A DNA stretch of 33,712 nucleotides from Deltaproteobacteria bacterium HGW-Deltaproteobacteria-19 (lineage in GTDB: Bacteria > Desulfobacterota > Syntrophia > Syntrophales > PHBD01): positions 1-33,712 of the forward strand of contig PHBD01000031.1 of assembly GCA_002841865.1 (NCBI GenBank), read 5' to 3'. The translations under genes were made by a program, and so were the position numbers. Below the pieces are notes generated by a model. It was given only the letters and a program-made list of their open reading frames with translations, was not told the DNA's origin and ran no database searches. Below are positions 1 to 33,712 of this stretch, piece after piece (positions within the stretch are counted from its first letter, which is position 1; each line of letters starts with the position of its first letter).

Positions 1-1
1 C

Positions 2-142
2 CCGGGATCGCTGCCGGCGATGACGACGGGATGGGTGACCCGGGCATGGCTCAAGAAGCAGCACCCGAAGTGGCTCAAGGAGATGGAGCACGAGGGCAAG
101 CTGGTGGTCTCCGGCGAGGAGAAATCCGGCGGCGGCCACTGA
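2..142 (+). CDS. C-terminal fragment of an unrecognised protein (5' end outside window)
   Basis: A frame open from the window edge ends at TGA 140-142 and gives about 46 residues. The tail is hydrophilic and charged, with a WLKKQHPKWLKEM stretch and a Gly/His end. I do not recognise the family. The frame is favoured because the charged tail looks like a natural C-terminus and a stable hairpin follows 28 bases later. A longer frame from position 31 in another phase looks like a shadow, being rich in Gly, Arg and Pro and running into the modA leader. It could be a neighbour of the molybdate genes or unrelated to them. Confidence 0.5.
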   Translation, partial: PGSLPAMTTGWVTRAWLKKQHPKWLKEMEHEGKLVVSGEEKSGGGH

Positions 143-170
143 GTTCCAGCGTCTGCAACGGAACAGCAAC

Positions 171-203
171 GGAGGGGGGACGGATTGAATCCGTCCCCCC
201 TCC
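171..203. repeat. GGGGGAC-type hairpin repeat, perfect 14-bp stem
   Basis: Bases 171-184 pair perfectly with 190-203 around a 5-base loop (TTGAA). The core GGGGGACGGATT...AATCCGTCCCCC resembles a second hairpin at 16531-16556 in sequence and layout. No T-run follows on the + strand, so it is a poor intrinsic terminator but may slow or end transcription. It looks like one copy of a dispersed short palindromic (REP-like) family. Confidence 0.7.
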
Positions 204-249
204 GCCTTGTGGACTGATTCAGCATTTGTTCCCTTGTATCTACCCTGCA

Positions 250-302
250 CCTATGCTATATCTGCCATATGTCATTGTCTGCATATCGATTTACCTGATA
301 TT
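250..302 (+). promoter_or_regulatory. Candidate modA promoter with ModE-like operator half-sites
   Basis: A possible promoter is TTGTCT (275-280), 16 bases, GATATT (297-302), each box matching consensus at 4 of 6. Overlapping it is CATATGT-N8-GCATATC (266-287), which has the same 7-8-7 geometry as the two inverted repeats before the hydrogenase genes. Its right half matches GCATAAC at 6 of 7. A weaker CCTATGC-N8-CCATATG lies at 250-271. The shared spacing suggests one regulator, but the matches are imperfect. Confidence 0.4.
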
Positions 303-334
303 CCGGTTCTCGTGAAAGAAGGAGGTTCCCGCTG

Positions 335-1105
335 ATGAGACGTCGCGTTCTGAAATCCCGCCTTTTGTTAACCCTGTTCACCCTCTTCACCCTGCTGGTC
401 ACGGTTTCGATGCCATCGCCGGTTTGCTCCGCGGAGCCCCTCCGCGTGGCCGTGGCGGCGAATTTCCAACAGCCCTTCAAGGATATTGCCGCGGCGTTCA
501 CCCGCGAGACGGGCATCCCCGTGGAAGGTGTCTTTTCCTCTTCGGGAAGCCTCTATCACCAGATCACGAACGGTGCCCCCTACGACGCCTTTCTCTCCGC
601 CGACGAAACGCGGCCTGCGGACCTTTTCAAAAAGAGTTTCAGTGGAAAGCCCTTTGTATATGCAACGGGCAGTGTCGTCCTGTGGGCCGAGGGAAAGAAA
701 TTCTGCGGCGCCGCGAACTGGCGCGAGGTTATGAAGAGAAAGGATGTCCAGAAGGTCGCCATCGCGAACCCGGTGGTGGCGCCCTACGGAGCCGCCGCAG
801 AGGCGGCCCTGCGCAGCGCGGGCCTCTGGAACAACCCGGACAAGAAATGGATCACGGGCCAGACGATTGCCCAGGCATTTCAATACACCGCCACGGGCGG
901 AGCGGACGTCGGCTTTTGCGCCCTTTCCTCCGTGCGGGCCGCCAAGACGGACGGCTGTCACTATGACATCGCCGAGGCGCCGCCCATCCGGCAGGGGGCC
1001 TGTCTCCTGAACCGCACGAAAAACCGCACCGGAGCCGAGCGGTTTCTCCAATACCTCCAGTCACCGGCGGCCGAAGCCGTCAAGAAAAAGTACGGCTATC
1101 GATAA
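335..1105 (+). CDS. modA: Molybdate ABC transporter, periplasmic substrate-binding protein
   Basis: This 256-residue exported protein captures molybdate (possibly tungstate) in the periplasm and delivers it to ModB. An N-terminal signal peptide (basic MRRR, then a Leu/Thr/Phe-rich core, cleavage near the Cys-Ser-Ala-Glu at residues 31-34) precedes the typical ModA opening AVAANFQQPFKDIA. The oxyanion-binding segment SSSGSLYHQITNGAPYD and SADETRP follow. Length is normal for ModA. The ATG at 335 follows an AGGAGG site about 8 bases upstream. It heads modABC and abuts modB with no gap. Sequence alone does not separate molybdate from tungstate preference, but the motifs are ModA-like rather than TupA-like. 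Confidence 0.93.
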   Translation: MRRRVLKSRLLLTLFTLFTLLVTVSMPSPVCSAEPLRVAVAANFQQPFKDIAAAFTRETGIPVEGVFSSSGSLYHQITNGAPYDAFLSADETRPADLFKKSFSGKPFVYATGSVVLWAEGKKFCGAANWREVMKRKDVQKVAIANPVVAPYGAAAEAALRSAGLWNNPDKKWITGQTIAQAFQYTATGGADVGFCALSSVRAAKTDGCHYDIAEAPPIRQGACLLNRTKNRTGAERFLQYLQSPAAEAVKKKYGYR

Positions 1106-1765
1106 ATGGAGTTTTTCCCCCTTTATCTCTCGGCGAAGCTGGCCCTGATCACGACACTGGTCCTGATCGTGATCGCCTCTCCGCTGGCCTATGTCCTCGC
1201 CTGCTTCACCTGGCCGGGCAAGACCTTCGTCGATGCCCTCATCAACCTGCCCATCGCCCTGCCGCCCACGGTCATCGGATTCTACCTGCTCTGCCTGTTG
1301 GGTCCCCGGGGAACGATCGGCTCTTTCTGGGACAACCTCTTCGGCGGGTCCATTCTCTTCACGTTTGCAGGCATTGTCGTGGCCTGTGCCACCTACAGCC
1401 TCCCCTTCGCCATCCAGCCCATCAAAGCCACCTTCGAAAAGCTGGATCCCCGGCTCCGGGAGAGCGCCTTCGTCCTCGGACTCTCACCCCTGGCCACTTT
1501 CTTCCGGGTCGTCCTGCCCAACAGCAAGAACGGCATCGCCGCCGCGGCGATCCTGGTCTTTCTCCACAGCCTCGGGGCCTTCGGGGTGATCCTCATGGTG
1601 GGAGGAAGCATTCCTGGCGAGACAAAGGTTGCCTCCATCGCCATCTACGAGGCCGTCGAGTCGTTCCAGTACGAAAAGGCCTGGCTCCTCTCCCTGGCCT
1701 TCCTGCCCGTCAGCTATTTCTTCCTCCTCCTCGTGAACCGGCTGACCCGGAGGGAGGCTTCATGA
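1106..1765 (+). CDS. modB: Molybdate ABC transporter, permease subunit
   Basis: This inner-membrane channel subunit pairs with ModC to import molybdate. The 219 residues hold about five hydrophobic segments. The cytoplasmic coupling (EAA) loop is visible as LRESAFVLGLSPLATFFRVVLP near residues 115-140, followed by a Gly-rich segment (GAFGVILMVGGSIPGETKVASIAIYEAVE) typical of ModB. Its ATG begins on the base after the modA stop and its end overlaps modC by four bases (ATGA). The three genes are therefore almost certainly one translationally coupled operon. Confidence 0.93.
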   Translation: MEFFPLYLSAKLALITTLVLIVIASPLAYVLACFTWPGKTFVDALINLPIALPPTVIGFYLLCLLGPRGTIGSFWDNLFGGSILFTFAGIVVACATYSLPFAIQPIKATFEKLDPRLRESAFVLGLSPLATFFRVVLPNSKNGIAAAAILVFLHSLGAFGVILMVGGSIPGETKVASIAIYEAVESFQYEKAWLLSLAFLPVSYFFLLLVNRLTRREAS

Positions 1766-2478
1766 AGGGACTGCACGTCCGCCTCTCGAAGCGGCTGGGA
1801 AAACTGGAGATCGACGTCGCCTTCTCCTGCCCCGAAGGATCGACCCTGGCCCTGATCGGCCCCTCGGGAGCGGGCAAGACCACGATCATCCGGATGGTGG
1901 CGGGACTGGAGCGACCCGACGACGGGGCGATTCTCTTCAACGGAGAGACGTTTTTCGATCAGGAGAAAGGCATCCGCCTCTCTCCCCAGAAGCGTGGCCT
2001 GGGATATGTCTTTCAGGACTATACCCTCTTCCCCCATCTGTCGCTGTACGGCAATGCCGCTTTTGCGGCGAAGGACCGGACGGAGGTCGAAGGGCTGTTC
2101 CGCTTCTTCGGCCTGGGTCCGATGAGGGACCGCAAGCCCCACCAGGTCTCCGGGGGCGAGAGGCAGCGGTGCGCCATCTGCCAGGCCATGGCAACCCGCC
2201 CCCGGCTCCTCCTCCTGGATGAGCCCTTCTCCGCCCTCGATGTGGTCACGCGCCGCAAGCTCAGGGACGAGTTGAAAAAAATCAAGGAAGAGCGCAGGCT
2301 CTCCGTCGTGTACGTGACCCATGACGTCACCGAAGCCCTGTACATGGCGGATGTTATCCTCCCGGTCGTAGACGGAAAAATCGACCGGGACTGGCTGGAA
2401 GAGATTACAAGCGCCTCCGGCACCCGGAACCTGCTGGCGAAGGCCGTGAGGGAGCCGAAACTGTCGCTGGCCTTCTAA
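1762..2478 (+). CDS. modC: Molybdate ABC transporter, ATP-binding subunit lacking the Mop/TOBE domain
   Basis: This cytoplasmic ATPase powers ModB. It shows Walker A GPSGAGKT (33-40), Q-loop Gln85, signature VSGGERQR (129-136), Walker B LLLLDEP (149-155) and the switch His187. At 238 residues it is about 110 shorter than the classical ModC (around 350), because the molybdate-binding C-terminal TOBE/Mop domain is absent. The frame simply ends after a short tail, with no sign of a frameshift. It overlaps modB by ATGA. Regulation of transport by Mop-bound molybdate is therefore not expected here. Confidence 0.92.
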   Translation: MKGLHVRLSKRLGKLEIDVAFSCPEGSTLALIGPSGAGKTTIIRMVAGLERPDDGAILFNGETFFDQEKGIRLSPQKRGLGYVFQDYTLFPHLSLYGNAAFAAKDRTEVEGLFRFFGLGPMRDRKPHQVSGGERQRCAICQAMATRPRLLLLDEPFSALDVVTRRKLRDELKKIKEERRLSVVYVTHDVTEALYMADVILPVVDGKIDRDWLEEITSASGTRNLLAKAVREPKLSLAF

Positions 2479-2535
2479 AGGACAAGGGAAACCCCGCAGA
2501 CGGGTGTTTTGCATCAGCATACAGAAGGAGTTTTC

Positions 2536-3099
2536 ATGAAAATCGGAACCTATTCAATCGAGGAATACCTTCACCTGATCAAGTCCTTTCACGGAAGCAT
2601 GGCACCCGGACTGATCATCGGCGGGTTCATGGTGGACCTGGCGCAGCAGAACCTCCCGAAGGGGGAGTTCTACGACGCCCTCTGCGAGACCCGGGTCTGC
2701 CTTCCCGACGCGGTTCAGATCCTGACGCCCTGCACCATCGGCAACGGCTGGCTGAAGATTTTCGATACCGGCCGCTTCGCCCTGACCATGTACGAGAAGA
2801 GTACCGGGGAAGGTGTCCGGGTGTACATGGACACGGAGAAACTCAAGGCGTGGCCCCAGGTCGATTCCTGGTATTTCAAGCGGGTCCCCAAGAGGGAACA
2901 GGACTTGGAGGCGCTTCTCAACGAGATCCGGGAGGCCGCTACCTCAATCCTGAGCCTGCAACGCGTTTTCGTGAAACCGGAGTTTCTGGAGAAACGTCGC
3001 CTGGGGCCGACGGCCGTCTGCCCGTCCTGCGGGGAGGCATACCCCCTCCGGGACGGGGGATCCTGCCTGGCCTGCCAGGGCCGATCCCCCTATGCATAG
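2536..3099 (+). CDS. FmdE-family protein with C-terminal zinc ribbon
   Basis: The N-terminal domain (about residues 10-150) matches the FmdE family, first seen beside molybdenum formylmethanofuran dehydrogenase genes. It shows FHGSMAPGLIIGG at 18-30, CETRVCLPDAVQ and PCTIGNGWLKI. A C-terminal zinc ribbon has Cys162, Cys165, Cys177 and Cys180. The biochemical role of FmdE outside methanogens is not established. The start at 2536 is preferred over an in-frame ATG at 2509 because AAGGAG sits just upstream and the family begins near here (187 residues). It lies between modC and the ModE-like gene, so a role in molybdenum or tungsten handling or sensing is inferred, not shown. Confidence 0.85.
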   Translation: MKIGTYSIEEYLHLIKSFHGSMAPGLIIGGFMVDLAQQNLPKGEFYDALCETRVCLPDAVQILTPCTIGNGWLKIFDTGRFALTMYEKSTGEGVRVYMDTEKLKAWPQVDSWYFKRVPKREQDLEALLNEIREAATSILSLQRVFVKPEFLEKRRLGPTAVCPSCGEAYPLRDGGSCLACQGRSPYA

Positions 3100-3117
3100 G
3101 AAAGGAGGGCCGACATC

Positions 3118-3456
3118 ATGAAGATCCGTCACAAGGTCTGGCTGGAGAGCGACGGCAAGGTCATTTTCGGGCACGGCCGGCAGGAGCTGTTCCGGGCTGT
3201 GGAGGCCTGCGGCAGCCTGAACGCGGCGGCAAAAAAGCTCGGGATGTCCTACCGCGCCGCCTGGGGCCGTGTGCGGGCGTCGGAGCAGCGGCTCGGAATC
3301 TCCCTGATCGAGAAGGGATCCCATGAAAAAGGCGGCCACCTGACGGAGGAGGCAAAACGTCTTCTGCAGCAGTTCGAGGAGCTGGAAGAACGCCTCAATG
3401 CCTGCATCCGCGCAACGGAAGAGTGGTTCGACAAGCAGCGCTATGTAAAGAAATAG
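3118..3456 (+). CDS. ModE-like winged-helix DNA-binding protein (N-terminal domain only)
   Basis: This 112-residue protein matches the DNA-binding half of ModE. The helix-turn-helix is SLNAAAKKLGMSYRAAWGRV (about 35-54), followed by the wing and a C-terminal dimerisation-type helix (EEAKRLLQQFEELEERLNA). Full-length ModE is about 260 residues and ends in a molybdate-binding Mop/TOBE domain, which is missing. AGGAGG lies about 10 bases before the ATG. It closes the mod operon and is followed by the hydrogenase promoter, which carries two inverted repeats. It probably represses or activates mod and perhaps the hydrogenase; how it would sense metal is unclear. Confidence 0.85.
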   Translation: MKIRHKVWLESDGKVIFGHGRQELFRAVEACGSLNAAAKKLGMSYRAAWGRVRASEQRLGISLIEKGSHEKGGHLTEEAKRLLQQFEELEERLNACIRATEEWFDKQRYVKK

Positions 3457-3497
3457 GAATCACGTCCGGCCCCGTCCTCGTAGCACGAATTCCACAT

Positions 3498-3511
3498 ATG
3501 TAATATTACAT
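3498..3511. promoter_or_regulatory. Perfect 14-bp palindrome upstream of the hydrogenase promoter
   Basis: ATGTAATATTACAT is exactly self-complementary and sits 19 bases upstream of the candidate -35 box at 3531. Its AT-rich sequence differs from the RTTATGC repeats further downstream. A second dimeric regulator, placed as an activator, is possible. The cognate protein cannot be told from sequence. Confidence 0.45.
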
Positions 3512-3530
3512 CCTTTCTGGCAACTTCCCC

Positions 3531-3592
3531 TTGACATTATGCCTATCCTGACATAATGCATCGGCGTCTCGTTATGCTTCCTTTGGCATAAC
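3531..3592 (+). promoter_or_regulatory. Hydrogenase operon promoter overlapped by two ModE-like inverted repeats
   Basis: A perfect TTGACA (3531-3536) is followed after 15 bases by CATAAT (3552-3557), a plausible but tight sigma70-type pair. Inverted repeat 1 is ATTATGC-N8-ACATAAT (3536-3557) and covers the promoter. Repeat 2 is GTTATGC-N8-GCATAAC (3571-3592), a perfect 7-bp dyad just past the expected start. Centres are 35 bases apart. The layout suits repression. The adjacent ModE-like protein is the natural candidate, since similar spacing recurs before modA. Confidence 0.6.
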
Positions 3593-3662
3593 CGGACCGC
3601 CGGGAATTTTTCCAGACCCCGTTCCGGGGCGGATATTCCGATCCAAGCTGAAAGGGGGAAGT

Positions 3663-4856
3663 ATGGCACACCAGAAAAGCGCGCAATACGATCGTGTGGT
3701 GCGGAAGCAGTACCGCGAACTCATGGACCGCTGCAAGGTCAATCTGGACAGGATGGACAGCGAGCTGCCCCCGCCTGTGGAAGACTTTCAGGATGTCCTG
3801 AAAGACCGCGGTGTCAGTCGCCGGTCTTTCATCAAGTGGACATCGATCATGACGGGAGCCCTGATGCTTCCGCCCATGTTCAAGCCCATGGTGGCCCGGG
3901 CGGCGGAGCAGTTCAGCCGGGTCCCGGTTGTCTGGCTTCACATGGCCGAATGCACCGGCTGCAGCGAAGCCCTTCTCCGGACTTCTTATCCCAACATCGA
4001 CGACATTCTCCTCGACACCATTTCCCTGGAATATCATGAGACCCTGATGGCCGCCGCCGGCGATCAGGCCGAGCAGTGCCTCGAGAAGGCCCTCCATGAT
4101 TTTCCCGGAAAGTTCGTCTGCGTCGTGGAAGGCGCCATCCCCCTGGCGATGGGCGGCAAGTACCTGACCCTGGGGCCGAAGGGAAAGACGGGTCTCCAGC
4201 TGGCCAGGGAAGTGACCTCCAAGGCGGCCATGACGATCTGCATCGGCAGCTGCTCCGCTTTCGGAAACGTCCAGGCCGCGAAGCCGAATCCGACCGGCGC
4301 GGTTGGCGTCGGCCAGGCCCTGGGCATCGAGACGGTCAACATCGCCGGCTGCCCCCCCAACCCGAACAACTTCGTCGGCACCATCCTCCACTGCCTGATG
4401 TTTGGCGGCCTGCCGGCCCTGGACGGCCTCGGACGGCCGGTCTGGGCCTATGGCAAGCGCATCCACGACTACTGCGAACGCCGTCCCCACTACGATGCGG
4501 GCGAGTTCGTCGAGGAGTGGGGCGACGACGGTGCAAAGAAAGGCTGGTGCCTCTACAAGGTGGGATGCAAGGGACCCTATACCTTCGCCAACTGCGGCCG
4601 GATCCGGTTCAACGATGCGATCTCCTGGCCCATCATGGCCGGCCACGGCTGCATCGGCTGCACGGAGCCGAATTTCTGGGACACGATGGCGCCGCTGGAA
4701 AAGCCGATCCAGGATGCAACCATCGGCGGCGGCGAAGCGACGGTGGACCACATCGCCATGGGACTGACGGTCGCAACCGTCGCCGGCATCGCGGCCCATG
4801 CCGGGGCAACGGCCTGGGTCCACCGGGACGACAAAGACACCGCAAACAAGGAATAG
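3663..4856 (+). CDS. [NiFe] hydrogenase small subunit, Tat-exported, three Fe-S clusters
   Basis: This is the electron-transfer subunit of a group 1 type periplasmic hydrogenase (397 residues; HynA/HyaA/HupS family). The Tat motif SRRSFIK is at residues 52-58 with a hydrophobic core and cleavage near Ala80. Proximal cluster ligands are Cys97, Cys100, Cys197 and Cys230; distal His268, Cys271, Cys296 and Cys302; medial Cys311, Cys330 and Cys333. A hydrophobic C-terminal helix (about 365-385) should anchor it in the membrane. About 50 residues precede the Tat motif, longer than usual, but AAGGGGGAAG before this ATG supports the start. It is the first gene of the hydrogenase operon. Confidence 0.95.
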   Translation: MAHQKSAQYDRVVRKQYRELMDRCKVNLDRMDSELPPPVEDFQDVLKDRGVSRRSFIKWTSIMTGALMLPPMFKPMVARAAEQFSRVPVVWLHMAECTGCSEALLRTSYPNIDDILLDTISLEYHETLMAAAGDQAEQCLEKALHDFPGKFVCVVEGAIPLAMGGKYLTLGPKGKTGLQLAREVTSKAAMTICIGSCSAFGNVQAAKPNPTGAVGVGQALGIETVNIAGCPPNPNNFVGTILHCLMFGGLPALDGLGRPVWAYGKRIHDYCERRPHYDAGEFVEEWGDDGAKKGWCLYKVGCKGPYTFANCGRIRFNDAISWPIMAGHGCIGCTEPNFWDTMAPLEKPIQDATIGGGEATVDHIAMGLTVATVAGIAAHAGATAWVHRDDKDTANKE

Positions 4857-4874
4857 GCACCGGGAGGAATTCTT

Positions 4875-6548
4875 ATGGCCAAGCGAATGATCATCGATCC
4901 CATTACCCGTATCGAGGGGCACCTGAGAATTGAAGTCGAGCTGGACGCCACGAACACCGTCAGGGACGCCTGGAGCAGCATCACCCTGTGGCGGGGCTTT
5001 GAAACGATCCTGAAGGGACGCGATCCCCGGGACGCCGGCCTCATCACCCAGCGCTTCTGCGGCGTCTGCACCTACGTCCACTACGAAGCCAGCATCCTCG
5101 CCTGCGAGGATGCCTTCAAGGTCCGGCCGCCGGCGAACGCCCGGCTCGTCCGGAACCTCATCAGCGGCGCCCAGTATCTCTACGACCACGTCATGCACTT
5201 CTACCACCTCCACGGGCTCGACTGGGTGGACATCACCAGCGCCCTCACAGCGGATCCGAAGAAGGCCGTGGAGATGGCCCGGGCCTACTGCCCCAATCCC
5301 TACAACTGCTCCGAGACCCACTACAAGGCTGTCCAGCAGCGCCTGACGAAGTTCGTCCAGTCGGGACGCCTGGGGCCCTTTGCCAACGCCTACTGGGGAA
5401 ACCCATCCTACAAGCTGCCCCCGGAGGCCAACCTGATCATCACGTCCCACTACCTGGACGCCCTGCAGGTCTCCAAGATCGGCGCCACCATGACGGCCAT
5501 CTTCGGAGGCAAGAACCCCCATCCCCAGAGCCTGGTCGTGGGCGGCATCTCCTCGGTCATGGACGCCCTGGATGCTTCTCGCCTCGGCGAGTACCTGTTC
5601 CGGCTCAAGGAGATGAAAAACTTCATCGAAAACGCCTACATCCCCGACGTCCTCCTGGCGGCGGCCTACTACAAGGAAGAAGGCCTCAAGGGACTCGGCG
5701 GCGGCGTCAAGAACTACCTGGCCTACGGCGGATTCCCCCTGGACGACGGATGGACAAATCTGCTCTTCCCCCGGGGTCTTGTAAGGGCCGCCGACGTGGC
5801 GCATCCGATGACCCTGGACGAGGAAAAGATCACCGAGGAAGTCAGCCACGCCTGGTACCAGGACAAGGGTCCGCTCCATCCTTACAAGGGCTGGACGTAT
5901 CCCGAATACACGGGCTACGACAAGGAAGGGCACCTGAAGGGGAGCGAGAAGTACTCCTGGTGCAAGGCGCCGCGGTACGATGGTCTCCCCTACGAGGTGG
6001 GCCCCCTGGCGCGGCTCGTCGTGGCCTATGCGCAGGGACACAAGGAACTCAAGAATCTCATCGACGGGACCCTGAAGGCGGCGGGTCTTCCGGTGACGGT
6101 TCTCTTCTCGACCCTCGGCCGGACGGCCGCCCGGGCCATCGAGACGAAATACGTCGCCGACCATATCGAAGGGTGGGTGAACGAGCTGATCAAGAACGTC
6201 AAGGCCGGCGATACCCGCACCTGGACCAAGTGCGACGTACCCAAGAAGGGTGAGGGCCGCGGCATGACGGAGCCGCCCCGGGGCGCTCTTGGACACTGGA
6301 TCCGGATCGAGGACAAGGTGATCGCCAACTACCAGGCCATCGTCCCCTCCACCTGGAACTGCTCGCCCCGCGACAAGGGCGGGCGGCGCGGTCCCTACGA
6401 GGAGTCCCTGATCGGGTTGAAGCTGGCCAAGGCCGACGAGCCTCTGGAGATCATCCGGACGATCCACTCCTTCGATCCGTGCATGGCCTGCGCCGTCCAC
6501 ATCATCGACCCGCAGACCAACGAGATCCGCAAGTACCGGGTGGCATAG
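4875..6548 (+). CDS. [NiFe] hydrogenase large (catalytic) subunit
   Basis: It carries the Ni-Fe(CN)2CO site that splits or forms H2. The two metal-binding motifs are intact: RFCGVC with Cys62 and Cys65, and DPCMACAVH with Cys536 and Cys539. The protein has 557 residues. Fifteen residues follow His542 (IIDPQTNEIRKYRVA); in this family the tail is removed by the endopeptidase after nickel insertion, matching the protease gene at 7339. It has no export signal and is expected to travel across the membrane with the small subunit. GGGAGG precedes the ATG, and the gap from the small subunit gene is 18 bases. Confidence 0.96.
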   Translation: MAKRMIIDPITRIEGHLRIEVELDATNTVRDAWSSITLWRGFETILKGRDPRDAGLITQRFCGVCTYVHYEASILACEDAFKVRPPANARLVRNLISGAQYLYDHVMHFYHLHGLDWVDITSALTADPKKAVEMARAYCPNPYNCSETHYKAVQQRLTKFVQSGRLGPFANAYWGNPSYKLPPEANLIITSHYLDALQVSKIGATMTAIFGGKNPHPQSLVVGGISSVMDALDASRLGEYLFRLKEMKNFIENAYIPDVLLAAAYYKEEGLKGLGGGVKNYLAYGGFPLDDGWTNLLFPRGLVRAADVAHPMTLDEEKITEEVSHAWYQDKGPLHPYKGWTYPEYTGYDKEGHLKGSEKYSWCKAPRYDGLPYEVGPLARLVVAYAQGHKELKNLIDGTLKAAGLPVTVLFSTLGRTAARAIETKYVADHIEGWVNELIKNVKAGDTRTWTKCDVPKKGEGRGMTEPPRGALGHWIRIEDKVIANYQAIVPSTWNCSPRDKGGRRGPYEESLIGLKLAKADEPLEIIRTIHSFDPCMACAVHIIDPQTNEIRKYRVA

Positions 6549-6564
6549 GAGAAAGGAGTCTGCC

Positions 6565-7233
6565 ATGGAAAACATCGTCCCGAAAAAGGAATGGTCCGTG
6601 GCCATCCGCTACAACCACTGGATCATGGCCTTCTCCATCTTCGCCCTCATCGTGACGGGATTCTACATCGCCTTCCCCTTCACCCTGACCCAGGGCGAAA
6701 CGGTCAACAAATTCTTCATGGGCAACACGCGGGGGGTCCACGTCTTCTTTGGCGTCATCCTCCTGTTCCTGTTTGTCTGGCGCCTCTACCTGGCCGCGTT
6801 CTCGCGTTTCCATGCCGACTGGAAGGACTTCTTCGCCTGGACGGATATCAACAATACGGTCAAGCAGATCAAGTTCTACCTTCTGGTCTCGAAGGAGCCG
6901 CCGGCCCACAAGTACCTCTACGGACCGCTCCAGTCCCTGGCCTACGGGGGACTTTTGTTCCTGGTACTCCTCATCTGCCTGACGGGCCTGATCCTCATGG
7001 GAGCGGGCTATCATGCCGGATGGACGGCCCTGATCTACCCGGTCGTCAAGCCCTTCGAGATCATCCTGGGGGGGCTCGCCAGCGTCCGGTACATCCACCA
7101 CGTCCTGACCTGGGCCTTCGTGCTGTTCATCATCGTTCACGTCTACATGGCCTTCTGGTACGACGTGATCTTCAAGGAGGGCACTGTGTCCTCCATGATC
7201 AGCGGCGTAGTCTTCCGGAAGGGCGACCATTGA
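6565..7233 (+). CDS. Hydrogenase b-type cytochrome subunit (HyaC/HupC family)
   Basis: This integral membrane diheme cytochrome b anchors the hydrogenase and passes its electrons to the quinone pool. In 222 residues four hydrophobic spans are visible, with candidate heme His in IRYNHWIMAFSIF (near 13), TRGVHVFFGVILLF, YIHHVLTWAFV and FIIVHVYMAFW. The family signature RxNHW near the N-terminus is present. AAAGGAG precedes the start, and the gene is 16 bases after the large subunit. A terminator follows. The presence of this subunit argues for a membrane-bound respiratory enzyme rather than a soluble periplasmic one. Confidence 0.92.
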   Translation: MENIVPKKEWSVAIRYNHWIMAFSIFALIVTGFYIAFPFTLTQGETVNKFFMGNTRGVHVFFGVILLFLFVWRLYLAAFSRFHADWKDFFAWTDINNTVKQIKFYLLVSKEPPAHKYLYGPLQSLAYGGLLFLVLLICLTGLILMGAGYHAGWTALIYPVVKPFEIILGGLASVRYIHHVLTWAFVLFIIVHVYMAFWYDVIFKEGTVSSMISGVVFRKGDH

Positions 7234-7285
7234 TCGGAGCACATAGCGGCGGCAGCACACCTGCCGGGTCATGAAAACGTTCCGG

Positions 7286-7324
7286 GAAAGGGGGGAGGCG
7301 TTTGACCGCTCCCCCTTTTCTTAT
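7286..7324 (+). terminator. Intrinsic terminator between hydrogenase structural and maturation genes
   Basis: A GGGGGA...TCCCCC stem extended by GCG/CGC around TTTGAC, with one bulged G, is followed by TTTTCTTAT. It should end part of the transcripts after the cytochrome gene. No clear promoter was seen before the next gene, so partial read-through is inferred. Confidence 0.75.
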
Positions 7325-7338
7325 AAGGCAGTCTCTCC

Positions 7339-7836
7339 ATGACGGATAAGAAGAAACTCATCATCCTGGGACTGGGCAATATCATCACGAAGGATGAAGG
7401 CTTCGGGGTTCACTTTCTCCGCTGGTTCCTGGAGCGCCACCGTCTGCCCGAAGAAGTGGAGGCCGTGGACGGGGGAACCCTGGGATACGTCCTGCTGGGC
7501 CTTTTTGACCGCTGCGAGCGGATGATCGTCATCGATACGATCAAGCTGCCGGATCCGCCGGGATCGATCTACCGGTTCACCCATGAGGAAATGTCCACAT
7601 ATCTGCCACCTCCCACGACGGCCCATGAAGTCAGCTTCTCCGACGTCCTGTGCAAGGCCGAGATGATAGGCGACCTGCCGGAAATCGTTTTCCTGTGCAT
7701 CGTCCCTCATCAGTGGCGGGACATGGGGCTGGAGATGACGGAGGAGATGACGGGGCGGCTGCCGGTGATGGAACGGCTTCTCCTGGAGGAAATGGACGCC
7801 CTGGGCATCCGGACGGAACCGATGCGCGATGCATGA
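7339..7836 (+). CDS. Hydrogenase maturation endopeptidase (HyaD/HupD family)
   Basis: It removes the C-terminal tail of the large subunit once nickel is inserted. The 165 residues begin with the family signature LGLGNIITKDEGFGVH, whose acidic residue is the first nickel ligand. It continues with VDGGTLGYVLL (Asp ligand) and CIVPHQWRDMGLEMT (His ligand). Length is typical. Its end overlaps hypA by eight bases. It follows a terminator and has only a weak ribosome site, so its level may be kept below that of the structural subunits. Its substrate is almost certainly the protein at 4875-6548. Confidence 0.92.
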   Translation: MTDKKKLIILGLGNIITKDEGFGVHFLRWFLERHRLPEEVEAVDGGTLGYVLLGLFDRCERMIVIDTIKLPDPPGSIYRFTHEEMSTYLPPPTTAHEVSFSDVLCKAEMIGDLPEIVFLCIVPHQWRDMGLEMTEEMTGRLPVMERLLLEEMDALGIRTEPMRDA

Positions 7837-8179
7837 ACTGTCCCTCGTTCTATCGCTTCTGGAGATCGTGGAGGAGCAGGCAAGCAGGGCCCCTTTCGAA
7901 AAGGCGGACAGTCTTCTCCTGTCCTTCGGGCGCCTGTCCTGCATCGATCCCCAGGCGCTTCAGTTCGCCTTCTCCGTCCAGGCAAGGGGAACAAGGGCGG
8001 AGGGTGCCGTTCTCCGGTTCGACATCCGGCCGGTGACCATCTACTGCCTGCACTGTGAAAAGGAGCTGTCGCCGCCTTTCTTCACGGGTGCCTGCCCCGC
8101 CTGCGGCGGCGTCGAGGTGGTGCTGACCGGGGGGACGGAGGAGATGAAACTGATCGAAATGGAAGTGGACGGCTGCTGA
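7829..8179 (+). CDS. hypA: Hydrogenase nickel-insertion protein HypA
   Basis: HypA delivers nickel to the large subunit together with HypB. The invariant MHE start supplies the nickel-binding His2. The zinc site is Cys73, Cys76, Cys89 and Cys92 (CLHC and CPAC). Its 116 residues are standard. It overlaps the endopeptidase gene by eight bases, implying coupled translation. It is followed by a 56-base gap and then hypC. Confidence 0.95.
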   Translation: MHELSLVLSLLEIVEEQASRAPFEKADSLLLSFGRLSCIDPQALQFAFSVQARGTRAEGAVLRFDIRPVTIYCLHCEKELSPPFFTGACPACGGVEVVLTGGTEEMKLIEMEVDGC

Positions 8180-8235
8180 AAAAGGGTTGCTCGCAAGGAA
8201 CTAGCCATTCGGCAGTCTGACAGGAGTAAAAAACC

Positions 8236-8466
8236 ATGTGCATCGGCTTTCCCGGGAAGATTCTTTCCATCGACGAGGACAATTTCGCCGTCATCGAGAT
8301 CGGCGGCACGACGCGGGAGGTCTGCCTCGATATTGTGGACGAGCCGGTCCGGCCCGGGGACTACGTCATCTCCCACGCCGGCTATGCCATTCACCGGATC
8401 GACGAAGCTCTGGCGGTGGAAAAGCTGGCGTTCCTCAAGGAACTGATCGATCATGAGATTTATTGA
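8236..8466 (+). CDS. hypC: Hydrogenase assembly chaperone HypC
   Basis: This small chaperone (76 residues) carries the Fe(CN)2CO unit with HypD and hands it to the large-subunit precursor. The essential N-terminal Met-Cys (MCIGFPGKI) and the conserved GDYVISHAGYAIHRID segment are present. CAGGAG lies upstream of the ATG. Its 3' end overlaps hypD by 14 bases, matching the tight HypC-HypD partnership. Confidence 0.95.
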   Translation: MCIGFPGKILSIDEDNFAVIEIGGTTREVCLDIVDEPVRPGDYVISHAGYAIHRIDEALAVEKLAFLKELIDHEIY

Positions 8467-9544
8467 CGAATACCGGGACCCCTCGCTGATCCGTGGGCTT
8501 CTCGCCCGGATCGGGGAGACGGCCGATTCGCTCGCGGACCGGGTTGTCACCCTGATGGAGGTCTGCGGAACCCACACCCAGGCCATCGCCCGCCACGGCC
8601 TGAAGGCCCTCTTCCCCCGGAACCTCCGCCTGATCTCGGGCCCCGGCTGCCCGGTCTGTGTCACCTCCACCGGTGACGTGGATGCGGCCCTCCACCTTGC
8701 CGGCCTGAAGAACGTGACCTTCGCCACCTTCGGCGACATGCTCCGGGTCCCCGGTTCGGGGGGCCGCAGCCTCCAGACGCTTCGGGCCAGCGGCGCCGAC
8801 GTCCGGGTGGTGTCTTCCGCGGCCGACTGCCTCGCCATGGCGGAAGCCGATCCCGCCAGGAACATCGTCTTCATGGGCATCGGCTTCGAGACGACATCTC
8901 CCACGGTGGCCTCCGCGATCCTGGCGGCCCGGAAACGCGGCCTGTCCAATCTGTCCGCCTTCTCCGTCCACAAGGTCGTTCCCCCCGTCCTTCAGGCCCT
9001 TCTGGACGATCCGGCCCTCCACATCGACGGATTTCTCTGCCCGGGCCACGTGAGCACCATCACGGGAACCGCCGCCTACGAGCGGATCCCCGTGTCGGGC
9101 CGGGCGGCGGTCATTACCGGCTTCGAGCCGGCGGATATCCTGGAGGGCGTCCTGATGCTTCTCCGGCAGATCGCGGAGGGGACATTCAGCGTGGAGATCC
9201 AGTACGCCCGGGGGGTGAAGGAGGAAGGAAACGCCCGGGCCAGGGAGATCCTGGAGCGGGTGTTTTGCCCGTCCGATGCCGAGTGGCGGGGCCTGGGAAC
9301 GATCCCCGGCAGCGGCCTTCAGTTCCGGGAGGAATTCGGAGCCTGGGACGCCCGAACCCGGTATCCCATCCCCGAAATGGCCGTGGAAGAGATCAAGGGC
9401 TGCTCCTGCGGGGAGATTCTCCGGGGCGTCCGCACCCCCGAAGAGTGTCCCCTCTTCCGCCGCACCTGCACGCCATCGAAGCCCGTGGGCCCCTGCATGG
9501 TCTCCTCCGAGGGGACCTGCGCGGCGCATTTCAAATATTCCTGA
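8453..9544 (+). CDS. hypD: Hydrogenase Fe-cofactor assembly protein HypD
   Basis: HypD is an iron-sulfur scaffold on which the CN and CO ligands are attached to iron. Family motifs are seen in order: MEVCGTHTQAIARHG, GPGCPVCVTS, GFETTSPT, FSVHKVVPP and CPGHVSTITG. A Cys-rich C-terminus (GCSCGEILRG, ECPLFRRTC, GPCMVSSEGTC) holds the [4Fe-4S] cluster. The 363 residues are typical. It starts inside hypC and is followed by hypB after 16 bases. Confidence 0.95.
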   Translation: MRFIDEYRDPSLIRGLLARIGETADSLADRVVTLMEVCGTHTQAIARHGLKALFPRNLRLISGPGCPVCVTSTGDVDAALHLAGLKNVTFATFGDMLRVPGSGGRSLQTLRASGADVRVVSSAADCLAMAEADPARNIVFMGIGFETTSPTVASAILAARKRGLSNLSAFSVHKVVPPVLQALLDDPALHIDGFLCPGHVSTITGTAAYERIPVSGRAAVITGFEPADILEGVLMLLRQIAEGTFSVEIQYARGVKEEGNARAREILERVFCPSDAEWRGLGTIPGSGLQFREEFGAWDARTRYPIPEMAVEEIKGCSCGEILRGVRTPEECPLFRRTCTPSKPVGPCMVSSEGTCAAHFKYS

Positions 9545-9560
9545 GCAACGGGAGGATTTT

Positions 9561-10220
9561 ATGAAAGTCAGAGTCGTCCAGAACGTCCTCGACGCCAACG
9601 ACCGGATCGCCAACACCAACCGGGCGCTTTTCGACGAAAAAAACCTTTACGTCATGAACCTGATGAGTTCCCCCGGGGCCGGCAAGACCACCCTGGTGGA
9701 GCGGACCATCCTGGCCCTCCGGGAGCGGTTCCGGATCTCCGTGATCGAGGGAGACATCCAGGACACCTGTGACGCGGACCGCGTGGCCGCCCTGGGGATC
9801 CCTGCGGTACAGATCAACACCGGCGGGGGCTGCCACCTGGACGGCAACATGGTTCGGGAGGCCCTGGCGGACCTGAATCTCGACGAGACGGACCTTCTCA
9901 TCGTGGAAAACGTCGGCAACCTCGTCTGCCCGGCGGAATTCCGGATCGGGGAAAACGACAAGGTCATGATCCTCAGCGTCCCGGAAGGCGCCGACAAGCC
10001 CGCCAAGTACCCCCTGATGTTCCAAGAGGCCTCCGTTCTGCTCATCAACAAGATCGATCTCCTCCCCTACGTCGATTTCGACCTCGCCAAGGCCCGCCGG
10101 GACGCCCAGGCCATCCATCCCGGGATCGAGATCTTCGAGGTCTCCTGCAAAACCGGGCAAGGCCTCGAGGGGTGGATTGCGTGGCTCACCCGAAGAATGG
10201 AGACCCGGCGAACGGGATGA
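9561..10220 (+). CDS. hypB: Hydrogenase nickel-incorporation GTPase HypB
   Basis: This GTPase drives nickel delivery with HypA. The P-loop SSPGAGKTT is at residues 36-44. The metal-site segment GGGCHLDGNM, GTPase elements IVENVGNL and NKIDLL, and SCKTGQGL follow. There is no His-rich N-terminal nickel-storage stretch, so this is the short form (220 residues). The start at 9561 is chosen for GGGAGG six bases upstream; a longer frame from 9276 runs through hypD in another phase and is not real. The last four bases overlap hypF (ATGA). Confidence 0.95.
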   Translation: MKVRVVQNVLDANDRIANTNRALFDEKNLYVMNLMSSPGAGKTTLVERTILALRERFRISVIEGDIQDTCDADRVAALGIPAVQINTGGGCHLDGNMVREALADLNLDETDLLIVENVGNLVCPAEFRIGENDKVMILSVPEGADKPAKYPLMFQEASVLLINKIDLLPYVDFDLAKARRDAQAIHPGIEIFEVSCKTGQGLEGWIAWLTRRMETRRTG

Positions 10221-12547
10221 TAGGTCCGATGCCCGGCAAAAGCGCCGCCCCGGCACCCGCAACCATACGCCTCGCCTACCGTTTCACCGGCATTGTCCAG
10301 GGTGTGGGCTTTCGTCCCTTCCTCTACCGCCTGGCGAGGGAACGGTCCCTGGCGGGATTTGTCCAGAATCGCACCGACGGGGTGATCGCCGAGGTGGAAG
10401 GATCGCCGGAGGCAGTCCGCCGATTCGGCGAGGACGCCCTCGGGACGCTGCCCCCGCTGGCGGACGTTACCTCCGTCACATCCAGGGAAGTTATCCCCCT
10501 GGGAGACCCGGACTTCCGGATCGCTCCCAGTGCGGATGCGGGGCGGGCGGAGGTCCGCCTGTCACCAGACGTGGCCCCCTGCCCAGCCTGCCTGGCGGAG
10601 ATGGACGACCCGGAGGACCGGCGGTACCGCTATCCCTTCATCAACTGCACCGACTGCGGCCCGCGGCTGACCATCATCCGGGACATTCCCTACGACCGGG
10701 AAAACACATCCATGGCCTGTTTTCCCCTCTGCCCCTCCTGCCGCCGGGAATACGAGGATCCCCTGGACCGCCGATTCCACGCAGAGCCCAACGCCTGCAC
10801 CACTTGCGGGCCGACCCTCCGGCTCCTGGACGGCGAGGGAAATCCCGTTGCCTCCGGGAGCGAAATCGAGCGGGCCATCGACCTTCTGAAGGATGGCCGT
10901 ATCCTCGCCGTGAAAGGGCTGGGGGGATTTCATCTGGGTGTCGACGGGAAAAACGAGGAAGCCGTCGCCCGGCTCCGGCTTAGAAAATACCGCGAGGAGA
11001 AGCCTCTGGCGATCCTCGTCCGGGACCTCATGGAGGCCCGCCGGCTGGCGGACCTGAGACCGGAGGAAGAAAGGCTTCTCACCTCCCCCGAACGGCCCAT
11101 CGTCCTGGTCCGGAAGCACCCGGACATCCCCCTGGCGCCGTCGGTGGCGCCGGGCATGGCCACCCTGGGGATCATGCTCCCCTCCACACCCCTGCAGCAC
11201 CTGCTCCTGAAGGGGGATTTTCCGGCCCTGGTCATGACCAGCGGCAACCAGACCGACGAACCCATCTGCATCGGCAACCGGGAGGCCCTGGCGCGACTCC
11301 GGGGAATCGCCGATTTCTTCCTCGTCCACGACCGGGACATCCTGGTCCGGTGCGACGACTCCATCGCGATGGTCGCCGCCGGCGGACCCGCCGTCCAGCG
11401 GCGCGCCCGGGGTTACGCTCCCCGGGCCGTGGCGCTCCGGAGGAGATACCCCTCCGTCCTGGCCCTGGGCCCCCAGGTCAAGGCCACCGTCTGCATCATC
11501 CGTGAAGACGCCGCCTTCCTGAGCCCCCACATCGGCGACCTGGAAACGCCCCAGGCGAGGGATTTTCACGAAGAGAGCGTCGCTCTCGTCCGGCGGATCA
11601 CCGAATCCGATCCGGACCGGATCGCCTGCGACCTCCATCCCGGGTACCACACGTCCCGCATCGCCGCCGGCCTGACGGACCGGCAGGTCTATCGGGTCCA
11701 GCACCATCACGCCCACATCGTGAGCTGCCTGGCGGAAAACCGCGCCGGGGGCCCCGTGATCGGCCTTGCCATGGACGGCACGGGATACGGAGTCGACGGC
11801 CAGGCCTGGGGAGGCGAGTTCCTGGTGGCCACGGAGACGGACTTTACCCGCGCCGGGCACCTGAAGCCCTTCTCCCTGCCCGGGGGCGAAAAGGCGATCC
11901 GGGAGCCCTGGCGCACCGCCGTGAGCCTGCTGAGGGAGGCTTTCGGATCCTCCTGGCCCGAGGCGGCCCGGCGGGCCGGCATCCTGCCGGAAGACACATC
12001 AACGGACCTGCTGGAGCGGATCATGGACAGCGGCCTCGCCGGCCTCAAGACGACCAGTCTCGGCCGGGTCTTCGACGGCGTTTCGGCCCTTCTGGGACCC
12101 CGCTATCGGGTCAGCTTCGAGGGTCAGGCGGCGATGGAACTGGAGGCCCTGGCCGGCTCCGCGGAAGGGCGGCTTCTTCCCTTCACAATCGGGGAAGACA
12201 ACGGCACCTATGTCCTGGATCTCTTCCCGGCGGTCCGGGCGCTGGCGGACCTTCTTCCTTGGGGAGAAAGCCCGACGGCGCTGGCGGCGGCGTTTCACCG
12301 CACCCTGGCCGTGTCCTTTACGGCCCTGGCCGACCGCATCCGTGAAACAACCGGACTGAACACGGCGGCCCTGAGCGGCGGGTGCTTCCAGAACCGCCGG
12401 CTCCTGGAGGAAACGACGGCATCCCTTGAAGGGGCGGGCTTCGAGGTCCTGCGTCACCGCCTGGCACCGGCCAACGACGGCGGCATTGCCCTCGGACAGG
12501 CCGTCATCGCCGCTGCACAAGCCCTGAACGAAGCAGAACAGAAATAA
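10217..12547 (+). CDS. hypF: Carbamoyltransferase HypF
   Basis: HypF turns carbamoyl phosphate into the carbamoyl group that HypE dehydrates to the cyanide ligands. Domains in order are: acylphosphatase (GVGFRPF at 29-35), two zinc-finger pairs (CPAC...CTDC and CPSC...CTTC), a YrdC-like domain (KGLGGFHLGVD, LRKYREEKPLAILV), and a Kae1-like carbamoyltransferase domain with HHHAHI near residue 496 and LSGGCFQN near the end. The ATGA overlap with hypB fixes the start at 10217 (776 residues). An earlier in-frame ATG at 10172 would overlap hypB by 49 bases. Confidence 0.95.
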   Translation: MIGPMPGKSAAPAPATIRLAYRFTGIVQGVGFRPFLYRLARERSLAGFVQNRTDGVIAEVEGSPEAVRRFGEDALGTLPPLADVTSVTSREVIPLGDPDFRIAPSADAGRAEVRLSPDVAPCPACLAEMDDPEDRRYRYPFINCTDCGPRLTIIRDIPYDRENTSMACFPLCPSCRREYEDPLDRRFHAEPNACTTCGPTLRLLDGEGNPVASGSEIERAIDLLKDGRILAVKGLGGFHLGVDGKNEEAVARLRLRKYREEKPLAILVRDLMEARRLADLRPEEERLLTSPERPIVLVRKHPDIPLAPSVAPGMATLGIMLPSTPLQHLLLKGDFPALVMTSGNQTDEPICIGNREALARLRGIADFFLVHDRDILVRCDDSIAMVAAGGPAVQRRARGYAPRAVALRRRYPSVLALGPQVKATVCIIREDAAFLSPHIGDLETPQARDFHEESVALVRRITESDPDRIACDLHPGYHTSRIAAGLTDRQVYRVQHHHAHIVSCLAENRAGGPVIGLAMDGTGYGVDGQAWGGEFLVATETDFTRAGHLKPFSLPGGEKAIREPWRTAVSLLREAFGSSWPEAARRAGILPEDTSTDLLERIMDSGLAGLKTTSLGRVFDGVSALLGPRYRVSFEGQAAMELEALAGSAEGRLLPFTIGEDNGTYVLDLFPAVRALADLLPWGESPTALAAAFHRTLAVSFTALADRIRETTGLNTAALSGGCFQNRRLLEETTASLEGAGFEVLRHRLAPANDGGIALGQAVIAAAQALNEAEQK

Positions 12548-12567
12548 ACATCACGGAGGCACGAAAC

Positions 12568-13578
12568 ATGAGCAACGACCGGATCCTGCTGGAGCACGGC
12601 GGGGGCGGCCTGCTGTCGCACGAACTGATCGCCGAACGGTTCGTTCCCCTCTTCCGGAACCCCTGGCTGGAAAAACTGGAAGACAGCGCCGTCGCCGAGA
12701 TCGATGGATCGAGGATCTGCCTGACGACCGACTCCTACGTGGTCCAGCCGCCCTTCTTTCCCGGCGGCGACATCGGCTCCCTCGCCGTTCACGGCACCGT
12801 GAACGACCTGGCCGTCTGCGGCGCAACGCCCCTGTTCCTGAGCGCCGCCTATATCCTGGAGGAGGGTTTCCCCCTGGCGGACCTGGACCGGATCGTCCGC
12901 TCCATGGCGGAAGCCGCCGAAAAGGCCGGGGTCCGGATCGTCACCGGGGACACCAAGGTCGTTCCCCGGGGCGCTGCCGACGGAATCTTTATCAACACCT
13001 CCGGGATCGGCATCGTCCGTTATCCGGGCCCCCTCTCGGTCCGGAGCATTGCCCCGGGTGACGCCGTAATCCTGAGCGGGTTTCTCGGCGACCACGGAAC
13101 GGCGGTCCTCAGCGCCCGCCAGGACCTGGGGCTCCGCACGGCGATCCTGTCCGACTCGGCGCCCCTGAACGGACTCGTCGCGGCGGCCCTTGACACCAGC
13201 CTGCGGGTCCACTGCATGCGCGACGCCACCCGGGGCGGACTGGGGGCCATCCTGGCGGAGATTGCTACCCAGTCGGAGCTGGAGATCACAATCGACGAGA
13301 AGAGCATCCCCGTCCGTGAGGAGGTCCGCGGCGTTTGCGAAATCCTCGGGCTGGACCCTCTCTTCCTGGCGAATGAAGGGAAAATGGCCCTTTTCTGCCC
13401 TGCGGAAGAGGCGGATATCGTCCTGAAGGCCATGAAGGAACATCCCCTGGGCCGGGACGCTGTGCTCATCGGGGCCGTCGGGAACACACGGAAGGGCCGG
13501 CTGATCCTGCGCACCGCCATTGGCGGCTCCCGGGTCATCGACCTTCCCACGGGTGAGTTGGTCCCCAGAATCTGCTGA
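12568..13578 (+). CDS. hypE: Hydrogenase maturation dehydratase HypE
   Basis: HypE accepts the carbamoyl group from HypF on its C-terminal Cys and dehydrates it with ATP to thiocyanate, the cyanide donor. The conserved C-terminal PRIC ends the protein, leaving the required terminal Cys. PurM/AIR-synthase-like motifs include LEHGGGG, TTDSYVVQPPFFPGGDIG, VHGTVNDLAVCGA, GDTKVVPRG and RDATRGGLG. Its 336 residues are normal. ACGGAGG precedes the ATG, 20 bases after hypF. It is the last gene of the maturation run before nikR. Confidence 0.96.
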   Translation: MSNDRILLEHGGGGLLSHELIAERFVPLFRNPWLEKLEDSAVAEIDGSRICLTTDSYVVQPPFFPGGDIGSLAVHGTVNDLAVCGATPLFLSAAYILEEGFPLADLDRIVRSMAEAAEKAGVRIVTGDTKVVPRGAADGIFINTSGIGIVRYPGPLSVRSIAPGDAVILSGFLGDHGTAVLSARQDLGLRTAILSDSAPLNGLVAAALDTSLRVHCMRDATRGGLGAILAEIATQSELEITIDEKSIPVREEVRGVCEILGLDPLFLANEGKMALFCPAEEADIVLKAMKEHPLGRDAVLIGAVGNTRKGRLILRTAIGGSRVIDLPTGELVPRIC

Positions 13579-13658
13579 AATCCGCTCTCCTGTAAAATCG
13601 GCCCGGCCGGGAAATCGCCGCCGGAGGAACATTGCCACCAGCAGCATCTTGAAGCGAG

Positions 13659-13688
13659 TTGACATGACGGTTGCTCTCCTGCTAAATA
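13659..13688 (+). promoter_or_regulatory. Candidate sigma70-type promoter for nikR
   Basis: TTGACA (13659-13664) is perfect to consensus and is followed after 18 bases by TAAATA (13683-13688), or after 17 by CTAAAT. The nikR ATG is 32 bases further on with AGGAGGG upstream. No GTATGA-type NikR operator was seen in the 141-base gap. Confidence 0.5.
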
Positions 13689-13719
13689 GTTCATGAATCC
13701 CCTACAGGAGGGTAACTGA

Positions 13720-14136
13720 ATGTCTGAACTGGTGCGCTTCGGCGTTTCCCTCGAAAAGAGCCTCCTCGACAAGTTCGACCGCCTGATCCGGGAGCGACGT
13801 TATACCAACCGCTCCGAGGCCCTGCGGGACCTGATCCGCCAGGAACTGGTCAAAAAGACCTGGTCGGAAGACCTTGAGGTGGCCGGTGCCATTACGTTTA
13901 TCTTTGACCACCACCAGCGGGACCTCCTGAACCGCATCACCGATATCCAGCACGATTACCAGAAACTCATCATCTCCACCCAGCACGTCCACCTGGACCA
14001 CGACAACTGCCTGGAGATCGTCGCCGTCCGTGGGAAAGCCGGCAGGATCCAGGACCTGACGGACAGCCTGAAGGCCATCCGGGGGGTGCGCCACTGTTCC
14101 CTCTCCATGTCCAGCGCCGGCAAGGACGTCCGGTAA
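13720..14136 (+). CDS. nikR: Nickel-responsive transcriptional regulator NikR
   Basis: This ribbon-helix-helix repressor binds DNA when loaded with nickel. The N-terminal RHH domain (about 1-45) contains RFGVSLEKSLLDKFD and YTNRSEALRDLIR. The C-terminal ACT-like nickel domain keeps all four high-affinity ligands at His78, His89, His91 and Cys97, each offset by two from the E. coli numbering. The 138 residues are typical. An excellent AGGAGGG precedes the ATG, and a separate promoter is likely. Its place after the hyp genes suggests control of nickel uptake or hydrogenase genes, but no nik transporter is in the window. Confidence 0.95.
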   Translation: MSELVRFGVSLEKSLLDKFDRLIRERRYTNRSEALRDLIRQELVKKTWSEDLEVAGAITFIFDHHQRDLLNRITDIQHDYQKLIISTQHVHLDHDNCLEIVAVRGKAGRIQDLTDSLKAIRGVRHCSLSMSSAGKDVR

Positions 14137-14171
14137 CGAGAGGCAACAACACGAGAAGACAGGATGAGACC

Positions 14172-14690
14172 ATGAATCCGGCAAGATTCCAGAGAATCAT
14201 GCATTGTTTTTCCATCCTGCTGGCTCCGGCAATTGTCCTGCTCATGCTGTGGCCGGCCGCCGCCACCGGAACCGATTTTTACCAGTGGACAGACGAAAAC
14301 GGCGTTCTCCAGATCTCCAACATGCCCCCGGAGGAAACCCCGAAGAAACAGCGGCGGGTGAAGACCACCCGTCTCCAGGATCCGGGCTCTACACCCGCGA
14401 TCGTCAACGGAACGGCCGCCTCCGGGCCGGTCCCCGGATCCGCCCCGATCGGTAAAACGCCCGAGGTCCGTCCGACTTCGGCGACCGGCGACCCGGGAAA
14501 AACAGCCGTACCGGCTCTCAGGACGTCCGGAGGGAGTTCTTCAACGACGGGAGCATCATCCGCCTCTCAAACGGCATCCGACACAAAAACCTCCTCGGAA
14601 CCCTTCCGGTCATCCCAGCCTCCCCCCGATAACGTCGGGCAGGATAGCGGAAGCACCGTCAAAAGCACTGCGAGCCCCAGGTATCAATAA
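14172..14690 (+). CDS. Exported DUF4124 domain protein with Ser/Thr/Pro-rich tail
   Basis: A signal peptide (hydrophobic core about residues 12-28, ending AAATG) is followed by a DUF4124 domain, seen as FYQWTDENGVLQISNMPPEE. Residues from about 70 to 172 are low in complexity and rich in Ser, Thr, Pro, Gly and Ala, so the tail is probably unstructured. The DUF4124 function is unknown; such proteins are envelope-located. It begins 36 bases after nikR with AGGATGA upstream, so it may be co-transcribed, but nothing ties it to hydrogenase function. Confidence 0.8.
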   Translation: MNPARFQRIMHCFSILLAPAIVLLMLWPAAATGTDFYQWTDENGVLQISNMPPEETPKKQRRVKTTRLQDPGSTPAIVNGTAASGPVPGSAPIGKTPEVRPTSATGDPGKTAVPALRTSGGSSSTTGASSASQTASDTKTSSEPFRSSQPPPDNVGQDSGSTVKSTASPRYQ

Positions 14691-14901
14691 CCTGAAGCCC
14701 GGGTCTCTTTGACGTCCCCTCCCCTCATGTCGGTTGGACGCATGCAATCCTTGCCCGGCTTGCCATGCGCAGGAAATGCATGGAAACGGCTTGCGTTCTC
14801 ATCCGGATGCGAGTATCATTCTCGGCGTTTGGATTCCCCAAGGGAGTTCCGTTTCTTTCACAGATCAAGTTGGGTACAGACAGTGTTGAGGTGCAAGGTA
14901 G
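14691..14901 (+). other. Non-coding stretch before the cold-shock gene
   Basis: No convincing coding frame is seen here; a frame from 14709 into the cold-shock gene reads as unrelated sequence until the true start at 14994. The region holds a likely promoter (14791-14819). From there an untranslated leader of about 165 bases runs into the terminator-like hairpin at 14902. Confidence 0.5.
14791..14819 (+). promoter_or_regulatory. Candidate promoter for the cold-shock leader RNA
   Basis: TTGCGT (14791-14796), 17 bases and TATCAT (14814-14819) form the best promoter-like pair in this gap. The -10 box matches 5 of 6 and the -35 box only 3 of 6. Transcription would start near 14827, giving a long 5' leader, as is common for cold-shock genes. 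Confidence 0.4.
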
Positions 14902-14947
14902 ACCGCCGCGGACCCCAAGGGTCTCGGCGGTTTTTCTTTCTGCCGAG
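14902..14947 (+). terminator. Intrinsic terminator in the cold-shock gene leader, with overlapping alternative hairpin
   Basis: ACCGCCG (14902-14908) pairs with CGGCGGT (14925-14931) and GACCC (14911-14915) with GGGTC (14919-14923). A T-rich run TTTTTCTTT follows. CTCGGC (14923-14928) can instead pair with GCCGAG (14942-14947), which would break the terminator stem. The gene's ATG is about 50 bases beyond, so this is either an attenuator or the end of a roughly 110-base small RNA. Confidence 0.65.
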
Positions 14948-14993
14948 GTCACTATCCGACTTTGACAATTCCGGGAAAGGAGGAAGTCAGACC

Positions 14994-15194
14994 ATGCCAG
15001 AAGGGAAAGTGAAGTGGTTCAACGAAAAGAAAGGCTTCGGGTTCATCCAGACGGACGAGGGGGAAGATATTTTCGTTCACTTCAGCGCCATCCAGGATAG
15101 CGGATTCAAGACCCTGCAGGAAGGACAGCGGGTCTCGTTCGACATTGAGAAGGGCCGCAAGGGCCTCGCGGCGGCCAACGTCAAAGCCCTGTAA
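14994..15194 (+). CDS. CspA-family cold-shock protein
   Basis: A 66-residue single cold-shock domain that binds single-stranded RNA and DNA and acts as an RNA chaperone. It shows [15 protein letters not shown] (RNP1, KGFGFI) and DIFVHFSAI (RNP2). The length is the family norm. The start is set by AAAGGAGGAAG upstream and by the family start MxxGxVKWFN. An in-frame extension back to 14709 has no family similarity. A terminator lies upstream in its leader and another downstream, so expression may be controlled in the RNA. Confidence 0.95.
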
Positions 15195-15208
15195 TGCCAG
15201 ATTCCGGA

Positions 15209-15246
15209 AGAGGCGCATCCACATTTTGGCAGGAACGCCTCTTTTT
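15209..15246 (+). terminator. Terminator after the cold-shock gene
   Basis: AGAGGCG (15209-15215) pairs with CGCCTCT (15236-15242) and a run of T follows (to 15246). The loop is about 20 bases, so the hairpin is moderate. It separates the cold-shock and RRM genes. Confidence 0.6.
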
Positions 15247-15283
15247 ACGTTATAGGGCTGGTACCCATGAAAGGGGAAATCGC

Positions 15284-15646
15284 ATGAGCAAAAAACTGTA
15301 TGTAGGAAACCTGACGCAGAACGTCACGGAGGATGATCTGAAGTCCAACTTCGGAGAGGTTGGGAAAATCGTCTCCATAACGATCATCAAGGATCGGTAC
15401 ACAGGATACTCGAAGGGCTTCGGTTTTGTGGAGATGGAGACGCCGGAGGAAGCCAAGGAAGCCATCGTCCGTTTCAACGGCGGCCAGCTCGACGGGAAAA
15501 CACTGACCGTCAGCGAGGCCAAACCGAGGAAGGATGAAGGCGGAGGAAGGCCGGGTGGCGGCGGCTATCGTGGCGGCGGACGACCGGGTGGCGGCGGCGG
15601 CGGTTACCGCGGCGGCGGTGGCGGCGGCGGACGCGGCCGTTATTGA
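15284..15646 (+). CDS. RRM RNA-binding protein with glycine-rich tail
   Basis: One RNA recognition motif covers residues 3-80, with RNP2 LYVGNL (5-10) and RNP1 KGFGFVEM (44-51). A Gly/Arg/Tyr tail (86-120) is built of GGGYRGGG-like repeats. This matches the small bacterial RRM proteins found in cyanobacteria and Desulfobacterota, which are often cold-induced. The start is chosen for AAAGGGG upstream and the family start MSKKLYVGNL; the frame extends back to 15194 without similarity. It directly follows the cold-shock gene, so a joint role in RNA handling under stress is likely but not proven. Confidence 0.93.
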   Translation: MSKKLYVGNLTQNVTEDDLKSNFGEVGKIVSITIIKDRYTGYSKGFGFVEMETPEEAKEAIVRFNGGQLDGKTLTVSEAKPRKDEGGGRPGGGGYRGGGRPGGGGGGYRGGGGGGGRGRY

Positions 15647-15681
15647 TCCTGCGCAGCAGTCCCATGTTCGACCAGACATCG

Positions 15682-15707
15682 AAGGCGGCCCCCAGGCCGC
15701 CTTTTTT
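15682..15707 (+). terminator. Strong intrinsic terminator after the RRM gene
   Basis: AAGGCGGCC (15682-15690) pairs perfectly with GGCCGCCTT (15695-15703) around a 4-base loop, followed by TTTTTT. It ends the RRM transcript 36 bases after the stop. Confidence 0.9.
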
Positions 15708-15797
15708 GCATTCTTTGACCGCTTCCGGCCCGAACCGGGTTGTTCCGGCGGCAAAAGGTATGGTAGGAAGGGCGGCGGAAAGAAAGGGGGAGCGGAC

Positions 15798-16466
15798 ATG
15801 GATTTCCGGGATCTGCGCAATCGGACGTTCAAAGGATTTCTGGCGGAAGAGGAAGCGGCCAGGCTCTATGATCTGGCCCGTGAGGCCAGTAGCCTGGGAG
15901 CCTGCCTGGAGATCGGCAGTTACTGCGGCCTCTCCGCCGCCTACCTGGGCCTGGGGTGCCGGGAAGGAGGCGGTGTGCTCTATTCGATCGATCACCACCG
16001 GGGATCTGAGGAGCAGCAGCCCGGGGAGGCGTATTTCGATCCTGACCTCCTGGATTCGAGAACCGGACGGATCGACACCTTTCCCCTGTTCCGCCGGACC
16101 CTGGAGGAACTCTCCCTGGACGGGACGGTCATTCCCATCGTCGGCCGCTCTGCAGAAATCGCCGCGCACTGGCGAAGCCCGCTCGCCCTTGTCTTCATCG
16201 ATGGAGGCCACACCTTCGAAGCCGCCTTCAACGATTACAATTCCTGGGTCTCCCACCTGATTCCGGGAGGCTGTCTAGCCATCCACGACCTCTTCCCCGA
16301 TCCCGCCAAGGGAGGCCAGGCCCCCTGGTGTGTCTACAACCTCGCCCTCGCCTCGGGCCTCTTCGAGGCGCTGCCCACGACGGGAACGCTGGGAATCCTG
16401 CGGCGGGCACCCTGCGGGACGATCACGGCCACTGCGGCCGCCGCCTGGGAAAAGATCCGGCCGTAA
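15798..16466 (+). CDS. Class I SAM-dependent methyltransferase (Methyltransf_24-like)
   Basis: A Rossmann-fold methyltransferase of 222 residues. The SAM-binding motif I is CLEIGSYCGLSAAYLG, followed by a charged strand (VLYSIDHHRG) and motif LALVFIDGGHTFEAAFNDYNSW, then GGCLAIHDLF. The substrate is unknown; this subfamily often acts on sugars or small metabolites. The start is set by AAAGGGGGAG upstream of 15798; the same frame continues back into the RRM gene without similarity. It converges with the B12-radical SAM gene on the other strand. Confidence 0.85.
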   Translation: MDFRDLRNRTFKGFLAEEEAARLYDLAREASSLGACLEIGSYCGLSAAYLGLGCREGGGVLYSIDHHRGSEEQQPGEAYFDPDLLDSRTGRIDTFPLFRRTLEELSLDGTVIPIVGRSAEIAAHWRSPLALVFIDGGHTFEAAFNDYNSWVSHLIPGGCLAIHDLFPDPAKGGQAPWCVYNLALASGLFEALPTTGTLGILRRAPCGTITATAAAAWEKIRP

Positions 16467-16522
16467 TTGGACACAGGGGAACAAAAATCCTCTCGGTGGC
16501 AGCGGGCAGCCAATCTGGAATA

Positions 16523-16556
16523 TAAAAAAAGGGGGACAGATGTAAACCTGTCCCCC
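16523..16556 (-). terminator. GGGGGACA-type hairpin acting as minus-strand terminator
   Basis: GGGGGACAG (16531-16539) pairs perfectly with CTGTCCCCC (16548-16556). On the minus strand the stem is followed directly by seven T residues, giving a strong terminator for the gene cluster ending at 16571. A lone GTCCCCC arm lies at 16564-16570. The sequence resembles the hairpin at 171-203, so a dispersed repeat seems to serve here as a terminator. Confidence 0.75.
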
Positions 16557-16570
16557 GCATATTGTCCCCC

Positions 16571-18157
16571 TTACAGGTGATCCACCCGATTATTGTGGGT
16601 CCAGAACCACTGGTACCGGTCACCCTGCCGCTCAACCTTCAGAAATCCCTTTCCCTTCAGCTCGCCGATCACCTTTTCAACCAGCGGCAGGCCTTCATCG
16701 GCCACGGCCTTGATGCGGCGACAGAACTCCGACAGGCTGTCGCCGGGACCGCCGTCGACGGGAAAGGTCCCCAGGGTCTCCACCAGGTCCCCGGCCAGAA
16801 TTTTGAAGATCAGTTGCGTACGGAAGTGCCCCTCCACCCGGAAGAGGGCGTAGGGCGAGGCTGTGCCGTTGCGGTAATCGCGGATCATCCGCTGCCACTC
16901 CTCGTCGATGGCTCCCTCGAATTCCGCCACAAAACGCTCGATGTCCGCCGGGGCGAGTGCGGACGTCCGCGCCACGGCCCGGTTCGCATCATAGAGAGAC
17001 CAGTCGCTGGTCAGGATCTCCAGGTCGTAGGAATCGACCTCCTCGCGGACGGTCGTGCCGGGGAACGGGGCAAGGATGTGATAGCCGTACATGGCCCCGA
17101 GGCCCTGGGCGAAGGCGTCGGTCTCCTTCAATGTCTCCATGGTTTCCCCGGGCAGGCCGGCGATAAACGAGGTGTGGCAGACCATCCCCGTATCAAGGCA
17201 CATCTTTACAGCATTCCGCACCTGCTCCAGGGTGATGCCCTTCCGGATCATGTCCAGCATTCCCTGGTTTCCCGACTCCACGCCATAGCTGATGCTGTCG
17301 CATCCGTTGTCGCGCATGAGCGCCAGGGTCTCCGGATCCACCGTGTTTACCCGGGCGAAAGCGCTCCAGGTGAATTTCAGTCCCCGCCGCCGGATCTCGT
17401 CGCAGACGTCCCGCACTTTCTTCTTGTTCGATACAAAGAGGTCGTCGGCCACGTTGATCCGGTCGATGCCGTAGGACAGGATGTGCTCGATCTCGTCCAC
17501 CACCCGGGATGCAGTCCGCTGCCGCACCTTCTTGCCCACCATCCGCCGGCCCTGGCAGAAGATGCAGGAATAGGGACAGCCCCGGCTCGTGATGATGCTC
17601 ACCGGATAACCCAGGGCCTGGTAGCGCGACAGGGGCAGGAGATGGCGGGCCGGCAGGGGAAGGTCGTCCAGGTCGGGGATGAAGGGTCGGGTCCCGGTCT
17701 CCGTCACGGAACCATTGTCGCGGAAGGACAGCCCGAGGATGTCCTTCCATTTCTTCCGCTCCTTGAGGGCGGGCAGGAGTTCGGCGATCGTGTTCTCTCC
17801 CTCACCGCGGACGATGAGGTCGATGCCGGGATAAGTGTTCAGGGTTCCCGCGGCATCGAAGGATACATGGGGGCCCCCCATCATCGTGACGATGTCCGGG
17901 TTGTGCTCCTTGACGGCGGAGACGATCTGCGCCGCTGCGGGAAAGTTCAGGGTTACCGACGTGCCGCCCACGGCGTCGGGCTGGAAGGCGTCAAGCTGGG
18001 CTTTCAGTTTTTCCGGCGTGTAGCGGCTGACGATATAGTCGAAGATCCGGACTTCCGCTCCGGCCCGCTCAAAGGCGGCGGCAACATAGCTGACCCCGAG
18101 GGGCGGCGCCGGCGCCTCCTCCAGGGGATAAGGCGGAGCGATGATGGCGACTTTCAT
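16571..18157 (-). CDS. B12-binding-domain radical SAM protein
   Basis: Residues 1-140 form a cobalamin-binding-like Rossmann domain (MKVAIIAPPYP, GGTSVTL, MMGGPHVSF, LIVRGEGENTI). Residues about 185-420 form the radical SAM core, with cluster Cys194, Cys198 and Cys201 in SRGCPYSCIFC. A C-terminal helical region of about 110 residues follows. In this superfamily (528 residues here) members methylate unreactive carbons or rearrange rings; the substrate is unknown. The ATG is preceded by AAAGGGA. It is the last gene of the minus-strand cluster with glycosyltransferase, acyltransferase and toroid genes, pointing to tailoring of a lipid or glycan (inference). Confidence 0.9.
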   Translation of the reverse strand: MKVAIIAPPYPLEEAPAPPLGVSYVAAAFERAGAEVRIFDYIVSRYTPEKLKAQLDAFQPDAVGGTSVTLNFPAAAQIVSAVKEHNPDIVTMMGGPHVSFDAAGTLNTYPGIDLIVRGEGENTIAELLPALKERKKWKDILGLSFRDNGSVTETGTRPFIPDLDDLPLPARHLLPLSRYQALGYPVSIITSRGCPYSCIFCQGRRMVGKKVRQRTASRVVDEIEHILSYGIDRINVADDLFVSNKKKVRDVCDEIRRRGLKFTWSAFARVNTVDPETLALMRDNGCDSISYGVESGNQGMLDMIRKGITLEQVRNAVKMCLDTGMVCHTSFIAGLPGETMETLKETDAFAQGLGAMYGYHILAPFPGTTVREEVDSYDLEILTSDWSLYDANRAVARTSALAPADIERFVAEFEGAIDEEWQRMIRDYRNGTASPYALFRVEGHFRTQLIFKILAGDLVETLGTFPVDGGPGDSLSEFCRRIKAVADEGLPLVEKVIGELKGKGFLKVERQGDRYQWFWTHNNRVDHL

Positions 18158-18326
18158 TTTATCTGTATTCCCTTTCTTAGCTCGACTTCCACGATAACCG
18201 ATTTTTCACGAGTTCCTCGCGGCCCTTCCTCACAGGGGGATGGATCTGCTCCCCGAAAGGGGTTCCCGTGAGAGCCTCCGCGCCCTGATCCGGCCATCCA
18301 TCCGCGGGAGTGCGGCCACGATAGCG
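18158..18326 (-). other. 169-base gap inside the minus-strand cluster
   Basis: No coding frame is seen. The gap contains CCCC-GAAA-GGGG (18251-18262) with flanking CTCAC (18229-18233) and GTGAG (18268-18272) that could extend the fold. No T-run follows on the minus strand. It may be an internal processing or attenuation site before the radical SAM gene. Confidence 0.35.
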
Positions 18327-19049
18327 TCAGTCTCCCTTGCGGGGGAAGAGCAGGGACCGGATCCAGCCGGCCCAGGTGTTGCCCTTCGTGTGGTGCCGGT
18401 CGATGATCGCGAACTCCTCCGCCAGCCCCCGGGGATCGGCCATCCAGTCCGCCCGCGTCTTCATGGGCATCGCAGGATCCAGCTCCTTCACCAGCGCGGC
18501 GGGATTGCCCGCCACCACCGTATAGGGAGGCACGTCCCTGGTCACAACGGCACCGGCACCGACGACGCTGTGGTCGCCGATGGTGACACCCTTGCAGACA
18601 ATGGCGCTGTCTCCGATCCAAACGTTGTTGCCGAGCCTCACGGGGGCCACTGCCAAGGCCGAATTGGAACGGTCATAGAGGCCATGCCAGTCCGCGTCGG
18701 TAATGTAGGCCCCGTGGGCCATCATGCAGCTGTTGCCGATGATGATTTCCCGGGCGGCGGAGATCCTCACGCCGGGACACAGGAGACAATAATCGCCGAT
18801 GCTGATTCGGCCTCCCGTCTCCAGGGTGGACCAGACGGTAAGGCGGACTCTCTTGTCGGGGGCGGCGATGACGTGGGCATAGTCTCCGAGCGAAATGGGC
18901 CCGCCGAAGACCTCGACGTGCCAGGGCTTCATGTAGGTGCCCCCCCGGCCCAGGTAATCGAAATGGGGCCTGAGAAAGTATTCCGCGTACCAGACCTGGA
19001 AGGCCTGATCCAGGCGCTTGAGGATATATGGGCGGTGTTCTCTCAGCAC
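18327..19049 (-). CDS. Hexapeptide-repeat (left-handed beta-helix) acyltransferase
   Basis: A 240-residue member of the LbH acetyltransferase group, which transfers acetyl or other acyl groups from CoA to sugars or amino sugars. Hexapeptide repeats run from about residue 75 to 190 (ISIGDYCLLCPGVRISAAREIIIGNSCMMA, VRLGNNVWIGDSAIVCKGVTIGDHSVVGAGAVVTRDVPPYTVVAGNPA). The His in MMAHGAYITDADWH is the probable catalytic region. The start is GTG at 19049 with GGAGGG upstream. It lies 31 bases after the toroid gene in the same run. Confidence 0.88.
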   Translation of the reverse strand: MLREHRPYILKRLDQAFQVWYAEYFLRPHFDYLGRGGTYMKPWHVEVFGGPISLGDYAHVIAAPDKRVRLTVWSTLETGGRISIGDYCLLCPGVRISAAREIIIGNSCMMAHGAYITDADWHGLYDRSNSALAVAPVRLGNNVWIGDSAIVCKGVTIGDHSVVGAGAVVTRDVPPYTVVAGNPAALVKELDPAMPMKTRADWMADPRGLAEEFAIIDRHHTKGNTWAGWIRSLLFPRKGD

Positions 19050-19080
19050 GGGACCCTCCGGACCGCCGCCGGTCCTCCCC

Positions 19081-20124
19081 TCAACGGGGCTTCCCGTTTT
19101 CCCAGAAACCGTGCCGGAACAGGCGGCCTCCCGGGGTCAGTCCACAGAGGGCGTCATAGGCCAGGAGAACCGCCGCTGCCGTCCATGCCGTCCGCTCCTC
19201 CGGCCAGATGACGGCGTCGGGAAACGTCACCCCCATCCAGTAGGAACCATCGTCGTACTTCTTGTCCAGGATCCAGTTGAAGACGGCCTTGGCCCGCTCA
19301 TGCTCCCCGACCGCGTCCAGTGCGAGGACCAGCTCCGACGTCTCCGCCATTGTTGCCCAGGGCCGGTCGCAGACGCACCGGACCCCCCAGTCGGGAACAA
19401 CGAACCGCTCCCAGTAGCGGTCGATGCGCCGCCGGGCGTCCTGTCCCTGGAGGGCGCCGCAGAGAACCGGGTAGTACCAGTCCATGGAGAAGCGGGACTT
19501 GATCATGTTGAAGCGGTTCGGTTTGTACAGGATGGCGTGGCCAAGCTTTTTGAGTGCTTCCTCCCAGCGGGGCCTCTTCAGACCCTGGCGTTCCGCCATG
19601 GCCAGGGCGCACTTGACGCTCATGAAAATCGAGCTGGATCCCGTCAGGAGGGCCATGGGATCGGCAACGCCTTCCTTGTTCCGGGCCCAGTAGATCTCCC
19701 CCGTCGGGGCCTGGAGAGCCAGTGCAAATTCGATCCCTCCCTCGACCATCGGCCAGAAGGAGAACGCATCGTCCCAGTCGCCGGTGACCAGGCCGTAATG
19801 GAAAACGCCAACGGCGGCGTAGGAGGAAAAGTTGGAGTCCTTTGACGAGTCCTCCACGACGCCATCCCGGACCCCGGACCACCAGCTTCCGTCCGGGAGC
19901 TGCGTGTCCGCCAGCCACTGGTAGGCCCGACGCGCTTCTTCGAGATATCCGGCCACGACCAGCCCCATGGCACTTTCCACGTGATCCCAAGGATCCGTCT
20001 TGCCGCCGACGGACCAGGGAATTTCCCCATTTGTCTTCTGCACGCCGGCGATGAATCCGGCGGTGGCCTCCATATCCAGTTTCAGATCCGGCTTCAGGGC
20101 CGGGCGGGTCAGTGTGCGCTCCAT
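19081..20124 (-). CDS. Terpene-cyclase/prenyltransferase-like alpha/alpha-toroid protein
   Basis: Four internal repeats resembling the QW motif of squalene/hopene cyclases and prenyltransferases are visible: GVQKTNGEIPW (27-37), DTQLPDGSWW (73-82), LQAPTGEIYW (near 140) and KKYDDGSYW (near 290). They predict an alpha/alpha barrel. The DxDD motif of hopene cyclases is absent; DPWDHVE (44-50) is the only obvious acidic cluster. There is no signal peptide and no membrane span. The 347 residues match proteins annotated as phenyltransferase-domain in related bacteria, whose reaction is unknown. The ATG is one base past the methyltransferase stop, so translation is coupled. A glycan-processing or cyclase role are both possible. 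Confidence 0.75.
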   Translation of the reverse strand: MERTLTRPALKPDLKLDMEATAGFIAGVQKTNGEIPWSVGGKTDPWDHVESAMGLVVAGYLEEARRAYQWLADTQLPDGSWWSGVRDGVVEDSSKDSNFSSYAAVGVFHYGLVTGDWDDAFSFWPMVEGGIEFALALQAPTGEIYWARNKEGVADPMALLTGSSSIFMSVKCALAMAERQGLKRPRWEEALKKLGHAILYKPNRFNMIKSRFSMDWYYPVLCGALQGQDARRRIDRYWERFVVPDWGVRCVCDRPWATMAETSELVLALDAVGEHERAKAVFNWILDKKYDDGSYWMGVTFPDAVIWPEERTAWTAAAVLLAYDALCGLTPGGRLFRHGFWENGKPR

Positions 20125-20125
20125 G

Positions 20126-20836
20126 TCAACAACCCTTCTTCAGGTAAAATACGACGCTCTTGGCGATCAGCGGGTTCAGCATCCGGTCCAGGATTCCCGT
20201 GAGCCGGGGTTTCTCCATGATGTCCCACTCGAGAAAACGCTTGTAGAGATTGACCGGCCGCGAGTCTTCCCGCTTGTGGCCGACGAGGCACTTGAGCCAC
20301 CAGTAGGGAGCGTGAAGACCATGCCGGTAATCGATCCCCCGGCACGTGGCGCCCGCCTCCTCCAGAAGCCTCCGAATCTCCTGCTTCCGATAGATCCGGA
20401 TGTGGCCTCCCGGCTCGTTGTGATAGGCCTCCGAGAGAGCCCAGCAGATCCGCTCCGGGAGCCAGCGGGGCACGCTCACAACCAGATCCCCGCCCGGTTT
20501 GAGAACCCTCATCAGCTCGGATACGGCCTTCCGGTTGTCCGGGATGTGCTCCAGCACCTCCGAACAGATGACGACGTCGAATGCCCCGTCCGGGAAAGGC
20601 AGTCGCGTCACGTCCGACTTGAGGGCCATGACATTGCCCCGGCACGAGCCCTCCTGGCTCATGACCCAGAGCGTGCCCCCGGCCTTGCGGAGGTCGTTCT
20701 CGTTCAGGTCCAGCCCCACGGCCGTGACATCGGCCCTCCGGAAGGCCTCGCAGATATGCCGGCCCGTCCCGCAGCCTGCATCGAGAACCCTCATTCCCGG
20801 CCGCAGGTCCAGGCGATCAAAGTCGACGGTGAGCAT
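20126..20836 (-). CDS. Class I SAM-dependent methyltransferase (Methyltransf_11-like)
   Basis: Of its 236 residues, motif I VLDAGCGTGRHICEA is near 18-32, the acidic loop VGLDLNENDL follows, then LPFPDGAFDVVICSEVLEHI and LKPGGDLVVSVP. The C-terminal part (HIRIYRKQEIRRLLEEAG... and a hydrophobic tail) resembles ubiquinone/menaquinone or sugar-lipid methyltransferases. The substrate is unknown. It starts within the end of the glycosyltransferase gene (20-base overlap) and ends one base before the toroid gene, so all three are likely made together. Confidence 0.88.
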   Translation of the reverse strand: MLTVDFDRLDLRPGMRVLDAGCGTGRHICEAFRRADVTAVGLDLNENDLRKAGGTLWVMSQEGSCRGNVMALKSDVTRLPFPDGAFDVVICSEVLEHIPDNRKAVSELMRVLKPGGDLVVSVPRWLPERICWALSEAYHNEPGGHIRIYRKQEIRRLLEEAGATCRGIDYRHGLHAPYWWLKCLVGHKREDSRPVNLYKRFLEWDIMEKPRLTGILDRMLNPLIAKSVVFYLKKGC

Positions 20837-22103
20837 TCATGGCCTCCCGGTAGACATCCACGCCCCGCTGGGCGGCATGCCGCCAGGTGAACGCCCCTTT
20901 TACGCGCTCAAGGCCGGCCCGGCCGAGTTCTTCCCGTTTTTTGGGGTTGTCCAGGAGATCCTCGATCGCTTTCTCCAGGGCCTCCCGGTCGGCCGGGGGA
21001 ACCAGGATGCCGGCATCGCCCACCACTTCCGGCAGCGCCCCGCCGGTTGTGCTGATGACCGGTACGCCGCAGGCCATCGCTTCGCCGGCGGGCATCCCGA
21101 ATCCCTCGTAGAGCGAGGGGATGACGGCCATCGTGGCCTTGGCGTAATACCCGGCAAAGTCCTCCCAGGCGATCCGGCCGGTGAACGTTACCGTGTCCCC
21201 CAGCCGGAGGTCCCGGACCTGCCGCTCGATGGCCCCGTCCTTCTTGGGCTGACCGATGACGGTGAGCTTGACCGGACGGCGCCGCCGGAGGGAATCGACG
21301 GCTTCCAGGAGGTACCGGAGCCCCTTGAGGGGCGTATCGGCGCTGTTGGTCACGAGGATCGTGTTCTCCGGGCGCCCGTTTCCGTTGGCGGGGTAGAAAT
21401 AGTCCATGTTGATGCCGTTGGGCACCACCCGGAACCTGTCTTCCGGCACACCGAAGGAATGGCTGATGTCCCCCTTCGAACACTCGGAGACGGTGATGAT
21501 CCGGGAGAACAGCCGGGAGACCTTGATCTGCATGTCGAGAAAGGTGTACCAGCGGCGTACCTTTAGTCTTTTCAGAATGTTGGGAGCGGCATCGATCTCC
21601 GTATCGCGGTCCACCGTGATGGGGTGGTGGATCGTGGCCACCGTCGGGTAGCCGAGCTTTTCCAGGTCCAGAATGCCCCAGGAGAGGCACTGGTTGTCAT
21701 GGATGACGTCATACGCCGGCTTCCGGTCGCAAAACCAGCGGTGGACTCGGGTGCCGAAGGTCCGGGGCTCGGGAAACCCTCCCAGGCACATGTCCAGGAA
21801 CTCCATCGTGTTGACGGGCGACAGGAGATCCCGGTACCGGGCCGGGCGGAAGAGGTGATCCGGGTTGTACAGGTCCAGGCCCGGCAGCTTGTGAAGGGTG
21901 ACTCCCTCCACCACTTCCGGATAGGGTGGGCCCGAGATGACGTCCACCTTGTGACCCAGGTCCCGAAGAGCGCGGCTCAGGTATTTAATGTAGACCCCCT
22001 GCCCGCCGCTGGCCGGATTGCCGCGGTAGGTCAGGAGGCAGATCTTCAGCGATCCGTTTGATCGTTTGGACTTCTTGGCTTTTGTCTCTTTTTTCCGTTT
22101 CAT
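20817..22103 (-). CDS. Glycosyltransferase family 4 (GT-B fold)
   Basis: A 428-residue retaining glycosyltransferase, probably cytoplasmic and membrane-associated through a Lys/Arg-rich N-terminus. The N-domain begins LKICLLTYRGNPASGGQGVY (acceptor side). The C-domain holds VTNSADTPLKGL and the donor-binding YEGFGMPAGEAMACGVPVIST with the E-x7-E pair, followed by GILVPP. Sugar and acceptor are unknown. The ATG at 22103 is preferred because the homologous part starts soon after; an in-frame extension to 22418 runs through the PHP gene antisense region and reads as low-complexity Arg/Pro/Gly. It lies 74 bases after the PHP gene. Confidence 0.9.
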   Translation of the reverse strand: MKRKKETKAKKSKRSNGSLKICLLTYRGNPASGGQGVYIKYLSRALRDLGHKVDVISGPPYPEVVEGVTLHKLPGLDLYNPDHLFRPARYRDLLSPVNTMEFLDMCLGGFPEPRTFGTRVHRWFCDRKPAYDVIHDNQCLSWGILDLEKLGYPTVATIHHPITVDRDTEIDAAPNILKRLKVRRWYTFLDMQIKVSRLFSRIITVSECSKGDISHSFGVPEDRFRVVPNGINMDYFYPANGNGRPENTILVTNSADTPLKGLRYLLEAVDSLRRRRPVKLTVIGQPKKDGAIERQVRDLRLGDTVTFTGRIAWEDFAGYYAKATMAVIPSLYEGFGMPAGEAMACGVPVISTTGGALPEVVGDAGILVPPADREALEKAIEDLLDNPKKREELGRAGLERVKGAFTWRHAAQRGVDVYREAMNAHRRL

Positions 22104-22177
22104 GACACATTTCTTCCAGGCAGGCTGAAACCGCAGGGAGGGGTGATGGCGGGCACGGGGCGCTGCCCCGGACGGAA

Positions 22178-22885
22178 TCAGGACCCCCCGGCGGTGGCCC
22201 GCCGGACTAGCTCCTCGGAGTTTTTCATCATCTCTTCCACTTCCCGGAGGTTCATGCCGGCCCCGAGGGCCACCCGGACGGCCTGGTCGCGGGTGATGAG
22301 ATCCTGCGGGCCGTGGCTGTCCGTATTGAGAACCAGGGGAACTTCGAATCGGCGGGCCAGGGCAACGACATGACCGTTCGTGAGGCTGTGCCCCTTCCGG
22401 GCTGAGATCTCCAGGCAAACGCCCTGCTCTTTCGCCCGCAACACATCGGCCTCCGTAATCAGCCCCGGATGGGCGAGGATATCCACGGCCGCCTCAATGG
22501 CGGCCCGGTTCGTTCCCGGCAGGACGGGCTCGGCGATGGTCTCCCCATGGACGACAACGAGGCGGGCGCCCCGTTCCCGGGCCTCCCGAACCAGTTCGGC
22601 GATATATTCCGGCGGAACGTGGGTCAGTTCGATGCCCGGAATGACGGGCATTCCCAATGCATCCGACAGTTTGCGGCAGGCCTTCGCCACCCGGGGAACG
22701 ATGAAATCCACATTGGAATGGTCCCCGTGATCGGTGATGGCGAGGGCGCGATATCCCCTGTCCTGGGCCCGCCGGGCCATTTCGGAGGGGATCAGCTCTC
22801 CGTCGCTGAAGATGGTATGGGTATGCAGATCGATCACAGAATCAACACGTTTCCCTGTAATATCGGCCGATTCCTGAACCGGCAA
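22178..22885 (-). CDS. PHP-domain phosphoesterase (histidinol-phosphatase-like)
   Basis: A metal-dependent hydrolase of the PHP superfamily. Metal ligands are in DLHTHTIFSDGEL, ITDHGDHSN, GIELTH, VVVHGE, LAHPGL and NTDSHGP. The substrate is unknown; this subgroup is named after histidinol phosphatase, but no his genes are nearby. The full 235-residue frame starts at a TTG (22885). A GTG at 22837 gives the more usual family start just before IDLHTHT; no ribosome site decides between them. It is the first gene of the minus-strand cluster, upstream of the GT4 gene. Confidence 0.82.
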   Translation of the reverse strand: MPVQESADITGKRVDSVIDLHTHTIFSDGELIPSEMARRAQDRGYRALAITDHGDHSNVDFIVPRVAKACRKLSDALGMPVIPGIELTHVPPEYIAELVREARERGARLVVVHGETIAEPVLPGTNRAAIEAAVDILAHPGLITEADVLRAKEQGVCLEISARKGHSLTNGHVVALARRFEVPLVLNTDSHGPQDLITRDQAVRVALGAGMNLREVEEMMKNSEELVRRATAGGS

Positions 22886-22985
22886 CGGAGTAATTAGCAG
22901 ATTTCCACGGGGAGGTCAACGAAATATCGCGGGCGATCAACCGTGACTCTTGAAGAGTTTCGATGGGATGGACCGAATCGAACCA

Positions 22986-23012
22986 CCGGAAAGGGCGCGC
23001 CGCCGTTTCCGG
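22986..23012 (-). terminator. Strong hairpin just after the YhbY gene
   Basis: Bases 22986-22997 pair with 23001-23012 at 11 of 12 positions around a CGC loop, nine bases beyond the YhbY stop. No T-run follows on the minus strand, so it may stabilise the mRNA 3' end or work with Rho rather than act as a classical terminator. Confidence 0.45.
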
Positions 23013-23021
23013 AAATCCCCG

Positions 23022-23336
23022 TCAGGAAGTGCGGCGGGGAAGCTGGATTCGCCGCCGGCTCGGATCCGGCTGCATTCGATAGAAAATCGCCGTGTGGCCG
23101 ATGAGCCCCACAAGGGTCGCCCCGGTGGAGGCCTCGATTCGGGCGGCAAGTTCCCCCTTCTGGTCTTTCTCCTTGAAATCGTTGAACTTGACCTTGATCA
23201 GCTCGTGCTCTGCCAGGGCCCCTTGCGCGGCCGTCAGTACACCTTCGGTGAGACCCGCCTGACCGATCAGGACCAGCGGCTTGATCCCATGCGCCAGGCC
23301 GCGGAGATATTTCCGCTGGAACCCCTGCAACTCCAT
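23022..23336 (-). CDS. yhbY: YhbY/CRS1-type RNA-binding protein
   Basis: A single CRM domain of about 104 residues, known in E. coli YhbY to bind pre-50S ribosomal particles. Seen are LQGFQRKYLRGLAHGIKPLVLIGQAGLTEGV, a helix ending ALAEHELIKVKFNDFK, and the GLIGHTAIFYR strand. The start at 23336 is chosen because AGGAGGG lies just upstream and the family starts here. Its ATG shares one base with the stop of the preceding gene (TGATG), so translation is coupled. The in-frame upstream ATG at 23354 adds six residues. Confidence 0.9.
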   Translation of the reverse strand: MELQGFQRKYLRGLAHGIKPLVLIGQAGLTEGVLTAAQGALAEHELIKVKFNDFKEKDQKGELAARIEASTGATLVGLIGHTAIFYRMQPDPSRRRIQLPRRTS

Positions 23337-23986
23337 CAGCGCCCTCCTGTCCACGGTCGGCCCAGGCCCAGCATGACCTTCCAGTGCAGATCCGCGACAT
23401 CGATCATGAGGCGGGTACAGCGAAGCAAGCCGTCAAACCAGAGTTGCCGGAAACGGGACGCCTCCTGGCAGACCGCGTTCGACGCCTCCCCAAAGGCCCC
23501 CCAGTCCGCTCCCGGAACGGCCTGAAACAAGCCTGCTTTCCAGGCATTCCAGCGGACCGTCGTCCCGGAGCCGTCCGACGCCGGCGACGCTTCCTCCCGG
23601 TTGAACGGCGGCGGCTGAACCGCTTCCTCCCGGCCCCCGGCCAGTCGAGCCGCAGTTTCCGGCACCGCCTTTTTCCCGATCGGTCCAGCTGGTTCCGGCG
23701 CCCTGTCCACTTTCACCGCTTTCACCAAGGAGGATTTCGATCGTGCAGGTTTTTTGCCTGTGGCTGCGGTTGCCGTTCCGGAAGCCGCTTTCCTTTTCAT
23801 CGCGCCCGGGGCCGAGGGCTTCGCCTTCCGAACCCCCGTCGAGCCGGAGGCCTTCTTCCCGCCGCTCTCCTTCTCTGTACCGTCCAACGCCTTTCCCTTC
23901 GTCGCTTTTACAGCCCTTGTACGGGTCGGCGTCGACGGCTTCAGGGCGCTCAGCTTCCTGAGCAGTTCTTCGTTCTTCCTAGCCAT
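23336..23986 (-). CDS. Lys/Ala/Pro-rich disordered protein with a small folded C-terminus
   Basis: I do not recognise this 216-residue protein. Residues 1-140 are low in complexity, basic and rich in Lys, Ala, Ser and Pro, with AKKP/GKKP-like histone-H1-style patches. Residues about 145-216 are Trp-rich and helical (WNAWKAGLFQAV, FRQLWFDGLLRCTRLMIDVADLHWKVML), faintly like phasins. Its ATG lies inside the end of parA (8-base overlap) and its stop is coupled to yhbY. A disordered basic partner directly after an orphan ParA suggests an adaptor that links cargo to the nucleoid or ParA (inference). It could also be an unrelated DNA-binding protein. Confidence 0.7.
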   Translation of the reverse strand: MARKNEELLRKLSALKPSTPTRTRAVKATKGKALDGTEKESGGKKASGSTGVRKAKPSAPGAMKRKAASGTATAATGKKPARSKSSLVKAVKVDRAPEPAGPIGKKAVPETAARLAGGREEAVQPPPFNREEASPASDGSGTTVRWNAWKAGLFQAVPGADWGAFGEASNAVCQEASRFRQLWFDGLLRCTRLMIDVADLHWKVMLGLGRPWTGGR

Positions 23987-24728
23987 TCAGTATTTCCTCC
24001 GTCAGTGCCCAGAAATCCTCCGTCCCGGCGCTTCGGGGACTGTAGTCGAAAATGCTCTTCTGGGCGATCTGGGCCTTCACCAGGTCCACGTTGACCCGGA
24101 TGGCCGTGCGAAGCAGGCGTTCTCCCAGGTCGTCCCGGAGAACCTGCAGGATCTGGTCGGACAGGACCGTCCGCCGGTCGAACTTGGAGAGCAGGACTCC
24201 CCGGAGCTTCAAGGCGCGGTTGTATTCTTTCCGGATTCCCTCGATCTCCTCCAGAAGCTGCTTGAGTCCGAGGATGGCGAAGAATCCCACTTCCACCGGG
24301 ACGATGACCTCGTCCGCCGCCGCCAGGGCGCTCCGTGTAAAGACGTTGATGCTGGGCGGGCAATCGTAGAGCATAAAGTCGTAGGATCGCTCAAGGGGGG
24401 CGAGGAGTTTTTTCAGGCGCCGCACGCCGTCGTCCCGGTGCAGGAATGGCTCTATGTCCTTGAGGGCGTTGTTGGCCGGCAGGACATCCCCTTCCCCCGT
24501 GGCAACGAGATAGTCCGAAGGATTCCCGCCCTCCGCCAGGAGGTCCTTGACGGTCCGCCCGTCAGCCCCGATGATGAGCCCCAGGGAGGCCGAGGCGTTT
24601 CCCTGGGCGTCCAGATCCACCAGAAGGACCCGCTTCCCCCGGCGGGTCAACCCGCCGGCGAGCCCCAGGGCGGCGGTTGTCTTGCCGACGCCGCCCTTCT
24701 GGTTCGTTAAGGCGATCTTTCTGGCCAT
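23979..24728 (-). CDS. ParA-family ATPase (no adjacent ParB)
   Basis: A 249-residue deviant-Walker ATPase. The signature KGGVGKTTAA (11-20) has both lysines, followed by VLLVDLDAQGNAS (Walker A'), YDFMLYDCPPS (Walker B) and PVEVGFFAILGLKQLLEEI. Such proteins segregate chromosomes or position large assemblies along the nucleoid. The start at 24728 follows AAGGAGG; an in-frame extension to 24893 is not similar. No ParB gene or clustered parS-like TGTTTCACGTGAAACA sites were seen. The partner is therefore more likely the overlapping disordered protein downstream than a chromosomal ParB. Confidence 0.9.
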   Translation of the reverse strand: MARKIALTNQKGGVGKTTAALGLAGGLTRRGKRVLLVDLDAQGNASASLGLIIGADGRTVKDLLAEGGNPSDYLVATGEGDVLPANNALKDIEPFLHRDDGVRRLKKLLAPLERSYDFMLYDCPPSINVFTRSALAAADEVIVPVEVGFFAILGLKQLLEEIEGIRKEYNRALKLRGVLLSKFDRRTVLSDQILQVLRDDLGERLLRTAIRVNVDLVKAQIAQKSIFDYSPRSAGTEDFWALTEEILNG

Positions 24729-24778
24729 GCTCCGCCTCCTTATCCGTAAGATGAGTTTGAAGACAGGCGACTGACGTG

Positions 24779-24795
24779 GATTGATAATATCAATC
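24779..24795. promoter_or_regulatory. Perfect 17-base palindrome in the divergent parA/GNAT gap
   Basis: GATTGATA and TATCAATC flank a single A. The site lies 51 bases upstream of the ParA start and about 200 before the acetyltransferase gene, in a 263-base divergent gap with otherwise no recognised feature. An operator is plausible; the binding protein is unknown. Confidence 0.4.
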
Positions 24796-24991
24796 GGCCC
24801 GCGGCGCAACCACTTTTCCTCTGAATCCCCGGAATCAGGACCCGCCCGCATTTCATGCCTCATTTCTGCATTGGCCGCTATCACTCCGGCCATGAAGTGT
24901 AGTATGATCCGGCCCGATCATGTCGACCCGCGGGCAGGAATCCCGGCAGTTCGCAAGGACCGCCCGCACGGCATTTCCGGGAGGACAGACG

Positions 24992-25414
24992 ATGGAATAC
25001 AGGATCAAGGAAGACTGCAAGGGGATAGACTGGCACCAGATTCAGACCGCTCTCCGGGAGGCGGGGATGGGCTCTTACGACCACGCACGCCACCGCCGGG
25101 CCTTCGAAAACAGCGAGGCGGTCGTCTTTGTTTACTCGGGTGAGCGGATCATCGGCTTCGGACGGGCCATTTCCGACGGGGCCTACCAGGCGGCTGTGTA
25201 TGACATGGTGGTGACACCGGAACATCAGGGCCGGGGGCTGGGCAGGAGGATCCTGGAGACGATCCTGAAAAAGGTCGGTCCCTGCAACGTCATTCTTTAT
25301 GCCAGTCCGGGGAAAGAAGGGTTTTACGAGGCCATGGGATTCGGCCGCCTGAAGACGGGCATGGGCAGTTTTCTCCGGCACCAGGAAAAACGCGACAGAG
25401 GCATGGTGGAATGA
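24992..25414 (+). CDS. GNAT-family N-acetyltransferase
   Basis: A 140-residue acetyl-CoA-dependent acetyltransferase. The CoA-binding motif A is VYDMVVTPEHQGRGLGRRILETIL, and the C-terminal NVILYASPGKEGFYEAMGFGRLKTGM is typical of single-domain GNATs. The substrate is unknown. GGGAGGAC lies before 24992; an in-frame ATG at 24920 adds 24 residues without similarity. It is divergent from parA and convergent with the acyltransferase, with a long inverted repeat between them. Confidence 0.85.
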   Translation: MEYRIKEDCKGIDWHQIQTALREAGMGSYDHARHRRAFENSEAVVFVYSGERIIGFGRAISDGAYQAAVYDMVVTPEHQGRGLGRRILETILKKVGPCNVILYASPGKEGFYEAMGFGRLKTGMGSFLRHQEKRDRGMVE

Positions 25415-25433
25415 ATCCCGGAATGGATCCGGA

Positions 25434-25557
25434 ACGACCTCGAAAAAAACCCGCAGACAAGGTGCGCAAGTCCTGAGGAGTGAGGCGTACTCTGTCCGTA
25501 CGCCGCAACGACGAAGGATGCAGCGCAACGCAGTATCCGGGTTTTTTGCGAGGTCGT
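25434..25557. repeat. 124-bp long-armed inverted repeat between convergent genes
   Basis: Arms 25434-25453 and 25538-25557 match at 19 of 20 positions when folded, enclosing 84 bases. An inner perfect stem GGCGTAC (25484-25490) / GTACGCC (25498-25504) gives a branched fold. A run of A in the left arm and of T in the right arm mean the arms act as a T-tailed terminator in either direction. The element fills the gap between the GNAT stop and the acyltransferase stop almost exactly. It has the look of a dispersed, structured, non-autonomous element; no second full copy is in the window. Confidence 0.7.
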
Positions 25558-26279
25558 CAGAACAGCCAGAGGTGGTCCAACCCCTCCCCCTCCCTCCCCT
25601 CCGTCTTCCGCATCCGGACGACCTGCGCGGGGATCCCGGCCGCGAGTGCATTGGCGGGGACGTCCTTCACAACCATGGCGCGCGAGGCGACGATGGCCTG
25701 TTCCCCGACGGTGACCCCCGGCAGGATGACGGCACCGGAATAGATCTTCGCATAATCCCGGATGACAACCGGCCTGTATTCCCGGATGATGTGAGACGCC
25801 TCCGAGTGGCTGTGCGTGAATATCCGCACATCTTCCGTCAGCGCCACATGGTTGCCGATGGTGACGCCGCCCTTGGAATCCACGAATACGCCCCGGTTGA
25901 AAAAGACAAAATCGCCGACCTCGATGTTCTGCCCGAAGTTGAACCTGCAGTTCTCCTCCGCGATGAACCCGGCACCGCACTTCTTGAACAGGCGCTCCGC
26001 GATCAGCCTCCGGAACAGGATCCCGAAATTCGCGTCCAGGCACACGGGGAGCCTGTCGAAGGCGTCCCACAGGAAGTGAAGGCAGCGCTGCTCAGGCGTG
26101 AAAGGATGCTCGCGCCCCAGCGGGAGCAGCTCGCTGTAGAGCGTCATCTCCTCCAGGAACTCCCTCGGGTAGACGGGACCGTCGAGTATCCTCAGGATGT
26201 GGAGTGTCCCGTCCTCATCGAGGCCGCCCCGGATGATTCCGCCGATCTCGTCCAGCATCAGATCCACCGTCTTGCCCAT
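25557..26279 (-). CDS. Hexapeptide-repeat acyltransferase (maltose/galactoside O-acetyltransferase-like)
   Basis: The 240 residues start with an uncommon helical domain (1-95, with EFLEEMTLYSELLPLG). A left-handed beta-helix follows (about 105-225), with repeats IEVGDFVFFNRGVFVDSKGGVTIGNHVALTEDVRIFTHSH and YAKIYSGAVILPGVTVGEQAIVASRAMVVKDVPANALAAGIPAQVV. The FTHSH His is the probable catalytic base. The acceptor is unknown. GAGGAGC precedes the ATG. It lies 24 bases after the P-type ATPase stop, so it is probably co-transcribed from upstream. Confidence 0.85.
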   Translation of the reverse strand: MGKTVDLMLDEIGGIIRGGLDEDGTLHILRILDGPVYPREFLEEMTLYSELLPLGREHPFTPEQRCLHFLWDAFDRLPVCLDANFGILFRRLIAERLFKKCGAGFIAEENCRFNFGQNIEVGDFVFFNRGVFVDSKGGVTIGNHVALTEDVRIFTHSHSEASHIIREYRPVVIRDYAKIYSGAVILPGVTVGEQAIVASRAMVVKDVPANALAAGIPAQVVRMRKTEGREGEGLDHLWLF

Positions 26280-26303
26280 GATTTGCTCCTCGAAGGTTTC
26301 GAT

Positions 26304-29018
26304 TCAGGATTTCTTCCGGTTTCGCACCATCTTTTCCAGGCCGATGGCAAGATAAACACCATATGATATCAACAAGATGATACCCCAATCCCGGACGGAG
26401 ACAGGGGCCGTCTGGAAGAGCCGGTTCATGACGGGGGTGTAGGTGAACAGAAGCTGGAGGACCACCATCATGGCCGATCCGACCAGGACCCAGGGGTTGA
26501 TGAAGAAGCCGATGCGGAAGGCGGAGCGGGTCAGGGACCGGCAGTTGAAGAGATAGAAGAGCTCGATCATGACAAACTGGTTGACCGCCACCGTGCGGGC
26601 GACCTCGATGGGATATCCCTGTCCCTTCTGCCGGAGGAAGAGGGAGAAGACGGCCCCCAGCATGAGGATCGTCACCAGGAGGATCCGGCCGATCATCACC
26701 TTGTCGAGGAGCGGCGCCCGGGGGTCCCGGGGCGGTCGCTCCATGACGTCCTTCTCCTGGGGCTCGAAGGCCAGCATCAGGCCCAGGAGGACCGCCGTGG
26801 TCATGTTGATCCAGAGGATCTGGACGGGAAGAATCGGCAGGGTCGTTCCCGTCAGGATGGCGGCCAGGATGACCAGCCCCTCGCCGCCGTTCGTCGGGAG
26901 CGTCCAGATGATGAACTTCACGAGGTTGTCGAAAACGCGGCGCCCCTCTTCCACGGCCCGCGTGATGGAGGCGAAGTTGTCGTCCGTGAGGACCATGTCC
27001 GCCGCCTCCTTGGCCACATCGGTTCCGGTGATGCCCATGGCCACACCGATGTCGGCCTGCTTCAGGGCCGGGGCGTCGTTGACGCCGTCCCCCGTCATGG
27101 CCACAATCTGCCCGCGGGCCTGGAGCGCCTCCACGAGGCGCAGCTTCTGCTCCGGCGCGACCCGGGCAAAGACGGAGACCTCCGCCGCGGCCCGGATCAT
27201 CTCGTCGTCGCCAAGATGCGCCAGGTCTTGGCCGGTCAGGGCCGCCGGGGCGGCCCCCTCCCCGCCGTCCGCCCGCCCGATCCCGATCTGGCGGGCGATC
27301 GTCGCGGCCGTCAGGGCGTGGTCCCCGGTGATCATCTTCACCTCGATCCCGGCGGCCCGGCAGAGCCGCACGGCCTCCAGGGCCTCCGGCCGCGGCGGAT
27401 CGATCATTCCCTGAAACCCGAGAAACGTCAGGCCGGAAGACACATCATCCTGGCCTATGCGGCCGCTTTCAGCCGTCGTTTCCTTCCGGGCAAGGGCCAG
27501 CACGCGAAGGCCCCCGGCGGCCATGTCCTCCGCCGCTCGGTGGACCGCCGGGCGATCCACCGGCTGGAGGCCGCCGCCGGTGTCGAGGAAGCGTTCGCAC
27601 TTCGTCAGGATCTTTTCCACGGCCCCCTTGAGGTAGACGATCCCGGCACCCTCCTGCCCGCCGCCGTGGAGGGTGGCCATGTACTGACGCTCCGACTCGA
27701 AGGGGATGGAGTCGAGACGCGGAAAGGCGTCGACCGTCTCCTCCACGTCCATTCCTCCCTTGGCGGCGGCAACGATCAGGGCTCCCTCCGTGGGGTCTCC
27801 CTGGATCTTCCAGGCTTCATCCTCCCGGAGGAGACGGGCGTCATTGCAGAGGAGACCCGCCCGCAGGCATTCCGCCAGTGCCTCCGGGAGCGGCGCCTGG
27901 AGATCCTTCTCCGCAATCGAGAACGAACCTTCCGGGGTGTAGCCGACCCCGGAGACGCTGTAAAATTCTCCTCCCGCGTAGATCCTGCGGACCGTCATCT
28001 GGTTCTCTGTCAGGGTCCCCGTCTTGTCGGAGCAGATGACGGTGGTGCTGCCCAGGGTCTCCACGGCGGGAAGCTTCCGGATGATGGCCCGTTTCCTGGC
28101 CATGCGGCTCACGCCGATGGCCAGCGTGATCGTCACCGCCGCGGGAAGCCCCTCCGGGATAGCCCCCACCGCCAGTGCGACGGCGGCCATGAACATGTCG
28201 ACGGCGCTCTCGCCCCTCCAGAGTCCGACGCCGAAGGTCAGGCCCGCCAGGACCAGGATGGCCCAGAGGAGGATCGTGCTGAACCGGGCGATCTTCTTCG
28301 TCAGGGGGGTCGACAGGTCCGCCGCCCCGGCGACCAGCTCGGAGATCCGGCCCGTTTCCGTCTTGTCTCCCGTGGCGACGACGATCCCCCGGCCCTGTCC
28401 GTAGGCAACAAGCGTCCCGCCATAGGCCATGTTCTTCCGGTCGGCCAGGATCGTCTCGGGCGGCAGCTCCGCCTCCGTTTTCTCCACGGGAACCGACTCT
28501 CCCGTGAGGGCCGACTCGTCGATCCGCAGTTCCCGCGAAATATGGAGGCGCAGGTCCGCCGGGACCTTGTCGCCCGACTGGAGGAGGACGACGTCACCGG
28601 GCACGAGTTCCGCCGAGGGAACAGTGACGTGCTTTCCGTCCCGGAGAACCGTCGAAGAGGTGGCCATCAGGTTCTTCAGGGACTCGATGGCCCGCTCGGC
28701 CTTGTCCTCCTGGATGTAGCCGATGACGGCGTTGACCAGGACGACCCCCAGGATGACCGAGGAATCGACCCATTCCCGAAGGAGCGCGGTAGTTCCCCCG
28801 GCGGCCAGAAGGATATAGACAAGAGGCTGGTGGAACTGCTTGAGGAAGCGCATGAAGGGACCGGTTCGCTTCTTGACGGTCACTGTATTGGGTCCGAACT
28901 TCTCCTGGCGGTGTTTGACCTCAAACACCGAGAGCCCGCGTTCGGGGTCGGTGTCCAGGAACTGGGCCACGTCCCCGGACCGGCAGTGGTGCCAGTGTTT
29001 GCAGAGCAGGGTTTCCAT
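26304..29018 (-). CDS. P-type cation-transporting ATPase (P2-type, PacL-like)
   Basis: This inner-membrane pump exports or exchanges cations, most likely Ca2+ or a monovalent ion, with ATP. In 904 residues it shows an N-terminal cation-ATPase domain (HWHHCRSGDVAQFL), actuator TGES (172-175), PEGLP in membrane segment 4 (288-292), phosphorylation DKTGT (331-335), and GDGVNDAPALK near 650. A six-segment C-terminal membrane domain follows. The PEGLP type argues against heavy-metal (CPC) pumps and KdpB. AAGGAGG precedes the start; an in-frame extension to 29117 reads as low-complexity. The ion cannot be settled by eye. Confidence 0.93.
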   Translation of the reverse strand: METLLCKHWHHCRSGDVAQFLDTDPERGLSVFEVKHRQEKFGPNTVTVKKRTGPFMRFLKQFHQPLVYILLAAGGTTALLREWVDSSVILGVVLVNAVIGYIQEDKAERAIESLKNLMATSSTVLRDGKHVTVPSAELVPGDVVLLQSGDKVPADLRLHISRELRIDESALTGESVPVEKTEAELPPETILADRKNMAYGGTLVAYGQGRGIVVATGDKTETGRISELVAGAADLSTPLTKKIARFSTILLWAILVLAGLTFGVGLWRGESAVDMFMAAVALAVGAIPEGLPAAVTITLAIGVSRMARKRAIIRKLPAVETLGSTTVICSDKTGTLTENQMTVRRIYAGGEFYSVSGVGYTPEGSFSIAEKDLQAPLPEALAECLRAGLLCNDARLLREDEAWKIQGDPTEGALIVAAAKGGMDVEETVDAFPRLDSIPFESERQYMATLHGGGQEGAGIVYLKGAVEKILTKCERFLDTGGGLQPVDRPAVHRAAEDMAAGGLRVLALARKETTAESGRIGQDDVSSGLTFLGFQGMIDPPRPEALEAVRLCRAAGIEVKMITGDHALTAATIARQIGIGRADGGEGAAPAALTGQDLAHLGDDEMIRAAAEVSVFARVAPEQKLRLVEALQARGQIVAMTGDGVNDAPALKQADIGVAMGITGTDVAKEAADMVLTDDNFASITRAVEEGRRVFDNLVKFIIWTLPTNGGEGLVILAAILTGTTLPILPVQILWINMTTAVLLGLMLAFEPQEKDVMERPPRDPRAPLLDKVMIGRILLVTILMLGAVFSLFLRQKGQGYPIEVARTVAVNQFVMIELFYLFNCRSLTRSAFRIGFFINPWVLVGSAMMVVLQLLFTYTPVMNRLFQTAPVSVRDWGIILLISYGVYLAIGLEKMVRNRKKS

Positions 29019-29175
29019 CGCCGGTCTTCCTCCTTTGCGGGTTGTTTCGGGCGGCTTCTCCCCCCGGGGCCCCGTTCCGGCGCACGACGGCGGGACCCGG
29101 CGACAGTCTACAGGCAAGCCGGGGCTGCGTCAACGGGATGAGGCGTTGCAGTGCCCCGGCACGATCCCCGGGGCG

Positions 29176-29790
29176 TTACACGAAATACTTGATGGCGGCG
29201 AAGCCGCCGATGAGAAGCACGGTGAAAAGGACGGCCAGTGCGTTGAAGTAGCGGTCGATGAAGCTCTTGATCGGCCCCCCGAACTTCCAGATCAGGAGCG
29301 CTACCAGGAAAAACCGGGCGCCCCGGGAGATGATCGACGCGACCAGGAACATGGGCAGGTTCACGTCGAAAGCGCCGCCGGAGACGGTGAAGACCTTGTA
29401 GGGAATGGGGGTGAAACCGGCGGTGAAAATGATCCAGAAGTTCCAGGTCTCGAAGAGTCCCTGGATGTAGCGGAACATGTTCACGGTGAATCCGGGCACG
29501 TGGTCGAAGAAGAACAGGGCCACCGGGGAAAACACGTTCGGAGCGTCCCACCAGACGAAGTATCCGATTCCGTAGCCCAGGAGCGCCCCCAGAACGGAGG
29601 CTGCCGTGCAGTTGGCGGCGAAGCGGAAGGCCTTGGATTGGGCTCCCAGCACCAGGGCGATCAGGAGCGGATCCGGCGGGATGGGAAAGAAAGATGCCTC
29701 CGCAAAGGAAAGAACAAACAGGGCCGGGACCCCGTAAGGGGTATCGGCCCAGTGGAGGACCCAGTCGTAGAGGCGTCTCAGAAGATTCAT
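29176..29790 (-). CDS. YqaA-type membrane protein (VTT/DedA superfamily)
   Basis: A 204-residue membrane protein with about five hydrophobic segments. The signature FAEASFFPIPPDPLLIAL (about 29-46) and the Gly-rich LGALLGYGIGYFVW are shared with YqaA/DedA-type proteins. The FTPIPYKVFTVSGGAFDVNLPMF re-entrant loop is also present. Superfamily members are linked to lipid scrambling or envelope integrity. The exact function here is unknown. It lies between UPF0182 and the P-type ATPase on the same strand, with gaps of 96 and 157 bases. Confidence 0.88.
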   Translation of the reverse strand: MNLLRRLYDWVLHWADTPYGVPALFVLSFAEASFFPIPPDPLLIALVLGAQSKAFRFAANCTAASVLGALLGYGIGYFVWWDAPNVFSPVALFFFDHVPGFTVNMFRYIQGLFETWNFWIIFTAGFTPIPYKVFTVSGGAFDVNLPMFLVASIISRGARFFLVALLIWKFGGPIKSFIDRYFNALAVLFTVLLIGGFAAIKYFV

Positions 29791-29886
29791 CAGCAGGCGT
29801 GTCCGATGGAGATGGAGAGGGTATGCGCGGCCCGGCGTCAGCCGGACCTGCAGTGTTCCCGATTTCGTTTCCCCGTTACGGATAAG

Positions 29887-32598
29887 TTAATTGGCCATTT
29901 TCTTCAGGATCTGCTCCAGCTTGCGGACCTCTTCCCCATAGCCGGCCCAGTTTCCCTGCCGCTGCATCTCCATGGCCCGCTGATAGGCCTTCATGGCCTC
30001 CGAGGCTTGTTCGCGCAGAGACGCCTTCTGCTCCACCGCAGGTGTCACCGCTCCCGCTGCGGAGGCGACGGCCGCCTTCCTGGCCCCGAAAAGGCGCTGG
30101 AGGGCCAGGTCGAGGTTCTCCTCCATCACCACCTCGTTCTCGTAGGCGACGATGACCCGCCGCAGCTCAGGAAGCCCGACGGCGTCCGAGGCGGCAAGGT
30201 ACAGAGGTTGCACGTACAGGAGGGACCGCTCGATGGGAATGACCAGCAGGCTCCCACGGATCACCCGCGAGCCATGCTGGCTCCAGAGGGTCAACTGCTG
30301 GGAGATGTAGGAATCCTGGTTGATCCGAGCGTCCACCTGCTTGGGCCCGAAGATGAGCCGGTCGCGGGGGAAGGTATAGACCACCAGCTTTCCGTACCCG
30401 GGGGCGTCGCAGCGCGCCGCCAGCCACGCCGCCAGGTTGTCCCGCTTGGCCGGCGTGTAGGGAAGGAGCAGGATGTACTCCTCCCTCTTCGCGTCGGGCA
30501 GCTTCATGATCGTGTAGTACGGCTGCATGTACTTTTCGTTGAAGATCGGAACTTCCCAGAGGTCCTCCTTGTTGTAGAAGACCTTCGGATCCGTCATGTG
30601 GTAGGCTGAGTACATGGAGGCCTGAAGCTGCAGAAGCGACTGGGGATAGCGGATGTGGCGCTTCAGGTCGGCCGGCATCTCGTCCAGGCTCCGGAACAGT
30701 TTCGGGAAGATGCGCATGTAGACCTGGATGATGCTGTCGCCGGGATCGCTGATGTAAAAAAGGACGTTGCCGTCATAGGCGTCCATGGTGACCTTGACGG
30801 CGTTCCGGATGTAGTTGGCGTTCCGGACCAGCGGGTTGGTGCGGGGCGCCGGCTTCGAGTAAGGCATCCGGGACGATGCCGTGTAGGCGTCGACCATCCA
30901 TACCAGTTTTCCCTCTTCGTTGATCACCAGGTACGGGTCCGCATCGAAGATGAGAAACGGGGCGATTTTCCGGATCCGCTCCCGGACGTTCCGGTAGATC
31001 AGGATTTTGCTCTCGGCGGTGATGTCGGAGGAAAAAAAGATCTTTTCCGTCTGGAACTTCATGGAGAAAAGCAGCCGTCGGGCCAGGGACCCTGCCGACA
31101 CTCCCCCGGTTCCCGCATAGGACGTGTAGATATTGCCTTCGGGAGTCGGATAGCTGAACTCGGGGATCTTCGTCTTCACGATGACATAATCGTTGGACAT
31201 CTCCCCGTAATAGATCTCCGGCCGCTTCACCTTCAGGTCCGTTTCGCTCGCCGGCGGTATATCCTTGATGAAGAACTCCGGCAGCCCTTCCTTGCTGATC
31301 CGGCTCACCGGTCCCAGGGTCAGGCCGTTGCCGTGGGTGAAAATCAGGCGCTCGTTGATCCAGGTCTTGCTCGGCAGGTCGTTGTAGGACAGCTCCCGCG
31401 GCGACAGCATGACCTGAAGATACTTCCCGTCGACGGTATAGCGGTCGTTGTCGACGTCCATGAACCGGTAATACGTCCGGATCTGCTGCAACTGGCTGTA
31501 GGTGCGGAGCAGCGGGGCATGATCCCAGAGGCGGATGTTCCGGATGGTTGCATCGTTCCGATCGATGTCCCGGCCCGTGAGGTTGTAGGCGACGTCGAAG
31601 GGGATTTCCTGGATGCGGTCCAGGTCGTAGCCGAGACGGGTGAGGCGGATGTTGTTTTCGATATACGGTGCCTCCAGGAGCAGCTCGTTGGGCGCAACCT
31701 TGAATTTCTGCAGGACCGCCGGGTAGATCGCAACGCCCAGGAAATAAACGACGAACGCCAGCCCCAGGGGAATCGTCGCCCATTTCATGGATTTCTTGTG
31801 GATTCCCAGGATCACGCCGATACCGGCGAGAGGGGCAAGCACCGTCAGGATCCGGTAACCCAGGAGCCTGGCGTGGACATCGGTATAACTCGCGCCGAAG
31901 ACGACCCCGTGATCGGAATAGAGCATGCGCAGCGAGTCCAGGTAAAATCCGAAACCCATGTTCACGATCAGGAGCCCCAGCAGAAACCCAAGGTGGCGGG
32001 TTACCCGGGGATCGACCCGGATCTGACGCTGGGTCAGCAGGACACCGCCGCTCAGGAAGTAGAAAATCCCCGTCACAAGGACAGCCAGGATCAGGCAGAA
32101 ATCAACGACCTGCTTGAGGGAGTCGAAAAGGGAATATTGAAAGAGATAAAAACCGATGTCCTTTCCGAAGACCGGGTCGTTGACGCCGACGTTCAGGGCG
32201 TTCTGGAACAGCAGGATGTCATCCCACAGGGAGGCCCCCCATTTGCCTATCATGATCGTCGCAAAAAACAGGATCAGGCCCGTGACAATCAGCCGCACCT
32301 TTTTTACGGCGCCGGGAGGGATCGGGAGGGGCGTGCCGCCGATCTGGTACGAACTCGGCTGGGGGAACTCGGCCCGGCCGGCGATGAACAGGTTCGCCAG
32401 AGCAACGCCAAGGAACAGCAGGGCTAAAACGGCCCCGGAGGCGATCTGTGTCGTCAGGGTTTTCATGAAGACACCCGTGTAACCGGTCTCGGCGAAAAAC
32501 AGCCAGTCGACGTACAGGTCGACGAGAGATGAAAGCAGCGGCAGCACGACCAGGAATACGACGAGTATCCCGAGGAAAATCCATCTGTTTTTTCTCAT
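29887..32598 (-). CDS. UPF0182 family large membrane protein
   Basis: A 903-residue UPF0182 (COG1615) protein. The N-terminal third has about seven transmembrane helices (for example residues 8-30, 50-70, 105-125). The remainder is a large extracytoplasmic region with NIRLWDHAPLLRTYSQLQQIRTYYRF, FTHGNGLTLGPVSRI, EGKLVWMVDAYTASSRMPYS and IPIERSLLYVQPLYLAA, all recognised family blocks. It ends in a predicted coiled tail (about 850-903). The function is unknown. The start at 32598 follows AGGAGAGG. It is read after the ArnD-like gene and before the YqaA gene. Confidence 0.93.
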   Translation of the reverse strand: MRKNRWIFLGILVVFLVVLPLLSSLVDLYVDWLFFAETGYTGVFMKTLTTQIASGAVLALLFLGVALANLFIAGRAEFPQPSSYQIGGTPLPIPPGAVKKVRLIVTGLILFFATIMIGKWGASLWDDILLFQNALNVGVNDPVFGKDIGFYLFQYSLFDSLKQVVDFCLILAVLVTGIFYFLSGGVLLTQRQIRVDPRVTRHLGFLLGLLIVNMGFGFYLDSLRMLYSDHGVVFGASYTDVHARLLGYRILTVLAPLAGIGVILGIHKKSMKWATIPLGLAFVVYFLGVAIYPAVLQKFKVAPNELLLEAPYIENNIRLTRLGYDLDRIQEIPFDVAYNLTGRDIDRNDATIRNIRLWDHAPLLRTYSQLQQIRTYYRFMDVDNDRYTVDGKYLQVMLSPRELSYNDLPSKTWINERLIFTHGNGLTLGPVSRISKEGLPEFFIKDIPPASETDLKVKRPEIYYGEMSNDYVIVKTKIPEFSYPTPEGNIYTSYAGTGGVSAGSLARRLLFSMKFQTEKIFFSSDITAESKILIYRNVRERIRKIAPFLIFDADPYLVINEEGKLVWMVDAYTASSRMPYSKPAPRTNPLVRNANYIRNAVKVTMDAYDGNVLFYISDPGDSIIQVYMRIFPKLFRSLDEMPADLKRHIRYPQSLLQLQASMYSAYHMTDPKVFYNKEDLWEVPIFNEKYMQPYYTIMKLPDAKREEYILLLPYTPAKRDNLAAWLAARCDAPGYGKLVVYTFPRDRLIFGPKQVDARINQDSYISQQLTLWSQHGSRVIRGSLLVIPIERSLLYVQPLYLAASDAVGLPELRRVIVAYENEVVMEENLDLALQRLFGARKAAVASAAGAVTPAVEQKASLREQASEAMKAYQRAMEMQRQGNWAGYGEEVRKLEQILKKMAN

Positions 32599-32661
32599 AA
32601 CCTCTCCTGATTGTCTTTTGCTGTCCGAAACCCGGCCGGTTTTGTCGGGTATTCCGCTCTT

Positions 32662-33522
32662 TCAGACCGCGCACGGAAATGCCCGGCCCGGAAGAAGCTC
32701 CAGGCGGGGATTTCGCCGCGGGAGCGTCGCGGTATCCATTTCCTCTTTCATTTCCCCCAGGGTTGCAACGCGGCAGCCGGCGGACCGGACCCGTTCAAGA
32801 AGGGCCATGAAGGGCCGGTCCCAGATGCCCCCCTCCGCCTCGGCGTGGACGGGAAGCACATGGCGTCCCCCTCCCCGGAGGGTCCGGAGGACCGTCTCCG
32901 TCGCCCCCTCGATGCCGGCCTCCTCGAAGCAGGGCAGATCCGAGGGAATCTCGGGAATCCCCAGGGTATCGTACACGAAAGGCTCCGCCGCACGGGTGCA
33001 GCTCAGATACTCGAACCGGTATCGCCCCAGGATTTCCAGGACCCGGTCATCGACCCTCCAGGAAGGGGCGCCGAAGGCCGTGGGCCGCCGGCCCGTGAGG
33101 GAACGAAATCCCTCGGTTCCCTTCTCGAACCAGTCTTCGATCCACTCCCGGGGTCTCTCCGCGAGGTCGTCCTGCCAGCGCCGGTGGTCCCAGGCGTGGA
33201 ACTGGACCTCGTGGCCCTCATCCAGGATCCGCCGGACCAGCCCGGGAAAGGACAGGGCGATCATGGGCGACGGCAGGAGGGTGCCGTAAAGGGCCGTCCG
33301 GAAGCCATAGAGCCCCGGGGCATTCGTCCGGAGCATCTTCTTCAGGAACCGCCGATTTTTCAGGAGCTGGAGGATCGCCCGGCCCGAGGCGTCGGGGCCG
33401 ATGCTGAGAAAGAAGGTCCCCTTCAGGCCGAAATCCTTCAGGATGCCCAGGAGACGCGGAACCCCTTTCTTCATCCCCTGATACGTGTCCACGTCGATCT
33501 TCAGGCCCAGAACGGGATCCAT
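32662..33522 (-). CDS. ArnD-like polysaccharide deacetylase (NodB fold)
   Basis: A 286-residue carbohydrate esterase closely resembling ArnD, which deformylates undecaprenyl-phosphate 4-deoxy-4-formamido-L-arabinose in lipid A modification. Seen are LKIDVDTYQGMKKGVPRLL (catalytic Asp pair), KGTFFLSIGPDASGR, GHEVQFHAWDHRRWQ (metal His pair) and FGAPSWRVDD. ArnD-type MLRTNAPGLYG is also present. No other arn genes are in the window, so the true substrate may differ. The ATG at 33522 is preferred, with GGGGAGG upstream; a TTG at 33546 gives eight more residues. It is the first gene of the unit with UPF0182. Confidence 0.85.
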   Translation of the reverse strand: MDPVLGLKIDVDTYQGMKKGVPRLLGILKDFGLKGTFFLSIGPDASGRAILQLLKNRRFLKKMLRTNAPGLYGFRTALYGTLLPSPMIALSFPGLVRRILDEGHEVQFHAWDHRRWQDDLAERPREWIEDWFEKGTEGFRSLTGRRPTAFGAPSWRVDDRVLEILGRYRFEYLSCTRAAEPFVYDTLGIPEIPSDLPCFEEAGIEGATETVLRTLRGGGRHVLPVHAEAEGGIWDRPFMALLERVRSAGCRVATLGEMKEEMDTATLPRRNPRLELLPGRAFPCAV

Positions 33523-33601
33523 CAACCTCCCCTTACCCTTCCACAATCACAATTCACAAGGAATTGATCGGCGACGGGTTGTACGACGTTCGAGCATTCC
33601 G

Positions 33602-33712
33602 GGAGAGGGACTCCCCTCGCGCTCAGAAGCGTTTTTTCGACCCTGCATCGTCTCGCTCCGCTGCAAAGTCATAACTCGCGCCTGGCGGCGCTCAGACAGA
33701 TGACTTTGCGGG
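33602..33712. repeat. Structured repeat-like element at the window edge
   Basis: GCAAAGTCAT (33663-33672) is repeated inverted at 33700-33709, and GGGAG/CTCCC form a hairpin just upstream (near 33600-33615). CGCGCTCAG (near 33629) and GGCGCTCAG (near 33686) are near-identical direct copies. No coding frame fits. It may continue past the window. It looks like part of a dispersed structured element. Confidence 0.4.

Follow-up and report, generated by a model that had tools for sequence, protein, structure and literature searches.

Predicted operators of a ModE-like regulator at formate dehydrogenase, molybdate uptake and hydrogenase genes of a Syntrophales deltaproteobacterium

Gene content and dyads of the locus

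The window analysed here, a stretch of 33,712 bp from Deltaproteobacteria bacterium HGW-Deltaproteobacteria-19, carries on one strand (plus), from left to right, the end of a formate dehydrogenase (FDH) cytochrome b gene, modABC, an fmdE-like gene, modE, two palindromes, hynS-hynL with a cytochrome b gene, and a set of maturation genes. The leftmost gene is the 3' end of fdhI, the FDH cytochrome b gene (1-142), the operon of which lies on contig C49. The molybdate-binding protein gene modA (335-1105; TIGR01256) and the permease gene modB (1106-1765; TIGR02141) score above the cut-offs of their models, while modC (1762-2478) encodes an ATPase of 238 aa without a TOBE domain that matches Pfam ABC_tran and, under the cut-off and over the ATPase part only, TIGR02142. 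The mod operon also includes a gene for an fmdE-like protein with a treble-clef zinc finger (2536-3099; PF02663, PF23475), followed by the modE-like regulator gene (3118-3456). Downstream of the palindromes, the [NiFe]-hydrogenase small subunit gene hynS (3663-4856; TIGR00391 above cut-off, PF14720 and PF01058), the large subunit gene hynL (4875-6548; PF00374, E 1e-209) and the hydrogenase cytochrome b subunit gene (6565-7233; TIGR02125 above cut-off) stand in one cluster, as a [NiFe] hydrogenase with a b-type cytochrome requires. The hydrogenase maturation cluster (7339-14136) consists of a HycI-type protease gene, hypA, hypD, hypB, hypF, hypE and, as its last gene, nikR (13720-14136); the protease, HypA and NikR were recognized by Pfam, whereas hypD, hypB, hypF and hypE were named from their translations.

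The regulator of 112 aa comprises a winged-helix domain only (PF00126). It matches the ModE model TIGR00637 with an E value of 5e-15 and 55 bits, under the cut-off of 98.5. When the family profile was compared with the PDB, the matches 2ijl (1.6e-9), 1o7l and 1b9m (both 8e-4), all of the ModE type, came ahead of LysR proteins, and the segment MSYRAAWG is invariant in the ModE-like family. The protein thus corresponds to the N-terminal, DNA-binding part of ModE. No C-terminal Mop/TOBE molybdate-binding domain was found in the 112-aa protein, so that it does not qualify as a full-length molybdate-responsive ModE, and a search of the genome for TOBE domains returned a TupC-like ATPase as the sole match.

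Between modE and hynS lie two inverted repeats with an exact 7-8-7 geometry, both perfect matches to RTTATGY-N8-RCATAAY, as the sequence-only reading of this DNA had described. Predicted operator 1 (ATTATGCCTATCCTGACATAAT, 3536-3557) is conserved in the sister genome G001, and predicted operator 2 (GTTATGCTTCCTTTGGCATAAC, 3571-3592) is placed 35 bp downstream of it. In G001 the latter reads TATATGCTATCCAAGACATAGC, with the dyad preserved despite base changes in both arms and in the spacer. The same reading had noted a ModE-type gene ending shortly before the first dyad, and 80 bp indeed separate the two. Its proposal that this dyad covers a TTGACA promoter needs a correction: TTGACA (3531-3536) abuts operator 1 and shares with it only the last A, which is base 1 of the dyad, but the right half-site of the operator, CATAAT (3552-3557), would serve as the -10 element. 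The putative hyn promoter (3531-3557, plus strand) has identical hexamers in G001. Its spacing of 15 bp is short and sub-optimal, and an automatic scan that allowed spacers of 16-18 called no hyn promoter.

Upstream of modA, the degraded repeat copy with the same spacing that had been reported at 266-287 turned out to be a real dyad that was not placed where the operator most likely is. The probable modA operator, predicted at 250-271 (CCTATGCTATATCTGCCATATG, TATGC-N8-CCATA), lies 64-85 bp before the ATG; the dyad at 266-287 (CATATGTCATTGTCTGCATATC) overlaps it in a register shifted by 16 bp and has CATATG in common with it. The latter agrees with the core TATGY-N8-RCATA at 0 mismatches and was not conserved in G001. 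With its three mismatches to the strict consensus it stands at chance level, since at that tolerance the window holds seven matches against 3.4 expected; a consensus count with three mismatches was therefore discarded as a test of this copy. We prefer 250-271 as the most likely modA operator because it is conserved in the sister genome and scores higher.

These scores come from a symmetric matrix trained on the regions upstream of fdh, fdhE, modA and modE from other families only, with no hydrogenase and no member of the own genus in the training set. Across the 33.7-kb window its four best matches are the dyads at 250 (18.5), 3571 (18.0), 3536 (17.7) and 266 (12.8), and the next match scores 5.0; the maxima in ten shuffled windows ranged from 1.5 to 9.4. 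The symmetric operator shared in the family is TATGYCA-N4-TGRCATA, and the inverted repeat with the TAT-N12-ATA frame known from the E. coli ModE box is present in both hyn dyads as well as in the family matrix.

Formate dehydrogenase genes and other sites in the genome

The end of contig C49 overlaps the left end of the window exactly over 99 bases (1-99). This contig adds two selenocysteine FDH operons, fdhE and three more dyads, with an in-frame TGA at the expected selenocysteine position in both fdh catalytic genes. In the joined neighbourhood, fdh2 and fdhE run in one direction and are followed by a shared intergenic region with two dyads, fdh1GHI, modABC-fmdE-modE, the two hyn dyads and hynSL. 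One dyad also directly precedes fdh2, and another is found on contig C54 before a third FDH, of the soluble type. The sequence CCTTGACATTATGCC is common to the hyn and fdhE sites.

While the full matrix was run on the window, the genome-wide scans were done by pattern matching. The pattern RTTATRY-N8-RYATAAY has just five occurrences with zero mismatches in the genome of 3.98 Mb; two are the hyn dyads, and one of the other three is located on C49. For TATGYCA-N4-TGRCATA, three of the four matches in this genome belong to formate dehydrogenases. A site at C28:103213 precedes a putative lipoprotein gene and one at C32:2260 the gene of a small lipoprotein, with no tie found at either to molybdenum, formate or hydrogen genes.

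Distribution of the dyads and candidate regulators

The relatives recovered were Syntrophus, Smithella and further deltaproteobacteria, and the order-wide survey covered 149 genomes, 100 with modE and 49 without. We scored upstream regions for the core TATGY-N8-RCATA, either perfect or with at most one mismatch. Upstream of hynS, in genomes with modE, the perfect core was found in 20 of 34 cases and the relaxed one in 30 of 34, against 0.06 and 2.2 expected from shuffling, whereas none of six genomes without modE had the core there (Fisher p 5e-5, from raw counts that ignore phylogeny). Perfect cores preceded fdh1 in 7/7 and fdh2 in 10/10 cases, with a shuffle expectation of 0.00 for each, and the relaxed core preceded modA in 10 of 11 and modE itself in 21 of 44. 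The fdh1 sites stand 250-350 bp before the ATG, while those of fdh2 and hyn are proximal, and sites frequently overlap a promoter or stand near the ATG. Predicted sites are thus seen both at molybdate transport genes and at molybdoenzyme genes, as expected for a ModE regulon. Six genomes, which represent five families, have modE next to hynS: this one (G000), G001, G008, G045, G096 and, in divergent orientation, G129.

An unbiased exact-pattern search of the 149 genomes yielded 141 sites, compared with four for a reversed control pattern. The contexts examined were mostly FDH operons; a modA gene was among the others, as was an [FeFe]-hydrogenase operon in G091 and one in G113. Matches scattered at random, or a motif missing before orthologous hydrogenase and mod genes, would have spoken against the sequence-only reading; instead, orthologous hyn, mod and fdh operons have the motif in front of them in many families, and its occurrence follows that of modE. 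That the dyads are AT-rich promoter DNA shared by chance or descent and devoid of function could be argued from the common ancestry of the relatives and from the chance-level copy at 266-287 taken alone. Such an origin is hardly tenable given that the second hyn dyad stays symmetric in the sister genome despite the altered bases in its arms and spacer, and given the count obtained with the control pattern. At the level of the family, the upstream counts, the exact-pattern search and the matrix ranking refute it.

Sites were present in 63 of 100 genomes with modE and in 12 of 49 without it (raw counts, phylogeny ignored). The four modE-containing genomes without a hyn site count against ModE as the binder, as do the twelve modE-lacking genomes that retain one or two sites. 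Among the latter is G091, which is 100% complete and in which the sites precede genes for an FDH and for an [FeFe] hydrogenase; in G095 a soluble FDH is preceded by one.

The dyads might instead be operators of a tungsten-type TaoR regulator encoded near tupABC. Work by Rajeev and colleagues in 2019, as cited in PMC10102598, is said to have shown that in deltaproteobacteria the TaoR family controls tungstoenzymes and the uptake of tungstate; its members differ from the regulator studied here in combining an excisionase-type HTH_17 domain with a PBP-like domain. The own genome has a TaoR-type gene close to tupABC (G000 C35:122400-123308), and such a gene occurs in 112 of the 149 genomes, including all twelve that lack modE and retain sites, so that TaoR has to be taken seriously as the binder of some FDH sites. 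Even among genomes with modE, sites are more frequent with TaoR (52/74) than without (11/26). However, sites track modE in the absence of TaoR (11/26 with modE and 0/11 without) as well as in its presence (52/74 and 12/38). No dyad was found across the tup region examined (L159), and in raw counts that ignore phylogeny the hynS dyads occur in nine of ten genomes with modE but no TaoR and in none of four with TaoR but no modE. The hyn dyads do not follow the distribution expected of TaoR targets, present with the gene and absent without it; TaoR was rejected as their main binder, and we consider it unlikely as an explanation of the dyads.

Since nikR closes the hyp cluster, and NikR regulation of a hydrogenase has been predicted in Desulfovibrio (PMC545781), the dyads could also be NikR operators that match a nickel enzyme to nickel supply. 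Yet the published deltaproteobacterial NikR box is GTGTTAC-N13/14-GTAACAC (PMC545781), as opposed to TATGY-N8-RCATA in the hyn dyads; 39 of 40 genomes with hyn also carry nikR, the six that lack the dyad among them; and FDH and mod operons, for which nickel is not needed, have this dyad in front of them as well. Operator type and genome distribution rule out NikR as the binder of the hyn dyads, leaving this possibility extremely improbable.

Proposed regulon and comparison with known systems

Site positions and co-occurrence with modE lend computational support to the earlier proposal that one ModE-like regulator joins the mod operon and the hydrogenase. We regard it as likely that the HTH-only protein of the ModE family encoded at 3118-3456 has the dyads as its operators and governs a small regulon in this order of largely syntrophic deltaproteobacteria. 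A predicted ModE-family regulon covering FDH, molybdenum uptake and hydrogenase is well supported by these data. It would comprise selenocysteine formate dehydrogenases, two of membrane type and one soluble, along with molybdate uptake and a hydrogenase, which is the [NiFe] hynSL-cytochrome b enzyme here and an [FeFe] enzyme in some relatives; in many relatives modE itself would belong to it as well.

One ModE dimer would bind one dyad. At hyn, operator 1 would occupy the -35/-10 interval, bordered by TTGACA and CATAAT, and operator 2 would fall immediately past the presumed start. This arrangement makes repression the simplest outcome of binding, as at E. coli mod; we hold this with moderate confidence on account of the 15-bp spacer and the lack of a call in the promoter scan. 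Occupancy may follow molybdenum/tungsten status, so that the enzymes handling H2 and formate would be adjusted together with the supply of the metal that formate dehydrogenases need.

Electrons from syntrophic bacteria reach methanogens in the form of either H2 or formate, which raises the question of what decides between the two. One switch probably coordinates these carriers in this anaerobic bacterium and its relatives. Compatible with ModE binding, and about as probable as its opposite, is a scheme in which ModE shifts hydrogenase and FDH expression the same way, as a regulon of electron carriers, instead of exchanging H2 for formate. In line with such co-regulation, one operator recurs at each of these promoters, the hyn and fdhE sites having a sequence in common, and sites frequently lie over a promoter or near the ATG. 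On the other hand, the distant fdh1 sites compared with the proximal ones of fdh2 and hyn would permit opposite signs, and E. coli ModE acts both as a repressor and as an activator (PMC3149613). As the E. coli protein represses mod yet supports hyc and fdhF, signs at fdh and hyn may differ. Co-regulation and switching appear to fit the data equally well. More tentatively, and with somewhat less than even probability in our judgement, a stand-alone ModE DNA-binding domain might in syntrophic bacteria set the H2/formate carrier balance by molybdenum/tungsten status, sensing through a partner other than a Mop domain and acting through one operator on [NiFe] and [FeFe] hydrogenases, selenocysteine formate dehydrogenases and molybdenum uptake. 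An operator common to hydrogenases, formate dehydrogenases and molybdate uptake across families of the order gives experiments a specific regulator and specific DNA sites to start from, and raises the question of how a ModE without a ligand domain could sense metal.

In E. coli, a ModE of the same winged-helix family likewise controls mod and FDH genes together with a [NiFe] hydrogenase: mod is repressed, hyc, fdhF, nar and others are activated, and ModE is needed together with FhlA and formate for maximal expression of fdhF and hyc (PMC3149613). Its box, ATCGNTATATA-N6-TATATANCGAT (consensus from PMC545781), has the same 18-bp TAT...ATA frame as the dyads. The present system differs in that the regulator is without molybdate-binding domains, the core is TATGYCA/TGRCATA and not TATATA, and a hynSL-cytochrome b hydrogenase that stands alone would be the target, with dyads that overlap or follow its putative core promoter. 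The statement in the sequence-only reading that a link between ModE and hydrogenase is not generally described hence holds in part: it is known for hyc of the E. coli formate hydrogenlyase (PMC3149613), whereas a stand-alone respiratory hydrogenase as the target would be a new form of it.

The best structural match by sequence, the stand-alone ModE-type protein PDB 2ijl, is also a DNA-binding domain only, but has 135 residues and was named a molybdenum-binding transcriptional repressor by its depositors. Among deltaproteobacteria, Desulfovibrio and Desulfotalea likewise encode a single ModE DNA-binding domain near mod genes (Rodionov 2004, PMC545781), although the motif predicted for Desulfovibrio is CGGTCACG-N14-CGTGACCG and concerns mod genes only. 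A ModE regulon has similarly been predicted in Geobacter sulfurreducens, with a full-length ModE and with neither hydrogenase nor FDH among the targets named in the text (PMC2700814). Earlier deltaproteobacterial ModE work in the freely accessible literature (PMC545781, PMC2700814) thus gave other motifs and named no hydrogenase targets. Compared with these systems, the predicted operators would bring hydrogenases that stand alone, both [NiFe] and [FeFe], under the control of a ModE that consists of an HTH domain only.

Formate dehydrogenase genes around the mod operon

The first 99 bases of the window (1-99) are shared with contig C49 (locus L018) as an exact overlap, which places two selenocysteine formate dehydrogenase operons and fdhE directly upstream of modABC. 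A third formate dehydrogenase, of the soluble type and with an in-frame stop where selenocysteine is expected, likewise has a dyad 47 bp upstream (L160, contig C54, 4297-4318).

Dyads at hydrogenase operons and their arrangement

The [FeFe]-hydrogenase operons of genomes G091 and G113 are preceded by the same dyads as those in the window. Sites before such operons include one at L164 (4631) and three at L176 (5283, 5299 and 5315, in 16-bp steps). Dyads overlapping in a 16-bp register, with CATATG common to both, were found in the window (250-287), at L164, L176, L105 and L112, and upstream of hyn in G071. Dyads paired at a distance of 46 bp also turn up repeatedly among the upstream regions analysed, those of fdh2 being one case. 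A further strong dyad (L016, contig C28, 5214-5235; score 24.3) lies upstream of an operon for a putative lipoprotein, for which no connection to Mo, formate or H2 is evident.

ModE-like regulators and the fmdE-like gene

In G091 and G095, both rated 100% complete, modE was not detectable, yet dyads are present in both. A second HTH-only ModE paralogue (L090, 7310-7588; C35:162312), accompanied by two dyads, adjoins a further molybdopterin oxidoreductase gene. The mod operon regularly includes an fmdE-like gene with a zinc finger (window 2536-3099; L024-L027, L104, L111, L170 and L171), and its product is a candidate metal-handling partner for a ModE without a ligand domain.
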